Assembly: GCA_019973575.1 (NCBI GenBank)
Contig: BPUI01000001.1
Span: forward strand, 682,001 to 746,000
Direction: 5' to 3'
Source of the DNA: Gemmatimonadetes bacterium T265
GTDB taxonomy: Bacteria > Gemmatimonadota > Gemmatimonadetes > Gemmatimonadales > Gemmatimonadaceae
DNA length: 64,000 nt
Shown: positions 1 through 64,000 of the stretch, one piece after another
Numbering within the stretch: position 1 is the stretch's first letter
How the letters are laid out: the number at the start of each line of letters is the position of its first letter
The notes under the pieces: model-generated
The model's input: the letters and a program-made list of their open reading frames with translations, nothing else
What the model was told of the DNA's origin: nothing
Databases searched by the model: none
Program-made: the position numbers and the translations under genes

Positions 1-384
1 CCCGACAACCGGCGCGACTTCCCCGGCGGCTGGGCGGGCGACGCGCGCGACGCGTTCGAGACGTCGGGGCGGACGGCGGCCGAGCAGGCGGTGTGGGGGC
101 ACGTCGAGGCGCTGCTGCGGCTCCGGGCGTCGCGCCCCGACCTGGCGCGGGCCGCGACGGTGAACCTCTTCGTCGGCGAGCAGACGTACGTCTACCGCCG
201 CGGGCGCACGGCGGTCGCGCTCAACAACGACACGACGCCGACGGAGGTGCGGCTGCCGGCCGCGCTGCTCACCGGCGGCGCCGCCGCGCTCGGCCCGGCC
301 GTCGTCGGCGGGTGCGCGGCGCCGCGGCGGGACGGGAACGCGGTCGTGGTGGCGGTGCCGGCGCGGACGGGGTGCGTGTTCTGA
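1..384 (+). CDS. GH13 alpha-amylase-family enzyme, C-terminal fragment
   Basis: The reading frame is open from the first base, so the start and catalytic barrel lie outside the window; 127 residues are visible. The segment DNRRDFPGGW near the start, then a GRTAAEQ-type helix and a small beta domain ending TGCVF, resembles the end of cyclomaltodextrinase/neopullulanase-like GH13 enzymes (last barrel helices plus the C-terminal beta-sandwich). Members hydrolyse alpha-glucans or maltodextrins and are often exported. No catalytic residue is visible, so the family call rests only on the C-terminal pattern, and the substrate cannot be inferred. Confidence 0.7.
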   Translation, partial: PDNRRDFPGGWAGDARDAFETSGRTAAEQAVWGHVEALLRLRASRPDLARAATVNLFVGEQTYVYRRGRTAVALNNDTTPTEVRLPAALLTGGAAALGPAVVGGCAAPRRDGNAVVVAVPARTGCVF

Positions 385-439
385 CGCGCGGGGTACGACG
401 CCGCGGTTCCACCACCCACCCCGTCCCCGAGGAGCTCCC

Positions 440-1306
440 ATGCGCCGGCGCGCCCTGGTCGTCACCGCCCTCCTGCTCCCCGCCGCGCTCGCGGCCCAGA
501 CGCCGCCCGCCCGCGAGGTGCCTAACGACACGTCTAATGGTACCACGCCGAACGGCGCCGCGCCGAACGGCGCCGCGCCCGACGGCGTCATGTTCGCGTT
601 CCAGCGGTTCGCCGACCTTTTCGCCGGCCGGCTCGTCGCGGCCTTCGAGGCGATCCCCGCGGTCCGGTACGACTACCGGCCCACGCCCCCGCAGCAGACC
701 GTGGGCTACATCGCGCAGCACCTCGAGGACGCGAACTACAGCCTGTGCGAGCGCTTCGGCGCCCTCAAGCACCCCGCGACGGCGAAGGACTCGCTCGCGG
801 ACACGGTCAAGGCGCGGTGGCCCAAGGACACCCTCGTCGCGCGCCTCCGGGCGTCGGTCCGGTTCTGCGACGCGGCGCTGGACCAGGTCGGGCACCTGCA
901 GTCGCCCGCGGTCGCGACCAACCTGCTCGCGTTCGAGACGGACCTCGCGGAGCACTACAGCCAGATCGCGACGTACATGCGCCTGCTCGGCCTCGTCCCG
1001 CCCTCGGCGGCCCCGCCGACGCCGCGTACCGCGATCGAACTGCCCGCCGCGGAGCTGTCGCGCTACGTCGGCGTCTACCAGCTCGCGCCCGGGCTCGAGC
1101 TCGACGTCGCGGCGCGCGACGGGGCCCTCTTCGTCACGTCGACGACGAGCGGGACCCCGGTGCGCGTCTGGCCCGAGCGCCGCGACGCGTTCTTCGTGAA
1201 AGGCGTGGACGCGCAGGTCACCTTCACCCGCGACCCGGGCGGCGCCGTGTCGGGGCTCGTCCTCCACCAGTACGGCCGCGACCGGGTCGCAGCGAAGGTG
1301 CGGTAA
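440..1306 (+). CDS. Secreted DinB-like protein with a DUF3471-type C-terminal domain
   Basis: 288 residues. A Sec signal peptide (ending near ALAAQ, about residue 20) is followed by an Asn-Gly-Ala-Ala-Pro rich linker (about 28-45). A DinB four-helix domain (about 48-190) has the typical IAQHLEDANY and EHYSQIATYMR segments. The C-terminal beta domain (about 205-288) has the YVGVYQL and LVLHQYGRDR patterns of DUF3471. DinB domains usually bind a metal through three histidines and act as thiol-dependent transferases or are of unknown role; export of such a protein is common in Gemmatimonadota-like genomes. The linker is encoded by a 15-bp tandem repeat. Function is not assignable beyond the fold. 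Confidence 0.8.
   Translation: MRRRALVVTALLLPAALAAQTPPAREVPNDTSNGTTPNGAAPNGAAPDGVMFAFQRFADLFAGRLVAAFEAIPAVRYDYRPTPPQQTVGYIAQHLEDANYSLCERFGALKHPATAKDSLADTVKARWPKDTLVARLRASVRFCDAALDQVGHLQSPAVATNLLAFETDLAEHYSQIATYMRLLGLVPPSAAPPTPRTAIELPAAELSRYVGVYQLAPGLELDVAARDGALFVTSTTSGTPVRVWPERRDAFFVKGVDAQVTFTRDPGGAVSGLVLHQYGRDRVAAKVR
551..580 (+). repeat. In-frame 15-bp tandem repeat (two units)
   Basis: Two near-identical 15-bp units (AACGGCGCCGCGCCG, then the same with a final C) encode repeated Asn-Gly-Ala-Ala-Pro in the linker between the signal peptide and DinB domain of the gene at 440. The length is a multiple of three, so copy-number change would lengthen the linker without a frameshift. Confidence 0.85.
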
Positions 1307-1419
1307 CGACCCGCGGCGGGCGGCGCGGCACGCGAGCCGGCGCTGGCGCTTGACACGTCGGGAATTCGGTGCAATGTGGGGCGCGCGCCGGCGAGCGCGC
1401 CCTCACCCCGGAAGGTCGC

Positions 1420-1911
1420 ATGGCGATCGTTGCAACACCGTCCCCATCATCCCCGGTCGACCGGCGCGCCGCGCTCGGCCGCCTCGCGCGTCACGCGGCC
1501 GCGTGGTGCGGCGTCGCGCTCGTCGCCCGCCCGCTCCGCGCCGGCGCGCCCGGCCGCGCGCCCGGCAGCGCGCACCGCGGCGCGCACCGCGGCGCGCACC
1601 CGACGCCGCGCCCCGGGGTGACGGCCGCGCGCGTGCTCACCGCGGCGCGGCTGCGCGAGTTGGGCGCCGCGGACGCCGTCGCCGCCTTCGACGAGGTCCG
1701 CCAGATCCCGCAGCTCGTCGACGGCATCCGCTGCCACTGTGGATGCGCCGACGACCCCGCGCACTACTCGCTGCTGAGCTGCTACGAGGGCGACGGGATG
1801 GCGCGCCAGTGCGTGATCTGCCAGGGGCAGGGGCGGATGGCCTTCCGCCTCGCGCGCGAGGGGCGCTCGCTGGACGAGATCCGCAAGGCCGTCGACGACC
1901 GCTACGGATGA
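1420..1911 (+). CDS. Exported PCYCGC-motif protein, Tat-like signal
   Basis: 163 residues from the ATG at 1420, chosen because GGAAGG lies 4 nt upstream; an upstream in-frame ATG at 1369 lacks a comparable site. The N-terminus has DRRAALGRLA followed by a hydrophobic stretch, resembling a twin-arginine signal. The mature part has CHCGCADD, then HYSLLSCYE, then QCVICQGQG: the Cys/His pattern of the PCYCGC-motif family (small exported, probably metal- or haem-associated proteins of unknown role). A low-complexity His-Arg-Gly-Ala repeat lies between. The stop is 7 nt before the next start, so it probably shares a transcript with the DUF2911 gene. A TTGACA hexamer at 1350 could be a -35 box but I see no good -10. 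Confidence 0.7.
   Translation: MAIVATPSPSSPVDRRAALGRLARHAAAWCGVALVARPLRAGAPGRAPGSAHRGAHRGAHPTPRPGVTAARVLTAARLRELGAADAVAAFDEVRQIPQLVDGIRCHCGCADDPAHYSLLSCYEGDGMARQCVICQGQGRMAFRLAREGRSLDEIRKAVDDRYG
1570..1599 (+). repeat. Short tandem repeat of GCGCACCGCGGC type
   Basis: About two and a half copies of a 12-bp unit encode repeated His-Arg-Gly-Ala in the linker after the signal peptide of the PCYCGC protein. In frame and probably slippage-prone; no function implied. Confidence 0.7.
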
Positions 1912-1918
1912 GGACCGA

Positions 1919-2887
1919 ATGAGAGCACGCGTACCCACCGCGTCCGATCCTCGGGCGGCGCTCCCGCTCGTCGCTCTCGCCGTGGGGGCCGCCGCCGCGG
2001 CGCGCCCGGCGCGCGCGCAACTCGTCGCGAGCGAGGCCGCCTCGGTCACGCAGGTCGTCGACGGCACGCGGATGGAGGTGCGCTACTCGCGCCCGCGTCT
2101 CCGCGGGCGGCGCGACGTGTTCGGCACGCGCATCCCGTGGGGCGAGATCTGGACCGCCGGCGCGAACCAAGCGACCACGCTCGCCGTCTCGAAGCCCGTC
2201 ACGCTCGAAGGCCAGCCTGTGGCCGCCGGGCGGTACTCGGTGTGGCTCATCCCGGCGCGCACGGGGCCGTGGGAGCTGGTGCTGGACCACGACACGACGC
2301 TCTTCCACACGCAGGGGCCGAAGCCGCGCCCCGGGCAGGTGCGCGTCCCGGTGCGCCCGGCGCGGGGCGCGCTCACCGAAGTGCTGACGTGGTCGTTCCC
2401 CGAGGTGGGGTCTACGGGCGCGACGCTCGCGATGCAGTGGGACACGGTCGACGTCCCGCTCCACGTGCGCGTGACGCCGACGCACACCACGGCCGTGGCC
2501 GCGGACGCCGCGACGCCGGTCGTCGGGCGCTACCGCGTGCACTTCAACTTCCCCGACGCGTCCGGCCCGAGGGACACGACGCTGACCGCGCCGGAGCGAC
2601 CCGCCCGCGACGTCACGCTTGACGTGCACTACGAAGGCGGCGAGCTGCGCGCGCGCATGACGCCGCCGCTCATGCAACGCGAGGCGGGGGGCGCGAGCTT
2701 CACCGACTGGCTGCTCGCCCCGCGGCGCCCGGGCTACTACGCGCTCGGCCGCGTGCAGGGGGGCGAGGTCGTGGAGTACGTCGACGGGATGCTGCTCGCG
2801 TTCACGACCGCGGGCGGGCGGACGACCGGCCTCGAGCTCAGATCGCCTAACGACTTCCGGATCGCCGAGGGAACGCGGGTGCCCTGA
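1919..2887 (+). CDS. Secreted DUF2911 protein
   Basis: 322 residues. The N-terminal signal peptide ends around ARPARAQ (about residue 34). Residues 40-185 carry the DUF2911 pattern: VRYSRPRLRGR, IPWGEIWTAGANQATT, AGRYSVWLIP and the SFPEVG segment. The remainder is a less conserved beta-rich region. DUF2911 proteins are exported and of unknown biochemical function, common in Bacteroidota, Acidobacteriota and Gemmatimonadota. An AGGA lies just before the ATG and overlaps the stop of the upstream gene, suggesting translational coupling. The 3' end overlaps the convergent esterase gene by about 40 bp. Confidence 0.85.
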   Translation: MRARVPTASDPRAALPLVALAVGAAAAARPARAQLVASEAASVTQVVDGTRMEVRYSRPRLRGRRDVFGTRIPWGEIWTAGANQATTLAVSKPVTLEGQPVAAGRYSVWLIPARTGPWELVLDHDTTLFHTQGPKPRPGQVRVPVRPARGALTEVLTWSFPEVGSTGATLAMQWDTVDVPLHVRVTPTHTTAVAADAATPVVGRYRVHFNFPDASGPRDTTLTAPERPARDVTLDVHYEGGELRARMTPPLMQREAGGASFTDWLLAPRRPGYYALGRVQGGEVVEYVDGMLLAFTTAGGRTTGLELRSPNDFRIAEGTRVP

Positions 2888-4097
2888 GCGGGTCCGCGGC
2901 CGGCCCGCCCCCGAACAGCCACGCGTAGGCGGCCGGAAACTCGCGCCGCCAGAACCACTCCGCGTGCTGGCCGTCAGCCCGGACGACCGACACGACCGCC
3001 ACGCCGGTCGGGAACCCCGCCGCGGCGAGCGCGTCGACGACCGCCTGCTGGTCGCGCGCGGGCTCGTCGTCCGCCGTCTCGTGCGTGCCGCTCACGAAGT
3101 AGAAGCGAGCGGGCGGATGCAACGGCCTAACGCGCCGCGCGTAGGCGAGGAGCTGTGGGCGCGCGATCCAGCACGCGCACGAGAACACCCCCGCGCGGCC
3201 GAACACCTCGGGGTACTTGAGCGCGGCGTAGAGTGAGATCAGCCCGCCCATGCTCGAGCCGAGGACTCCGGTGTGTTCGCGGTCGGGGCGCGTGCGGTAG
3301 TGCGCGTCGACGTACGGCTTGAGCGTCCGCGCGAGGAAGTCGACGTACGCGTCCCCCTCCCCGCCGCCGTAGCGCGGGTCGGCGCTCTTCCACGGGTCGT
3401 ACTCGTCCAGCCGGTGCGACCCGCCGTTGTCGACGGCGACGACGATCGCCCCCGGATCGCCGAGCGCGCGGAGCGAGTCGAGCGACTCGTCGACCCCCCA
3501 CTCGCCGGCGAAGCTCGTCGCGGCGTCGAAGACGTTCTGCCCGTCCTGCAGGTAGAGCACGGGGTAGCGCGCCGCCGACCTCGCGTAGCCGGGCGGGAGG
3601 TAGAGCCAGACGCGGCGCGTGCGGCCCAGCTGCGGAATTAGGACACTGTCGCCGAGGGTCGAGACGGAGGGCGAGGCGGTGGAGGGCTTCGGCGCGACGG
3701 AGGCCGTGCTGTCCCGCCACGCGGCGATGGTCGCCGTGTAGGTGATGGCGCCGGTCGCGGGGACGAGGATCGTGCGGTTGGCGACGTCGCCGCCGCCGGC
3801 CGCGACTTCGACGGCCTTCCACGAGCCGAGGGTGAACTTGAACGCGACCGCTCCGCGCACCGAGTCGGGGAGGGTGAGCGCGTACCCGCCGTCCGGCCGC
3901 GCCGCGAGTACGGCGTCCGGCGCGGCCGGATTCCACCCGTTGAACGTGCCCGCGACGTGGATGACGGCGTTCGGCCCCGTGACGGCCGGCACGCCCGTCA
4001 CGCGGATCGTCAGCTGCGCCCGCGCCGCGCGGCCGGCGGACAGCGCGGCGAGCACGAGCGCGGGGAGTGCCCATGACGTGGGACGGCGGGAAGGCAT
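2847..4097 (-). CDS. Secreted alpha/beta-hydrolase esterase with N-terminal CBM-like domain
   Basis: 416 residues from the ATG at 4097; a GTG at 4139 with a GGAG site would add 14 residues but spoils an otherwise ordinary signal peptide (MPSRRPTSWALPAL to ARAQ). Residues about 30-115 look like an AMPK/isoamylase-type glycogen-binding fold (HVAGTFNGWNP, FKFTLGSW). Residues about 150-410 are an Esterase-D/Fes-type hydrolase: YPVLYLQDGQN, nucleophile elbow GSSMGGL (Ser nucleophile), and the C-terminal GQHAEWFWR histidine. Such enzymes hydrolyse acyl esters, including feruloyl or siderophore esters. The binding domain hints at polysaccharide substrates, but this is inference. Confidence 0.8.
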   Translation of the reverse strand: MPSRRPTSWALPALVLAALSAGRAARAQLTIRVTGVPAVTGPNAVIHVAGTFNGWNPAAPDAVLAARPDGGYALTLPDSVRGAVAFKFTLGSWKAVEVAAGGGDVANRTILVPATGAITYTATIAAWRDSTASVAPKPSTASPSVSTLGDSVLIPQLGRTRRVWLYLPPGYARSAARYPVLYLQDGQNVFDAATSFAGEWGVDESLDSLRALGDPGAIVVAVDNGGSHRLDEYDPWKSADPRYGGGEGDAYVDFLARTLKPYVDAHYRTRPDREHTGVLGSSMGGLISLYAALKYPEVFGRAGVFSCACWIARPQLLAYARRVRPLHPPARFYFVSGTHETADDEPARDQQAVVDALAAAGFPTGVAVVSVVRADGQHAEWFWRREFPAAYAWLFGGGPAADPLRAPAFPRRSGSR

Positions 4098-4270
4098 GGC
4101 GTGCGCTGGACGGACGTGCGACTGGGTAGATCTGCCCACCGGGAGCTCCGAACGCCGGAGGCGCGAAATCTGAACGGGAACACGAACCGCCGCGCTCGCG
4201 TCCGGGTACTGCTGTGTAGTGCGGCGCGTGCACGACGCCCGCCGCGACCCGACCCTTTGCTCCCCCGATC

Positions 4271-4807
4271 ATGAGCACCGAGTACGTCACGACCACCCCT
4301 CCCGTCGCCGCGGGCCGGCAGACCGAAGTCGCCGTGCTCGCCGGCGGCTGCTTCTGGGGCGTCGAGGAGATCCTGCGCGCCGTGCCCGGCGTGCTCGACA
4401 CCGACGTCGGCTACACTGGCGGCTGGCTCAAGAACCCGCGCTACCACGACACGCACGACAGCAAGTCGGGACACGCGGAGTCGGTGCGCATCACCTTCGA
4501 CCCGTCGGTACTGAGCTACGAGTCGCTGCTCGAGAACTGGTTCTTCAAGCTGCACGACCCGACCACGCTCAACCGGCAGGGGAACGACGTCGGCACGCAG
4601 TACCGCTCGGCCGTCTTCCCGCAGAGCCCCGAGCAGGAGGCGACCGCGCGGCGGGTGATCGAGCGCGTGAACGCATCGGGGCGGTGGCGGCGGCCGGTCA
4701 CGACGACGATCGAGCCCGCGGCCACGTGGTACAGCGCGGAGCGGGAGCACCAGGACTACCTGCAGCGGAATCCGGGCGGGTATACCTGTCACTGGATGCG
4801 GGAGTGA
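4271..4807 (+). CDS. msrA: Peptide methionine sulfoxide reductase MsrA
   Basis: 178 residues. The catalytic motif GGCFWG places the nucleophilic cysteine at residue 27; the VGYTGG and SGHAESVRI segments and the C-terminal EHQDYLQRNPGGYTC fit the MsrA family. MsrA reduces methionine-S-sulfoxide in proteins using thioredoxin. There is no signal peptide, so it should act in the cytoplasm. A second cysteine near the C-terminus (YTCHW) could be the resolving cysteine. It stands alone between a divergent esterase and the convergent amino-sugar operon. Confidence 0.93.
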   Translation: MSTEYVTTTPPVAAGRQTEVAVLAGGCFWGVEEILRAVPGVLDTDVGYTGGWLKNPRYHDTHDSKSGHAESVRITFDPSVLSYESLLENWFFKLHDPTTLNRQGNDVGTQYRSAVFPQSPEQEATARRVIERVNASGRWRRPVTTTIEPAATWYSAEREHQDYLQRNPGGYTCHWMRE

Positions 4808-4875
4808 CCGGCGGCGGGGAGCCCCGCGCCGCCCCCGGCGGCCGGCGTTAGACAAGGGGGCCGGAGCGGCCCGCG

Positions 4876-5895
4876 CTAATCCAACGCCCGCTGCTCCAGG
4901 AACATCCGCGCCGCCCCCACCACCCCCGCCGTGCCGTCGAGCGCGCCCGGGACGATCCGCGCCGCCTCGACCGCCGGCCGGAACGCCCGCCGCCGCACCT
5001 CCGCCCGCAGCGGCCCGAAGAGCGCCTCGCCCGCGCGCGCCACCCCGCCCGCGAGCACCACGACGTCCGGGTTGTACACGTTCAGCAGGTTCGCCACCCC
5101 GGCGCCGAGGAAGCGGGCCGTGTCGCGCACCACCTCGCGCGCGAGCGCGTCGCCTCGGTCGCTCGCGTCGTACACCGTCGCGGCCGTGATCCGCGCCGGG
5201 TCCCCGCCCGCGAGGTCGGGGAGGATCGACGGCGCGGCCGCCTCGTCCTGCACCTCGAGCGCCTCGCGCGCCCGCAGCGCGATGTTCGGCCCCGACGCGT
5301 ACGCCTCCAGGCAGCCGTAGTTGCCGCAGGTGCACCGCCGCCCCGCCGTCTCGATCGTCGTGTGGCCCACCTCGCCGGCCACGTCGGAGGCGCCGTGGAA
5401 GAGCCGGCCGTCGAGAATCAGCCCGCCCCCGATCCCCGTCCCGAGCGTGATCCCGACGACGTGGCGCGCGCCCCGGGCCGCCCCCGTCCACCACTCGCCT
5501 AACGTCGCGCAGTTCGCGTCGTTGTCGAGCGCCGCCGGCAGCCCCACCCGCTCGGCGATCAGCGCGCGCAGCGGCAGGTCGTGCCAGCCGAGGTTGTGCG
5601 CGACGACGACGACCCCGCGCGCCCGGTCGAGCGCGCCCGGCGAGCCCACGCCGACCCCCGCGAACGCCGCGCGCGGCACGCCCTCCGCCGCCATCGCGCC
5701 GACGAGCGTCGTCTCGATCATCCCGACGATCCGGTCGACGACGGCCGCGGCGCCGAGATCCGCCCGCGTGAGCCCCGTGTGCACGGCCACCGCGCGCCCG
5801 CTCGCCGCCTCGACCGCGCCCACGCTGATGTTCGTCCCCCCGAGGTCCACCCCCACGACGTAGCGCGGGGCGTCCCCGCTCGCGCCCGCGCTCAC
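4876..5895 (-). CDS. ROK-family sugar kinase, last gene of an amino-sugar operon
   Basis: 339 residues from a GTG that overlaps the stop of the GH20 gene by 4 nt (GTGA), implying translational coupling. The ATP-binding DLGGTN lies at residues 17-22. The ROK zinc-binding site (GHTTIE followed by CTCGNYGCLEAY) and the ALDNDANC and GTGIGGG segments are intact. ROK kinases phosphorylate glucose, N-acetylglucosamine or related sugars. In this operon, directly after a secreted hexosaminidase and NagB, N-acetylglucosamine or N-acetylhexosamine kinase (NagK) is the likeliest role, but glucokinase cannot be excluded from sequence alone. Confidence 0.88.
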   Translation of the reverse strand: MSAGASGDAPRYVVGVDLGGTNISVGAVEAASGRAVAVHTGLTRADLGAAAVVDRIVGMIETTLVGAMAAEGVPRAAFAGVGVGSPGALDRARGVVVVAHNLGWHDLPLRALIAERVGLPAALDNDANCATLGEWWTGAARGARHVVGITLGTGIGGGLILDGRLFHGASDVAGEVGHTTIETAGRRCTCGNYGCLEAYASGPNIALRAREALEVQDEAAAPSILPDLAGGDPARITAATVYDASDRGDALAREVVRDTARFLGAGVANLLNVYNPDVVVLAGGVARAGEALFGPLRAEVRRRAFRPAVEAARIVPGALDGTAGVVGAARMFLEQRALD

Positions 5896-7595
5896 GGCCG
5901 CACCGGCCCGGCGAGCGGGCGGAAGTTGACGTCCATCGCCTGCAGCCGCTCCAGCTCCACCGCGAGCCGCCGCCGGTAGTCGGCGAAGTCGCGCCGGTCC
6001 TTGGGCGTCCACGCCACCTCGGCCAGCGCGGACACGCGCGGGAACAGCATGTACTCCGCCTTCCGCGGATCCCGCACGTACTCGGTCCAGAGCTGCGCCT
6101 GGGTGCCGAGCACGTGCCGCGCCTCCCGCGGCCCCAACTCGGCCGGCACGGGGTCGTACGCGTAGACCGTGTCGAGCGGGAGGTACCCACCGAGCGCGAT
6201 CGGCTCGGCCGCCATGTCGCGCGACTGGTAGTAGTCGAGGTAGGTGTGGCTGGTGGGCGTCATCACGACGTCGTGCCCGGCGCGCGCGGCCTCGACTCCG
6301 CCGCGGGTGCCGCGCCAAGACATCACGACCGCGTTCGGCGCGAGGCCGCCCTCGAGGATCTCGTCCCACCCGACCATCCGCCGGCCGTGCGCGGTGAGGA
6401 ACGCGTCCATCTGGCGGATGAACCAGCTCTGCAGCTCGTCCTCGTTCTTGAGCCCCAGCTCGCGGATGCGCGCCTGGATCTCGGGGTCCGTCTTCCACTT
6501 CGCCTTGTTCGCCTCGTCGCCGCCCACGTGCACGTACGGGCCGGGGAAGACGCCCATCACCTCGGTGAGCACGTCCTGCATGAAGCGCACGGTCGCCGGG
6601 CGCGCGTTGAGGATCTCGGGAAAGACGCCCCAGCGCGTCGCGACGGTGGTCGGCGCGCCGGTTAGGCCGAGCTCCGGGTAGGCGGCGACCGCCGCGACGG
6701 CGTGGCCGGGCATCTCGATCTCGGGCACGACCGTGACGAAGCGCGCGCGCGCGTAGGCGACGACCTCGCGCGCGTCGTCCTGCGTGTAGTAGCCGCCGTG
6801 CGGCTCGCCGTCGTAGCGCCACTGCGTCGTGTCGCGCTGCAGGTGCTGCCGCCCGACGATCGACTGCGCCCGCCACGCGCCGACCTGCGTGAGGCGCGGG
6901 TACTTCTTGACCTCGAACCGCCACCCCTGGTCGTCGGTGAGGTGCCAGTGGAAGGTGTTCATCTTGTAGCGCGCGATGAGGTCGATGTAGCGCTCGACGA
7001 ACGCCTTCGGCATGAAGTGGCGCGCGACGTCGAGGTGCGCGCCGCGCCAGGCGAAGCGCGGCGCGTCCTCGACCCGTACCGCGGGCATGCCCCAGGTCAC
7101 GTTAGGCCCCGGCGCGATCGGCGCCGCGCGCCCGGCCGCGGGCGGCAGCAGCTGCCGCATCGTCTGCACGGCGTAGAAAAGCCCGGCCGCCTCGGGCGCG
7201 CGCGCCACGACGCCGCCCGGCCGCACGTCGAGCGCGTACCCCTCGGGGCCGAGCCGGCGGAGCGAGGGGTCGCGCCGGAAGACGACCGCGCCCGCGGGCA
7301 CGGCGCCGCCGACGCGCACCGCGAGCGCGAACCCGGTCGCCGGCTCGAGGTCGCGCGCGAACTGCCGCGCCACCGCCTCCCCCGCCGCGTCGGTCCAGAC
7401 CACCGTGCGCTCGGTGAGCACGAACCGCCCGCGCCCGGCCTCGAGCCGCGCGGGGCGCGGGATCACGGCGATCGCGCCGGCGCTGTCGACCACCGCCGTG
7501 TCGGCGGCCGACTGCGCGCCGGCCGCGGCGCCCGCGGTGAGGACGAGCAGGGCCGTGCCGAGCGCGCCCGCCACCGGACTCGCCTTACGCCGCAT
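5892..7595 (-). CDS. Exported GH20 beta-N-acetylhexosaminidase
   Basis: 567 residues. The signal peptide ends around AGAQ (28). Residues 40-165 form the GH20b accessory domain; the TIM barrel follows, with FHWHLTDDQGWR (215-226), PEIEMPGHA and the catalytic Asp-Glu pair in HVGGDEANK (D360-E361), then the MVGWDEIL and LWTEYV segments. The pair D-E drives the substrate-assisted mechanism that releases terminal GlcNAc or GalNAc from chitin oligomers, peptidoglycan fragments or glycans. Its start overlaps the end of the NagB-fusion gene by 11 nt, and its stop overlaps the ROK kinase start, so all three are likely one transcript. Confidence 0.95.
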   Translation of the reverse strand: MRRKASPVAGALGTALLVLTAGAAAGAQSAADTAVVDSAGAIAVIPRPARLEAGRGRFVLTERTVVWTDAAGEAVARQFARDLEPATGFALAVRVGGAVPAGAVVFRRDPSLRRLGPEGYALDVRPGGVVARAPEAAGLFYAVQTMRQLLPPAAGRAAPIAPGPNVTWGMPAVRVEDAPRFAWRGAHLDVARHFMPKAFVERYIDLIARYKMNTFHWHLTDDQGWRFEVKKYPRLTQVGAWRAQSIVGRQHLQRDTTQWRYDGEPHGGYYTQDDAREVVAYARARFVTVVPEIEMPGHAVAAVAAYPELGLTGAPTTVATRWGVFPEILNARPATVRFMQDVLTEVMGVFPGPYVHVGGDEANKAKWKTDPEIQARIRELGLKNEDELQSWFIRQMDAFLTAHGRRMVGWDEILEGGLAPNAVVMSWRGTRGGVEAARAGHDVVMTPTSHTYLDYYQSRDMAAEPIALGGYLPLDTVYAYDPVPAELGPREARHVLGTQAQLWTEYVRDPRKAEYMLFPRVSALAEVAWTPKDRRDFADYRRRLAVELERLQAMDVNFRPLAGPVRP

Positions 7596-9510
7596 CCGCC
7601 ACCACGTACGCCTCCATCGCGAAGTACTCGGCCAGCCCCAGCCGGTCGAGCGTGTGCGCCGTGTCCTTGTTGCGCTGCTCGACGCGCTGCCAGAACTCGC
7701 GCTCGTCCTGCCCCGGGAAGGGCGCCGAGTCCTTTTGCGACTGGTGCTTGAAGATCGCCTGGATCTTCACGCGCAGCTCCTCCTGCGACATCGGCACGAG
7801 CACCGTGGCCTCGGTCACCGGCCACTCCTGCCACGCGCCGCGGTAGAGCCACACCTCGGGGACGGGGCCGCCGGCCGCGCGCAGCTCGTCTAACGCACGG
7901 TCGATCGCCTCCTTGCACATGCGGTGCGTGCCGTGCGGGTCCGAGAGGTCGCCGGCGACGAAAATCATCTCGGGGCGCAGCTCTTCGAGGAGCGCGCGCA
8001 CGACCGCCACGTCGGCCGGGCCGATCGGGTCCTTGCGCACCCGGCCCGTCTGGTAGAAGGGCAGGTCGAGGAAGCGCGCGTTCCTCCGCGCGAGCCCCAT
8101 CACCTCGATGCCGCTGATCGCCTCGGCCTCGCGGATGACGCGCTTCAGGTCCTGCACCTCGGGGATGTCGACGTCGCCCGGGCGCTTGCGCGCGAGCGAG
8201 TCGAGCACGCGGTCGGCGAACGCGCGCAGCGCCTCGCCCCCCGTGCCGCGCGCCGCGTCCATGCGGCGCATGAACTCGACGTAGCGCCGCGCCTCGTGGT
8301 CGAAGACGGCGATGTTGCCGCTCGTCATGTACGCCACGGTCATGTCGTTCGCGTTCTCGACGAGCTTGTGCAGGATGCCGCCCATCGAGATCACGTCGTC
8401 GTCGGGGTGCGGCGAGAAGCAGACGACGCGGCGGCCATGCGGCAGCTTGCTCTTGCCGCGGATCTTGGCGCCTAACAGGTTGAACACCGCGCCGTTCACC
8501 GCGCCCGGCGACCCGTGGCGCGCGACGAGCGACGAGAGGCGGTGGTCCGCGTAGTCGCGCTGCGTGAGCTTGAGGATCCCCTTCCCCGTCGCGAGCGACA
8601 GCCAGACGACCGCGCGCACCATCAGCTCCTCCGTCCACTGCACCTCGTCGAGGAGCCACGGCGTGGCGACGCGCGTGAGGTCGGCCGCGGCGGCGCGGTC
8701 GACGTAGAAGGCGACGTCCGGGTGCCGCTGGAGGAAGGTCGCCGCGACCTCGAGGTCGACCTCGCCCTCGACGGCGCGCCGCACGATCGCCGCCTTGTGC
8801 TCGCCGGTGGCGAGGATGGCGATCTCGCGCGCGGCGAGGATCGTCGCGACGCCCATCGTCACCGCCTCGCGCGGCACGTACTCCTCGCCGAAGAAGTCGG
8901 CCGCCGCATCGAGCCGGGTGACGCGGTCGAGGTGCACGAGGCGCGTGCGGCTCTCCACGCCGGAGCCGGGCTCGTTGAAGCCGATGTGCCCCGTCTTGCC
9001 GATGCCCAACAGCTGGAAGTCGATCCCGCCCGCGTCGGCGATCGCCGCCTCGTACTGCAGGCACGCCTCGTCGAGGCGGTCGCGCGGCGTGGTGCCGTCG
9101 GGGAGGTGGACGTTGGCGGGGTCGACGTCGACGTGGTCGAAGAAGTTCTCCCACATGTACCGGTGGTACGCGTGGAGGCTGTCCTTCGCCATCGGGTAGT
9201 ACTCGTCGAGGTTGAACGTCACGACGTCGGCGAAGCTCAGCCCCTCCTCGCGGTGCATGCGGATCAGCTCGCGGTAGACGCCGATCGGCGTCGAGCCGGT
9301 GGCGAGGCCTAACACAGTGCGGCGCCCCTCGGCGCGGCGCTCGCGAATCAGGTCGGCGATGCGGCCCGCGACGAGGCGCGCGATGTCGTCGTGGTCGTCG
9401 ACGATGACGGTCCGGATGTGCTCGCGCGCGGTGAGGCCGGCCGGGGCGGCGGGGGCCGTCGCGGCGCGCGGGCGGAAGGACACGACGTCGGGGCGCTGCG
9501 TGGCGGTCAC
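7585..9510 (-). CDS. nagB: Glucosamine-6-phosphate deaminase fused to a PIG-L-type deacetylase
   Basis: 641 residues, far longer than a stand-alone NagB (about 260). Residues about 30-320 are the NagB/SugP isomerase domain: GLATGSTP, TFNLDEYY (D102) and GIGKTGHIGFNEP (H175, E180). The position matching the catalytic-triad Asp of classical NagB (GNDGH) is Thr here (GKTGH). Residues about 355-560 are a PIG-L/LmbE domain starting at SPHPDDD (368-371 metal site). Related two-domain proteins occur in Bacteroidota. Expected role: deaminate GlcN-6-P to fructose-6-P, with the PIG-L domain possibly removing the N-acetyl group first, replacing a separate NagA. No nagA or transporter is adjacent. Confidence 0.88.
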   Translation of the reverse strand: MTATQRPDVVSFRPRAATAPAAPAGLTAREHIRTVIVDDHDDIARLVAGRIADLIRERRAEGRRTVLGLATGSTPIGVYRELIRMHREEGLSFADVVTFNLDEYYPMAKDSLHAYHRYMWENFFDHVDVDPANVHLPDGTTPRDRLDEACLQYEAAIADAGGIDFQLLGIGKTGHIGFNEPGSGVESRTRLVHLDRVTRLDAAADFFGEEYVPREAVTMGVATILAAREIAILATGEHKAAIVRRAVEGEVDLEVAATFLQRHPDVAFYVDRAAAADLTRVATPWLLDEVQWTEELMVRAVVWLSLATGKGILKLTQRDYADHRLSSLVARHGSPGAVNGAVFNLLGAKIRGKSKLPHGRRVVCFSPHPDDDVISMGGILHKLVENANDMTVAYMTSGNIAVFDHEARRYVEFMRRMDAARGTGGEALRAFADRVLDSLARKRPGDVDIPEVQDLKRVIREAEAISGIEVMGLARRNARFLDLPFYQTGRVRKDPIGPADVAVVRALLEELRPEMIFVAGDLSDPHGTHRMCKEAIDRALDELRAAGGPVPEVWLYRGAWQEWPVTEATVLVPMSQEELRVKIQAIFKHQSQKDSAPFPGQDEREFWQRVEQRNKDTAHTLDRLGLAEYFAMEAYVVADAA

Positions 9511-9783
9511 GGGGGTCTCCGGTCGGGGGGGGCGTGAGTCGGGCGCCGGTGAACTCTAACGGCGTGCACGCGGCGGGCTCGGCCCGCGCGGGGCGGGGCA
9601 GCCGCGCCGCGCGGGCCGTGCGCCCCGCTGTGGCCCGGTCCGCGCAACACGCGGGACGAGCGTTCGCGCCGCCGGCCGCGTATCCACGCGCGCATCGGCC
9701 CGCATATACATCCGCGTACATGCGCGTCGCGGTGCCGCCTCCGCCCGCGTTCGTCCGCCTCCACGCCCGTCCTCCTTCCGCTC

Positions 9784-11634
9784 GTGAACACCCGCCGCCA
9801 GTTCCTCGTCCACGCCCCGGTCGGCCTCGCCGGCGCGCTCGCCGCGTGCCGCGGCGCCGGGCAGCCGCCCGCCACCCAGCCCGCGCCCGGCACCGCGGGC
9901 GGGCCGCCCGCCGGTGGGCCCCCCGCCGGCGCCACGCCCGGCGCGCCCCCGGCCTTCAACACCGCGCCGCCCGTCGGCCCGCCCGTGTCGACGGCGACGT
10001 TCGCCGAGGCGGAGAAGCTGACGCAGGTGCAGCTGACGGACGCGCAGCGGCGGATGGCGGCCGACAGCTGGCGCACGTCGATGGCCCCGCTGCTCGAGCG
10101 GCGCACGGGCCCGAAGCGGGTCGCGCTCGACGCCGGCCTCGCGCCCGCGACGCGCTGGGAGCCCGCGTCGATCGCGGGCCAGCCGACAGGCCCGGCGCGC
10201 GACCACTTCGTGCGCAGCGCCGCCGACCCCGGCCCCGTGCCGGCGAGCGACGCCGACGTCGCCTTCGCGCCGCTCACGCGGCTCTCGCGCTGGATCGAGA
10301 CGCGCCGGTTCACCTCCGAGCGCCTCACGCGGATCTACCTCGAGCGGATCCGGCGCTTCGACCCGAAGCTCCGCTGCGTCATCACCCTCACGCCCGACGT
10401 CGCGCTCGCGGAGGCGCGCCGGGCGGACGCGGAGATCGCCGCGGGGTGCTACCGCGGCCCGCTGCACGGGATCCCGTACGGGGTGAAGGACCTGCTCGAC
10501 ACCGCGGGCATCCGCACGACCTACGGCGCCGAGCCGTTCCGGGACCGGGTGCCTAACGCGGACTCGGCGGTGGTGGCCCGGCTCAAGGCCGCCGGCGCGG
10601 TGCTCGTCGCCAAGCTGAGCCTCGGCGCGCTCGCCCTCAACGACGTCTGGTTCGGCGGCCAGACGATGAACCCCTGGCTGCTCGAGGAGGGCGCCTCGGG
10701 GTCGAGCGCGGGGCCGGGCGCGGCGACCGCGGCCGGGCTCGTCGGCTTCTCGGTCGGGAGCGAGACCGGGGGGAGCATCATCAGCCCGAGCATGCGCTGC
10801 GGCGTCACGGGGCTCCGCCCCACCTACGGTCGCGTCGCGCGCACCGGTGCGATGACCCTCGCCTGGTCGCTCGACAAGCTCGGGCCGATGACGCGAGGGG
10901 TCGAGGACGCGATGCTCGTACTGCAGGCCATCACGGGCCCCGACGCCGGCGACGCGGCGAGCGTGCCGAGCCGCCTCGACTTCGACGCCGGCGCGCCCGT
11001 CAAGGGTCTGCGCGTCGGCTACGTCCCCGCGTGGATGCGGGAGGCCCCCGCGACCGACGTCGACCGGGCGGCGCTGGAATCGGTGAAGACGTTAGGCATG
11101 GTCCCCACGCCGGTCGCCCTCCCCGACTGGCCCTACGACTCGCTCAACCTGATCCTCTTCGCCGAGGCGGCCGCGGCGTTCGAGGAGCTGACGCTCAGCG
11201 GGCGCGCGGACCAGCTCCGCGCGCAGGTGCCCGACGCGTGGCCCAACCTCTTCCGCGAGTCGCGCTTCCTCTCCGCCGTCGACTTCGTCCAGGCCGACCG
11301 CCTGCGCCGCATGGTGGCCGCCGAGATGGCGCGCGTGATGTCCGAGGTGGACCTGCTGCTCGTGCCGTCGCTCCGGGACGAGATGCTCGTCATCTCGAAC
11401 AACTCCGGGCACCCGTCGCTCACGCTGCGCACCGGGTTCGTGCGGGTGGGCGAGGCGCGGAGCGACTGGGCGCCGGACCCGGCGCACCCGCTCCCCAAGT
11501 TCGACCCGCCGCGGCGGGTGCCGCACGGCGTGACGTTGATCGGGCGGCTGTTCGACGAGGGGACGATCGCGCGGGTGGGACTCGCGCTCGAACGGGCGGC
11601 CGGCGTTGCCGGGGAGCGGCCGCCGAGCTTCTGA
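9784..11634 (+). CDS. Exported amidase-signature hydrolase, probable lipoprotein
   Basis: 616 residues from a GTG. The N-terminus combines a twin-arginine-like NTRRQFLV with a lipobox-like ALAAC, then a Pro/Gly/Ala-rich linker to about residue 60. The amidase-signature core (about 165-600) has GVKDLLDT (catalytic Lys), GASGSSAGPG (cis-Ser region), and SETGGSIISPS (nucleophilic Ser), followed by GLRPTYGRV. These enzymes hydrolyse amide bonds through a Ser-cisSer-Lys triad; substrate unknown. The gene is divergent from the amino-sugar operon across about 270 bp that includes a small AT-richer patch (CATATACAT at 9703), a possible promoter location. One of three amidases in the window. Confidence 0.88.
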   Translation: MNTRRQFLVHAPVGLAGALAACRGAGQPPATQPAPGTAGGPPAGGPPAGATPGAPPAFNTAPPVGPPVSTATFAEAEKLTQVQLTDAQRRMAADSWRTSMAPLLERRTGPKRVALDAGLAPATRWEPASIAGQPTGPARDHFVRSAADPGPVPASDADVAFAPLTRLSRWIETRRFTSERLTRIYLERIRRFDPKLRCVITLTPDVALAEARRADAEIAAGCYRGPLHGIPYGVKDLLDTAGIRTTYGAEPFRDRVPNADSAVVARLKAAGAVLVAKLSLGALALNDVWFGGQTMNPWLLEEGASGSSAGPGAATAAGLVGFSVGSETGGSIISPSMRCGVTGLRPTYGRVARTGAMTLAWSLDKLGPMTRGVEDAMLVLQAITGPDAGDAASVPSRLDFDAGAPVKGLRVGYVPAWMREAPATDVDRAALESVKTLGMVPTPVALPDWPYDSLNLILFAEAAAAFEELTLSGRADQLRAQVPDAWPNLFRESRFLSAVDFVQADRLRRMVAAEMARVMSEVDLLLVPSLRDEMLVISNNSGHPSLTLRTGFVRVGEARSDWAPDPAHPLPKFDPPRRVPHGVTLIGRLFDEGTIARVGLALERAAGVAGERPPSF

Positions 11635-11858
11635 TCGTTGGCGGCGCGGGTCGTTCGGGGCGGGCACGGCCGGGGACCGGCCAACCCCTGTCGTTCATTC
11701 AGCCGCTGTTCCCGTCCCGTGAGTCCGCCCCGCCCACTCTGCCCCGCTCCGCCCGGAACCGCCCCAACGACCTGCCCGCGTGCGTCCACCTGGCGCGCTC
11801 GTCCAGCTCCGCCCTGCCTGTCGCCTCAGCTGCCCCGAACGACCCGCGCCGCAACGCG

Positions 11859-14800
11859 TCAGACCCCCACCGCGACCGGCTCTCCCCTTTCTAGCAGCCC
11901 CCTCAGCCCCTCCCCGTCGAGCGGCCGCGCGAACAGGTACCCCTGCCCGAAGTCGCACCCCATCGTCCGCAGCAGCTCCGACTGCTCGGCGTGCTCCACC
12001 CCCTCGGCGACCGTGCGCAGCGCGAGCATCTCGCCTAACGCGACGATCGTGCGCGCGAGCGCGGCGTCGTGCTGGCCCTGCGGGCCGCCGCGCGCGACCC
12101 CGTCGACGAAGCTCTTGTCGATCTTCAGCACGTCGACCGGGAACTGCTGCAGGTAGCGGAGCGACGAGTAGCCCGTCCCGAAGTCGTCGACCGCGAGGCG
12201 CACGCCTAACGCCTTGAGCGCGCGGAGCACCGCGAGCGTGCCGTCGGTGTCGTGCATCAGCACGCTCTCCGTGATCTCGAGCGTGAGCCGCGACGGCGCG
12301 AGCCCCGAGCGCTCGAGCGCGCCGGCCACGTGCGCGGGGAGCGCGGGGTGCAGCAGCTGGCGCCCCGAGACGTTGACCGTCACGCCGACCGGCGCGCCCT
12401 CGGCCCCGGGCGGCCACCCCGCCGCGGCGCGGCAGGCCTCCTCCAGCACCCAGCGGCCGAGCTCGACGATCAGCCCCGACGCTTCGGCGAGCGGGATGAA
12501 GTCCGCCGGGCTCACGACGCCCCGCGTGGCGTGGCGCCAGCGCAGCAGCGCCTCGGCCCCCGTCACCGCCCCTGTGGCGAGCGAGACGATCGGCTGGTAG
12601 ACGAGCGCGAACTCGCCGCCGCCGACGAGCGCGTTGGCGAGGTCGCGCTCCAGCTCCAGCCGCTCCGCCGCGGCCGCGACGAGCGCCGGGTCGAAGACGG
12701 CGTGGCGCCCCTTCCCCTCCGCCTTCGCCCGGTACATCGCGGCGTCGGCGTTGCGCAGCAGCACGTCGGTGTCGACCCCCGGCTCGGCGAACGCGATCCC
12801 GATGCTCGCGCCGACCCGCGCCTCCGCCGCCCCGGTCCCCGCCGCCCCGGTCCCCGCCGGCCCGGCCCCCGCCGGCCCGGCCCCGACCGGCACCGGCACA
12901 CGCAGCGCCGCGGCAATCCGCTCGGCCACCGCGTGCGCGTCCCCCGCGCCGCGCGCGTTCTCGAGCAGCACGGCGAACTCGTCGCCGCCGAGCCGGGCGA
13001 CCGTGTCGCAGCCGCGGGTCGCGTTGAGCAGCCGCGCGGCGACGGCGCACAGCAGCCCGTCGCCCGCGTGGTGGCCTAACGAATCGTTGACCGTCTTGAA
13101 GTTGTCGAGGTCGAGGAAAAGCACGGCGACCCGCGCCCCCGCCCCGCCGGCTGACGGCGCCCCGTGGCGCGCGAGGCGCGCGAGCGCGTGCTCGACCCGG
13201 TCGCGGAAGAGCGCGCGGTTGGCGAGCCCGGTGAGCGGGTCGCGCAGCGCCTGCCGGCCGAGCGCGATCTCGATCCGCCGCCGCTGCTGGAAGCGGATCA
13301 GGCGCCACCCGGCGAACGCGCCCGCGCCGGCCGCGAGCAGGCGGAACCACCACGTCCCCCAGACCGGCGGCGTGATCACGAGGCGCAGCGCGGTCCCCTC
13401 GTCGTCGTCCGAGGTGCCGGCGCCGGCGCTCGCCCGGACGCGGAACGTGTAGCGCCCCGGCGCGAGGTTCGTGTACGACGCGCTGTGCTGGTGCCCGACC
13501 TCCTGCCAGACCGCGTCGAACCCGTCCAGCCGGTAGGCGTAGCGCGTCTTCTCCAGCGCCGAGTAGTCGGGCGCGGCGAACTCGAAGGTGACGACGTTCT
13601 GCGCGTGCGTGAGCGTCAGCTCGTCGGTCGCCTCGAGCGCGCGCGCGAGCGGCGAGCCCGGCGCCCCGACCGCGACGGGCCGGTTGAAGAGCTGTAGTCC
13701 GGTGATCGCGACCATCGGGCGCCGCGCCTCCTCCACCACGCGGTCGGGGCGGATCGCCGTGAAGCCCTGGTTCCCGCCGAAGTACAGCGTCCCGTCGTGC
13801 GCGCGGAACGCCGAGCGCATGAGGAACTCGCCCCCCTGCACGCCGTCGGCCCGCGTGTACGTGCGGAACGCCCGCCCGCGCGGCGCGCGCGGGTCGAAGC
13901 GGCTGATCCCGCGGTCGGTGCTGATCCACAACCGTCCGGTGTCGTCCGCGAGGATGCCCTCGACGGCCGCACTCGGCAGGCCGTCGGCCTCGCCGTAGTG
14001 CGTGCAGCGGCCGGTGCGGCGGTCGAGCCGGTCCAGCCCCTCGCCCGTGCCCACCCAGAGCACGCCCGGCTCGCCTTCGAGCAGCGCGTACACGCTGTTG
14101 CTCGCCAGCCCGCGCCCGCCCGCCACGGGGCCCGCGACGTAGTGCCGCGTGGCGCCCGTGGCTGGGTCGAGCACGGCGACCCCGCCGTCGCGCAGCGCGA
14201 CCGCGAACGTCCCGTCGCGCAGCTCGCGCAGCAGAAGGACCGACGACGGCTCCAGCCCCGGCGCGGCCACGGAGTACTGCACGGTGAATGCCTCGCGCGC
14301 GCGGTCGAACATCGCCACGACCGCGTTGTCGGTCCCGATCCACAGCCGCCCGGCCCGGTCCTCGATGACCTCGTAGAGGTTGGCGGCGTGGATGTCACTG
14401 TTGGGCGTCGAGTACGCGCGGAAGCGGCGGCGGCGCGGGTCGAAGCGGCTGATCCCGCCGCCCCACGTCGACACCCACAGCTCGCCGCGGTGGTCCTCGA
14501 GCACACTGAGCACCGCCTCGGCGTTGAGCTCGGTGTTCTGCGGCGTGTAGCGCGTGAAGCGCCCGGTCGCGGGGTCGAAGCGGTTGAGCCCCCCGCCGTC
14601 GGTCGCCACCCAGATGTGTCCCGCGCGGTCCTCGCCAAAGCCCGGCACGGCGTTGTAGCTGAGGCTCGTCGAGTCGCCGGCGATCGTGCCGTAGTGCCGG
14701 ATCGCGCCGCCGTTCGGGGTCGACACGTCGAGGCCGCCGGTGAACGTGCCCACCCAGACGGCCCCGTCCTCGCCCTGGTAGAGCGACCAGATCGAGTTGC

Positions 14801-15854
14801 TGCCGATCCCGGACGGCCGGTTCGGGTCGAAGCGGTAGTGAACGAAGCGGCGCGTCGCGAAGTCGAGATAATCCAGCCCGCCGTTCTCGGTACCCACCCA
14901 CAGCCCCGCCCCCGAGTGGTCGGCGACGATCCGGATGACGCGGTCCTTCGTCAGGCTGCGCGGGTCGGCCGAGTCGTGCCGGAAGCGCTCGAACCGCCCC
15001 GTGCCCGCGGCAATCTGCTGCGCGGTGAGCCGCGCGAGCCCGCCGTAGTTCGTGCCGACCCACAGGCCGCCTGCCGAGTCTTCGGCGAGCGTGCGAACCA
15101 CGGTGTCGGGGAGACCGCCGGGAAGGGCCGGCTCGGCCGCGTAGTAGCGCGGCGGCTTGCCCGCGGTGTCGAGTTGGTACAGGCCGCGCCGCGTCCCCAC
15201 CCAGACCCGCTCCTCGCGGTCCGCGTAAAGGGTCGTCACGTATGGCAGCACCGCGGCGCCCGATCGGCCGTCGCCCGGAAGTGCGACCCGCGTCGCGGCG
15301 CCGGTGCGCCGGTCGAGCTGGTACAGTCCCGCGCTCGTGCCCACCCAGAACGTGCCGCGGGCGTCGTCGACGACGCTCATCACGACCCACGGCCGCGACG
15401 CCGCACGCAGCCGCGCGGCGTCGTCCGCGGGGGCCTGGGTCATGAACGTGACGAAGCCGTCGTGCACGGCGTCGTAGCGGCTCACGCCGCCGGGGGTCAC
15501 GGCCCAGAGCGTGCCCTCGTGGTCCTCGTAGACTTGCCCGACGGTGCCGCCCGGGAGGCTGGCCGGGTTCGCACGGTCGTGGGCGTAGTTGCGGAAGCGG
15601 TGTCCGTCATAGCAACTCAGGCCGTTCGCGGTGCCGATCCACATGAACCCGCGCCGGTCGCGCACCATGTCGCTGACGAGAGAACTCGGCAGGCCGTCGT
15701 CGACGCCGAGGTGGCGGAACTGGAGCGCCTGGGCGCCGGCCGGCGCGGCCCGTCCGAGGAGCGCGGCGAACACCGCCGCGCCGACGTGCGCGAGGCGGCG
15801 CGTGCGGACGAAGCGCGGGACGCGGCCGGCGTGAGCGGAGCGGGCGGTAGACAT
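11859..15854 (-). CDS. Two-component-type propeller sensor fused to GGDEF and EAL domains
   Basis: 1331 residues. After an N-terminal signal region (to about 45), many Reg_prop repeats (WIGTANGL, LWAVTPGG, LWVGTNYGG and others) form beta-propellers up to about residue 720. A Y_Y_Y domain (YRLDGFDAVWQ to RYTFRV, about 760-820) precedes one membrane span (WGTWWFRLLAAGAGAF). The cytoplasmic part has GGDEF (956-960) with an RGCD inhibitory I-site five residues upstream, and an EAL domain (EAL at 1101-1103) with the DDFGTGYSSL and EGVEH motifs. Both catalytic motifs look intact, so it could make and break cyclic-di-GMP in response to a periplasmic ligand. It lies 46 bp after the amidase on the same strand. 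A close paralogue is at 34548. Confidence 0.93.
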   Translation of the reverse strand: MSTARSAHAGRVPRFVRTRRLAHVGAAVFAALLGRAAPAGAQALQFRHLGVDDGLPSSLVSDMVRDRRGFMWIGTANGLSCYDGHRFRNYAHDRANPASLPGGTVGQVYEDHEGTLWAVTPGGVSRYDAVHDGFVTFMTQAPADDAARLRAASRPWVVMSVVDDARGTFWVGTSAGLYQLDRRTGAATRVALPGDGRSGAAVLPYVTTLYADREERVWVGTRRGLYQLDTAGKPPRYYAAEPALPGGLPDTVVRTLAEDSAGGLWVGTNYGGLARLTAQQIAAGTGRFERFRHDSADPRSLTKDRVIRIVADHSGAGLWVGTENGGLDYLDFATRRFVHYRFDPNRPSGIGSNSIWSLYQGEDGAVWVGTFTGGLDVSTPNGGAIRHYGTIAGDSTSLSYNAVPGFGEDRAGHIWVATDGGGLNRFDPATGRFTRYTPQNTELNAEAVLSVLEDHRGELWVSTWGGGISRFDPRRRRFRAYSTPNSDIHAANLYEVIEDRAGRLWIGTDNAVVAMFDRAREAFTVQYSVAAPGLEPSSVLLLRELRDGTFAVALRDGGVAVLDPATGATRHYVAGPVAGGRGLASNSVYALLEGEPGVLWVGTGEGLDRLDRRTGRCTHYGEADGLPSAAVEGILADDTGRLWISTDRGISRFDPRAPRGRAFRTYTRADGVQGGEFLMRSAFRAHDGTLYFGGNQGFTAIRPDRVVEEARRPMVAITGLQLFNRPVAVGAPGSPLARALEATDELTLTHAQNVVTFEFAAPDYSALEKTRYAYRLDGFDAVWQEVGHQHSASYTNLAPGRYTFRVRASAGAGTSDDDEGTALRLVITPPVWGTWWFRLLAAGAGAFAGWRLIRFQQRRRIEIALGRQALRDPLTGLANRALFRDRVEHALARLARHGAPSAGGAGARVAVLFLDLDNFKTVNDSLGHHAGDGLLCAVAARLLNATRGCDTVARLGGDEFAVLLENARGAGDAHAVAERIAAALRVPVPVGAGPAGAGPAGTGAAGTGAAEARVGASIGIAFAEPGVDTDVLLRNADAAMYRAKAEGKGRHAVFDPALVAAAAERLELERDLANALVGGGEFALVYQPIVSLATGAVTGAEALLRWRHATRGVVSPADFIPLAEASGLIVELGRWVLEEACRAAAGWPPGAEGAPVGVTVNVSGRQLLHPALPAHVAGALERSGLAPSRLTLEITESVLMHDTDGTLAVLRALKALGVRLAVDDFGTGYSSLRYLQQFPVDVLKIDKSFVDGVARGGPQGQHDAALARTIVALGEMLALRTVAEGVEHAEQSELLRTMGCDFGQGYLFARPLDGEGLRGLLERGEPVAVGV
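12826..12885 (-). repeat. Four 15-bp tandem units inside the GGDEF domain
   Basis: Four adjacent 15-bp units (first two identical, GCCGCCCCGGTCCCC on the + strand; last two variants) encode a Gly/Ala/Pro/Thr spacer between the GGDEF motif and the end of that domain. They are in frame. The paralogue at 34548 has a different, non-repetitive insertion at the same place, so this is a tolerated surface loop. Confidence 0.85.
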
Positions 15855-15900
15855 CGCCGTGCGACGAGCGCCGGCGCTTGCGCGTCACCCGGGGCCGGGG

Positions 15901-17484
15901 TTATCGCAGCGGGGGCGTGCTCGCGGGCGGCCGACGGTGCCGCGTCGCCTGCTCGTAGGCGTAGGTGAGCCGGAAGAGCGTCGCCTCGCTCCACGCCCGC
16001 CCGAAGAACGTCATCCCGGCCGGCAAGGCGCCGCGCGTGATGCCCATCGGCACCTGGACCGCCGGCCATCCCGTGATCGGCGAGAAGATCTGGCTGTTGT
16101 CCCCGGCCGGCGTGTTCAGGTCGCCGATGAGCCGGGGCGGGTTGCTCCATGTCGGGTAGACGAGCGCGTCGACGGTGAACCCGTCCATCGCCCGCAGGAC
16201 CACGGCGCGCACCGCGTCGCGGAGCCGCTCCTCCGCCGCGCACGCCGGGTTCCGCTCCGGCGGCACAGTCGCGCGCCGCGCCTCGGTGAGGCGCGTCTCG
16301 ATCGACGGATGAAAGCGTCCCGAGCGGACGACGGCGTCGAGGGTGCGCACGGGCGTGCGCCCGCCGGTGCTCGCCATCCAGCGCTCGAGGTCGTACTTGA
16401 AGCGGTTGCAGTCCCCCGTCTCGACGCGGAGGAGCGAGTCGAGTCCGGGCATCGGCACGCTGTCGAGCACGACCGCGCCCGCGCGGCGCAGGTCGGCGAC
16501 CGCCCGGTCGAAGACGGCCAGCACCTCCGGGTCGGCCGACGGGCGCGCGTACGCCTGGCGCAGCACGCCGATGCGCGCGCCGCGCAGGCCGTCGGGGGCG
16601 AGCGCGGCCGCGTAGTCGGGGAGCGGGTGCGCGCGGGCGGGGGCGGTGGTCGGGTCGGCCGGGTCGGGGCCGGCGACGACCTGGAACACCGCGACCGCGT
16701 CGGCGACGGTGCGCGCCATCGGGCCGGCGACGTCGTAGGCGAGGTTGAGGGGGACGACGCCGGCGCGGCTCGTGAGCCCCATCGTCGAGCGGATGCCGAC
16801 GAGGGCCTGGTGTGACGACGGCCCGCGGATCGAGTTGCCGGTGTCGGTGCCGAGGCCGACCTCGCCGAGGTTGGCGGCGACGGCGGCCGCGGTGCCGCCG
16901 CTCGACCCGGCGGTCACGCGGTCGAGGGCGTAGGGGTTCTTGGTGTACCCGGGGAGGATGGAGCTGACGGTCTCGTAGGGCGTGAACGCGAACTCCGCCA
17001 TGTTGGCCTTCGCGAGCACGACCGCGCCCGCCTCGCGCACGCGGCGCACCATCGTCGCGTCGCGCGTCGGGACGTAGCCGGCGAGCGCGAGCGAGCCCGC
17101 GGTGGTCTGGAGGCCGGCGGTCTCGAAGTTGTCCTTCACGACCACCGGGACGCAGTGGAGCGCGCCTAACGGCCCGCCGGCGCGGGCGCGCGCGTCGAGC
17201 GAGTCGGCGACGCGCCCCGCGTCGGGGTTGACGACGACGAGCGCGTTCACGGCCGGGCCGTTCTTGTCGTAGGCGGCGATGCGGCGCAGGTAGCGGTCGA
17301 CGAGGTCGCGGCAGGTGAGCGCGCCCGCGCGCAGGGCCGCGTGGAGCTCGGCGATCGTCGTCTCTTCCACCCGGAACGGCGCGGGCGCGGCCGGGGACTG
17401 CGCCGCCGCGGGCGCCGGGCGCGCGGCGGCGAGCGCCGTGCCTAACGCGAAGACGGCGGGCGAGGGGCGCGGGCGGCGGGGCAT
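15901..17484 (-). CDS. Exported amidase-signature hydrolase
   Basis: 527 residues from the ATG at 17484, chosen because it gives a normal signal peptide (MPRRPRPSPAV to PAAAQ); the frame is open further upstream without support. The catalytic Lys is in VVVKDNFET, and the Ser-rich region reads TAGSSGGTAAA followed by TDTGNSIRGPSS (nucleophile in the second). Gly is replaced by Asn in the usual DTGGSIR. Amidase-signature enzymes cleave a wide range of amides, and no specific substrate can be named. The gene sits upstream of the propeller-GGDEF-EAL gene on the same strand with a 46-bp gap, so they may be co-transcribed. Confidence 0.87.
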   Translation of the reverse strand: MPRRPRPSPAVFALGTALAAARPAPAAAQSPAAPAPFRVEETTIAELHAALRAGALTCRDLVDRYLRRIAAYDKNGPAVNALVVVNPDAGRVADSLDARARAGGPLGALHCVPVVVKDNFETAGLQTTAGSLALAGYVPTRDATMVRRVREAGAVVLAKANMAEFAFTPYETVSSILPGYTKNPYALDRVTAGSSGGTAAAVAANLGEVGLGTDTGNSIRGPSSHQALVGIRSTMGLTSRAGVVPLNLAYDVAGPMARTVADAVAVFQVVAGPDPADPTTAPARAHPLPDYAAALAPDGLRGARIGVLRQAYARPSADPEVLAVFDRAVADLRRAGAVVLDSVPMPGLDSLLRVETGDCNRFKYDLERWMASTGGRTPVRTLDAVVRSGRFHPSIETRLTEARRATVPPERNPACAAEERLRDAVRAVVLRAMDGFTVDALVYPTWSNPPRLIGDLNTPAGDNSQIFSPITGWPAVQVPMGITRGALPAGMTFFGRAWSEATLFRLTYAYEQATRHRRPPASTPPLR

Positions 17485-17585
17485 CGGGGCGTGGTGGCGG
17501 GGGTGGGGTGGGCGCGCCCGTAGTCTAGAACGACTCGCGACCGCGGCGCTTGCCAACCCCGGCGCGGGCGGTCCAGATTGGCGCC

Positions 17586-18215
17586 GTGCCCTCCGCATCG
17601 CCCCGCGACTCCGCCGCACCGCCAGCGACGCCTGAGGCCGGGCGGACGCGGTGGGTCGAGCTGTCCGCCGCGCTCACCGCGGTGGTCGTCTCCGTCGGAT
17701 CGCTGCTCATCGCCCGCCACCAGGCCGAGGTGATGGACCGGCAGCTCGCGGCGAGCGTGTGGCCGCTCGTCGAGTTCGACACGAGCAACGAGGGCGACGA
17801 CGGGAAGCCCCGGCTCGCGCTCACGCTGCACAACTCCGGCGTCGGCCCCACGCGCGTGCGCAGCGTCCGGCTCGCGTACAAGGGCCGGCCGATGCGGGGC
17901 GCGGTCGAGCTGCTGCGGACGTGCTGCCTGGCCGCCGTCGACACGGCGCACTCGGTCACGACCTCGACGAGCGACGTCACGGGGCGCGTGTTGACCGCGG
18001 GGCGGAGCGTGGACTTTCTCGTCCTCCCGCCCGACACGGGGCAGCGCGCGCTGTTCTCGGCCTTTAACCGCGAGCGCTTCGCGGTCACGCTGCGCGTGTG
18101 CTACTGCTCCGTGCTCGAGGACTGCTGGGTAGTGGAGTCCGACGGCCACGGCGGCGCCGAGCCAGCGCCCGTGGCGTCGTGTGCCGCGGAGCGGAAGGCG
18201 ACGCAGTACCGGTGA
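17586..18215 (+). CDS. Membrane-anchored protein of unknown function
   Basis: 209 residues from the GTG at 17586 (a TTG further upstream is less likely). A Pro/Ala-rich start is followed by one membrane span (about residues 25-45, AALTAVVVSVGSLLIA) and a soluble domain with LALTLHNSGVGPTRV, resembling the beta-rich domains of membrane-associated proteins of unknown role. It contains several cysteines (RTCCLAA, VCYCSVLEDCW) that could pair outside the membrane. It is divergent from the amidase and convergent with the DUF2076 gene. I do not recognise a named family. Confidence 0.6.
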   Translation: MPSASPRDSAAPPATPEAGRTRWVELSAALTAVVVSVGSLLIARHQAEVMDRQLAASVWPLVEFDTSNEGDDGKPRLALTLHNSGVGPTRVRSVRLAYKGRPMRGAVELLRTCCLAAVDTAHSVTTSTSDVTGRVLTAGRSVDFLVLPPDTGQRALFSAFNRERFAVTLRVCYCSVLEDCWVVESDGHGGAEPAPVASCAAERKATQYR

Positions 18216-18271
18216 GCCCTCGGCGCGCCGAGGCGTGGACGCGTTAGGCGTCCGCCGGCGCCGGGGCGGCG

Positions 18272-19117
18272 TCAGCTGTTGAAGCTGTCATCGCCGCCGC
18301 CGAAGTCGCCGCCGCCGCCGTCGTCGCCCGTGTCGGCGAAGCCGGACTGGTCGGAGTCGTCGGCCGGGTAGTCGCCCGGTTGGTAGGCGGTGTCGTCGGC
18401 GTAGCCCCCCGTGTCCCCGCCCGACACGCCGCCCGGGTCGTACGCCGTGGGCGGGTCATCGTCGCTCCGCCCGGCGTTGTCGGCGAAGTTGTCGACCGAC
18501 GCGAGCCCCTGCCCGCCGTCCCCGTAGCCCGTGCCGCCGGAAACGGCGTCGCCGAGCAGGCCGCTCCCGCCCCCGCCGAGGAACCCGCTCCCGCCGCCGC
18601 CGAGCAGGCCGCCGCCGCCGTGGCCGCCGAACAGGTTCTCGACTCCTTGGAAGAGCAGGGCCCCGCCGGCGATTCCGGCCGCGGTCTGTGCGGCGCTCCG
18701 CAGGAAGGACGGCTGGCCGGCGCCGGACTGCACCGCGCTCGCGATCTGCGACCCATAGCTGGGCTGGGCGTACCCGCCCCCGTACGGCGCGCCGGAGCCG
18801 GGCGGCGGCTGCGGCGTTGACGGAGCCGACCGACCCCCACCGAACAGGCTGCCGAGGAACCCGCCGCCGCCTGACGCGTGCTGTCCCTGCTGCTGGGTTT
18901 GCGCGAGCTGCTGCTCCAACGCGTGAATGCGGTCCTGCGCGGCGTGCAGCGCGTAATCCTGCATGAGCACCGTCTGCGCGAGGATGTAGGGCGCGTCGGG
19001 CTGCGCCTGGACCGTCTGGCGGATCAGCCCGTCGGCTTCGGCGTCCTTGTTCGCCGCCTGCGTCTGCCGCAGGCGGTTGAGGAGGGGCATCAGAACGTCG
19101 CGTTCTTGTGGAGTCAT
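18272..19117 (-). CDS. DUF2076 family protein with Gly-rich, acidic tail
   Basis: 281 residues from the ATG at 19117, where the DUF2076 consensus begins (MTPQERDVLMPLLNRL). The N-terminal helical part (1-90) includes PDAPYILAQTVLMQDYAL and a Gln-rich coiled segment. The middle has Gly-rich stretches around a hydrophobic segment (about 130-195), and the C-terminal 90 residues are Asp/Gly-rich. DUF2076 proteins are described as periplasmic or membrane-associated with no known activity. Its length and tail match the family. It is convergent with the gene at 17586. Confidence 0.85.
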   Translation of the reverse strand: MTPQERDVLMPLLNRLRQTQAANKDAEADGLIRQTVQAQPDAPYILAQTVLMQDYALHAAQDRIHALEQQLAQTQQQGQHASGGGGFLGSLFGGGRSAPSTPQPPPGSGAPYGGGYAQPSYGSQIASAVQSGAGQPSFLRSAAQTAAGIAGGALLFQGVENLFGGHGGGGLLGGGGSGFLGGGGSGLLGDAVSGGTGYGDGGQGLASVDNFADNAGRSDDDPPTAYDPGGVSGGDTGGYADDTAYQPGDYPADDSDQSGFADTGDDGGGGDFGGGDDSFNS

Positions 19118-19216
19118 CGGTCGAGTCTCCCGGGTGCGTGCGCTGGCGGAGTACGGCGCGCGTCGCGGGCGCAACATGCGGGCCGGGCGGACGCGTCCCG
19201 CGCCGGATCCCTCGTG

Positions 19217-20560
19217 CTACCGGAGCAGCGGGTACGCGGCGCGCGCGTTCTCGCGCAGCACCATCCGCGCGATCTGCTCGGCCCGCGCGCGGTCCACCTC
19301 GCCGTCGCGCAGCATCCCGGTGAGGGCGAGCGTGAGCCCACGCCGCGCCGTGGCGGCCGCGACCCACGCGCCCTGCTCCCACCCCTGCCCCGGCCCGCCG
19401 TCGAACGCGTCGCTGCCGTAGAGCACCTTTTCCGGCCACTCGCCGAGCCACGGCCGGAGCACGCCCGCGAGCACCGCCGGTTCGGCCACGAGGTCCATCA
19501 TCGACACGTCCGCGTACACGTTGGGCTTCGCGAGCAGCCCCTGCGTCTCGGCGACGAGCGGCCACCCGCCGTGGACGAGGACGAAATTCGTTCCGCGGAG
19601 CGACGAATCGTTGAGCGCCGGCTCGAGGAGGTGCGGCGCGCTCCCGCGCGGCGAGTAGAAGCCGCCGAACAGCTCGAGCACGTGGATCTGGACGGCCATC
19701 CCGCGGCGCCCGGCCGCGCGCGCGATCTCGCGGAACAGGTAGTCCTGGAGCGCCTTGTACTCGGCGTGCGGCGGCGTCCCGCCCGCGGCGTAGCGGGCGT
19801 AGACGCGCCGCGCGAGCGCGGGGTCGGGGTCGTCGAAGTCGAGCGGCCGCAGGTACGCCGCCTCGAACTTCACGGACACCGCGCCCGCGTGCCACTGCCG
19901 GTCGAGCGTGGGGCCCACGACGCGCCGCACGTAGTCGTCGAGCGTCGGAGGGAGCGCGGCGAGTTTGAGGTCGCGGAGGTAGCGGCGGAGGAGCGCGGCC
20001 TCGCGCGGGTACAGCGGGCGCACGTCGGGCGAGCGCGCCGCCTCGCCGCGCACGTCGAGCGGGAGCATGAGCGCGTCGACGAAGGTCACCCAGCGGAAGC
20101 GCGGCGCGTCGAGCCCGGGGCCCATCGCGACGCGGTTGGCGAGCATCACGTCCACGCCGGCCTGGTCGAGCGCCCAGGCCGGGAAGCGCGCGCCCTCGCG
20201 CGCCTGCACGCGCGCCGCGGCGGCCGCGACCGCCGGCCCGGTGTCGGCCGCCGTTAGGCCGTAAAGGGCGCGCCGCGCGGCGCGCCACGCCGGGTGCTCG
20301 GGGCGGAGCCGCGCGGGCAGGGCGAACGGGGGGATGCCGTCGAGCGGGAGCGCGTCGTACTCGGTGTCCGGCGGCGCGCCGGGGGCGACCGGGCGCATCG
20401 GGTGCGCGTGCGCGTCGACGGCCCGCACGGTCGCGACGTAGGCACCGAGTGCGGAGTCCGCCGGCGCCGGCAACGCGGGCGCCTGTGCGGGCAGGCGCCC
20501 GGCCGCGAAGAAGCCCGCGACGGCGGTGACGAGGGCGGTGGCGTGCGGCAGGCGGATCAC
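19217..20560 (-). CDS. Exported amidohydrolase_2-type metal-dependent hydrolase
   Basis: 447 residues from a GTG at 20560, selected to give a signal peptide ending at LPAQ; the frame stays open further upstream. VDAHAHP (metal ligands), VQIHVLE, a histidine in LVHGGWP and the late YGSDAFD aspartate are the expected metal-binding elements of the amidohydrolase-2 TIM barrel. Members are hydrolases or decarboxylases with varied small-molecule substrates. The start codon is uncertain because no clear ribosome-binding site precedes it. It stands alone, with its own strand change on both sides. Confidence 0.75.
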   Translation of the reverse strand: MIRLPHATALVTAVAGFFAAGRLPAQAPALPAPADSALGAYVATVRAVDAHAHPMRPVAPGAPPDTEYDALPLDGIPPFALPARLRPEHPAWRAARRALYGLTAADTGPAVAAAAARVQAREGARFPAWALDQAGVDVMLANRVAMGPGLDAPRFRWVTFVDALMLPLDVRGEAARSPDVRPLYPREAALLRRYLRDLKLAALPPTLDDYVRRVVGPTLDRQWHAGAVSVKFEAAYLRPLDFDDPDPALARRVYARYAAGGTPPHAEYKALQDYLFREIARAAGRRGMAVQIHVLELFGGFYSPRGSAPHLLEPALNDSSLRGTNFVLVHGGWPLVAETQGLLAKPNVYADVSMMDLVAEPAVLAGVLRPWLGEWPEKVLYGSDAFDGGPGQGWEQGAWVAAATARRGLTLALTGMLRDGEVDRARAEQIARMVLRENARAAYPLLR

Positions 20561-20739
20561 GGACGCGGCGTGCGGGGCGGACGACCGGCGGGGATCGCGC
20601 AATATCGCACCACCCACGCGGGGCGGGCGCGGCGCCCGCTCCCGCTTGACGACGGATGGCGCGGGCCGCAGTGTCCCGGGGCACGTCGTCAGCACTCGCC
20701 CGCCGCACCGCCGTACCCGCGCGCCCCGGGACGCTTCCG

Positions 20740-21111
20740 ATGGTGAACACCGCGCTCCGTTCCGACGCCACGCTTGCCGAGTGGCTGGCCGCCCGCGCCC
20801 AGGCGGTTACGCCTCGCCGGCTCGCGCTCGACCTGCTCGGCGGCGGCCTCGCCGTCGGAGCGGCGGCGCTGTGGCGGCCGCGCGGCTGGCCTGCGCTCCT
20901 GGCGGTCGGACTGTGCTTCGTCGCGTTCGGCGCGTGGGCCGTCGCCGAGCGTCAGGTGGCGGAGCGCGCCGCCGCGGCGCCGTTGGCCCCGCGCGAGGCG
21001 GTCGGCCCGTGGCGGACCGTGCGCGCCCTCGCCGCCGTCGTCGGGACGCTCGCCGCCGGCCTGCTCGGCGTCGTGCTGCTGTTCGGCGTGCTCGGAACCT
21101 GGATTAGCTGA
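20740..21111 (+). CDS. Small membrane protein, unknown function
   Basis: 123 residues from the ATG at 20740. Two hydrophobic segments lie close together (about 30-70, LLGGGLAVGAAAL and ALLAVGLCFVAFGAWAV) with a third at the C-terminus (about 98-120, VVGTLAAGLLGVVLLFGVLG). An in-frame upstream start would add 28 Arg/Ala-rich residues of no obvious character. No family recognised; probably an inner-membrane protein. It precedes a lipoprotein gene on the same strand, about 120 bp away. Confidence 0.5.
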   Translation: MVNTALRSDATLAEWLAARAQAVTPRRLALDLLGGGLAVGAAALWRPRGWPALLAVGLCFVAFGAWAVAERQVAERAAAAPLAPREAVGPWRTVRALAAVVGTLAAGLLGVVLLFGVLGTWIS

Positions 21112-21232
21112 CCGCAGGCCGCGACGCCGCGCCGCCCGTGCGCGCGCGGCCGGCCTACGTGACGGGGATGCGGCGCGGCGGGTAGTGTCCGCACGGCGTG
21201 TTCAGGCGCCGCTCCGTCCGGGAGACCCGCCG

Positions 21233-21634
21233 ATGCCCAACCGTTCCCACTCCGCGCTCGCCGTGTTCGGCGCGCTCCTGCTCGCCGGCTGTTCGACCGC
21301 GCCCGACGGCGGCGTCATCTGCACCGCGGTGTTCGCGTACGGCGTGGTCGTCGAGATCCGCGACTCGGTGTCGGGGGCGCCGCTCGCGGCCGGGGCGCGC
21401 GGCGCGGTCCACGACGGCGCTTACGTCGACTCGCTGCGCCCGGCCGAAGCGGTCAGTTCGGACACGACGTCGCTGTACTCGCGCGAGGCCGCGGGGGAGC
21501 GCGCCGGCACGTACGCGATCGAGGTCGTCCGGTCCGGATACCGGACGTGGACGAAGAGCGGCGTGACGGTGACCCGCGACGCGTGTCACGTACGACCGCA
21601 GCGGGTGCGCGCGGCGCTCGTGCCGAACGGCTGA
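21233..21634 (+). CDS. Small lipoprotein with a carboxypeptidase-regulatory-like domain
   Basis: 133 residues. GGGAG is 8 nt before the ATG. A lipobox (LLLAGC, Cys at about residue 19) ends the signal peptide. The mature part reads as one beta-sandwich: VVVEIRDSVSGAPLA at the start and GTYAIEVVRSGYRTW later are typical of CarboxypepD_reg/PEGA-like domains, with an additional conserved-looking Cys pair. Probably an outer-membrane or periplasm-facing lipoprotein of unknown role. Confidence 0.7.
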   Translation: MPNRSHSALAVFGALLLAGCSTAPDGGVICTAVFAYGVVVEIRDSVSGAPLAAGARGAVHDGAYVDSLRPAEAVSSDTTSLYSREAAGERAGTYAIEVVRSGYRTWTKSGVTVTRDACHVRPQRVRAALVPNG

Positions 21635-21855
21635 CTCCGGGCGGCCGACGCGCGTCGCGTCGCCGGCCGCCCACCGCTCGCGTGTCTGCCCCGGGCGCGC
21701 GACATCGGCCGCCGCGAAGAGAAGCCGAATGCTTCAGCGGAGGCGCGATGGGGCCGCGGGCGCAGTCGGGGGTGGGCAGGCGTGGTCGAAACGCTCGCGT
21801 CCGGGCTCGACGCGTCCTGTTACCGCGGCGATGAGCGACTGTTAGGCAATAGCGA

Positions 21856-21902
21856 CGCGGGGCGCCGAGCCCGGGGTTGACCCCGGAGTCCGGCGCCCCG
21901 CG
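21856..21902. terminator. Strong hairpin between convergent genes
   Basis: A 12-bp perfect outer stem (21856-21867 with 21891-21902) encloses a second 6-bp stem with a TTGA loop (21871-21876 with 21881-21886). It sits about 30 bp after the stop of the minus-strand gene at 21933 and about 220 bp after the lipoprotein. There is no U-tract, so it is either a GC-rich terminator or just a stable structure. The rest of 21635-21855 shows no gene. Confidence 0.55.
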
Positions 21903-21932
21903 GGTACGCGGTGCGGCTGCGGCCTCGCGCGC

Positions 21933-22199
21933 TCACTCGTTCTGCCAGACGGTGTAGTGCGAACTGAGGTCCGAGTTGTTCTGCACGACCAGTTGGTGCG
22001 TTCCGACGCCGGGCGTGTCGAGGACGCAGACGGACGTCTCGTCGGTGTCGACCAGCCGGCCCGCGTCGTCGTAGACCCAGCAGTCGATGTCCCGGCCACT
22101 CGTCCCGCGGACGATGATCCGGTTGTCGTTGAGGCCGACCCAGACGGAGTGCGCGCGCACGCTGCGGGGGGAGATCGAACTCGAGAGCACGTAGGACAT
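21933..22199 (-). CDS. Small beta-rich protein, PPC-like domain
   Basis: 88 residues. After a short Ser-rich start, the sequence reads as a compact beta domain (WVGLNDNRIIVRGTSG, CWVYDDAGRLVDTD, GTHQLVVQNNSD) similar in character to bacterial pre-peptidase C-terminal domains. Two cysteines could form a disulphide, yet there is no signal peptide. Either a small free-standing protein or the surviving C-terminal domain of a larger secreted one. Its start abuts the truncated sigma-factor remnant on the opposite strand, so the breakpoint of a rearrangement may lie at about 22200. Confidence 0.5.
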   Translation of the reverse strand: MSYVLSSSISPRSVRAHSVWVGLNDNRIIVRGTSGRDIDCWVYDDAGRLVDTDETSVCVLDTPGVGTHQLVVQNNSDLSSHYTVWQNE

Positions 22200-22202
22200 G
22201 GC

Positions 22203-22466
22203 GTCGGCGGCGCGGCGATCGCGGTGCCGCTCGAGGAGGACACCGCGACCGCGCCCGAGCGCGACGTCGACGTGGTCGCGCTCGACGAGGCGTTGACGCG
22301 GCTGGCCGCGCTCGACCCGCGGCAGGCGCGCGTGGTCGAGCTGCGCTACTTCGCGGGGCTCGAGGTCGAGGAGACGGCGGAGGTGCTCGGGATCTCGCGG
22401 GCGACGGTGGCGCGGGAGTGGGCGATGGCGCGGGCGTGGCTGCGGCGCGAGCTCGAGCCGGCGTGA
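22203..22466 (+). pseudogene. Truncated ECF sigma factor (region 4 only)
   Basis: About 88 codons match the C-terminal half of ECF sigma factors of the type paired with Ser/Thr kinases: ALDEALTRLAALDPRQARVV, then FAGLEVEETAEVLGISRATV (the helix-turn-helix of region 4) and AMARAWLRREL. The region-2 half (about 100 residues) that binds core polymerase and the -10 element is missing; upstream, the same frame runs antisense through the small gene at 21933. The stop overlaps the kinase start (TGATG), as in intact sigma-kinase pairs. Without region 2 it cannot act as a normal sigma factor. Confidence 0.75.
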
Positions 22467-25400
22467 TGCGCGTGGCCGACGGTCCCGAGCGCGCGGCGCC
22501 CGCGGGCTACGAACGCGTCAAGGCGGTCTTCGGCGAGGCGCTCGAGCGCCGGTCGGCAGAGCGCGCGGCGTTCGTCGCGGACGCGTGCGGCGGCGACGCG
22601 GCGCTCCGCGCGGAGGTCGAGTCGCTGCTCGCCGTGCACGAGCGGAGCGGCGGGTTCCTGCTCGAGCCGCTCCGGCGCCTAACGGGCGACCCGCTCGCGG
22701 GCGCCCCCGCGACGTCGGACCCGGACGGCGGGGCGCGGCGCGCGGCGCCGCGCGACGAGCCGCCGCCGCGCGCGGTCGGGGACCGGTACGTGGTCGAGCG
22801 CGAGATCGGCCGCGGCGGGATGGAGGTCGTGTATCTCGCGCGCGACCTGCGGGTGGACCGCCCGGTCGCGGTCAAGATGCTGCGCGCGGAGCTCGCGGAC
22901 GGGGTCGACGCCGAGCGGTTCGTGCGCGAGGCGCGCATCGCGGCGTCGTGCCGGCAGCCGCGCATCCTGCCCCTGCTCGACGTCGGCGGAGGCGGACGGG
23001 CGGCCGTACTTCGTCACGCCCTGGGTCGACGGGGAGTCGCTCCGCGAGCGGCTGGCGCGGGAGCGGCAGCTGCCCGTCGAGGACGCGCTGCGGATCACGG
23101 GCCAGGTCGCGGAGGCGCTGGGCCACGCCCACGCGCGCGGCGTGCTGCACCGGGACGTGACGCCGGGGAACATCCTGCTCTCGGCGGACGGGGCGTTCCT
23201 CGCCGACTTCGGGATCGCGCGCGCGGTGCTGGAGGCCGACGACGAGCAGCGGCTGACGTCGACGGGGATCGTCGTGGGCACGCCGGCGTACATGAGTCCG
23301 GAGCAGGGGTGCGGGGACCGGCACCTCGGCGCGCGGAGCGACCTGTACGCGCTCGCGTCGGTGACGTACGAAATGCTCGCGGGGCAGCCGCCGTTCATGG
23401 GACCGACGCCGCAGTCGGTGCTCGGGCAGAAGGCGGCGCACGAGCCGCAGAGTGTGAGGCGGCTGCGGCCGAGCGTGCCGGAGCACGTGGACGCGGCGTT
23501 GGGGCGGGCGCTGCGGCCGGTGCCTGCCGATCGATTCACGGACGTCGAGGCGTTTGTCGCGGTGCTCGGAGGCGGCGGCACGCCGCGGCGGCGGGCTACC
23601 CGCCGCGCGCCCACTACCGCCGGCATCGCGACCGTCATAGCTGCGTTAGGCGTAGCTTGGCTCTGGTCTGTGTTTCGCGAGCCCCCCGGCCGTCTCGAGG
23701 CCCGCGCGGGTGCGGCGCTCGCCCGATGGGACCGAGCCGGCGCCGAGTCGGACCTGCGCCGAGCCGTCGCGCTCGACTCGGCCGACCCGCGCGTCGCGCT
23801 CGGGCTCGCCCAGGTGATGGCGCTCCGGGGCGCGCCGCCGAGCGCTTGGCAGGCTTTGGCGCGGCGCGCGGCGCGCGACACTGCGGGGATCGATGCACGC
23901 GCGCGTCCGCGCGCGGCGGCGCTCGTGGCGATGGCGGACGGCGGACCCGCAAAAGCGTGCCCGCTCTGGCGTGCCGCCCGCGCGACCGCCGCCGCGGTCG
24001 CCGCTGACCGCGTGACGGACGTCGCGCTCGCCGATTGCCTCGTGGCCGACCAAGAAGTCGTGCAGGACGCCACGAGCCCATCGGGTTATCGATTCCGCAG
24101 CAGCCTGCACGAGGCGGCGGTGCTGTACGAGAGGGCGCTGGCCGAGGCGCCTAACATGGGCGACACGTTCGCGGCGCTGGTGCCGCGAATCATGGGCGTC
24201 CGCTACCTCGATCGCAACCGGCTCCGGTCCGGGTGGACCGCAGGTCCTGCCCGGGTGCGACTCGTCGCATACCCCGCGCTGGTAGACGATACGCTGAGCT
24301 TCGTGCCGTGGCGGCCCGTCGACCTGGCGCGGCCGGGCGCCACTTCCGGGACTGGCGGAGACGAGGATGCTGTCACGCGCAATATCCGGATTGTGCGGGC
24401 GCTGTGCGCGCGCTGGGTCCGTGTCGCGCCGGACGATCCACGCGCGCACGCCGCATTCGCCGAGGTCCTCGACGTCGCTGGCGAACTCGCGGACGGCGCC
24501 GAGTCGGCATTGCGTGAGGAGGGCGTGGCGCGCACCCTGCTCGCCCCACGCGCCGACGGTCCGAACGGGTCGCCCGAAGCATTCGTCGAACACGTCGGTG
24601 TCGCCGCGTCCGAGGTCCGGACGCTGATGAAGGCATCCCGATTCGCGGCGGCGCGGGCGCTCGCGGACACGATACTGACGTGGCCCAGACCGCGCACGCT
24701 CACCGGGGCCGCGCGGGAGGAGGTCGCCGAACGCGTGATCCCGCTTGCCGTGCTGACCGGGCGCATCGGGACGGCACTCTCGCTCGCGCAGACGTTCGTG
24801 GACGACTACCGGCTCGCCTCGCCCGACGGCCGAGTCACTACCGCGCCCCCGGCGCTCGCGCACACGGCCGTTGCGCTCGCCGTCTACTCGGCCGTCGGCG
24901 CGCCGGCCGACACCTTGCGCGCCCTGTTCGCGAGGGTACCGGGCGAGGTCCGCGACCTCGTCGCGCCGTCGCGCGATGCTCGTTCCGGTGCTCGAGCGCC
25001 CGCTCGCCATGGCGGCGCCGTCGCTCGGGGCGTCCGAAGCAGCGGCGGTCGACGCCGGTGATGGCGCGTTCCACCGCGCGACCATGCACCTGGCGCGGGG
25101 CGAGTTGGGCCGCGTACGCGCGATCCTGGACTCGGCCGCGGCCGCGCGCCGCGACCGGGTTCCCGGCGATATCACCGCGGACGTGGTCTATCCGGAAGTG
25201 TGGCTCCGCGCCGCGGTGGGCGACACGGTCGGGGCGACTGCGGCGCTCGACAACGAGTTGGGGGGCTCTCGGCGTCGCTGCTCTCGACGTTTCGCGACGG
25301 GGTTCGGGTCGGCGCTCTCGTCCGCTCGATGGCGTTGCGGGCCGAACTCGCCGCGCGAACCGGCCAGCAGCCGGCGGCACGACGCTGGTCGCGCGCGGTG

Positions 25401-25544
25401 CTCGACCTTTGGGGCGGCGGCGACCGACCGCTCTCGGAGTTGCTCGACCGCATGCGGCAGCTCGCGGCGGCGGCCGACCATCCCGCGCGGCCCGCGCGGG
25501 TTGTCACGCACTACCACTCACACGGAGGGATGGTCAATGACTAA
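22466..25544 (+). pseudogene. Ser/Thr protein kinase with C-terminal helical region, broken by three frame changes
   Basis: Reading frames must be switched three times to keep homology. Segment 1 (22466 to about 22987) holds the N-lobe: GRGGMEVVYLARD (P-loop) and VAVKML (Lys). Segment 2 (about 22988 to 24975) holds YFVTPWVDGESL, the catalytic loop HRDVTPGN, LADFGIARAV (DFG), GTPAYMSPEQ and most of a long helical, TPR-like region. Segment 3 (about 24976 to 25260) continues with MLVPVLERPLA. Segment 4 ends LLDRMRQL. The third break coincides with a run of six Gs where seven would restore the frame. The usual catalytic-loop Lys (HRDLKPEN) is Thr. Decay is the simplest reading, sequencing error the main alternative. 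Confidence 0.75.
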
Positions 25545-26302
25545 TGCGCAGCTCCGTTGTCTAACAATTGTCCTCAGCGCCGCAGCGTCGGTGACCGCCG
25601 GCCGCGCCGGCGCCCAGTCCAGCGCGCGGCCGTCGCGGGACACTGCGTCCCGCATCCGCGCGGCCGCACCCGCGGGATAAGTCAGAGCCGCTCAACGAAG
25701 AGCCCGGCGCGAACGTAGGACACACGAAGCGGTACTTCGGCGGCCTGACGTGGTCGGCCGACAGCGCGAAGGAGATCATCGACGTTTTCCTACCGCCGGG
25801 GCGAGCTGACACCTTCCACCTGCGGATCGTGCCGGAAGCGAACGCGCACAAGGTCGATGTGTGGAACTTCAGCGGGCCCCGGTCGGGGCACACAGTCGCG
25901 GCGGTCACGAACCTGACGTCGCGTAAGCTGGGACGCTACCCACTGCTCCAGCTAGACTCTGGCGAAACGGCCTACCTGTTCGTGGGCATCGGCAAACGAC
26001 CGAGGTCGCGAGTCGCGCCGTACCGTAGTCTCTGGTTCTACAAGATCGCGCCCGATGGAGGAGCGCAAGCCGTCGGCCAGGCCGCGTACCTCACCTACTG
26101 CCAACTTCCCGATACTGGACGCCGCTTGCCGGGCATCCACGAAGAGCCGGATTCGCTGTGCGACGGGTCGCACCCCACATTCCCGCCGAAGCACGCCGTC
26201 ACGACACGAGAGCCCGTCGAGATGCCCTTGCACGACTCGGGGCTGTGGGTGAGCTGTGTCGGCGGTTGCTGCTACTCGTCACGGATCCAGAAGCTTCAGT
26301 AA
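25537..26302 (+). pseudogene. Secreted protein of unknown function, frame-broken after the signal peptide
   Basis: GGAGG is 8 nt before an ATG at 25537 that overlaps the kinase stop. The first frame gives a signal peptide (MTNAQLRCLTIV to AGAQ) and stops after 47 codons at 25680. From about 25670 a second frame carries on without a start as a coherent sequence (EEPGANVGHTKRYFGG, FLPPGRADTFHLRI, LWFYKIAPDGGAQAV, CVGGCC) to 26302. Joined, the product would be about 250 residues with a beta-rich mature domain and a Cys-rich end. No family recognised. A single indel in a GCACCCGCGGG stretch would explain it. Confidence 0.6.
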
Positions 26303-26312
26303 CCGACCTAAC

Positions 26313-28826
26313 GTGTCCCGCGCCCTGTGCCTTACACGCGTCGCGCTTCCGTCGGGCTTCGCGTTAGGCATCCTGGTGGCGGCGCGCCGCGCGCCCTCGC
26401 AACCCGCCCCGCCCTTCCCGGCCGCCTCCCGCGCGAGCTGGATCGCCCCCCCGGGCACCCCGCCCGACTCGTTCATCGTCTTCCACGCCCGCCGCGCCGT
26501 CGCCCTCGCCGAGCGGCCGGCGCACTTCGTCGTGCACGTGTCGGCCGACAACCGGTACCGGCTGTACGTGAACGGCGCCGACGTGCTGTCGGGGCCGCAG
26601 CGCGCCGACGTGGCCCACTGGCGCTACGAAACGCTCGACCTCGCGCCATACCTGCACGCCGGGCGCAACGTGATCGCCGCGGTTGTCTGGAACTGGGGGT
26701 ACGTGCGCCCCGTCGCCCAACACAGCTACCGCGCGGGCTTCGTGCTGCAGGGCGACGGCACGCGCGAGGCCGCGCTCGCGAACACCGGCCCCGGGTGGCG
26801 CCTGCTCCGCGACTCGGCCTACGCGCCGCTCGTCGTCACGAACGCCACCGTCGGCGACTACTACGCCGCGGTCCCCGGCGAGCGCGTCGATGGCGCGCGC
26901 TACCCGTGGGGGTGGGAGCGGCCCGACTACGACGACGCGCGCTGGCTACCCGTCGCCGCGCCGCCCCCGCGCGCCCCGGCGGCGCCGCTCGCCGCCTTCG
27001 ACGTCCCGTCGGGGACCGCGGTGGTCGGCCGGTTCAACGTGCGCGGCGAAGCCCTGGGCGGCGGCGAGGTGTTCGGCTGGCAACTCGTGCCGCGCGACAT
27101 CCCGGCGATGGACGAGGTGCCGCAACGCCTCGCCACCGTGCGGCGCGTGACCGGGATCCCCGCCCGCCCCGCCGACCTCGGCGGCTTCCTGCGCGGCACG
27201 GGCGACCTCGTCGTCCCCGCCCACACCCGCGCGACGCTCCTACTCGACCAGGCGCACACGACCAACGCCTACCCGACGGTCGAGGTGAGCGGCGGCGCGG
27301 GAAGCACCGTCACGCTCACCTACGCCGAAGCCCTCGTCGACTCGGCGGGGCAGAAGGGACACCGCGACAGCGTCGAGGGGCGCACCGTGCGCGGCGTGCG
27401 CGACGAGTTCCGGCCCGGCGGCGCGCGCGAGCGCTTCCGCCCGCTCTACTGGCGCTCCTTCCGCTACGTCGAGCTCGGCCTAACGACCGGCGACACGCCG
27501 CTGGTCGTGCACGACGTCCACGGCGTCTTCACCGGTTATCCCCTGCGCGAGCGGGCGCGCTTCGCCGGCGACCTGCCGTGGATCGCCGACGTGTGGCGGA
27601 TGGACTGGAACGGCGTGCGGCTCGGCGCCTTCGAGACGTACATGGACACGCCGTACTACGAGCAGCTCCAGTACGTGGGCGACACGCGCGTGCAGGCGCT
27701 GCTCTCGCTGTACCTGAGCGGCGACGACCGGCTCGTGCGGCAGGCGATCGAGGCGTTCGACGCCTCGCGGTCGCCCGAGGGGCTCACGACGAGCCGCTAC
27801 CCGTCGGCGATCACGCAGCTGATCCCGCCTTTCTCGCTCGTCTACGTGCTGATGGTCGGCGACTACCACGAGCACCGCGACGACCCCGCGTTCGTCCGGG
27901 CCCGCCTCGCGGGCGTGCGCGGGGTGCTCGACTGGTACGCCGCGCGCGTCGACTCGACGGGGATGCTCGGTCCGATGCCGTACTGGAACTACCTCGACTG
28001 GGCGCGCGAGTGGGAGGGCGGCGTGCCGCCCGGCGCGCGGGCGGGGCACTCCGCCGCGATCACCCTGCTCTACGCATACGCCCTGCGCCGCGCGGCGGAG
28101 GTCGAGGCCGACGTCGGCGCGCCCGGGACGGCGGCCGCGTACCAGGCCCGCGCCGACTCGCTCGTCGCCGCGGTGCGCGCGCGGGCGTGGGACGCGGCGC
28201 GCGGGCTGTTCCGCGACGCGGCGGAGGCGTCGCTCACCGAGCCGACGCCTAACGGGGGCCTGCGGACCGGCGCCCCGGGCTTCAGCCAGCACACGAACGC
28301 GCTCGCCGTGCTCGCCGGCGCGGTGCCCGCCGCCGACCAGCGAGGCGTGATGGCGCGCGTGCTCGACGACCCCTCGCTCGTGCAGGCGACGTACTACTTC
28401 GGCTTCTACGTGTTCGAGGCGATGGCCGCGGCGGGGCTCGGGGACCGCTACGTGGAGCGGCTCGCGCCCTGGCGCGGGATGCTCGCCCTCGGCCTCACCT
28501 CGACCCCCGAGCAGCCGGACCCCACGCGCTCCGACACGCACGCCTGGGCCGCGCACCCGAACTACGGGCTCCTCGCCATGGTGCTCGGCGTTAGGCCGGC
28601 GAGCGCGGGCTTCCGCACGGTGCGGATCGCGCCGGCGCTGGGCCCGCTCCGGCGCGCCGCGGGGCGGGTGCCGCACCCGCGCGGGGACATCGACGTGCGC
28701 CTCGCGCGGGTCGGCGCGGGCGGCATCCGCGCGGAGGTGGCGCTGCCGCCGGGGCTCACGGGGGAGTTCGTGTGGGGCGGGCGGCGCGTGCCGCTGCACG
28801 CGGGGCGGCAGGAAATCGGGCTCTGA
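26313..28826 (+). CDS. Exported GH78-type alpha-L-rhamnosidase-like glycosidase
   Basis: 837 residues from a GTG at 26313. A signal region (about 1-30) is followed by an N-terminal sandwich domain resembling the rhamnosidase lectin-like domain (YRLYVNGADVLSGP, WNWGYVRPVAQHSY), a central beta domain, and an (alpha/alpha)6 barrel from about residue 430 with DTPYYEQLQYVGDTR, PYWNYLDWAREW, and DTHAWAAHPNYGL near the end, then a C-terminal beta domain. This order matches bacterial GH78 family enzymes that release L-rhamnose from plant or microbial glycans; unsaturated-rhamnogalacturonan or other specificities are possible. It is convergent with the GH2 gene. Confidence 0.8.
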   Translation: MSRALCLTRVALPSGFALGILVAARRAPSQPAPPFPAASRASWIAPPGTPPDSFIVFHARRAVALAERPAHFVVHVSADNRYRLYVNGADVLSGPQRADVAHWRYETLDLAPYLHAGRNVIAAVVWNWGYVRPVAQHSYRAGFVLQGDGTREAALANTGPGWRLLRDSAYAPLVVTNATVGDYYAAVPGERVDGARYPWGWERPDYDDARWLPVAAPPPRAPAAPLAAFDVPSGTAVVGRFNVRGEALGGGEVFGWQLVPRDIPAMDEVPQRLATVRRVTGIPARPADLGGFLRGTGDLVVPAHTRATLLLDQAHTTNAYPTVEVSGGAGSTVTLTYAEALVDSAGQKGHRDSVEGRTVRGVRDEFRPGGARERFRPLYWRSFRYVELGLTTGDTPLVVHDVHGVFTGYPLRERARFAGDLPWIADVWRMDWNGVRLGAFETYMDTPYYEQLQYVGDTRVQALLSLYLSGDDRLVRQAIEAFDASRSPEGLTTSRYPSAITQLIPPFSLVYVLMVGDYHEHRDDPAFVRARLAGVRGVLDWYAARVDSTGMLGPMPYWNYLDWAREWEGGVPPGARAGHSAAITLLYAYALRRAAEVEADVGAPGTAAAYQARADSLVAAVRARAWDAARGLFRDAAEASLTEPTPNGGLRTGAPGFSQHTNALAVLAGAVPAADQRGVMARVLDDPSLVQATYYFGFYVFEAMAAAGLGDRYVERLAPWRGMLALGLTSTPEQPDPTRSDTHAWAAHPNYGLLAMVLGVRPASAGFRTVRIAPALGPLRRAAGRVPHPRGDIDVRLARVGAGGIRAEVALPPGLTGEFVWGGRRVPLHAGRQEIGL

Positions 28827-28874
28827 CGCAGCATGCGGCGGGGCGCGGCCGTGCCCGCCCTGTCGTGCAGCCCG

Positions 28875-30761
28875 TCACGGATCCGGCCGCGCCGCCCGCC
28901 GCTCCTCGTAGAACCGCCGCAGCACCTCGAACGCCTGCTTCCGCTCCCCGCGCTCCGACACGAGCCCCTTCCGGTTGAAGTAGTCCTCGACCCCCGGCAG
29001 CGGCCGCCGCGGCGAGCGGAAGTCCTTCAGGATCCACGGCGTCATCCCCGCGAGGAACGGGATCCGCCGGAGCATCGCCACCTGGTGCGCGTATAAGTCC
29101 GCCTGGTACTCCTCCGTCCACCGCTCGCCGGCGGGCCCGTGCCGCCCCTGCCGCGCGTCCCCGCCGAACTCGCTCATCACGAGCGGCTTGTCGAACGCGC
29201 TCGTCCACGCGATGCTGTCCGCCTTCGCGGGGAGCCCGTCGTACCAGCCGAGGTACTCGTTGTTGCCGACGACGTCGAGCGAGCGGCCTAACGGATCGTC
29301 GATCGCGATCGTCGTCGGGGTCGCGTAGCGGTGTTCGAGCGCCGCGGTGACGAGGCGGGTCGAATCGAGCAGGCGCGCGCGCGCGACGAGCGCGCGCAGG
29401 AAGGTGAGCCGCGGGCCGGACTCGGGGTTCGGGTCGCGCGGCGTCTCGTTCGCCACCGACCAGAAGGCGACCGCGGCGCGGTTCCGGTCGCGCGCGATCA
29501 TCTCGCCGAGCTGCCGCTCCGCCGAGGCGAGCGTCGCCGGGTTCTCCCACGCGATCGTCCAGTACACCGGGACCTCGGCCCAGACGAGCAGCCCCAGCTC
29601 GTCCGCCGCGCGCAGCATCGCCTCGTTGTGCGGGTAGTGGGCGAGGCGCACGAAGTTGCCGCCGAGGTCGTGGACCCAGCCGAGCAGCGTGCGCGCGTCG
29701 TCGCGGCTGAAGGCGCGGCGCGCGTCGTAGGGCGCCTCCTCGTGGACGGCGACCCCGCGCAGGAAGATCGGCCGGCCGTTGAGCAGGATCTCCGTGCCGC
29801 GCACCGCGAGCGTGCGGAACCCGATCCGGTCGCGCACCGTCTCGTCCGCCGTCGCGACCTCGACGTCGTAGAGCGTCGGACGCGCGGGCGACCAGCGCGC
29901 GAGCCGCCGCGCGTCGAGCGTGAGCTCGGCGCGGCCCGCGGAATCGGGGACGACCGTTTGCGTGAGGCCCGCCGCGGGGATCCGAACCGTCACGGGCGTG
30001 CGCGGGGCCGGTCCGTCGAGCTGGACCCAGCCGCGGGCGCGGTCGGGGTGCGCGGGGTCGAGCTGCAGCACGTAGTCGCGCACGAACGTCGCGGGCGTCT
30101 CGACGAGCGTGACCTCGCGCGTGAGGCCGCCGTAGTTCCACCAGTCCGAGTTGACCGTCGGCACCGCGTCGGGGCGCCGTCGGTTGTCGACCTTGACGAC
30201 GAGGTCGTTGGCGCCCGGCCTAACAAGGCGGGTGATCTCGAAGTCGAACGGCGTGAAGCCGCCCTCGTGCACGCCGAGTTCCGCTCCGTTGAGCCACGCG
30301 CGCGCCTCGTAGTTGGCCGCGCCGAAGTGGACGAAGAGGCGCCGCCCGGGCGCGGGCGCGCGCGCGAAGCGCGTCTGGTACCAGACCGTGCCCTCGTACC
30401 AGCGCAGGTCCTCGCGCTGCGTGTTCCAGTCGCCCGGGACGGCGAGCTCCGGCGAGCGCGCGAAGTCGTACTCGACGAGGTCGGCGGGGCCGGCGGACGC
30501 GTGGTCGCGGAAGTACCCGTTGGGGTCCGGGCGCCGCCGGTAGTTGTAGTACCCGGTCTCGAACGGGTCGACGATCGTGTGCCAGCGGCCGTCGAGCGTG
30601 GTCGTGCGGCGCCCCGCGACGTTGGTGATGAGCGGCGCGACGACCGACCCGTCGGCGGCCGGGCCGAGGTCGGGCGCGCGCGGCGGCTGCGCGCCCGCGC
30701 CTAACGTCGCGACGGCGAGGAGCGCGCCGAGTGCGGCGCCGACCTTCGCGGCCCGCCTCAC
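28875..30761 (-). CDS. Exported GH2 glycosidase (beta-glucuronidase/beta-galactosidase type)
   Basis: 628 residues from a GTG that overlaps the stop of the M20 gene by 4 nt. A signal peptide (to about 24) is followed by the GH2 sugar-binding domain (VWYQTRFAR, FGAANYEARAWLNG), an immunoglobulin-like domain, and a TIM barrel from about residue 325. The acid/base Glu is E439 in FWSVANETP and the nucleophile is E531 in VMSEFGGDA. The order and length fit exo-acting GH2 enzymes; the YNYRR segment near residue 73 recalls beta-glucuronidase-like members, but specificity remains open. Last gene of a three-gene operon. Confidence 0.9.
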   Translation of the reverse strand: MRRAAKVGAALGALLAVATLGAGAQPPRAPDLGPAADGSVVAPLITNVAGRRTTTLDGRWHTIVDPFETGYYNYRRRPDPNGYFRDHASAGPADLVEYDFARSPELAVPGDWNTQREDLRWYEGTVWYQTRFARAPAPGRRLFVHFGAANYEARAWLNGAELGVHEGGFTPFDFEITRLVRPGANDLVVKVDNRRRPDAVPTVNSDWWNYGGLTREVTLVETPATFVRDYVLQLDPAHPDRARGWVQLDGPAPRTPVTVRIPAAGLTQTVVPDSAGRAELTLDARRLARWSPARPTLYDVEVATADETVRDRIGFRTLAVRGTEILLNGRPIFLRGVAVHEEAPYDARRAFSRDDARTLLGWVHDLGGNFVRLAHYPHNEAMLRAADELGLLVWAEVPVYWTIAWENPATLASAERQLGEMIARDRNRAAVAFWSVANETPRDPNPESGPRLTFLRALVARARLLDSTRLVTAALEHRYATPTTIAIDDPLGRSLDVVGNNEYLGWYDGLPAKADSIAWTSAFDKPLVMSEFGGDARQGRHGPAGERWTEEYQADLYAHQVAMLRRIPFLAGMTPWILKDFRSPRRPLPGVEDYFNRKGLVSERGERKQAFEVLRRFYEERRAARPDP

Positions 30762-32086
30762 GTGAACGTCCTCCCGTCGACCGCGATCACCGCCTGCAGC
30801 AGGACGTTCGCCCCGTTCGCGCAGTCCCGTGGCCGCGTGAACTCCTTCGGCGAGTGGCTGATCCCGCCGACGCTCGGCACGAAGATCATCCCCGTCGGCG
30901 CGATCCGCGCCATCTCCTGCGCGTCGTGCCCCGCCCCGCTCGGCAGCGCGCGGGTGGACAGCCCGAGCCCACGCGCGGCGTCCGCGATGATCGCGCGCAT
31001 GCGTGGGTCCGTCGGCGCCGGCGCGTGCTCCGTGATCGGCGCGAAGGCGACCGTCGTGCCCCCGTCCCGCCCGATCGCCCGCGACTCGTCGGCGATGCGC
31101 CCGTACAGGCGCGCCACCTTTGCGGCGTCGAGGTCGCGCAGTTCCAAACTCATCACCACGCGGCCGGGGATCACGTTCGGCGCGCCCGGTTCGGCGCGGA
31201 TCTGCCCGACCGTGCCGACCTGTCGCCCCGGCTCGCTCCGCACCACGCGGTTCACCATTTCGATGAACCGCGCCGCGCTCAGCAGCGCGTCCTGCCGCCG
31301 GTCCATCGGCGTCGTCCCGGCGTGGTTGGCGAAGCCGTCCACGGTCACCGTCCACTGCCAGATGCCGACGATGCCCTCCACGACGCCGATGTCGACGCGT
31401 GCGCGCTCGAGCGTGTCGCCCTGCTCGACGTGCAACTCCAGGTAGGCCGCGACGTCCCCGCGGCGGCGTTGGGCGCTCGCGAGCGCGGCGGGGTCGCCGC
31501 CGAGGAACGTGATGCCGTCGCGGATTGCCTTCCCGCTCGCGGCCACGCGGTCGAGCTCGCGCGCGGGGAACTCGCCGCTCGCGATCCGGCTGCCGACGAG
31601 GCCGCCCTCCTCGTTCTGCCACGCCACGACCTCGAGCGGGTGGCGGGTGACGACGCCGCGGTCGCCTAACGTGCGGGCGACCTCGACCGCGGCGAGGGTG
31701 CCGAGCGGGCCGTCGTAGTTGCCGCCGGCGGGGACGGAGTCGACGTGCGAGCCGAAGAGGATCGGCGGCAGGCCGTTCTCGCGCCCCGCGCGCCGGCCGA
31801 GGATGTTGCCCGCCGCGTCGCCCCGGACGTCGAGGCCAGCGGCGGTCATGAGCTGCCGCACGTACTGCCGGCCCGCGCGGTCGGCGTCGCTGTACGCGGT
31901 GCGTGACACGCCCCCTTCCGCGTTGCGCCCGAACGCGCCCATCGCGGCGAGCCAGCCGTCCAGGCGCGCGGCGTCGATGCGGAGCGGGGGCGCGTCCGCC
32001 CGGGCCGCACGCCCGAGCGCGAGGGCGCCGCCGGCGAGGACGCCGCCGGTCCAGCCTAACGTCCGCACGAAGTCGCGCCGGCGCAT
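30758..32086 (-). CDS. Tat-exported M20-family amidohydrolase (N-carbamoyl-amino-acid hydrolase / allantoate amidohydrolase type)
   Basis: 442 residues. The twin-arginine motif RRRDFVRTLG begins the protein. Metal-binding residues are seen in GSHVDSVPAGGNYDG (H114, D125) and WQNEEGG (E159/E160), with LELHVEQG and the late histidine in GISHSPKEF. These are marks of the Zn/Co/Mn-dependent hydantoinase/carbamoylase branch of M20, which cleaves N-carbamoyl amino acids or allantoate. Most relatives are cytoplasmic, so Tat export here is noteworthy. The start lies 2 nt from the stop of the upstream amidohydrolase; the stop overlaps GH2. Confidence 0.87.
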   Translation of the reverse strand: MRRRDFVRTLGWTGGVLAGGALALGRAARADAPPLRIDAARLDGWLAAMGAFGRNAEGGVSRTAYSDADRAGRQYVRQLMTAAGLDVRGDAAGNILGRRAGRENGLPPILFGSHVDSVPAGGNYDGPLGTLAAVEVARTLGDRGVVTRHPLEVVAWQNEEGGLVGSRIASGEFPARELDRVAASGKAIRDGITFLGGDPAALASAQRRRGDVAAYLELHVEQGDTLERARVDIGVVEGIVGIWQWTVTVDGFANHAGTTPMDRRQDALLSAARFIEMVNRVVRSEPGRQVGTVGQIRAEPGAPNVIPGRVVMSLELRDLDAAKVARLYGRIADESRAIGRDGGTTVAFAPITEHAPAPTDPRMRAIIADAARGLGLSTRALPSGAGHDAQEMARIAPTGMIFVPSVGGISHSPKEFTRPRDCANGANVLLQAVIAVDGRTFT

Positions 32087-32088
32087 CG

Positions 32089-33387
32089 TCAGCGCGCCCC
32101 GGCGTGCGTGCTGTCCACGACCACCCGCCCGCCCTTCATCACCCACCGCACGCCGCGGATGACGACCTCGACGTCCGCGAGCGGGTCGCCGTCGACCGCG
32201 ACGAGGTCGGCGAACGCCCCCGGGGCCACCACGCCGATCCGCCCCCGCATCCCGAGCAGCGCCGCGCCGTTGGTCGTCGCCGTCGCGAGCGCCTCGGCGG
32301 GCGTCATGCCCGCCTTCACGAACCACGCGAGCTCGCGCGTGTTCTCGCCGAAGCCGGTGAACACCGCGTCCGAGCCCATCGCGATCGGCACGTGGGCCCG
32401 CACCGCGCGCCGGAGCGTGGCGAAGTTGCGCTGCACGTACGCCTCCAGCCGGTCCGCCGCGGCCTGGTCGTAGCCGTATTCGGCGCGGTGGGCGATGTAA
32501 TACCGGTTGTGCTCGACCGTCGGCACGTAGACCGTGCCCCGCCGCGCCATCTCCGCGAGCGTGGCGTCGTCCATGTCGGTCGCGTGCTCGACCGACTCCG
32601 CGCCCGCGCGCACGGCGTCGCGCGCGCCGTCGGGCCCGTACGAGTGGACCGCGAGCCGCTTCCCCGCGCGGTGCGCGACGTCGGCCGCGGCCTTCATCTC
32701 GTCGTAACCGAACGTCTGGAAGCCGGTCACGTCCTGATCGCTCCCCGTCGAGCCGTACATCTTCACCCAGTCGGCGCCCGCGGCGAGCTGCTGCCGCGCG
32801 ACGCGCTCGACCTCCGCGACGCCGTCGGCCTGCCCGGGCCCGGGCGGGGCCCCGCCGGGGCGGTAGGGCGCGTTCGTGATCTGCAGTCCGTAGCCGGCCA
32901 CGAACATGCGCGGCCCGACCATCGCGCCGCGGTTGATGAGCTCGCGCATCGCGAGGTCGGTGTACTCCCACGAGCCGAGGTCGCGCACCGTCGTCACGCC
33001 CGTTTCGAGCGTGCGGCGCGCGTTCTCCTGGGCGAGGAAGACCGTGACCGCGGCGCCGAGGGTGCCGAGCTGCGCCCACGGCCGCGTGCCGGGCGCGCGG
33101 TCCCACCAGAAGGTCATGTGCGTGTGCGCGTCGACGAGCCCGGGGATGCCCGTGTAGCGGCGCAGGTCGACGACGCGCGCGCCCGCCGGCACGGCGGCGT
33201 CGCCGGACCCTACCCGCGTCACGTGGTCGCCGTCGACGACCACGACGGCGTCTCGGACGACCGCGCCCGTGCCGTCGACGAGCCGCCCGAAGCGGACCGC
33301 GGTGGACTGCGCGGCGCCGGCCGCCGGGCCGCCGGCGAGCGCGGCGGCGAGGAGGGCGGGCGCGAGGGCGTGCCGGGGCGTGGTCAC
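32089..33387 (-). CDS. Exported amidohydrolase (imidazolonepropionase-like)
   Basis: 432 residues from a GTG at 33387. The signal peptide ends about AGAAQ (24). Metal sites of the amidohydrolase superfamily are present: DAHTHM, the histidine of VHSYGPD, EHATD, and GSDAVF. The C-terminal beta domain reads PGAFADLVAVDGDPLADVEV. Proteins of this group hydrolyse cyclic amides, peptides or lactones and are often exported in this type of bacterium. As first gene of a compact operon with an M20 carbamoylase-like enzyme and GH2, it may be part of a nitrogen- or sugar-scavenging set, but the joint substrate is unknown. Confidence 0.87.
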   Translation of the reverse strand: MTTPRHALAPALLAAALAGGPAAGAAQSTAVRFGRLVDGTGAVVRDAVVVVDGDHVTRVGSGDAAVPAGARVVDLRRYTGIPGLVDAHTHMTFWWDRAPGTRPWAQLGTLGAAVTVFLAQENARRTLETGVTTVRDLGSWEYTDLAMRELINRGAMVGPRMFVAGYGLQITNAPYRPGGAPPGPGQADGVAEVERVARQQLAAGADWVKMYGSTGSDQDVTGFQTFGYDEMKAAADVAHRAGKRLAVHSYGPDGARDAVRAGAESVEHATDMDDATLAEMARRGTVYVPTVEHNRYYIAHRAEYGYDQAAADRLEAYVQRNFATLRRAVRAHVPIAMGSDAVFTGFGENTRELAWFVKAGMTPAEALATATTNGAALLGMRGRIGVVAPGAFADLVAVDGDPLADVEVVIRGVRWVMKGGRVVVDSTHAGAR

Positions 33388-33648
33388 GACGGCGTCGGGG
33401 TGCGGGGAGGGCGGGCGCGCGGCCGCCGGTGCGCCTAACGGAAGGCCCGCGGCGGGCCGGCGGCGCGGGGTCACACGTTGGGCGGCGGGGCGTGCGCGCG
33501 CAAGCCTGCCCGCGCGGCGGCCGACGCCCCCCGGACGCCGGGTGACCGCCGGCGGCGATATTCTCCCGGACGGCGGCGTGACCGCCGCGTACTCGTCCGG
33601 CCTCGTACGGCGACGTCGCGCCACGATCACCCGAGGAGAGCGCACCGT
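33388..33648. other. Spacer between divergent genes
   Basis: No gene seen. It should hold the promoters of the amidohydrolase operon and the GNAT gene. A TATTCT hexamer at 33559 is a possible -10 for the plus strand but lacks a matching -35. GAGGAGAG at 33632-33639 is the best ribosome-binding site here and points to the GTG at 33647 rather than to the current GNAT start. One copy of the genome octamer GCCTAACG lies at 33433. Confidence 0.5.
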
Positions 33649-33675
33649 GAAGATCACACCGCGAAGATCACACCG
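33649..33675 (+). repeat. 14-bp tandem duplication that shifts the GNAT start out of frame
   Basis: GAAGATCACACCGC is followed directly by GAAGATCACACCG. The GTG at 33647 has a strong ribosome-binding site (GAGGAGAG, 7 nt away) but now encodes a 17-codon peptide ending in a TGA that overlaps the GTG of the acetyltransferase (33697). Removing one 14-bp copy puts GTG 33647 in frame with the acetyltransferase, so the duplication has probably split off the original start. Confidence 0.8.
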
Positions 33676-33696
33676 ACCCCGCCTCGAGCCGCGCCC

Positions 33697-34215
33697 GTGA
33701 GCACCGCGCCCTCCGCCGCCGCGCTCCCCGTCATCGTGCGCCCCGCCGCGCCCGCGGACGTCCCCGCGCTCGGCCGGCTCGGCGCCCTGCTCGTCCGCAC
33801 GCACCACGCGTTCGACCCCGCGCGCTTCCTCCCCGCCACGCCCGAGACCGAGCGCTCGTATGCCGCGTTCCTCGGCTCACAATTCGGGCGGCCGCAGGTC
33901 GTGCTGCTCGTCGCCGAGGGCGGGGGCGAGGTGCTCGGCTACGCGTACGCCGGCGTCGAGGGAACCGACTACATGGCGCTCCGCGGGCCGGCCGGCGTGT
34001 TGTACGACCTCATCGTCGACCCCGCGGCCCGCGGCCGCGGCGTGGGGCGGCTGCTGCTGGAGACGGCGCTCGCGCACCTCACCTCGCGCGGCGCGCCACG
34101 CATCGTCCTGTCGACCGCCGAGCGCAACGAGGCGGCGCAGCGACTCTTCGCGTGCGCGGGGTTCCGCCCGACGATGATCGAGATGACGCGCGAGCGAGGC
34201 GACGGTGCGCCCTGA
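33697..34215 (+). CDS. GNAT-family N-acetyltransferase
   Basis: 172 residues from the GTG at 33697, the first in-frame start left downstream of the 14-bp duplication. The GNAT core is complete: the N-terminal IVRPAAPADVPAL strand-helix, VLYDLIVDPAARGRGVGRLLLE (motif A, acetyl-CoA pyrophosphate loop RGRGVG), and the C-terminal ERNEAAQRLFACAGFRP (motif B). Substrate unknown (amine or amino group). Translation may now depend on coupling to the leader peptide whose stop overlaps this start (GTGA). Confidence 0.88.
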   Translation: MSTAPSAAALPVIVRPAAPADVPALGRLGALLVRTHHAFDPARFLPATPETERSYAAFLGSQFGRPQVVLLVAEGGGEVLGYAYAGVEGTDYMALRGPAGVLYDLIVDPAARGRGVGRLLLETALAHLTSRGAPRIVLSTAERNEAAQRLFACAGFRPTMIEMTRERGDGAP

Positions 34216-34279
34216 CGGCCCGCCACACGGACGTCGCCACGCGCGCGAAGTCCAGCGGTCCGACGACCGTCCCCAACGC

Positions 34280-34472
34280 GCGAGGACGCGCTGACCGGCC
34301 TGCAGTTCGTCGTCCGGACGCTCATCGCGCAGCGCCACGTGCCGACGCCGACCGGCGGCGCATTCCTCGCCGTCGCGGCGATGACGCTGCGCGTGCTCTG
34401 TGTGGGGATCCCAACGCATGGGACACGGTGACGGACCTGACCGCCGGCCCGGCGCCCGAGTTCGATGCCTGA
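34280..34472 (+). pseudogene. Possible small gene remnant
   Basis: Two abutting frames give coherent protein-like stretches: first LTGLQFVVRTLIAQRHV and FLAVAAMTLRVL, then after a frame change near 34405, GDPNAWDTVTDLTAGPAPEF to a stop at 34472. No start codon with a ribosome-binding site is visible. It may be the end of a small decayed gene; no family recognised. The rest of 34216-34547 shows nothing more. Confidence 0.3.
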
Positions 34473-34547
34473 GCCCGCCTCGCGCGATCGGTTCGGGCAC
34501 GCGCCACGGCGTGACGCCGCCGCACGCCTTCTCGTCCGGCAGGCGAG

Positions 34548-37500
34548 ATGCGCCGCTTCCTCTTCGCCCTCCGGGCCGTACACGTGCGCCCGAGCCTGCG
34601 TCCGAGGCCGTGTGCGCGTGCGGGACGCGCGGCGCTCGCGGCCGCGGCGCTCGCGCTCGCGCCGGGGCACGCGCGTGCCCAGGACCTGCAGTTCCGCCAC
34701 CTCGGCGTCGACGACGGGCTCCCCAGCTCGTGGGTGACCAGCATCATCCGCGACCGCCGCGGCTTCATGTGGTTCGGCTCGACCCACGGCGTGAGTCGCT
34801 ACGACGGACGGCGCGTCCGGAGCTACGCCGCCGAGCCGGGCGACCCGCACAGCCTGGCGCACGACGTCGTCAACGACGTCTACGAGGACCACGCGGGCAC
34901 GCTGTGGGTCGCCACCGACCACGGCCTCAGCCGCTACGAGCCCGCGCGCGACGACTTCGTCACGTACCTGCGCACGGAAGACGACGGCACGCCGCGGTCG
35001 ATCAAGTGCGTGCGTGAGGACCGGCGCGGAACCTTGTGGGTCGGCACGGGCCGCGGCCTCTACCAGCTCGACCGCCGGTCGGGCATCGCGCGCCGCGTGC
35101 CGCTCGACCCCGCCGGCGCGGCGGCACCCGCGGTGCTGACCCTCGTCGTGGGCCGGGACGGCGCTCTGTGGGTCGGCACGCAGCAGGCGGGGCTTTACCG
35201 CGTCGATCCGGCGGGCGGCGCGGCGCGCCACTACGCGCACGACCCCCGCGACACGCGGAGCGTACCCGACACCCTGGTCAGTACCATCGTCGAGGACACG
35301 GGGGGGGCGCTCTGGGTCGGCACGTGGGCCGGCCTCGGGCGGCTGGACGACGCGCGCACGGGGCGCTTCACCCGCTACCTTCACGAACCGGCGAACCCGC
35401 GCAGCCTCGCCAACAGCCGCGTGCAGAAGCTGGCGGCCGACCCGGCAGGCGGGCTCTGGGTCGGGACGGAGAACGGCGGCCTCGACCACTTCGATCCGGC
35501 GAGCGGGGTCGTCACGCACCACCGGTTCGACCCGAACGTGCCGACGACGATCGGCAGCAACTCGATCTACGCGCTGTACCCCGATTCGACGGGCGCCCTT
35601 TGGGTGGGCACGTACTCCGGCGGCGTCGACGTCTCGGTGCCGGGCGCCGGGGCAATTACCCATTACCGCTCGCTCCCCGGCGATCCGACGAGTCTGAGCT
35701 ACAACGCGGTCCCGAGTTTTGCGGAGGGGCGCGACGGGCGGCTGTGGGTCGCGACCGACGGCGGCGGGGTGAACCACTTCGACCCGGCCACGGGGCGCTT
35801 CCGGCGCTACACGCAGCAGAACACCAACCTCAACGCCGAGGCCGTGATCGGCGCGGTCGAGGGGCGCCGGGGGGACGTGTGGGTGACCGCGTGGGGCGGC
35901 GGGATCAGCGAGCTCGACCCTCGCACCGGCCGGTTCACCGCGTACACGACCCGCAACAGCAACATCCCGGGCGACAACGCGTACGAGATCATCGAGGACC
36001 GCGCGGGCCGGCTGTGGGTGGGCACCGAAGGCGGCGTGGTCGCGGAGTTCGACCGCCGGCGGCGCACGTTCGCGCGGCAGCTGGTCCTCCGCCCCGCCGG
36101 CGCGCTAATCGCGCCGGTGTTCGCGCTCCGCGAGTTGCGCGACGGGCGCTTCGCGGTCGGCCTCGGCGGCGGCGGGCTCGTCGTCGTCGACCCGGCGACC
36201 GGCGCGCGCACGCGCTACGTGACCGCGGGCGGCGTCGCCGGCGCCGGCGACCCCGGCGCGGTCGCGGTGCTCGCCGGCGACGAGGTGCGCGCGGTGTACG
36301 AGAGCGAGCCGGGCGTGCTGTGGGTGGGCACCGACCGCGGGCTCGACCGCCTCGTGTTAGGCACCCGCCGGGTCGCGCACCTCGGGACCGCCGACGGGCT
36401 GCCCAGCCGCTTCGTGGACGGCGTCGTCCCCGACGGCGCCGGGCGGCTGTGGATCAGCACCGACCGCGGGCTGAGCCGCCTCGACCCGCGCACGGGCGCC
36501 GTGAAGACGTTCACGCGCGCCGACGGGCTCCAGGGGAGCGAGTTCCTCAAGCGCTCCGCGTTCCGCGCGCGCGACGGCACGCTCTACTTCGGCGGCAACA
36601 ACGGCTTCAACGCGATCCGCCCGGAGCGCCTCGTCGAGAACACGCGGCGCCCGCCGGTGGTGCTCACCGGGCTGCGCCTCTTCGACCGCCCGGTCGCCGT
36701 CGGCGCGCCCGGCTCGCCGCTGCGGCGTCCGTTAGGCGACACGGACGAGGTCGTGCTCGGCCACACGCAGGACGCGCCGGGCTTCGAGTTCGCGGCGCTC
36801 GACTACACGGCGCCCGACAAGCAGCGCTTCCGCTACCGCCTCGAGGGGTACGACGCGGCGTGGCGCGACGGGGGGAACGCCGGGGCGGCCGCGTACACCA
36901 ACCTGTCGCCGGGGCGGTACACGTTCCGCGTCACGGCGAGCAACGGCGACGGCGTGTGGAACGACGCGGGCGCGTCGGTGCGCGTCGTGGTGACGCCGCC
37001 GTGGTGGGGGACGTGGTGGTTCCGCCTGCTCGCGGCGGGCGCGGCGGTGGTGGCGGCGTACCGCGTGTGGCGCTTCCAGCAGCGCCGCCGCGTCGAGGTG
37101 GCGCTGGGGCGGCAGGCGCTCCGGGACTCGCTCACCGGGCTCGCCAACCGCGCGCTCTTCCGCGACCGCGTCGAGCACGCGCTGGCGCGCCTCGCGCGCG
37201 AGGGCGGGACGCCGCGGGCCGCCGTCCTCTACCTCGACCTGGACGGCTTCAAGGCCGTCAACGATTCGTTAGGCCATCACGCGGGCGACGAGCTGCTGCG
37301 CGCGGTCGCCTCGCGCCTGCTGAACGCCACGCGCGGCTCCGACACGGTCGCGCGGTTCGGCGGCGACGAGTTCGCCGTGCTGCTCGAAGCGGCGCACACC
37401 CGCGCCGACGCGGAGGTCGTCGCCGGGCGCATCGTCGCGGCCGTGCGCGCGCCGATCGCGCTCGGGGGCGGCGCCGCGCCGGCGCTCCGGCCGGGCGCGT

Positions 37501-38522
37501 CCCGGGCGGACGCGCCTCGGCACGAGGCGCGCGTCGGGGTGAGCGTGGGCATCGCGTTCGCCGAGCCGGGGGTCGACGCCGACGCGCTCCTCCGCAACGC
37601 CGACGCGGCGATGTACCGGGCCAAGGCCGACGGCAAGGGGCAGTACGCCGTGTTCGACCCGGCGCTCGTCGAGGCCGCGGCCGAGCGGGCGGCGTTGGAG
37701 CGCGACCTCGCGCGCGCCGTCGCGGACCTCGACCCGGAACGCTGCCCGGGGGAGCGCGGCACGCCGGCGGCCGGCGAGTTCGCGCTCGTCTACCAGCCGG
37801 TCGTCGCGCTCGCCACCGGCGCCGTCGCGAGCGCGGAGGCGCTCCTGCGCTGGCAGCACCCGACGCGCGGCGTCGTCGGCCCGGCCGAGTTCATCCCGCT
37901 CGCCGAGGCGTCGGGGCTCATCGTCGCGCTCGGGCGCTGGGTGCTGGACGCGGCGTGCCGGGCCGCGGCCGCGTGGCCGGCGGGGCCCGACGGCGCCCCG
38001 ATCGGCGTGGCGGTCAACGTGTCGGGGCGCCAGCTCGAAGACCCCGCGTTCCCCGGGCACGTCGCGGCGGCGCTCGCCGACTCGGGGATCGGCGCCGCGC
38101 GCCTCACGCTCGAGATCACCGAGAGCGTGCTGATGCGCGACACCGACGCGGCGCTCCGCACCCTCGGCGCCCTCAAGACGTTAGGCGTCCGCCTCGCGGT
38201 CGACGACTTCGGGACCGGGTACTCGTCGCTGCGCTACCTGCAGCAGTTCCCGGTCGACGTGCTGAAGATCGACAAGACGTTCGTCGACGGCATCGCGCGC
38301 CGCGGGGCGCCGGGCGGCCACGACGCCGCGTTCGCGCGGACGATCGTCGCGTTGGGCGAGACGCTCGCGCTGAACACGGTGGCCGAGGGGGTCGAGCACG
38401 CCGGGCAGGCGGAGCTGCTCCGTGCGATGGGGTGTACGTTCGGACAGGGGTACCTGTTCGCGCGCCCGCTGGACGACGCCGCGCTGCGGGCGCGGCTGGC
38501 GACGCCGGCCGCGTGCGCCTAA
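34548..38522 (+). CDS. Second propeller sensor fused to GGDEF and EAL domains
   Basis: 1324 residues, paralogous along its whole length to the product at 11859-15854. A signal peptide ends around ARAQ (about 48); Reg_prop repeats (FGSTHGVSRYDG, LWVGTGRGLYQL, LWVGTYSGGVDV and others) run to about 715; a Y_Y_Y domain (YRLEGYDAAW, RYTFRVTASNG) leads to one membrane span (WWFRLLAAGAAVVAAYRVW). GGDEF is at 938-942 with an RGSD I-site, and EAL at 1097-1099 with DDFGTGYSSL and EGVEH intact. Expected to convert periplasmic ligand binding into changes of cyclic-di-GMP. The TAA stop lies inside a copy of the octamer GCCTAACG. It is convergent, 7 bp from GH3. Confidence 0.93.
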   Translation: MRRFLFALRAVHVRPSLRPRPCARAGRAALAAAALALAPGHARAQDLQFRHLGVDDGLPSSWVTSIIRDRRGFMWFGSTHGVSRYDGRRVRSYAAEPGDPHSLAHDVVNDVYEDHAGTLWVATDHGLSRYEPARDDFVTYLRTEDDGTPRSIKCVREDRRGTLWVGTGRGLYQLDRRSGIARRVPLDPAGAAAPAVLTLVVGRDGALWVGTQQAGLYRVDPAGGAARHYAHDPRDTRSVPDTLVSTIVEDTGGALWVGTWAGLGRLDDARTGRFTRYLHEPANPRSLANSRVQKLAADPAGGLWVGTENGGLDHFDPASGVVTHHRFDPNVPTTIGSNSIYALYPDSTGALWVGTYSGGVDVSVPGAGAITHYRSLPGDPTSLSYNAVPSFAEGRDGRLWVATDGGGVNHFDPATGRFRRYTQQNTNLNAEAVIGAVEGRRGDVWVTAWGGGISELDPRTGRFTAYTTRNSNIPGDNAYEIIEDRAGRLWVGTEGGVVAEFDRRRRTFARQLVLRPAGALIAPVFALRELRDGRFAVGLGGGGLVVVDPATGARTRYVTAGGVAGAGDPGAVAVLAGDEVRAVYESEPGVLWVGTDRGLDRLVLGTRRVAHLGTADGLPSRFVDGVVPDGAGRLWISTDRGLSRLDPRTGAVKTFTRADGLQGSEFLKRSAFRARDGTLYFGGNNGFNAIRPERLVENTRRPPVVLTGLRLFDRPVAVGAPGSPLRRPLGDTDEVVLGHTQDAPGFEFAALDYTAPDKQRFRYRLEGYDAAWRDGGNAGAAAYTNLSPGRYTFRVTASNGDGVWNDAGASVRVVVTPPWWGTWWFRLLAAGAAVVAAYRVWRFQQRRRVEVALGRQALRDSLTGLANRALFRDRVEHALARLAREGGTPRAAVLYLDLDGFKAVNDSLGHHAGDELLRAVASRLLNATRGSDTVARFGGDEFAVLLEAAHTRADAEVVAGRIVAAVRAPIALGGGAAPALRPGASRADAPRHEARVGVSVGIAFAEPGVDADALLRNADAAMYRAKADGKGQYAVFDPALVEAAAERAALERDLARAVADLDPERCPGERGTPAAGEFALVYQPVVALATGAVASAEALLRWQHPTRGVVGPAEFIPLAEASGLIVALGRWVLDAACRAAAAWPAGPDGAPIGVAVNVSGRQLEDPAFPGHVAAALADSGIGAARLTLEITESVLMRDTDAALRTLGALKTLGVRLAVDDFGTGYSSLRYLQQFPVDVLKIDKTFVDGIARRGAPGGHDAAFARTIVALGETLALNTVAEGVEHAGQAELLRAMGCTFGQGYLFARPLDDAALRARLATPAACA

Positions 38523-38529
38523 CGCGGCC

Positions 38530-40524
38530 TCACTCCCGCCGCCGGTACCCCAGCCCGTAGAGCGGCCGCGCGAGGTCGCCCGCCACGTCGGGCCGCTGCG
38601 CCGTGACGTCCGCCATCGACGACGGGAGCTGGAACGGCAGCCGCCCCTCGGCCTTCGCCCGGCCCGTGAGCACGTCGAGCAGCGCCGCGTCGCTCACGCC
38701 GAAGTTCCCGAGCAGCGCGCCCGCCCGGCCGCGCACGTCGGTGAGGATCGCCGGGCGGTCGAGGTAGACCGTGACGACCGTCGGCACGACGGCGCTCGCG
38801 CGCTTGATCGCCTCGTAGTCCGCGTTGCCGTCGCGGAACGCGAGGTTCCCCTCGTGCTGCATCGCGCCGAACACGTAGCCCGGGTGCAGCGTCTCGAACG
38901 GCGCGTCGGCGCGCACGATCGCGACGTCCGCCTCGCGCGGGTCGGCCACCACGGTCCAGCCGTAGCGCGCCGCGACCGTCGAGTCGACGCGGTGTAGCCA
39001 CACCTTGCGCACGCGCGGGCCGAGCGGGAGGAGCGGGCGCCCGCGCACGGGCTTGTTCTCGAGCAGCACCAGCGCGCGGCGCTGGGCGTCCTCCCCCGCG
39101 GCGCGGAACGCGTCGGTGCCGACGCGCAGCGCCGCCGCGGCCGCGTCGACGTACGGGTTCTCGAAGAGACCGAGCGCGAACTTCTGCGCGAGTACGCGGA
39201 CGACCGAGCTGTCGAGCCGCGCCCCGGTCAGCTCGCCCGCGCGCACCGCCGCGACGAGCAGGTCGGCCCGCTCGGTCCCGCCGAACTGGTCGACGCCCGC
39301 CCGCACCGCCTTGACGAAACGCGCGCGCATCGGGAGCGCCTCGACCCCCCACGGCATCCCGATGTCGGCGAACGAGGGGCGCTCGCCGGCGGGGGCGCCG
39401 TCGCGGCAGCGGGCGTTGCAGTCGTTGGTGACCGCCCAGTCGGTGAGCACCACGCCGCGGAAGCCGTACCGGCCGCGGAGCATGTCGGTCAGCAGCTGAC
39501 GGTTGAACCCGGCCCCGACCGGCTCGACGGGGCGGCCGTCCCACGTGGCGCCCTTGAGGATGGCGTAGGTCGGCATCACGCCCGCGACGTGCGCGGCGAA
39601 CGCGCCGAGGAAGGGGCGGATCTGGTAGTCGAGGCGGCCGCCCGGGAAGGTCGCGATACGGCCGTAATAATTGTGGCTGTCGAAGCCCTCGGGCTGTGCG
39701 CCGTAGCCGACCCAGTGCTTGACGACCGTCGCCACGCCCGCCGTGTCGACGCCCGCGGCGCCGTGCTGGAAGCCCTCGACGTAGGCGCGCACGAGCCGCT
39801 CCGCGAGCGCCGCGTCCTCGCCGAAGGTGCCGGTGATCCGGCTCCAGCGCGGCTCGGTGGCGAGGTCGGCCTGCGGGGAGAGCGCCATGTGGATGCCGAC
39901 GGCGCGGTACTCTTGCCGTGCGACGTCGCCGAAGCGGCGGACGAGGGCGGCGTCGCCGATCGCGGCGAGGCCTAACGGCTCGGGCCACTGCGAGAAGCCG
40001 CCGGTGCGCGCGGTCGCGCCCAGCACGTACTGGAAGTGGTGCCGCGGGTCGGTGCTCACGGTGACCGGGACGCCGAGCCGCCCGCGCTCGGCGACCTCCT
40101 GGAGCGCGTTGTTCTGCGCGGCGAGTTCCGCGGCCGCGCCGCCGAGGCGCGTGATCATGCTCGTCACCTTCGCGCTGTCGATCAGGGCGCGGTTCGCGGC
40201 CGTGTCGTACCCGGCGCCGGCGCCCGCGGCGCCCATCCGGCCCGCGCTGCGCGCGGTGCCGTGCATCATCGTGCCGGCCTTCTCCTCGAGCGTCATGCGC
40301 GCGACGAGGTCGCGGGCGCGCGCGTCGGGCGTGAGGCGCCAGTCCTCGTACGGGTCGAGGACGCCGTTCCGGTTGAGGTCGCGGAAGCGGAGTCCGCCCT
40401 GCTCGAGGATCGGGGCGGAGCGCGTGCCGAGCGTGGGCTGCGTGGGCGGGGCGGGGGCGGGCTGCGCGCCGGCCGCGAGCGGCGCGGCGAGCAGGGCGAG
40501 CGCGAGGCGGGGTGGCGTGCGCAT
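38530..40524 (-). CDS. Exported GH3 beta-glycosidase
   Basis: 664 residues. The signal peptide ends at AAGAQ (about 21). Residues 49-60 look like an EF-hand loop (DLNRNGVLDPYE). The GH3 TIM barrel follows (MTLEEKAGTM, VSTDPRHH, TVVKHWVGYG), with the nucleophile Asp at about 362 in VVLTDWAVTND, and an alpha/beta sandwich domain follows to the end. It lacks the C-terminal fibronectin-like domain of longer GH3 enzymes. Typical activity is exo-beta-glucosidase or beta-xylosidase. It is 25 bp downstream of the thiolase gene on the same strand, a metabolically unrelated partner. Confidence 0.92.
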   Translation of the reverse strand: MRTPPRLALALLAAPLAAGAQPAPAPPTQPTLGTRSAPILEQGGLRFRDLNRNGVLDPYEDWRLTPDARARDLVARMTLEEKAGTMMHGTARSAGRMGAAGAGAGYDTAANRALIDSAKVTSMITRLGGAAAELAAQNNALQEVAERGRLGVPVTVSTDPRHHFQYVLGATARTGGFSQWPEPLGLAAIGDAALVRRFGDVARQEYRAVGIHMALSPQADLATEPRWSRITGTFGEDAALAERLVRAYVEGFQHGAAGVDTAGVATVVKHWVGYGAQPEGFDSHNYYGRIATFPGGRLDYQIRPFLGAFAAHVAGVMPTYAILKGATWDGRPVEPVGAGFNRQLLTDMLRGRYGFRGVVLTDWAVTNDCNARCRDGAPAGERPSFADIGMPWGVEALPMRARFVKAVRAGVDQFGGTERADLLVAAVRAGELTGARLDSSVVRVLAQKFALGLFENPYVDAAAAALRVGTDAFRAAGEDAQRRALVLLENKPVRGRPLLPLGPRVRKVWLHRVDSTVAARYGWTVVADPREADVAIVRADAPFETLHPGYVFGAMQHEGNLAFRDGNADYEAIKRASAVVPTVVTVYLDRPAILTDVRGRAGALLGNFGVSDAALLDVLTGRAKAEGRLPFQLPSSMADVTAQRPDVAGDLARPLYGLGYRRRE

Positions 40525-40549
40525 GGCGGGCGGGTGTGCGGGTGGGCGG

Positions 40550-41824
40550 TCAGCCGAGGAGTTCGACGACGGCGGCCTCGCCCTGGCCGACGCCGACGCA
40601 GAGCGTGACGAGGCCGTAGCGCATCCGTTCGCCGGCGTCGGCGCGCCGGCGCATCTCGTGGAGCAGCGTCGTGAGCACGCGCGCCCCCGAGGAGCCGAGC
40701 GGGTGGCCGAGCGCGATCGCGCCGCCGTTGACGTTCGTGATCTCCTCGCGGAGGCCCAGCTCGCGCATGACAGCGATCGCCTGCACCGCGAACGCCTCGT
40801 TCAGCTCGACGAGGTCGACGTCGTCGACCGCGATCCCCGCGCGGGCGAGCGCCTTGCGCGTGGCGCCCACGGGGCCGAGCCCCATCGTGCGCGGGTCGGT
40901 CCCCGCCGCGCCCGAGGCGACCCAGCGGGCGAGCGGGCGGATGCCTAACGAATCCGCCCGCGCCGCCGACGTCAGCACGAGGGCGGACGCGCCGTCGTTC
41001 ATCCCGCTCGCGTTGCCGGCGGTGACCGTGCCGCCGGCGCGGAAGACGGGGCGGAGCGCCGCGAGCTGCTCGAGGCTCGTGTCGAGCGCGTAGCGCCCCT
41101 CGGGCGTGCGGCGGCCGCGCGGGTGTTCGTCGACGGCGAAGGGCACCGGGTCGCCGCGCCGCTGCGGCACCGGGACGGGCACGGTCTCCGCGCCGAAGCG
41201 CCCCGCGTCGATCGCCGCGACGGCGCGCGCGTGGCTCTGGAGCGCGAAGCGGTCCTGCTCCGCACGTCCGATCCCGCCGCCCGCGACGCCGCCGCTCTGG
41301 GCGAGCTCGTAGACGTTCTCCGCCGTCTCGCCCATCTGCTCGAGCGGGAAGAGGGCTTCCATGCGGGGATTCGGATAGCGCCAGCCGAGCGCGGTGTCCC
41401 ACGCGGTGGCGTTGCCCGGCGGGCCGAAGGCGACCGGGTTCTTGGGGAGCGAGTACGGGGCGCGGGTCATGCTCTCGACCCCGCCGGCGACGTAGACGTC
41501 GCCCTCGCCGCAGCGGATCGCGCGCGCGGCCTGGTTGACGGCGGCAAGCCCGCTCGCGCAGAGCCGGTTGACCGTCACGCCCGCGACGCTCGGCGGGAGG
41601 CCGGCGAGCAGGGCGGCCATGCGCGCCACGTTGCGGTTGTCTTCCCCCGCCTGGTTGGCGCAGCCCAGGTAGACCTCCTCGACCGCGTCCGGGGCGACGC
41701 CCGCGCGCCGCACGGCCTCGGCGACGACGAGCGCCGCGAGGTCGTCGGGCCGCACCGCGGCGAGCGCGCCGCCGAGCCGGCCGATGGGCGTGCGTACCGC
41801 GCTGACGATGACGGCGTCGTGCAT
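40550..41824 (-). CDS. Thiolase (acetyl-CoA acyltransferase)
   Basis: 424 residues. The reactive cysteine is C89 in [27 protein letters not shown] holds the catalytic His and [10 protein letters not shown] the second Cys. The [18 protein letters not shown] stretch resembles beta-ketoadipyl-CoA thiolases (PcaF-like) and degradative thiolases. It condenses or cleaves beta-ketoacyl-CoA in the cytoplasm. No other beta-oxidation or aromatic degradation gene is adjacent, so the pathway is not fixed by context. Confidence 0.92.
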
Positions 41825-41925
41825 CCAGGTTGCGGGGCGTGTGGTGCGGCGAACGGGGAAGGATCAGAAGGGCGCGCGCAAGTCTAATCGCCGGCACGAC
41901 CGCCCCACGGCCTCCGGGGACGTCG

Positions 41926-42891
41926 TCAGTAGCGGTCGAGGTCGTGGCCGACGACGACCCGCCCGGCGAACCCGCCGGCGCGCACGCCGCGGAGCAGCTC
42001 CTCGTCGTCGGCGCCCATGCGGATGAGGTGCGTGAGGACGAGCAGGCGCGGGCGCGCGGCGGCGGCGAACGTGCCTAACTCCACGTCCGAGGTGTGGAAC
42101 GCGCGCATGTAGCGCGGCCAGCCGCCGGCGCCGGGGCGCGTCTCCGCCGCGAGTCGTGCGCCCGGGTAGACCTCGTGGACCAGCACGTCCACGCCCGCGG
42201 CCGCGCGCTGCAGCGCCGCGGCGGGGCGCGTGTCGCCCGAGATGACGACCGAGCGCGTCGGCGTGTCGACGCGGTAGCCGTAGGCCTCCTTCCAGCTGCC
42301 GTGCAGCACCGGGATCGCCGTGACGCGGACGCCGCCGCTGTCGTACACGACGCCCGGCTGGACGGCGTGGACGTGGACGGCGTAGCCTTCCGGCGGCTCG
42401 TGCTCGAGGCCCTCGCTCCGCACCGCCTCGTCCTCCCGCCAGGCGGCGAGGAGGTGGGCGGTCATCGGCGCGAGCCCGCGCGGGCCGTAGGCCTCGAGCG
42501 CGCGGCGCCTGCCCATCACCCAGGAGGTGAAGATCAGGTCCGGGTAGCCGAGGGTGTGGTCGCTGTGCAGGTGCGTCACGAAGAGCGCCGTGACGCCCTG
42601 GAGCGGCAGCCCGGCGGCCGCGATCTGGCGCATGACGCCCGGGCCGGCGTCGAAGAGGAAGACGCGGGCGCCGACGAGCACGGCCGTAGCGGGCCCCGAC
42701 GCCTGCGGGTCCGGGCGCGGCATCCCGGTGCCGAGCAGGAGGACCGTGGTGCCGTCGGCGGCGCGTCCGTTAGGCGGGGCGGGGTGACGCGGCGTGTCTC
42801 GCGCGGCACTCGCCGAGACGGCGAGCACGGACCCGACGACCACCGCCGTCGCGCCGGGGATGCGGCGCCGCCCGCGCGTGGGGTGCTCCAT
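41926..42891 (-). CDS. Exported MBL-fold hydrolase
   Basis: 321 residues from the ATG at 42891, preceded by AGGAGA with 7-nt spacing. A hydrophobic N-terminal segment (about 12-30, ATAVVVGSVLAVSASA) looks like a signal peptide. The metallo-beta-lactamase metal motif THLHSDHTLGYPD is intact, with further ligands in SGDTRPA and a late THLIRMG. The pattern is closest to RNase Z/arylsulfatase-like MBL proteins. The predicted export argues against tRNA processing; more likely a periplasmic hydrolase of phosphate or sulfate esters, by inference. It is divergent from the amidase at 42971 across 79 bp. Confidence 0.82.
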   Translation of the reverse strand: MEHPTRGRRRIPGATAVVVGSVLAVSASAARDTPRHPAPPNGRAADGTTVLLLGTGMPRPDPQASGPATAVLVGARVFLFDAGPGVMRQIAAAGLPLQGVTALFVTHLHSDHTLGYPDLIFTSWVMGRRRALEAYGPRGLAPMTAHLLAAWREDEAVRSEGLEHEPPEGYAVHVHAVQPGVVYDSGGVRVTAIPVLHGSWKEAYGYRVDTPTRSVVISGDTRPAAALQRAAAGVDVLVHEVYPGARLAAETRPGAGGWPRYMRAFHTSDVELGTFAAAARPRLLVLTHLIRMGADDEELLRGVRAGGFAGRVVVGHDLDRY

Positions 42892-42970
42892 AGAATGTCT
42901 CCTGTGCGGCGGTTCGGGACGGCAATGTAGCCGCACGACGGACACGGTCCGACCGCCACGTCACCCGCCC

Positions 42971-44557
42971 ATGTCGCTCACCCGACGCGAAGCCCTCGCC
43001 CACCTCGCCGCCCTCGTCGCGCTGCCGCTCCCGGCGTGGGCCCGCGCCGCCGACGACCCGCTCGACGGCACCGTCGCCGGCTACCAGGCGGGCCGCCGCC
43101 GCGGTGCGTGGACCGCCGCCGAGGTCACCGACCGCGCGCTCGACCGGTGCCGAGCCGCGGGGCACGCGTGGCGCGCGATCGACGCGCTCGCCGAGGCCGC
43201 GCCCGCGGAGGCCCGCGCCGCCGACGCCCGCCTGCGCGCGGGGCGCGCGCGGGGGCCGCTCGACGGCGTCCCCGTGTTTGCGAAGGCGATCTACGACGTG
43301 GCCGGGCTGCCGACGACGGGCTCCAACGCGGAGTGGGCGCGCCTCTTCCCCGACCCGGTCGGGCGCGACGCGCTCGAGGTGGCGCGGCTCCGGGCGGGCG
43401 GCGCGGTCGTGCTCGGGAAGACCGCGGCCGACGACTTCGCCTACCACGGCAACGGGACGAGCAGCCACACCGGCCAGGTGCTCAACCCGCACGATCCGTC
43501 GGGCGCGCGCACGCCGGGCGGGTCGAGCGCGGGCTCGGCGGTCGCCGTCGCGGCCGGGGCGGCGTTCGCGGCGTTAGGCACCGACGACGGCGGCTCGAAC
43601 CGCATCCCGGCGCAGTTCACCGGGGTCGTGGGGATGAAGCCGACCTTCGGGCTCGTACCGCGCACGGGCGTGATCCCGACCTGGCCTTACCTCGACACGC
43701 ACGGGCCGCTCGCGCGCACGGTGGCCGACGCGGCGCTGCTGCTCGCCGCGGTCGCCGGGGCGGACGCGTCGGACCCGCTCGCGCTCGCCGGGGCGTGGGA
43801 CGGCCGGCCGCTCGCTAGTCTGCGCGACGACGCGCTCGCCGGCGTCCGGCTCGGGCTCGTCGAGGCGCACGTGCCGCGCGCGCAGATGACCGCCGGGGCG
43901 CTCGCCGCGTGGGACCGCGCGTTAGGCGACCTGCGCGCCGCGGGCGCGTCGGTCGAGCCGTTCGCCCCGGCGGTCACGCGCGCGGACTACCGCGACGCGT
44001 TCGCCGCGGCGGCGCGCGCGCGCGGCGACGTGCCCGTGGACCCGGACGCGCCGGCCCCCACCGCCAACGCCCTGCTCCGCTACTTCGTGGGGCGCGCCGT
44101 CGACCGCCGCGCCGCGGTCGACGCCCTCCGCCGCGGGTACCCCGCCTACCGCGCCTTCTACGACGTGCTCCCCGCCACCTTTGAGGCGTGCGCCCCGCTG
44201 CTGGAGCGGCCGATGGCGGCGGACGCGGCGGGGCAGAGCTTCGCCCGCTCGCGGGCCGCGGTGGTAACGGCGCTCGCCGCCTCGATGCGCGCGGCGGGCG
44301 TCGTGGCGATGGTCTACCCGACGATGCCCTTCAACGCCCCGCGCGCGGTAGACCCGTGGCCGGACGTCCGCACCGCGCTCGGCTACGGCAACTGGCTCGG
44401 CCTGCCGGAGGTGTCGGTCCCGGCGGGGCTCGGCGCGGACGGGATGCCGGCGCTCAACCTCTCGGTCGTCGGACCGCCGGGCGAGGACGCGCGCGTGCTG
44501 GCGCTGGCGCACGCCTACGAACGCCAGTCGCGCCGCTTCGTGGCGCCGCCGCGCTGA
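42971..44557 (+). CDS. Exported amidase-signature hydrolase
   Basis: 528 residues from the ATG at 42971. TRREALAHLAAL near the N-terminus resembles a twin-arginine signal, ending around AWARA (28). The catalytic Lys lies in VFAKAIYDVAG, the Ser region is GGSSAGSAVAV, and the nucleophile lies in DDGGSNRIPAQF (DTGGSIR in most relatives). GMKPTFGLVPRTG follows. This is the third amidase-signature enzyme of the window, and is distinct from the other two. Substrate unknown. Confidence 0.87.
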   Translation: MSLTRREALAHLAALVALPLPAWARAADDPLDGTVAGYQAGRRRGAWTAAEVTDRALDRCRAAGHAWRAIDALAEAAPAEARAADARLRAGRARGPLDGVPVFAKAIYDVAGLPTTGSNAEWARLFPDPVGRDALEVARLRAGGAVVLGKTAADDFAYHGNGTSSHTGQVLNPHDPSGARTPGGSSAGSAVAVAAGAAFAALGTDDGGSNRIPAQFTGVVGMKPTFGLVPRTGVIPTWPYLDTHGPLARTVADAALLLAAVAGADASDPLALAGAWDGRPLASLRDDALAGVRLGLVEAHVPRAQMTAGALAAWDRALGDLRAAGASVEPFAPAVTRADYRDAFAAAARARGDVPVDPDAPAPTANALLRYFVGRAVDRRAAVDALRRGYPAYRAFYDVLPATFEACAPLLERPMAADAAGQSFARSRAAVVTALAASMRAAGVVAMVYPTMPFNAPRAVDPWPDVRTALGYGNWLGLPEVSVPAGLGADGMPALNLSVVGPPGEDARVLALAHAYERQSRRFVAPPR

Positions 44558-44570
44558 GCGCCCGCCGGCC

Positions 44571-45500
44571 GTGACCCGCGACCCCACGCCCCGCGAGCCC
44601 GCCGCCAGCACGGTCCGCGTCGGCCCCGCCGGTTGGAGCTACAAGGATTGGGAAGGCATTGTCTACCCCGCGCCCCGCCCGCGCGGCTTCGACCCGCTCA
44701 CCTACCTCGCCGGCTACTTCGACGCGGTCGAGGTGAACAGCACCTTCTACGGCCCCGCCGCCGACGCCGCCGCGCGCGCCTGGGTCGCGCGCGCCGTGGC
44801 CGGGGAGCGCGCCCGCGACCGCTTCCGCTTCACGGCCAAGCTCTGGCAGCGCTTCACCCACCAGCGCGAGGCCGCGTTCACCCCGGCCGACGTCGACGCG
44901 GTGCGCCGCGGCTTCGACGTCCTCGCCGCCGCCGGCCGGCTCGGCGCGGTCCTCGTGCAGTTCCCGTGGTCGTTCACGCGCGACGACGCGAACCGCGAGT
45001 GGCTCGACGACGTCACGCGCGCGTTCGGGCGGGCGGAGCCCGGGGGCGCCGGGTACCCGCTCGTGCTCGAGGTGCGCCACGCGTCCTGGAACATCCCCGC
45101 GTTCTACGCGGCGCTCGCCGAACGCGGGATCGGCTTCGTCAACGTCGACCAGCCGCTCTTCGCGAAGTCGTTAGGCCCGAGCGCGACGGCGACCGCGCCG
45201 GTCGGCTACGTGCGGCTGCACGGGCGCAACTACGAGGACTGGTGGCGCCCGGACGCGGGGGTCGAGGCGCGCTACGACTACCTGTACACGGCGGCCGAGC
45301 TCGAGCCGTGGGCGGCGCGCACGCGCGCGGTGGCGGCGGTCGCGCCCGAGACGTACGTCGTCACCAACAACCACTACCGCGGGCAGGCGGTCACGAACGC
45401 GGTGATGCTGGACGCGATGCTCGCGGGCCGGCCGGTGGACGCGCCGCCCGGAGTCGCCGCGACCTACGCCGCCGCGCTCGCGCCGTACGTGCGCGCCTGA
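44571..45500 (+). CDS. DUF72 (YecE-like) protein
   Basis: 309 residues from a GTG, 13 nt after the amidase stop. The N-terminal VGPAGWSYKDWEGIVYP, the middle VEVNSTFY and FRFTAKLWQRFTH, LVLEVRHASW and the YVRLHGRN segment are the hallmarks of DUF72, a TIM-barrel-like family of unknown enzymatic function found in most bacteria. No signal peptide, so cytoplasmic. Its family sometimes neighbours nucleic-acid repair genes, but nothing here supports that. Confidence 0.92.
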   Translation: MTRDPTPREPAASTVRVGPAGWSYKDWEGIVYPAPRPRGFDPLTYLAGYFDAVEVNSTFYGPAADAAARAWVARAVAGERARDRFRFTAKLWQRFTHQREAAFTPADVDAVRRGFDVLAAAGRLGAVLVQFPWSFTRDDANREWLDDVTRAFGRAEPGGAGYPLVLEVRHASWNIPAFYAALAERGIGFVNVDQPLFAKSLGPSATATAPVGYVRLHGRNYEDWWRPDAGVEARYDYLYTAAELEPWAARTRAVAAVAPETYVVTNNHYRGQAVTNAVMLDAMLAGRPVDAPPGVAATYAAALAPYVRA

Positions 45501-45537
45501 GCGGCCGGCGGCGCTCCCTCCGCCCCGCTGCGCCTGA

Positions 45538-47013
45538 TCAGCCGGACGCCGGCGCTGTTCCGAGCACCGGCACCGCCGACTCGTCGGCCGCGATGTCGGG
45601 GCCGTCGTCGGGCCGCCGGGTCCGGAACGGCCACCCGCCGGTGCGCCGCGCCCAGGCGAGGAACGCCAGGCAGCCCAGCCCCAGCACGCCGACGCCGAAC
45701 CCGATCACCTGCGGCTGCGTGGTCGCAAACACGAACGCCCAGCCCAGCAGCGCGACTAACGCCGGGACCGGGTAGAGCCACATCCGGTACGGCCGGGGCA
45801 TCGCGGGCGCCCGCCGGCGCAGCAGCATCAGCCCGCACACCTGGCCGACGAACTGCACGAGGATGCGCGTCACGATGAGCGCGTCGATCACCGTGCCGAG
45901 CGAGGAGAACGCCGCGGCGATCGAGAGCGCACCGAGCACGAGCAGGGAGACGTACGGGAACCCCGCCGTCGGGTGGCGGCGCGCGAAGGCGCGGAAGAAG
46001 TACCCGGCGTCCGCCGCGGCCGCCGGCACCCGCGAGTACCCGAGCAGGAGCGCGAACACCGACCCGAAGGTGGTCCAGAGGATGAGCAGGGTGAACGCGG
46101 TCGCGACGCGCGGGCCGTACACCTTCTGCATGAACACCGAGACCACGAACGCCGACGCCGGGTGCGACTCGGCGGGCACGAACTCCCGCCACGGGACCAC
46201 GCCGATGATCGAGAGGTTGATGCCGACGTAGATCACCGCGACGGCCGCGGTGCTGATGAGGATCGACCGCGGGATCACCCGCCCCGGGTCGCGCACCTCG
46301 TCGCCGATGTAGCAGACGTCGTAGTAACCCAGGTAGTCGTAGATCCCCACGCGCGAGGCGGCGCCGAGCCCGAGGAAGAAGCCTAACGAAAAGGCGAACG
46401 CGCCCGGGGGGAAGTCGAACGCGACGCGCCGGTCGAAGTGCGCGGCCCCCGTCGCGATCACGGCGAGGACGGTGACGAGCGTGCCGGCCCAGAGCAGCAC
46501 GGTGACCCGCGCGATCGAGTCGATGCGCCGGTAGAGCAGCGCGACGTTGAGCAGCCCGACCGCGGTCACGAGCGCGATCGTCCCGGCGCGCGTCAGCCCC
46601 GTCCAGACGTACCCCGCGTAGTCGGCGAAGCCGATGTACCCCGAGGCGATCTCGAGCGGCCCGCTGAGCACGAACTGCCACACGAACAGGAAGGCCATCA
46701 GGCGCCCGAAGCGCTCGCGCCCGAAGGCCTCGCGCAGGTACTGGAACGACCCGCCCGGGCCCGGCATCGCCGCGCCGAGTTCGCTCCACACCATCCCGTC
46801 GCAGACCACGACCACGAGCGCCACGAGCCAGCCGAGCATGGCCTGCGGGCCGCCGAGGGCCGACATGAGCAGCGGGACGGTGATGAACGGCCCGACGCCG
46901 ATCATGTTCGTCATGTTCAGCGCGGTGGCCGGCAGGAGGCCGAACCGCCGGCGGGCGTCGGGCGGCCGGGGTGCCGGGCCGCCGCCGTGCGTCGGGGGGC
47001 GCTGCGGGTTCAT
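45538..47013 (-). CDS. APC-superfamily amino acid permease
   Basis: 491 residues from the ATG at 47013. About 12 hydrophobic spans are visible. The first holds NMTNMIGVGPFITVPLLM, the APC glycine-rich unwound helix; the second is MVWSELGAAMPGPGGSFQYLREAFG, a typical TM2 loop. The IYDYLGYYDVCYIGDEVRDP segment corresponds to TM6 and its loop. It should import amino acids or related cations by proton or ion coupling. It is convergent with DUF72; upstream lies a degenerate permease relic. Confidence 0.9.
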   Translation of the reverse strand: MNPQRPPTHGGGPAPRPPDARRRFGLLPATALNMTNMIGVGPFITVPLLMSALGGPQAMLGWLVALVVVVCDGMVWSELGAAMPGPGGSFQYLREAFGRERFGRLMAFLFVWQFVLSGPLEIASGYIGFADYAGYVWTGLTRAGTIALVTAVGLLNVALLYRRIDSIARVTVLLWAGTLVTVLAVIATGAAHFDRRVAFDFPPGAFAFSLGFFLGLGAASRVGIYDYLGYYDVCYIGDEVRDPGRVIPRSILISTAAVAVIYVGINLSIIGVVPWREFVPAESHPASAFVVSVFMQKVYGPRVATAFTLLILWTTFGSVFALLLGYSRVPAAAADAGYFFRAFARRHPTAGFPYVSLLVLGALSIAAAFSSLGTVIDALIVTRILVQFVGQVCGLMLLRRRAPAMPRPYRMWLYPVPALVALLGWAFVFATTQPQVIGFGVGVLGLGCLAFLAWARRTGGWPFRTRRPDDGPDIAADESAVPVLGTAPASG

Positions 47014-47293
47014 GGGCGGTCGCTCGGCGGGCGAGGGTAGGCGCCTAACGTCCGGCGCGTGGGCCGCGGCGGCGACGCGCGCCGGACCGGCCGCAGTCTC
47101 GTGCCGGGGTGACGGGTCGTCAAGGCGCGTCGGCCCTGCTGCCCGCGAGGTCGGCGAGCCGGCGCCGCGTTGCTCGCCGTGCCGTCTCGCTACCGCCTCC
47201 TCGCCTCCTGGTGGCGGCTGACGTGGCACGTGCAGGGGGCGCCGTCGCATGCCGCCCGAGACGCACTCGTCGCCGGACCTCGCGGCGCCACGT

Positions 47294-47525
47294 CGGGCCG
47301 ATCAGCGCGGGGATCGTCGCGCTGCTCGCCGTCGTCTACTTCTCGTACCGCCAGACGCTCCCCGCCTACCCCAACGTGGGGTCGTCCCCGAGCTCGTCGA
47401 GCGGCGCTGGTACCGGCTCCTGCGCCACAGCCGCCGGGCGACGCTGCTCACGGCGCGACTGCTGCTGCGCGGGGGCTCGCGGGTGCTCGTGGTGAGCGCG
47501 CCGTGGTACCTGCGCGAGCGTGCCG
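47294..47525 (+). pseudogene. Gutted APC-type permease relic
   Basis: A start-less stretch reads GIVALLAVVYFSYRQTL then PAYPNVG, like the TM1-2 loop of an APC permease. Immediately after, in a different frame (junction near 47380), comes PELVERRWYRLLRHSRRATL and VLVVSAPWYLRE, which resembles the cytoplasmic C-terminus of such permeases. About 400 residues between are absent. It is best explained as an internal deletion plus frame change in a permease distinct from the intact one at 45538. Upstream of 47294 I find no start. Confidence 0.55.
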
Positions 47526-48038
47526 CGCCACCCGAGCGCCGGCACAGGTCGGGCCGCCGAATCGAACCACTCCGGACGCGCGTCCACACCGCCCGCCCCC
47601 GTCCGCGCGCCGCGGTCGCGGCATCCTCAACTCCAGTCGCGTTCCACACGGGACCCCTGGCCCGATTCGTCTTACGCGCCGCCGCGCGCGAGGGGTCGCG
47701 GCTCGCGTCCGGGAGCCGGGGCGTCGATGGGCTGGCGATGCACCCGTCGGGACTGGTCGTTGGCGAGGGTCGCACTCCCCGTCGCGGTACCGGGCCACGT
47801 GCCTCGCGGTTCGCGCGGCGCGCAGCCTCGCCCCCCCGAGGTGGATCGTGCATGATGCCGGGCTGGTCGGCGGCGTCGCATCCGGCCCGGCACACGGTCG
47901 GTGCGCCCGGAACGCTGATCGCGCGGAGCCACCATCGGGCGCGTGGCAGCCGGAGGTTGAGCCGCGCGTGCGCTTTGCCGGCGGGACCCCTCGAAACGCG
48001 CCTTGCGGGCCGCCGCGCCGCCGCGCACATTCGCGGTC
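47526..48038. other. Spacer without recognisable genes
   Basis: About 500 bp between the permease relic and the selenocysteine locus. Open frames exist on both strands but their translations are Arg/Ala/Pro-rich with no family resemblance and no ribosome-binding sites. The octamer GCCTAACG, frequent elsewhere, is absent here. It may hold the promoter of the genes that follow; no clear -10/-35 pair was found. Confidence 0.5.
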
Positions 48039-48338
48039 GTGACGCCCGACCCCTACGCGAGCCTCCGCGACCGCGTCGTCCGCGGCGTGCTGGCGGGCGC
48101 TGGCGAGAGTGAGCCCGCGTTGCGAAGCGCGGCGGCCGACGGGACCGGCCTGCCCGACGACCTGCAGGCGCTCGTCGACAAGATCCACCGCCACGCGTAC
48201 CGCGTCACCGACGACGACGTCGCGCGCCTGCGCGCCACGTACGGCGACGACCCGCTGTTCGAGATCATCGTGAGCGCCGCCCTCGGCGCCTCGCGCCGAC
48301 GACTGCTCACCGGCCTGGAGGCCCTGGAGCTGGCATGA
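48039..48338 (+). CDS. Small helical protein coupled to the first selenoprotein gene
   Basis: 99 residues from a GTG at 48039. The sequence looks all-helical (DPYASLRDRVVRGVL, LQALVDKIHRHAYRVTDDDVARL, then EIIVSAALGASRRRLLTGLEAL). The second half resembles the helical core of AhpD/CMD-type proteins without their Cys pair, and it often seems to be a companion of such genes; this is from memory of the family style, not a search. Its stop overlaps the start of the selenoprotein gene (ATGA), indicating tight translational coupling and perhaps a hetero-oligomer. Confidence 0.65.
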   Translation: MTPDPYASLRDRVVRGVLAGAGESEPALRSAAADGTGLPDDLQALVDKIHRHAYRVTDDDVARLRATYGDDPLFEIIVSAALGASRRRLLTGLEALELA

Positions 48339-48913
48339 GACTCGAGAAGGTGCACCGGGGGCACGGTCTCCGGGACAAGGTGATGCTGGCCGTGATGCGC
48401 GTCGCCACCGGGCACGCGCCCGGCGTCGTGCGCACCCTGCTCTACCGCAAAGAGTTCTTCGGGCGCCCGTGGTCGGAGCTGACGCAGCAGGTGATGCGCG
48501 GGCCGTCGCCGTGGACCGTCGGCGAGCGGGAGATCTTCGCCGCCGTCGTCTCGCGCTTCAACGCGTGCACGTTCTGAACGAACGCCCACTCCGCGGTCGC
48601 GGAGGCGGCGCTCGGGACGGGCACGATGGGGCCGATCCTCGCCGACTACCGGACGGCGCCCATCGACGAGCGGGTGCGCGCGACGCTCGGACTCCTCGAG
48701 ACGTTCACGCTCCGCCCGGAGCAGCTCACGCCGGACGACGTGCGCGCGGTGCTCGCGGCCGGGGTGACGCGCGAGGCGGTGCGCGACGCGTTCTACGTCG
48801 CGTTCCTCTTCAACACGTACGACCGGCTGGCCGACACGCTCGGCTGGGAGCTGCCGGACGCGCGCTACTACCCGAAGTCGGGACGGCACCTGCTCAAGAA
48901 CGGCTATCTATAG
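48335..48913 (+). CDS. AhpD-like selenoprotein (CxxU), in-frame TGA at codon 81
   Basis: 192 residues if the TGA at 48575-48577 is read as selenocysteine. The protein reads [17 protein letters not shown]78-x-x-U81 followed by H85, with E66 twelve residues before C78, matching the Glu/CxxC/His proton relay of AhpD-type alkylhydroperoxidases (CMD fold). Coding and helical character continue uninterrupted after the TGA to 48913 ([26 protein letters not shown]). The TGA replaces the cysteine normally found there. A SECIS-like hairpin follows, and tRNA-Sec and selD lie just downstream. Likely role: thiol/selenol-dependent peroxidase. AhpD-like selenoproteins are known from metagenomic surveys. Confidence 0.9.
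48575..48604 (+). promoter_or_regulatory. Bacterial SECIS element of the first AhpD-like selenoprotein
   Basis: TGA, 11 nt, then a perfect 6-bp stem CTCCGC/GCGGAG (48589-48594 with 48599-48604) closed by the loop GGTC. In E. coli fdhF the SelB-binding hairpin also begins 11 nt after UGA and shows a GGUCU-type apical loop whose G and U contact SelB. The same geometry occurs at the second selenoprotein gene (53871-53900). Confidence 0.88.
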
Positions 48914-48956
48914 CCGTCGCCGGGGCAGCGGCGCGGCCCGGGTCGACGCGTCGCCT

Positions 48957-49050
48957 GGGGGCGGATGGGGTCTGGTGGCCTCCTCGGTCTTCAAAACCGA
49001 TGCGACCCGGCGACGCCGGGTCTGGTGGGTTCGATTCCCACACGTTCCCG
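48957..49050 (+). tRNA. selC: tRNA-Sec (anticodon UCA)
   Basis: A 94-nt cloverleaf with all the oddities of tRNA-Sec. The 8-nt acceptor strand starts GGGGGCGG and pairs with ACGTTCCC (two G-U pairs, G-A at position 8). The D arm has a 6-bp stem with a TGGT loop. The anticodon stem TCGGT/ACCGA carries the loop CTTCAAA with anticodon TCA. A long variable arm forms an 8-bp stem GACCCGGC/GCCGGGTC, and the T arm is GTGGG-TTCGATT-CCCAC. The CCA end is not encoded. It sits 43 nt after the first selenoprotein gene and 20 nt before selD. Confidence 0.93.
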
Positions 49051-49070
49051 CCGGCGCGGCGCCGACGCGC

Positions 49071-50129
49071 GTGACCACGCCAGCGCCCGCCGACGCGCCC
49101 CGCCCGGTCCGGCTCACCGAGTACGCCCACGGCGCGGGCTGCGGCTGCAAAATCTCCCCCGCGGTGCTGACCCGCATCCTCGCGGGCGCCGGGCCGGGGT
49201 TCGCCGACCCGCGGCTGCTGGTCGGCCACGGCGCCCGGGACGACGCGGCCGTCTACGCGCTCGACGACGAGCGCGCCCTCATCAGCACCACCGACTTCTT
49301 CATGCCGGTCGTCGACGACCCCGCCGACTTCGGCGCGGTCGCGGCGACCAACGCGATCAGCGACGTCTACGCGATGGGCGGCACGCCCGTCATGGCGGTC
49401 GCGATCCTCGGCTGGCCGGTCGCCGTGCTCGACCCCGAGATCGCCGGCGAGGTGCTGCGCGGCGCGGGCGAGGCGTGCGCGCGTGCCGGGATCGCGCTCG
49501 CCGGCGGCCACAGCATCGACGCGCCCGAGCCGATCTTCGGGCTCGCCGTGACCGGCACCGCGCGGCGCGCCGAGGTGCGCACCAACGCGCAGGGCCGCGT
49601 CGGGTGCGAGTTGTACCTCACCAAGCCGTTAGGCGTGGGCGTGCTCACCACCGCGCAGAAGCGCGGCCTGCTCCGCGACGCGGACCTGGCCGAGGTGCGC
49701 GCGCTCATGCTCACGCTCAACGACCTCGGCCCCGCGCTCGCCCGCCTCGACGCGGTCGCGACGATGACCGACGTGACCGGCTTCGGCCTGCTCGGCCACC
49801 TGCTGGAGGTGTGCGACGCGAGCGACCTCTCGGCCGAGGTGCACGTGGCCGACGTGCCGCGCCTCGCGTCGCTCGCCGACTACGTGGAGCGCGGCGCCGT
49901 CCCCGGCGGCACCAAGCGCAACGCCGCCAGCTACGGCGAGCACGTCGGGCCGCTGCCGGACGCGTGGCGCGACCTGTTGTGCGACCCGCAGACGAGCGGC
50001 GGCCTGCTCGTCGCGGTGGACCCGCGCGGGCGCGACGACTTCCTCCGCGTCACGCGCGCGCGCGGCCTCGACCTGCGCCCGTTCGGCGTGCTCACGCCGC
50101 GCGCCGAGCCGACGATCCGCCTGGTCTGA
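49071..50129 (+). CDS. selD: Selenide, water dikinase
   Basis: 352 residues from the GTG at 49071; earlier in-frame starts would lie inside the tRNA. The catalytic segment [10 protein letters not shown] matches the E. coli enzyme, giving C24 and K27 as the catalytic pair (Cys form, not itself a selenoprotein). ATP-binding aspartates are seen in GARDDAAVY and [13 protein letters not shown], with [13 protein letters not shown] and TGFGLLGHL further on. It makes selenophosphate from selenide and ATP, the donor for SelA. It is convergent with selB (10-bp gap), and downstream of selC on the same strand. Confidence 0.95.
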
Positions 50130-50139
50130 GCGCCGCGCG

Positions 50140-52053
50140 TCAGGCGCGGGCGCCGACGCGGTAGTGGCGGTCGCCGTCGCGGCGCAGGACGCGCTCGCGC
50201 CCGAGGTACTCGAGGTAGGCGACCCCGTGCCGGCGCGTGACGCCTAACGCCTGGCAGAACTCCGCGGCGCGCACGCCGTCGAGCCCGAGGCGGCCCGGCG
50301 CCTCGCGCAGCGCCGCGGCCGCCTCGGCGTGCAGCAGCAGATCGCCGCGCTCGGCGCCCACGCGCACGGCCCGCCCCCCCGCGCACAGCCGCGCGACGAC
50401 CCGGTCGAACACGTCGCCCGCCTCGGGCTCCGCCGCACGGTACGCCGCGATCGTCCCCGGGCGGAGCCACTCGGCGTGGAGCCGCGCGAGCACCGCGTCC
50501 GCGACGCGCTGCTCCTCCGCCGTCAGCCCGGTGCGCCCGGGGTGCACGACCGCCGCGGCGCGCTCCAGCCGCAGCGGCGGCGCGTCGGCGGGGGCGTCGC
50601 CGCCGACGGACGTACCGTCGCGCGCGAGCAGCGACCGGAGCAGCGGCTGCACGTGCGCGGCCGACACCCGCAGGGCGCGCGCGAGCCGGTCGTAGGGCAC
50701 CACGTGCTCGGTGGCGGGCCCGTCTTCGACGACGCGGCGCAGCCGGTCGCGTACGTCGCGCTCCGTCGCCGCCGTCCACGTCAGCAGCGACACGCCCGCC
50801 TGGGCGAGCCGGAGCGTCGGGCTGCGCTCGGCTGCGGCGCGGAGCATGCGCGGGGCGACCATCCAGCGGCGAGCGAGCAGCGCCAGGTCGAGCACCGGCC
50901 CGGCGCCGGCTTCGAGGTAGACCGTTAGACAGCCGCCGTCCGCGCGGCACGCGTAGGCGGCCCGCTCCGCCGCCGTCACGTGGCGTGGCCGGTCGGGCGC
51001 GAGGTCGAGCACCTCGCCGCCGCCCACGGTCGCGAGGGGGCTGCCGCCGCGCAGGAGGAAGCGCTGGCCCGGGAAGAACACCGCCTCGCGCGGCAGCTCG
51101 AGCTGCGCCCACGACGCGTCCCCGTCGCCCGCCACGTCCCACACTCGGCACTCCACCTCGAGGCATCCCGCGTGGAAGAGCAGCCGCGCGCCGTGCTTCC
51201 ACGCGCGCGGCGCCTCCGGCGTCCAGCGCAGGCGCGCGTTCAGCACGCGGCCGCGGTACGGGTGGTCGGGCGCGACGAGCACGTCGCCGCGGCGGACGGC
51301 GTTGGCGTCGAGCCCGGCCAGGTTGACGCCGACGCGGTGCCCCGCGGCGATCCGCGCGACCCGCGCGCGGTGGTTGGTCAGTGCGCGCACGCGCCACGTC
51401 CCGGGCCGCGCGCCTAACGCCACCTGGTCGCCTTCCGCGAGGGTGCCGCGCGCGAGCGTCCCGGTCACCACGGTGCCGACCCCGGGAACGCTGAACACGC
51501 GGTCGACCGGGAGGTACGGGCGCGCGTCCTCGTCGTCCCCCGGAGTGTCCGCGCCAGTTGCGGCGAAGATCGCGTCCTTGAGCGCCGGGATCCCCGCGCC
51601 GGCGACGGAGTCGACCGCGTGCAGGGGCAGCACGCGCAGGTCGCGCCCCGCGAGCAGCGCGACGACGTCCCGCCGGGCGGCGGCGACCTGCTCGGCGTCC
51701 GCGACCGCGACCTTCGTCAGCACCGGGATGAGCGCGCGCACGCCCAACAGCTCGAGGATGTGCAGGTGCTCGCGCGACTGCGGCCGCACGCCCTCGCGCG
51801 CGTCCACCACCCAGAGCGCGAGGTCGAAGCCCGTGGCCCCGGCGGCCATGTTCTTCACCAGCCGCTCGTGCCCCGGCACGTCGACGATCCCGAGGCGGTA
51901 CCCGCGCGGGTGGTCGAGGTGGGCATAGCCGAGGTCGATCGTCATGCCGCGCGCGCGCTCCTCCGGCAGGCGCGACGGGTGCACGCCGGTCAGGGCCTCG
52001 ACGAGCGTGGACTTGCCGTGGTCGATGTGGCCGGCCGTCCCGATCAGGCGCAT
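50140..52053 (-). CDS. selB: Selenocysteine-specific elongation factor SelB
   Basis: 637 residues. The EF-Tu-like GTPase has GHIDHGKS (8-15), GMTIDLGY and DVPGHE (58-63). The base-recognition motif usually written [NT]KxD reads TKVA (113-116), with Asp shifted to 119. Domains 2-3 follow to about 330 ([19 protein letters not shown]), then four winged-helix domains to the end, the last with [20 protein letters not shown]. The C-terminal winged helices bind SECIS RNA while the GTPase part carries Sec-tRNA(Sec) to the ribosome. The start is 13 nt after the selA stop. Confidence 0.95.
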
Positions 52054-52066
52054 TGCCTAACGCTTC

Positions 52067-53491
52067 CTAACGTCCCGCGGCGGCGCCCAGGTCGTCCAGG
52101 GCGGCCTGCAGCTCGGGGAGGTCGTGCGGCAGCACGGCGCGGACGTCCAGCAGGCAGCGGTCGTGCCGCACGTAGCCGACGACGGGCACCGCGCGCGCGG
52201 CGAGGGCCTGGCGCACGCCGTGCGCGCTCAGGTCGCGGTGCGCGAGCTCCAGGCCCCAGCTCGGGAAGTCGACCTCGGGGTTGGAGCCGCCGCCGAGCGT
52301 CGCGCGGAGCGGCACGGGGCGCACCGCGGCCCAGCGCGTGTCCGGCCCGGGCAGGCGCAGCTCGGCCACCCGCGCCTGGAGCTGCTCGACCGTGGCGTGG
52401 AACAGCCGCCAGAGCGGCAGCGCGTCGGCCTCGCCCGCGAGGTGGCGCGCGAGGCAGCGGTGCAGCAGCGCCATGCGCACCTTGTCGAGCCGCAGCGCGC
52501 GGTAGAGCGGGTTCCGCCGCATCGCGCCGACGTGCGCGGCGCGCCCCACGAGGATGCCGGCCTGCACGCCGCCGAGGAGCTTGTCGGCGCTGCAGCACAC
52601 CACGTCCACGCCGCGCGCCACGCTCGACGCCACGTCCGGCTCGTCGCGCAGTGCCGCGGCGGGCGACGGGGCGAGCAGGCCCGACCCGGTGTCCTCGAGC
52701 ACCGGTAGTCCGAACGCGGCGCCTAACGCGACCATCTCGTCGGCCGACACCTGCTCGACGAAGCCGCGCTGCACGAAGTTGGCCTGGTGCACCTTGAGGA
52801 GCACCGCGGCCGAGGGGCCGGCGGCCTCGCGGAAGTCCGCCGCGCGCGTCCGGTTGGTCGTACCGACCTCGCGCAGCCGGCACCCGCTCGCCGCGACCAC
52901 GTCGGGGACGCGGAAGCTGCCGCCGATCTCGACCAGCTCGGAGCGGCTCACGAGCGCCTCGCGGCCGGCCGCCAGCGTGTTGAGCGCGAGCAGCAGCGCG
53001 CTCGCGCAGTTGTTCACCACGAGCGCGGCCTCGGCGCCGGTCAGCAGCGCGAGTTGGCGGCCGAGCGCCGCGTCGCGGTCGCCGCGGCCCTGCGTCCGGG
53101 CGTCCCACTCGAGGTCGGTATAGCCGCCGAGGGCGTCGGCGTCGACCGCGTCGAGCAGGTCGCCGAGCGGGGCGCGGCCGAGGTTGGTGTGGACGAGCAC
53201 CCCGGTGGCGTTGACGACGCGGCGCGGGAAGGGGCGGGCGAGCGCCTCCGCCTCCGCCGCGCACTCGGCCACGCACGCCGCGACCACCGCCGCGCGCTCG
53301 CCGTTCCGACGTGCGGGCGCGGGCGCCGACGCGCGCACGGGGTCGCGCAGGGCGTCGCGTCGCGCCTGCAGCACCCGCCGGACGAGGCGCGTCCGGAATG
53401 GGTCGGCGAGGCCCGCGGCGGCCGCGGCGAACGCGGGGTGCCGCAGCACCTCGTCGACCGACGGCAGGTGGGCGAGCGGGTGGTCGGTCAA
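52067..53491 (-). CDS. selA: L-seryl-tRNA(Sec) selenium transferase
   Basis: 474 residues, close to the usual 460. The PLP-binding lysine is K304 in CCSADKLLGGVQAG; NATGVLVHTNLGRAPL, NNCASALLLALNTLA, EDTGSGLL and the N-terminal helical domain (PSVDEVLRHP) are all characteristic. It converts Ser-tRNA(Sec) to Sec-tRNA(Sec) using selenophosphate from SelD, as a homodecamer in E. coli. The TAG stop lies in the partial motif CGTTAGG of the genome octamer. It lies between the second selenoprotein gene (64 nt upstream) and selB, on the same strand, presumably one operon. Confidence 0.95.
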   Translation of the reverse strand: MTDHPLAHLPSVDEVLRHPAFAAAAAGLADPFRTRLVRRVLQARRDALRDPVRASAPAPARRNGERAAVVAACVAECAAEAEALARPFPRRVVNATGVLVHTNLGRAPLGDLLDAVDADALGGYTDLEWDARTQGRGDRDAALGRQLALLTGAEAALVVNNCASALLLALNTLAAGREALVSRSELVEIGGSFRVPDVVAASGCRLREVGTTNRTRAADFREAAGPSAAVLLKVHQANFVQRGFVEQVSADEMVALGAAFGLPVLEDTGSGLLAPSPAAALRDEPDVASSVARGVDVVCCSADKLLGGVQAGILVGRAAHVGAMRRNPLYRALRLDKVRMALLHRCLARHLAGEADALPLWRLFHATVEQLQARVAELRLPGPDTRWAAVRPVPLRATLGGGSNPEVDFPSWGLELAHRDLSAHGVRQALAARAVPVVGYVRHDRCLLDVRAVLPHDLPELQAALDDLGAAAGR

Positions 53492-53555
53492 TTGGCGGGG
53501 CTCGGGGGCGGGGGCCTAACGGCCGACCCGACCCCGGTCCCCCTACCCCGGGCGG

Positions 53556-54149
53556 TCAGCGCGCGTACGAGCCCTGCGCACTGCGCTTGCCGCCCGCGCG
53601 GTGCGCCTCGTCCGAGAGCGCGTGCACGCCGGTGGCGTCGATCCAGCGGTTGTAGAAGTTGAACAGCGCGCAGACGGTGATCGCGAAGTACAGCGCGTCG
53701 TCCGTCCAGCCTTCGGCCCGCATCGCCGCGAGGTCGTCCGCGGTGATGTTGGGCGAGTCCTCGTTGACGCGAGTGAGGAAGCGGAACAGCGCCTTGTGGC
53801 GCGCGTCCAGCCGCGACGTCTCGACGTCGCGCAGCACCTCGCCGACCAGTTCTTCGTCCCCGAGCAGCTCCGCCGCGACCGCGGCGTGCGACTTGAGTCA
53901 GAAGGGACAGGCGTTGCGCTGCGACGTGTACGCCGCGATCAGCTCGCGCATCCCGGGCGAGATCGGCCCGGGGCCGCGCAGGATCTCCTGCGTGAAGCGG
54001 CCGAGGTGTTGCGTCGCATCCGGCAGGTAGGCGAAAAGGTGCCAGATCTGCGGGTACTCCTGCCCCGCCTTCTGCGCGTGCGCGATCAGGTCGCGGTAGG
54101 GTCCGGGCTTCGGGCTCCCCTCGACGTCGGGGAGGAACATCGGGTCCAT
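53556..54149 (-). CDS. Second AhpD-like selenoprotein (CxxU), in-frame TGA at codon 84
   Basis: 197 residues if the TGA at 53900-53898 is read as selenocysteine. The protein reads NACPF-U-LKSHAAVAAE: C81-x-x-U84, then H88, and E69 twelve residues before C81, the AhpD proton-relay spacing. The frame continues as a clear CMD-fold protein to 53556 (DARHKALFRFLTRVNED, WTDDALYFAITVCALFNFYNRW). It is only distantly like the first selenoprotein (48335), so they are separate family members, not a recent duplication. First gene of an apparent operon with selA and selB. Likely a cytoplasmic peroxidase or thiol oxidoreductase. Confidence 0.92.
53871..53900 (-). promoter_or_regulatory. Bacterial SECIS element of the second AhpD-like selenoprotein
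   Basis: On the minus strand: TGA, 11 nt, then a perfect 6-bp stem CGCCGC/GCGGCG with the loop GGTC. Spacing, stem length and loop equal those at 48575-48604, though the two genes are otherwise diverged. That is strong support for both UGA codons being recoded by SelB. Confidence 0.9.
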
Positions 54150-54221
54150 GCAGGGTCCGGTTCGTGTGATGGGGCGCGTCGAACGGCCGTTGTCGCACGC
54201 TCGCGGGTGGGGTCAGCCATG

Positions 54222-55550
54222 TCAAGCACCGCCGCCCGGGGCGTCCGCCGTCGACCGCGGCCGCCGGCCGACGAGCAGCCACGACACGGGCACACCGAGT
54301 GCCACCACGCCCGCGCCGAGCAGGGTCTGGACGGGCCGGCCGACCGCGGACAGGACGAGGATCGCGGCGACGAGTGCGAGGAATACGACGACGGGGAGCG
54401 GGTGCCAGGGTGCGCGAAACACGGGCGTCGCCGGGTCGGGCCGCGGGAGCCGGAAGAGCGCGGCGGCCGAGAGCCCGAGGAAGAACACGGCCGCGGGCAC
54501 GAAGTAGCCGAGGATCTGGTCGAAGTTGCCGAACGTGACGAGCACGCACGCGAGCGCGACCTGCACCGCCGTCGCGACCGGCGTCGACTGGCGGCGGGGG
54601 TCGAACCGCACGAGGGCGGCCGGAGCGACGCCGCTGCGCGCCATGGCGAGGTACACGCGCGGCGCGCCGAGCAGCACGGCGACGAGGCTCCCGGCCACGG
54701 CGACGACGACGGCCACCGAGAGGAGGGGGGCCGCGACGCGCCCGAACAGGGCCGACCCCAGCGCCGTCACGAACGCCCCGTCCGTCGCGGGCGCGCTGCC
54801 CTGTACCGCGTGCAGAAAGGCCAGGCTGACGGCCGCGTAGACGAGCGTCACCACGCCGACGCCGCCGACGAGCGCGGTCGGGAGCGTGCGGCGGGGGTCG
54901 ACGACTTCCTCGCCCATCTTGCCGAGGTCCCACCACCCGCCGAACGCGAAGAAGGCGCCGATGAACGCGCCGGCGAGCGCGGACGCCGGCGGGGGTCCGT
55001 GCGCGTGGGCGAGGGCCCCCGCCGCCCCGCTGCCGTGCAGCGCGGCGGCCCCGACGAGCAGCGCGACGGCCCCGAGCTTGGCGACGGCGGTCCACCGGAG
55101 GACGCGCGCGCTGCGCTCGACGCCGAACACCGTGAGCGTGGAGGCGCCGAGGATGCAGGCGACGGCCACCATAGGGGCGAGGGCCGCGGGGCCGTCGAGT
55201 AGCGCGAGCAGGTACTGCGCGAGGCCCACGCCGAGGGCGGCCGTTAGGCCCGGGTCCATGACGAGCAGCGACATCCAGCCGTAGACGAACGCCGCGCGCG
55301 CCCCGAACGCCTCGCGCAGGTACACGTAGCCGCCGCCCGCTTCCGGGAAGCGCGTGCCGAGTTCGGCGTAGCACAAGGCCCCCGCCGCGGAGCACAGCCC
55401 GACGAGCCCCCACACGGCGAGCACCCAGGCGGACGTGCCGAGGGTGCGGGCCATGCCCGCGGGGGTCAGGAAGATGCCGACGCCGAGCACCTCGGCGACG
55501 ACCATCGCGAGCGCGGCGCCGACGCCGAAGCGCCGATGCAGCGCGGGCAC
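54222..55550 (-). CDS. APC-superfamily amino acid permease
   Basis: 442 residues from a GTG at 55550, preceded by a GGGGAG purine run with 9-nt spacing. About 12 hydrophobic spans. The first contains VVAEVLGVGIFLTPAGMA, the APC TM1 signature; then LCYAELGTRFPEAGGGYVYL for TM2-3. It is the divergent second permease of the window. It lies 72 nt upstream of the second selenoprotein on the same strand and 29 nt downstream of the TonB receptor, so the three could be one transcript; an amino-acid substrate is likely but not specified. Confidence 0.9.
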   Translation of the reverse strand: MPALHRRFGVGAALAMVVAEVLGVGIFLTPAGMARTLGTSAWVLAVWGLVGLCSAAGALCYAELGTRFPEAGGGYVYLREAFGARAAFVYGWMSLLVMDPGLTAALGVGLAQYLLALLDGPAALAPMVAVACILGASTLTVFGVERSARVLRWTAVAKLGAVALLVGAAALHGSGAAGALAHAHGPPPASALAGAFIGAFFAFGGWWDLGKMGEEVVDPRRTLPTALVGGVGVVTLVYAAVSLAFLHAVQGSAPATDGAFVTALGSALFGRVAAPLLSVAVVVAVAGSLVAVLLGAPRVYLAMARSGVAPAALVRFDPRRQSTPVATAVQVALACVLVTFGNFDQILGYFVPAAVFFLGLSAAALFRLPRPDPATPVFRAPWHPLPVVVFLALVAAILVLSAVGRPVQTLLGAGVVALGVPVSWLLVGRRPRSTADAPGGGA

Positions 55551-55579
55551 CGCCGGCAGCTCCCCCTCCCCGCGCGGGC

Positions 55580-58255
55580 TCAGCGGCGGAAGGTGGCCGA
55601 GACCCCGATCGTCCGCGGCTGGTTGGTGAGATAGCCGACGCGCGCGAGCAGCCCGCGCTCGCGGTCCAGCGAGAGGAGCGCGCGCGTGTCGGTCACGTTG
55701 TTGGCGAACACGGCCACCTCCACCCCCGAGCGCTGCACCCCCGCCCGCAGGTTGAGCAGCGAGTACGCCGGCAGCAGCGGGTCGAACGTGAACGTGCTCT
55801 GCGTGAGCGGCCCGCCGATCGTGTTCTTGCCGAACGACGCGATGTTCACCGTCCCGACCCCCGGCGCCAGGTCGCCGATCTGCGTGTAGCGCGACCCGAC
55901 GTACGTGTACGCCCCCGTGACGAACCCATCGGCCCCCGCGCCGAGCGCGCGGTCGAACGCCCCGCCTAACGGCCGCCGCAGGGTGGCCGACGCCGCGGCC
56001 TGCGCCTTCGGCACGCTCGGCAGCCGGGTGCCGCTCTGGATCCCGCTCACCACGCTCACCACCCCGTTCGCGTCCGTCGAGGTCAGGGTCGAGCGCAGCC
56101 GCGCGTTGTTGAGCGCCCCCGAGAGCGAAAGGTCCACGCTCGGCGTCGGCGACGCCGAGAACTCCGCCTCCAGCCCCTGGCTGCGGGCTTTGGGCGCGTT
56201 GAAGACGAGGCGCGACGAGCAGGTCCCGGCCGTCACCGTCAGCTGCAGGTCGGTGATGTCCATCGTGTACGCGGCCACGTCGAACGACGCCTTCCCGCCG
56301 GCGAGGCGCGACTTGGCGCCGACCTCGTAGTTCCACGCCGTCTGGTCGCCGAACGAGCCGCGCCCGCCGAACGTGGTGAGGTCCGCCGCCGTGCAGAGCG
56401 GCGTGTTGAGCGGGTCGTTGATCCCGCCGAGCCGGAAGCCCTTGGACGCCTGCGCGTTGAGCGTGAGGTCGTCGGTCGCGCGGTAGCTCGCGATCACGCG
56501 CGGGGCGAACCCGTTCGCCTTCGTCGTGCCGGGGTTGAAGACGAGCGACTTGCCGGTGCTGTCGTTCGTGAGGATTCCGTCGAAGGCCTGGACGCGGTGC
56601 TCGTCGAAGTGGTAGTACCGGAGCCCGCCCGTCAGGTCGAGTCGCGGGGCCACGGTCACCGTCGCCTCGCCGAACGCGGCCGACTGGCGCAGGTGGTAGG
56701 AGAGCGTCGACGCGTAGATCTGGTCGTTCGTGGCGAGGAGCCCCTTGGTGGGAATCCCGGTCGCTTCCGTGAACCCGTTGATGTTCACCTGCTGGCCGTA
56801 CGCGCGGCGGTTGTTGGCGTAGTAGCCGCCGACCACCCAGCGGAACGTCCCCGCGCCCCCGTTCCCCGACCCGCCGCCGAGGCGGAGTTCCTGCGTCAGC
56901 ACGTCGAGCTTGGTGCGGTCGTCGAACGGCGCGGCGAGCGTGTAGATCGGGGCCGGCAATCCGAGGCTCCCGCCGAGGATGCTCGAGGCGAGCGCGCCGC
57001 CGTCGCGTCCGACGAGGATGTTGCGGTGCGTGTACGCCGTGACCGACGTGAGCCGCGCCGGGCCCAGGTCGTAGGTCGCCCGCACGTCGCCTAACGTGAA
57101 GCGGTCGCTGAACGACTCCCCGACCTGCGTGTACTGCTCGCGCGACCCGAGGGTGGTGGCGGGGCGCGTGGTCGTGTACGGGTTCGCGAGGATGTTGAAG
57201 GCGTCGATGCGGTTGAAGCCGTCGCTCTTGACGTCTTGGTAGACGAGGCGCGGCACGATGCTGAGACGCGCCACGGGGTCGACGCGGAGCGCGAGGCGCC
57301 CGCCGGCGCGGTACCCCTGGTTCACGGCGTCGCTCGTCGAGCCGTCCGGATGGAGCGCGGTGATGTAGCCGGGCGTGCGGGTGTAGTACGCCGCCACGCG
57401 CCCGGCCGCCTGGTCGCCGAGCGGGACGTTGGCGCCGAGCTTGAAGGCGCCGCCGGCGTTTCCGTTGGCCGTGCCGCTGCCGCTCGCCTCGCCGAAGGTG
57501 CTGAGCAGGCCGAGCTCGGGTTGGGCGGAGATGTAGCGCACCGTGCCAGAGAACGACCCCGCGCCGAAGAGCGTGCCCTGCGGCCCGCGGAGCACCTCGA
57601 CGCGCGACACGTCGAAGAGGTCCAGGTCGGGGGTGAAGAGCGAGAGCGAGACCGGCACGTCGTCCAGGTAGACGCCCACGTCCTCCTTGACCCCCGGCTG
57701 GTCGCGCGCGATCTGCCCCGACGACGCGCCGCGGATCGCCGGCTGCGACTGCCCGGGCCCGAGGTTCTGTACCGAGAAGCCCGCGACGTTGGCCGCGACG
57801 TCCTCGAGCGTCGTCGCGCCGCGCTCGCGCAGCTCGCGCGCGGTCGGGGCGGCGACCGAGATCGGCACGTCGCGCAGCGACTGCTCGCGCAACGTCGCCG
57901 TGACCACCACCTGCTGCAGCGACACGGGCTCGAGGACGAAGTCGACGTTGTCCGCGGCCGGCACCCGCACGCCGCGCCGGGCGAGCACGCGGTGGCCGAT
58001 CAGGGTCGCGGTGACCGTGTACGAGCCCGGCGCGAGGCCGGAGACCGCGTACGCCCCGGCGCCCGAGGTGGTCGCGCTGCGGACGGCGCCGGTGGCCTCG
58101 TTGCGCGCGGTGACGCGCGCGCCCGCGAGCACGGCGCCGCCCGCGTCGCGCACCACGCCGGCCAGGCGGGCGGCAGGTTGGGCGCGCAGCGGGTGCACGG
58201 CGACGGCGCAGACGAGTGGGGCGGCCAGGCAGAGGGCGAAGGGGCGGCGGGGCAT
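55580..58255 (-). CDS. TonB-dependent outer-membrane receptor with CarboxypepD_reg domain
   Basis: 891 residues. The signal peptide ends around PLRAQ (26). Residues about 30-110 are a CarboxypepD_reg domain (LAGVVRDAGGAVLAGARV, SGLAPGSYTVTATLIG), the plug follows (VVVTATLREQSLRDVPISV, VEVLRGPQGTLFGAGSFSG), then a 22-strand barrel to the C-terminus, which ends in the expected aromatic-rich strand (ATFRR). It imports a ligand (siderophore, cofactor or oligosaccharide) using TonB. No substrate-binding hints in neighbours besides the APC permease downstream. Confidence 0.95.
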   Translation of the reverse strand: MPRRPFALCLAAPLVCAVAVHPLRAQPAARLAGVVRDAGGAVLAGARVTARNEATGAVRSATTSGAGAYAVSGLAPGSYTVTATLIGHRVLARRGVRVPAADNVDFVLEPVSLQQVVVTATLREQSLRDVPISVAAPTARELRERGATTLEDVAANVAGFSVQNLGPGQSQPAIRGASSGQIARDQPGVKEDVGVYLDDVPVSLSLFTPDLDLFDVSRVEVLRGPQGTLFGAGSFSGTVRYISAQPELGLLSTFGEASGSGTANGNAGGAFKLGANVPLGDQAAGRVAAYYTRTPGYITALHPDGSTSDAVNQGYRAGGRLALRVDPVARLSIVPRLVYQDVKSDGFNRIDAFNILANPYTTTRPATTLGSREQYTQVGESFSDRFTLGDVRATYDLGPARLTSVTAYTHRNILVGRDGGALASSILGGSLGLPAPIYTLAAPFDDRTKLDVLTQELRLGGGSGNGGAGTFRWVVGGYYANNRRAYGQQVNINGFTEATGIPTKGLLATNDQIYASTLSYHLRQSAAFGEATVTVAPRLDLTGGLRYYHFDEHRVQAFDGILTNDSTGKSLVFNPGTTKANGFAPRVIASYRATDDLTLNAQASKGFRLGGINDPLNTPLCTAADLTTFGGRGSFGDQTAWNYEVGAKSRLAGGKASFDVAAYTMDITDLQLTVTAGTCSSRLVFNAPKARSQGLEAEFSASPTPSVDLSLSGALNNARLRSTLTSTDANGVVSVVSGIQSGTRLPSVPKAQAAASATLRRPLGGAFDRALGAGADGFVTGAYTYVGSRYTQIGDLAPGVGTVNIASFGKNTIGGPLTQSTFTFDPLLPAYSLLNLRAGVQRSGVEVAVFANNVTDTRALLSLDRERGLLARVGYLTNQPRTIGVSATFRR

Positions 58256-58422
58256 GCGGGGGGAAGCGGGCGGAGGCAGGCGGGGAGGGAGAGTCTGTCT
58301 TTCAGACTCTACGCGGCGGCATCATACGCCAGGCGCGCTTGCGCGGGAAGGGTCGCGCCGGTTCTTTGGGCCTGCCCGGCGCACGTCCCCGCCCACCCCT
58401 CGCCCGAGCAGCGACCCCGATC

Positions 58423-58968
58423 GTGGCCGTCCTCGCCCAGCGGTTCAACGGCCCATGGCACGAGCGGGCGTTGCAGCTCTTCATGGCCGTCGTGCTCGCG
58501 CACTGGGCGGAGCACCTCGCGCAGGCGCTCCAGCTCTACGGGCTCCACTGGCCCGAGGTGGAGGCCCGGGGCGTGGTCGGCCTCTGGTTCCCCTGGCTCG
58601 TCGACTCCGAGGCGCTGCACTACGGCTACGCGCTCGTGATGCTGGTGGGACTCTGGGCGCTGCGCGCCGGGTTCGTGGGGCGCGCGCGCCGGTGGTGGAT
58701 GGTGGCATTTTGGATCCAATTCTGGCATCACCTCGAGCACCTCCTACTCCAGGCGCAGGTGGTCGCCGGCCGCAACCTGTTCGACGCGCCCGTGCCGACG
58801 AGCCTCGCCCAGCTCGTCGTGCCGCGCGTCGAGTTGCACATGCTCTACAACACGATCGTCTTCGCCCCGATGATGGCGGCGATGTACTACCACCTGCTCC
58901 CCACGGACGCCGAGCGGGCGGCGATGCGCTGCGGCTGCGCGGCCCAGCCGGATCTGGCCGCCGCCTGA
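58423..58968 (+). CDS. His-rich integral membrane protein, unknown function
   Basis: 181 residues from a GTG at 58423. Four or five hydrophobic segments are arranged with histidines in or near them: LAHWAEHLAQ, FWIQFWHHLEHLL, EALHYGYALVML, VELHMLYNTIV, AAMYYHLLP. It ends with a Cys pair (MRCGC). The histidine pattern suggests haem or metal binding within the membrane, but I recognise no characterised family; similar uncharacterised proteins occur in Actinobacteria and Chloroflexi from memory. The next gene starts 3 nt later, so the two are coupled. Confidence 0.65.
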   Translation: MAVLAQRFNGPWHERALQLFMAVVLAHWAEHLAQALQLYGLHWPEVEARGVVGLWFPWLVDSEALHYGYALVMLVGLWALRAGFVGRARRWWMVAFWIQFWHHLEHLLLQAQVVAGRNLFDAPVPTSLAQLVVPRVELHMLYNTIVFAPMMAAMYYHLLPTDAERAAMRCGCAAQPDLAAA

Positions 58969-58971
58969 CCC

Positions 58972-59556
58972 ATGATGGCTTCGCGGTCCGAGACGCACCG
59001 CATCAGTCGGGTCGTCGCGCTGGTCTGCGGGGTGGCGGTGCCCGCTCCGGCGCTGGCGCACGGCGGCCTGCCGGTCCGCCTCGTCGCGGACCGGCCCGCG
59101 GGCCCGTACGCGGTCTCGGTGTGGGCCCGGGCCGACGTGGGCATGGGGATGGTGTACGTCGTGTACCGGGCGCGCGACGGGGCGGCGTTCGTGGCGCCCG
59201 CCGCGGTGCGCGTCGGCGTCGTGCCGGCGTCGGGGGCACGCGCGGAGGTGCTCTACGACGCGCACCCCGAGGCCGTCCGGGCCGGGGCGCGCTTCGTCGC
59301 GCACGTCGCGTTCGACCGCGCCGAGCCCTGGCGCGTCCGCGTGGTCACCGACGCGCCGACGCCCGCAGGCGGAGCCGTGGACGACGTGCGCGCGCAGGCG
59401 GACGTCGCGCCCGCGACGCTCGGCCCGTTCGGGACGCTGCTCTACGCCGCGCCGTTCGCGCTCGTCGGCGGGCTCTGGTGGCGCGTCGCGGCCTCCCGGC
59501 GACAGGCCGCAAGGCGGCGCGCCGCGGGGCCGCGGCCGTCGCTCGCGCCCGCCTAA
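58972..59556 (+). CDS. Exported protein with C-terminal membrane anchor, partner of the His-rich protein
   Basis: 194 residues. A signal peptide ends at APALAHGG (His right after the cleavage site, as in CopC/YtkA-like proteins), followed by one beta-sandwich (VRLVADRPAGPYAVSVWA to AHVAFDRAEPWRV) and a C-terminal span (FGTLLYAAPFALVGGLWW) with a basic tail. Probably a periplasmic domain tethered to the membrane, perhaps handling a metal with the adjacent membrane protein. The TAA stop is within a copy of GCCTAACG, and a second copy follows 12 bp later. Confidence 0.65.
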   Translation: MMASRSETHRISRVVALVCGVAVPAPALAHGGLPVRLVADRPAGPYAVSVWARADVGMGMVYVVYRARDGAAFVAPAAVRVGVVPASGARAEVLYDAHPEAVRAGARFVAHVAFDRAEPWRVRVVTDAPTPAGGAVDDVRAQADVAPATLGPFGTLLYAAPFALVGGLWWRVAASRRQAARRRAAGPRPSLAPA

Positions 59557-59570
59557 CGACTTGCCTAACG
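59551..59570 (+). repeat. Two copies of the genome octamer GCCTAACG
   Basis: Two direct copies (59551 and 59563) between coding regions. At least 46 more exact copies of GCCTAACG or CGTTAGGC occur between 520 and 57096. It is the densest spot in the window and is the clearest case outside coding constraints. See the finding on the octamer. Confidence 0.85.
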
Positions 59571-59583
59571 CCCCGGCCGACCC

Positions 59584-59922
59584 GTGAGTCACAAGGGCCT
59601 CCTCGGCGAGTTCGAGCAGACCGTGCTGCTGTCGATCCTGCAGCTCGGCGAGCGCGCGTACGCCCCGGGCATCGCGCGGCACCTCGAGACGAGCGTGGGG
59701 CGCACCGTGTCGCGCGGCGCGCTCTACTCCTGCCTCAACCAGCTCGAGCGCAAGGGGCTCGTGCGCTGGCGGCTGGACGAGCCCGCGCCGGAGCGGGGCG
59801 GCCACGCGCGCCGCTTCTACCGCGTGACGGCGAGCGGCGTGGCCGCGGTCAAGGCGGCGCGCGACGGCCAGCTCATCCTCTGGCGCGGCCTCGAAGGCAT
59901 CCTCGGGTCGGCGAGCGGATGA
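59584..59922 (+). CDS. PadR-family transcriptional regulator
   Basis: 112 residues from a GTG. The winged-helix core is complete: LLGEFEQTVLLSILQLGE, YAPGIARHLE, RGALYSCLNQLERKGLVRW (recognition helix), and RRFYRVTASG in the wing. Length is that of short PadR proteins, without the long C-terminal dimer domain. It overlaps the next gene by 4 nt (ATGA). In Acidobacteriota and Gemmatimonadota PadR genes often precede ADOP-type efflux permeases; here only the prefix part of such a permease follows. Confidence 0.92.
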   Translation: MSHKGLLGEFEQTVLLSILQLGERAYAPGIARHLETSVGRTVSRGALYSCLNQLERKGLVRWRLDEPAPERGGHARRFYRVTASGVAAVKAARDGQLILWRGLEGILGSASG

Positions 59923-60500
59923 CGGCCGCCCTGCCGCCGCGCTGGACCGAGACGGTGGTGCGCGGCGCGCTGCCGGACGACCCGATGCGGGACGCGATCC
60001 TCGGCGACCTGCACGAGGAGTTCGTCCGCGACGCCCTGCGACGCGGGCCGGCGCACGCGCGCGCGCGCCACCGGCGGCGCGCGGCCGGCGTCGTCGCGCA
60101 CGCGGTGGTCGACGCCCTGCGCTGGCGCGCCTGGGCGAGCCCCGCCCCGAGCGCCGCGGCGCCGCGCGCGCCCAGACCGCACCCCGCGGCCGCCCCGCGG
60201 GCGGTCGCCCCGCCCGGTCGCGGCGCCCGCGTGGGGAGCGCGGACGTGTGCGTCGGGGCGCTCGCGTTCAGCGTGCTCCTCCTCGGCGTTGTGAGCAACA
60301 CGATCCTATTTTCAACCGCCCGGCACGTGCCGCGGGCGGCCGGCGCCCCAGCGCCGGACTCCGCCGTTGGCGCGGGCGCGGTGACGCTCGCGCTGCTGTG
60401 CGCGGGCGCGGCGGCGTTCGTGCTGTGCGCGGGCCCGCGGTGGATCCGCCGGCGGCGCGCGGCGGCGCCGCGCTACGAGCCCGGCAGCGGCGGCGGTTGA
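59919..60500 (+). CDS. Permease-prefix-domain protein without a permease body
   Basis: 193 residues. The N-terminal 70 residues (PPRWTETVVRGALPDDPMR, AILGDLHEEFVRDA, VVDALRWRAW) match the permease-prefix domain found at the front of ADOP-type MacB/FtsX permeases. Instead of the permease, an Ala/Pro-rich linker and two membrane spans follow (CVGALAFSVLLLGVVSNTIL, GAVTLALLCAGAAAFVLC). It is a natural short form or a truncated permease. Coupled to PadR by ATGA, so probably autoregulated with it. Confidence 0.75.
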   Translation: MTAALPPRWTETVVRGALPDDPMRDAILGDLHEEFVRDALRRGPAHARARHRRRAAGVVAHAVVDALRWRAWASPAPSAAAPRAPRPHPAAAPRAVAPPGRGARVGSADVCVGALAFSVLLLGVVSNTILFSTARHVPRAAGAPAPDSAVGAGAVTLALLCAGAAAFVLCAGPRWIRRRRAAAPRYEPGSGGG

Positions 60501-60814
60501 TGTCCGTGCGCGTGTCCGTGCGCGGCGCGGTAGGCGCCCGCCCGGTCGTAAGCCTCGGGAGCGTGCGGCCCGCCAACTCGCGGCGCGGCGCGCGGGCAAC
60601 TCACAGGCAACCCACGGAGGTGACCGCGGGGCGGGCGGGCGTGTTCGGCGGACCGCTGGCGGCGTTCCTCGGCGGAGCCGTCGCGGAGCGGTTCGTGCGC
60701 GTCGAGCACCGGGGCATGCTGGTCGTTGGGGAGAACGTGGGCACGCTGCTCGACCAACTCGCGGCGTACCGGCCGCCTACGGCCGACACGTGGATCTGCC
60801 CCGCCCGCGGCTGA
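60500..60814 (+). CDS. Possible small protein, unknown
   Basis: 104 codons from an ATG that overlaps the previous stop (TGATG). The first half is Arg/Ala-rich and unconvincing; the second half (FGGPLAAFLGGAVAERFVRV, MLVVGENVGTLLDQLAAYRP) looks more protein-like. No family recognised and no own ribosome-binding site. May be spurious. Confidence 0.3.
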   Translation: MSVRVSVRGAVGARPVVSLGSVRPANSRRGARATHRQPTEVTAGRAGVFGGPLAAFLGGAVAERFVRVEHRGMLVVGENVGTLLDQLAAYRPPTADTWICPARG

Positions 60815-61143
60815 ACTGCACGAGGGGATACAAGGCCCCTCCGTTCTAACCGTACTGTTCGCGATTTCCGACCGACTTCGTTCGCGTTACGTCGCGTGGT
60901 TTTCATCGCATCGTTCGCGGTGTCCGAACACGTCGTCCAATCGGTTGCCTGGCCGCTTTCCCGCTGGCGGAACCACATGTCGCTCGCGACAGGGCCTTGC
61001 GTAACGACCGTGTGGCGGCCGATGCCGGGAGCCGCGGAGGTCTGGCACGCGCCCCGACCCCACCCCGCGATGCGCGAGGTGGGGTCGGGGCGCGTTGGCC
61101 ATTCGCGAGGTGGAGTCGGATCCGGAACAGGCCGCCGCACGCC
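60815..61143. other. Spacer between convergent genes
   Basis: No gene seen. The stretch is noticeably less GC-rich than its surroundings around 60840-60980. It includes a strong hairpin at 61048-61094, and part of that hairpin (GCGAGGTGG, GTCGG) recurs in imperfect form at about 61106-61120. Could mark the boundary of the region on the right, whose composition and motif content differ. Confidence 0.5.
61048..61094. terminator. 17-bp perfect inverted repeat
   Basis: CGCGCCCCGACCCCACC (61048-61064) pairs perfectly with 61078-61094 around a 13-nt loop. It lies between convergent genes, about 50 bp after the minus-strand 725-residue gene ends. No T-tract on either side. It could be a bidirectional terminator or, given the mobile-looking genes next to it, a structure tied to an element end. 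Confidence 0.55.
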
Positions 61144-63321
61144 CTACATGCGCCACCACCGCCCGTCATCTCGGGTGACGGCGTCGATGCCGCGCACCGC
61201 GAACTCGCGGACCCACACGGATGGGTCCTCGACCGCGCGGCGGCGGAGGAACGCGAGCGCGGCGGCGTAGCCGGCGTCATCGACGGCGATGCCGAGAGCC
61301 CAGAGCGCGGCTTGTCGGACGCCGGCGTCGGGGTCGTGCTCGGCGGCGGCCTGCAAGGCGGGTGCGGCTGCCGGGTCGTGCCCCAGGAACGCGAGACATG
61401 CGGCGGCGGCGATCCGCACCTCGAAGTCAGGGTGCTCGAACCCAGGGAGGACAAATCGGAGATCTCGGAGGGCCCCCAACTCGCCGCGCGCGACGACCCC
61501 GTGCAGACGTGCCTGCGGGCCGCCCCACTCGGTTGCGGCGTAGAGCAGGACCTCGGTTCGGTCGAGAAGCGTGGTGGCGCGCTCTCGCTCCGTCTGCGCG
61601 CGGGGGTTCCGGTAATCTGGGTTCCGGAGCAACCGCACTGCGTGCCGGAGCCGGTTGGCGATGGCACCGGCGGTTGGGATCGTCCGCGCGACGCGCCAGA
61701 TCGGGCGCGCGAACGCTTGGACCTCGGACCCGAGCATCCCGACGCCGGGGATCGGCGACGCGCTCTCGACCCCGCGACCAGACTGCGTAGTGGATGGTGC
61801 GCCGGCGGCAGCGCCCGTGACGGCGCGGTCGATCTCGTCCTGGTCCCGTTCGAGCGATCCCCGCAGCGCGGCCCAGGCTACGGTTTCCGCCTCGTCTTTC
61901 CCCGTGCGCGGCCGCGCTGCGTCGCTCTCGCACGCAGACACGAGGAGGCGCAGTTCATCGCGGAGTAACAGGGCCCGCCCGACGCGTACCGCGGGAACGC
62001 GCGCCGCGAGCGCCGTGACCAGGCTCGACGTCGGCGCGAGCGCGCGCCAGCGTTCCTCAATATTCAGCCGCTGCACGTACCGGGTGGCCGCCGCGAGGTC
62101 GTCTGCCGGGCCGTAGTACGGGTGATACCCGACAGCGCCAATGCGGGCGACCCGCGGACGCACGCGCGCCGCCAAGGAGGCGTCGGCCGGCGGGGTGCCT
62201 GCCCGTGCGGCGGCTGCACGAGTGAAGGACCCGGACAGCACGGCGCTGAGGCTATACCGGCCCTCCGGCGCCAGTGTGTGGTCGCGCCGGACTTCCTCGG
62301 CAACGTCTCCCAGCGGGACGGCGGGCACGCCGAGGCGCGCGCAGGCCCGGCATACCGCCTCCGCGCTTCGTTCCGCGTCGTTCAGGAAGTACGGCGACAG
62401 GTCGACGTCGTCGTCGGCGATGTAGGCGGGGACGAAAAGGTGTAGCCGCGCGTCGCCGCGGTCGACCTGGCGCAGCGCGGGCTGGTTCCGACGACAACAG
62501 GCGAGCAGGGCGTGGACGACGCGGGTCGTGACGAACTCCGTCGACCACCGCTCGGCGGTCTCGAGCTCCCGTCGGACGTCCGTTGTGGACATGGGCCGCG
62601 GCTTGCCGCCGAGACGCTGCGCCGCGCCGACGCGGTCCGCCCACACGGCGCCAGCGGCGTCCTCCACCGCGCGCCGGAACGACGTGTCCGACGGAGCGTC
62701 GGCCGCGCCCTCGGGCAGATCACTGGGGAGGTACAACCGGCGTCCTGCGGCCGGCGCGTGGTGGTGACCGGCCGTCGGCCCGGCGACCTCGCGCACGCGG
62801 CCGTCGGCGACGAGGCGACGCAGGTGCACGACGACGTTGTTGAACGAGGCGGCGCGCACCTGTTCCGGCGCGCATCCGGCTTCCGCGGCCCACGTGGCCG
62901 CCGCGGCCGCGGCGACCTCGGTCGGCCGCACGGCGCGCCCGTGGAGCCGGACGAGGTTTCGGACCACGTCCAGCACGCGCTCCGAAGCGGTGGGCTCGGT
63001 CGGGAGCCCCGCCGTGGCTTCAGGTGTGCCCGGCAGCGCGTAGTACCGGAACCATGCCCGCTTACCGGGCGAGGTGAGTGCGCCACGCTCGAAGCAGGCA
63101 ACGACGCACCGCGAGAACGTGACGCGCCACGTCGCGTCGGTGCCGAACAGCGCCCGCGCGTCGGTCCCCATGGCGTCCGCGATCTCCGCCATCGACACGG
63201 CGCGGCCGTGTACGGTGGTGGCTGCCGCCACGGCCGCGCAGATGGCGCACACGGTTGCGCGCGGCGTCGGCGCCGCGGCGGGGGGCGCGCTCGCGCCCGA
63301 CGCGCATCCGGTGCTGGTCAT
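61144..63321 (-). CDS. Unrecognised 725-residue protein with winged-helix-like and HEAT-like parts
   Basis: Its ATG overlaps the stop of the upstream ATPase gene (ATGA). Residues about 15-95 and 105-190 look like two winged-helix-type domains (VSMAEIADAMGTDARALFG with RCVVACFERGALTSPGKRAWFRYY; RPTEVAAAAAA with NNVVVHLRRLVADGRVREV). A middle part of unknown fold (300-560) follows. The C-terminal 110 residues carry HEAT-like repeats (HPDFEVRIAAAACLAFLG, PDAGVRQAALWALG, PSVWVREFAVRGI). I know no family with this order. Coupling to a TniB-like ATPase suggests a role in transposition targeting or regulation of a mobile element; this is inference only. Confidence 0.7.
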   Translation of the reverse strand: MTSTGCASGASAPPAAAPTPRATVCAICAAVAAATTVHGRAVSMAEIADAMGTDARALFGTDATWRVTFSRCVVACFERGALTSPGKRAWFRYYALPGTPEATAGLPTEPTASERVLDVVRNLVRLHGRAVRPTEVAAAAAATWAAEAGCAPEQVRAASFNNVVVHLRRLVADGRVREVAGPTAGHHHAPAAGRRLYLPSDLPEGAADAPSDTSFRRAVEDAAGAVWADRVGAAQRLGGKPRPMSTTDVRRELETAERWSTEFVTTRVVHALLACCRRNQPALRQVDRGDARLHLFVPAYIADDDVDLSPYFLNDAERSAEAVCRACARLGVPAVPLGDVAEEVRRDHTLAPEGRYSLSAVLSGSFTRAAAARAGTPPADASLAARVRPRVARIGAVGYHPYYGPADDLAAATRYVQRLNIEERWRALAPTSSLVTALAARVPAVRVGRALLLRDELRLLVSACESDAARPRTGKDEAETVAWAALRGSLERDQDEIDRAVTGAAAGAPSTTQSGRGVESASPIPGVGMLGSEVQAFARPIWRVARTIPTAGAIANRLRHAVRLLRNPDYRNPRAQTERERATTLLDRTEVLLYAATEWGGPQARLHGVVARGELGALRDLRFVLPGFEHPDFEVRIAAAACLAFLGHDPAAAPALQAAAEHDPDAGVRQAALWALGIAVDDAGYAAALAFLRRRAVEDPSVWVREFAVRGIDAVTRDDGRWWRM

Positions 63322-64000
63322 GCCGCCTCCCGTTGTGCGTCGCGCCCGTCGTCGCCCCGTTCGTCAGCGGACGAATCGTCGTCGCGCGTCGCCGCGGGGT
63401 CGACGGAACGCGGGGGCGGACTGCCGGCCGTTCCGTCCGGGGATGGCGCCCCGGCCGCACGGCCCCCCCCGCACCTCCCCGGCGGGCGCGGCGGCTTACG
63501 AGCCGGCTTCGTGACGTCGCCCTCCGGCGGGGGTGGCGCGGAGCGTTCGGGCGCGGAGGGGTTGGGCGCCGGGGCCGTGGGCGTCGGAGTGCCAGGCTTC
63601 GAGGGCCGGCCCCGCCCGAGCCACCCCTTCTTCCAGTCGTCCAGCGCGCGCCGCTCGTCCATCTGCGACAGGGCGTAGACGGCGCGCAGCAGGGTGAGGT
63701 CGATCAGGGGTGCGCCGCCGGTCGCGGCGCAAGCCGCGTCCAGCTTGCGGAGGAACGGACAGATGTCCCCGGGCAGGCCGCGCATGATCGCGTGCAGATA
63801 GGTCACCTGCTCGAGGTGGTCGGGGTTGTCGCGCCGGAGCAAGGCGAAGTGGGGGTGGACGGCGGCCAGGAACGCCCACGTGTCCTCGAAATCGTAGGGC
63901 GTGAAGTGGCACCACTGGTGGACGCGCCGGTACACCTGCGGCGACCGGGCGACCAGGTCGGGCAGGTCGTCCATCCCGATCAGCACGACGGTCAACGGCC
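63318..64000 (-). CDS. TniB/TnsC-like AAA+ ATPase, C-terminal part, cut by window edge
   Basis: The frame is open to the end of the window, so the Walker motifs lie outside it; 227 residues are visible. TVVLIGMDDLPDLVARSP resembles the sensor-1 strand and following loop of TniB/IstB-type ATPases, with VYRRVHQWCHFTPYDFEDTW after it (expected arginine-finger region), and a lid helix (LIDLTLLRAVYALSQMDERR). A Pro/Ala/Gly-rich and acidic tail of about 90 residues ends the protein. If so, it would activate a transposase and choose target DNA. Without the P-loop, the call is tentative. Confidence 0.55.
   Translation of the reverse strand, partial: PLTVVLIGMDDLPDLVARSPQVYRRVHQWCHFTPYDFEDTWAFLAAVHPHFALLRRDNPDHLEQVTYLHAIMRGLPGDICPFLRKLDAACAATGGAPLIDLTLLRAVYALSQMDERRALDDWKKGWLGRGRPSKPGTPTPTAPAPNPSAPERSAPPPPEGDVTKPARKPPRPPGRCGGGRAAGAPSPDGTAGSPPPRSVDPAATRDDDSSADERGDDGRDAQREAA

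Follow-up and report, generated by a model that had tools for sequence, protein, structure and literature searches.

Two putative bulge-free bacterial SECIS elements and their predicted CxxU selenoproteins of the AhpD/CMD family in Gemmatimonadetes bacterium T265

The window analyzed here—a stretch of 64,000 nucleotides from Gemmatimonadetes bacterium T265—carries two in-frame UGA codons, each followed at 11 nt by a hairpin of six base pairs with a GGUC loop, and we consider both hairpins to be, with a probability of about 0.96, working bacterial SECIS (bSECIS) elements that would serve two AhpD/CMD redox proteins of the CxxU type. The element as well as the protein families are of kinds already known, and the pair found in the window is, on well-supported sequence grounds, a securely identified addition to them. 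The features concerned are the following:

48039-48338, plus strand: small putative partner ORF, 99 aa, overlapping gene A at its start (ATGA) and kept ahead of A-type genes in other loci
48335-48913, plus strand: predicted selenoprotein A, 192 aa, AhpD/CMD fold, CxxU...H (PF02627, 29.2 bits; AlphaFold; 6k40)
48575-48577, plus strand: in-frame UGA, predicted to be read as Sec, U81 of selenoprotein A, motif CTFU (direct sequence reading; TGA at the aligned codon in homologues)
48589-48604, plus strand: putative bSECIS upper hairpin CTCCGC-GGTC-GCGGAG, 11 nt after the UGA (sequence, folding, alignment, covariance model, silent sites)
48957-49052, plus strand: tRNA-Sec (selC), anticodon UCA (ARAGORN; Rfam RF01852, 73.1 bits)
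49071-50129, plus strand: selD, selenide water dikinase, Cys form, GCGCK (NCBIfam selD models, 416.7 and 500.6 bits)
50140-52053, minus strand: selB, Sec-specific elongation factor with C-terminal winged helix (TIGR00475, 263.8 bits; PF09107, 30.7 bits)
52067-53491, minus strand: selA, L-seryl-tRNA(Sec) selenium transferase (TIGR00474, 436.8 bits)
53556-54149, minus strand: predicted selenoprotein B, 197 aa, AhpD-like peroxidase-related, CPFU (TIGR01926, 88.6 bits; PF02627, 38.9 bits)
53900-53898, minus strand: in-frame UGA, predicted to be read as Sec, U84 of selenoprotein B, motif CPFU (direct sequence reading; homologue alignment)
53886-53871, minus strand: putative bSECIS upper hairpin CGCCGC-GGTC-GCGGCG, 11 nt after the UGA (sequence, folding, alignment, covariance model, silent sites)

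The proteins and the Sec locus

Genes A and B flank a complete Sec set, with the tRNA-Sec, selD, selB, and selA—all of them scoring above the curated cut-offs—lying between them. Gene B, selA, and selB are co-directional and separated by 64 and 13 nt, and B is likely the first gene of a B-selA-selB operon; A, the tRNA-Sec, and selD run the opposite way. A selenoprotein placed ahead of its own synthesis genes could render that operon responsive to the selenium supply. In a relative (G148), a B gene lies some 75 nt before selA (C4:455134-455727 and 455802-457133), and a tRNA-Sec adjoining gene A was not found in the flanks of relatives that we examined. The genome has a size of 5.6 Mb, and the closest homologues among the titled records belong to the Gemmatimonadaceae and to other Gemmatimonadetes. 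Formate dehydrogenase, considered as a further selenoprotein, was discarded: neither of two molybdopterin-domain matches contained an internal stop.

Both A and B exceed the PF02627 cut-off of 23 bits (29.2 and 38.9), while the TIGR01926 cut-off of 81.8 bits is surpassed by B (88.6) and leaves A below (68.7). The nearest solved structure to A is 6k40 (E 2e-17), and the structure predicted for A (AlphaFold pLDDT 90.7) matches those of AhpD proteins, the best Foldseek hit being 6k40 (E 8e-8, TM 0.72). Across 17 diverse members, the residues E66, C78, U81, and H85 do not vary, and this E-CxxU-H arrangement we take to be the AhpD spacing of Glu, CxxC (here CxxU), and His. By a natural inference from their family, A and B would be peroxidase or thiol-redox proteins with Sec as the attacking residue.

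In 66 distinct loci from several phyla, among them loci of mycobacteria having the Cys form, a conserved counterpart of the 99-aa ORF precedes the A-type gene. That ORF has no match in Pfam or NCBIfam; by profile comparison it appears to resemble the C-terminal half of a CMD domain (hhalign 94%), with a weak PF02627 match in one member, and its product is likely a partner subunit.

The two hairpins

In the plus-strand element, the TGA precedes the spacer ACGAACGCCCA (48578-48588), the arm CTCCGC (48589-48594), the loop GGTC (48595-48598), and the arm GCGGAG (48599-48604); in the minus-strand element, the TGA at 53900-53898 is followed by the 11-nt spacer CTCAAGTCGCA and then by CGCCGC GGTC GCGGCG. 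A preliminary description of this DNA had reported for both strands a TGA with an 11-nt spacer, a fully paired stem of 6 bp, and the loop GGTC, all of which we recovered at the same coordinates, and had added that the stems differ yet stay paired and that the host genes are diverged. The stems do differ by one base per arm, with T-A on the plus strand and G-C on the minus strand, a double substitution that keeps the pairing, and the identity between A and B is 39% over 123 aa. RNA folding predicts the 6-bp hairpin for both elements. The fold z-scores against dinucleotide shuffles were weak (-1.3 to -2.4) and were left out of the evidence, and the longer lower stems of single-sequence folds were dropped, being absent as a conserved feature from the homologue alignment.

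With the sequence treated as non-coding, these two are the only ones among the 815 TGA trinucleotides of the window (both strands) to be followed by a 6-bp GGTC hairpin at a spacing of 11; a first-order Markov control of the same kind gave such a hairpin in about 1 in 19,600, and a likewise non-coding search of the genome for a TGA followed by 9-14 nt and CNNCGCGGTCGCGNNG returned 14 places, with full pairing in only these two. A covariance model run genome-wide gave two full-length matches only (E 1e-18 and 1e-17), the next best lacking a TGA.

The hairpin might nonetheless be a by-product of coding, in that H-x-A-V-A-x written in GC-rich codons is self-complementary—Ala-Val-Ala as GCG GTC GCG being nearly so—with the UGA read by other means. 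In random synonymous coding of HSAVAE and HAAVAA under local codon usage, a 6-bp stem with a GU loop arose with p ~0.25 for each peptide, so that either gene of the window, considered alone, speaks for this explanation; upon requiring the exact GGTC loop, the p for the same peptides was ~0.07. Because Ala-Val-Ala coding in a GC-rich genome tends to form the hairpin core, covariation between two sequences is weak, and after this control we discarded it as proof. The covariation-like signal put forward in the preliminary description is accordingly weak when inferred from the two sequences alone.

The published bSECIS rules call for an apical loop of 3-9 nt, an upper stem of 4-16 bp, a G in the first two loop positions, a loop 16-37 nt after the UGA, and an MFE of at most -7.5 (PMC13188914). 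Prediction by such rules had been proposed at the outset as a check, and both elements do satisfy them; but in the GC-rich window 60 of 150 random TGAs (40%) do so as well, which permissiveness again favors a coding by-product, and satisfying the rules therefore says little. Our own implementation folds the bare hairpin only, and rejects E. coli fdhF. Rfam gave no bacterial SECIS match in the window. Since coding alone yields such stems often and loose rules are permissive, two sequences are by themselves no proof of a SECIS, so that homologues were needed; the sequence pair of the window, taken alone, is evidence of modest weight.

Conservation and covariation among homologues

One protein search of the GTDB genomes and two of the class provided 143 matches with the codon aligned, in which set one gene may appear in more than one locus; the codon was TGA in 124, TGC in 14, and TGT in 5. 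The TGA records belong, by title, to Gemmatimonadetes, Myxococcales and other Deltaproteobacteria, Actinobacteria, Chloroflexi, Planctomycetota, and acidobacterial groups, and in the TGA homologues the protein homology runs for more than 100 residues past the TGA, to the C-terminus. What we found is the configuration by which a bacterial SECIS is recognized: a hairpin directly 3' of an in-frame UGA, with Cys at that codon in homologues. If the TGAs were instead ordinary premature stops—in pseudogenes, truncated proteins, or sequencing errors—both genes would end at the TGA, as indeed they would in standard gene callers; but the occurrence of the TGA at the same codon in those 124 matches, always at the position of the active-site Cys and with homology so far beyond, together with the Cys forms in genomes without SelA, makes the probability of that explanation practically negligible.

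In the 77 distinct A/B-type Sec genes, 98.5% of the stem cells are paired, and double changes were observed in 38 cells versus 11.2±2.2 after shuffling (0 of 500 shuffles as high); no slid register paired as well in those genes as the actual one. The first covarying pair is G-C in 67 genes, U-A in 8, A-U in 1, and G-U in 1; the second is G-U in 46, C-G in 28, and A-U in 2; the inner three pairs are invariant and, by themselves, uninformative on covariation. A protein tree from which the hairpin columns had been left out implies about nine changes of stem type, 7 on each side. The compensatory changes that an alignment of homologues had been expected to reveal are thus present, and among 97 distinct Sec homologues we encountered no case of a TGA kept with the hairpin lost, the weakest having 4 of 6 pairs with the GGTC intact.

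An Actinomycetota bin (L064) has two tandem A-type TGA genes, at 5590 and 6151 (+). In the first of these, the stem is clearly degraded (4 of 6 pairs, GCGACC arm), the one such case encountered; a search of that bin for SelA found none.

The spacer is constant at 11 nt among the A/B-type Sec homologues, and among the unpaired bases conservation is highest at the loop G and U, including those of four Chloroflexi genes that keep the stem with an AGTT loop instead of GGTC, the G and then the U being retained. Both results bear on the possibility that Sec decoding is real, with the hairpin acting mainly in ribosome pausing or mRNA stability and SelB recognizing some other sequence. Consistent with that reading, the bulged U of E. 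coli is missing here and the binding of SelB is a prediction; yet the fixed spacing, and the location of the conserved G and U at the known SelB contact positions even in the AGTT variants, render it very unlikely.

Silent sites and locked residues

An entropy scan over the 129 columns with enough fourfold codons placed the five lowest third-base entropies at codons +5, +6, +7, +8, and +9 after the Sec (0, 0.29, 0.29, 0, and 0.62, respectively; median 1.41); the invariant Ala codons at -12 and -11 gave 1.50. A perfect hairpin with a GU loop is present in 72 of 78 Sec genes, versus 16.9±3.4 (maximum 27, 400 trials) when codons +4 to +9 were recoded according to each gene's own synonymous usage. 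A hairpin that were only a by-product of coding would accord neither with that excess nor with third bases frozen at +5 to +9 only and compensatory changes on both arms; the Chloroflexi genes, moreover, retain the stem with the AGTT loop, and the CFYU-type genes, with a different peptide, still form a stem of 6 bp, closed by a loop of 5 nt, with almost the same spacer length. We thus regard the by-product explanation as extremely unlikely.

The residues at +5 and +9 are likewise restricted in the Sec genes, where the pairs are G-S (46), A-A (19), S-E (8), D-S (2), T-V (1), A-V (1), and G-T (1), which locking—absent among the Cys homologues—is what the base-pairing of codons +5 and +9 would demand. 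The SECIS identity asserted in the preliminary description gains its support from the compensatory stem changes along with a silent-site conservation confined to the hairpin, and we judge that this comparative evidence settles the SECIS question in favor.

SelA and the Cys homologues

In the 198 class genomes, and among the matches listed, SelA is present in 98 of the 101 with a TGA form and in 0 of the 9 with sense-codon homologues only (Fisher p 5e-11), the TGA-form tally counting stops inside protein matches, with a codon-level check in part of the genomes. The three TGA-form genomes in which SelA was not detected are fragmented assemblies.

The Cys homologues (TGC/TGT) of the M. kansasii complex (L039, L042, L044, L047, L049) are placed inside the Sec clade and keep a 5-6 bp stem with a GGTC loop at a spacing of 11, in genomes that keep SelA. 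Those stems are possibly a remnant SECIS after a Sec-to-Cys change, the chance of their arising from coding alone being not small. Outside that complex, L168 has the only Cys homologue with an NGUN loop on a stem of at least 5 pairs (CGTC, 5 pairs); L164, another close relative, forms 3 pairs only.

Proposed mechanism and comparison with known systems

From established Sec biology, SelA would make Sec on the tRNA-Sec, using selenophosphate supplied by SelD; the genes for all three lie between A and B. SelB would, through its C-terminal winged-helix part, bind the hairpin 11 nt downstream of the UGA at which the ribosome stands, contact the G and the U of the GGUC loop, and deliver the Sec-tRNA(UCA) to the A site, upon which the UGA would be read as selenocysteine and not as a stop. 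Judging from the family, both products would be redox proteins of the AhpD/CMD type, with CxxU as the active site.

The preliminary description had equated the elements with the SelB-binding mini-hairpin of E. coli fdhF, which likeness extends to the 11 nt after the UGA, the six base pairs, and the GGUC loop, and stops at the bulged U. The fdhF element reads TGA CACGGCCCATC GGT-T-GCA-GGTC-TGC-ACC, as confirmed in E. coli records, and comprises 17 nt with a bulged U in the stem, whereas in the window and in the homologues the stem is a continuous one of 6 bp, the hairpin here has 16 nt, and the stem sequences are unrelated. Without the bulged U, the loop begins after 17 nt as compared to 18 nt in fdhF, and the elements are therefore not fdhF-type hairpins in the narrow sense. 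E. coli SelB contacts that bulged U of the fdhF hairpin, so that in its absence recognition by SelB must differ somewhat.

The window elements fit wholly within the consensus bSECIS model, their conservation of register and sequence across phyla being stricter than that model requires (PMC13188914). The same source already lists AhpD-like (TIGR01926) and CMD-like (PF02627) CxxU selenoproteins (PMC13188914), with which A and B share the CxxU motif, B passing both models and A passing PF02627; A differs in falling short of TIGR01926 (68.7 bits, with the cut-off at 81.8) and in having the conserved small partner. The CFYU(T) selenoprotein NF041238 resembles A and B in its related AhpD domain, in the Sec at the same motif position, and in a 6-bp SECIS at a similar distance; but with 39 and 32 bits, A and B remain below its cut-off of 175, and the NF041238 family has a 5-nt loop and a 10-nt spacer. 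In 20 genes of the CFYU subfamily, the 6-bp stem starting 10 nt after the TGA and closed by a 5-nt loop has 100% of its cells paired. A family of their own, the AhpD selenoproteins of the CFYU type occur widely in the class (e.g., L109-L118, L136-L148), and in L070, also of the CFYU type, a compensatory C-G change is found in the stem.

Biological significance

We see the odds as even that the AhpD/CMD selenoproteins of many phyla have retained, in a single register, a bulge-free SECIS class—UGA, 11 nt, 6 bp, and an NGUN loop—that is co-adapted with a SelB not needing the bulged U of E. coli, and whose pairing dictates the residues at Sec+5 and Sec+9 (G-S, A-A, S-E, D-S, T-V). AhpD/CMD genes with an in-frame TGA are common in the bacterial class (101 of 198 sampled genomes, among the matches listed), which class received no mention in the selenoproteome literature that we searched for it. 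Two antioxidant-type genes that automatic annotation would halve are read here, from their sequences, as probable real selenoproteins. They provide a natural case of an RNA signal inside a coding region that constrains protein residues, and their simple bulge-free hairpin a test case for what SelB really needs.
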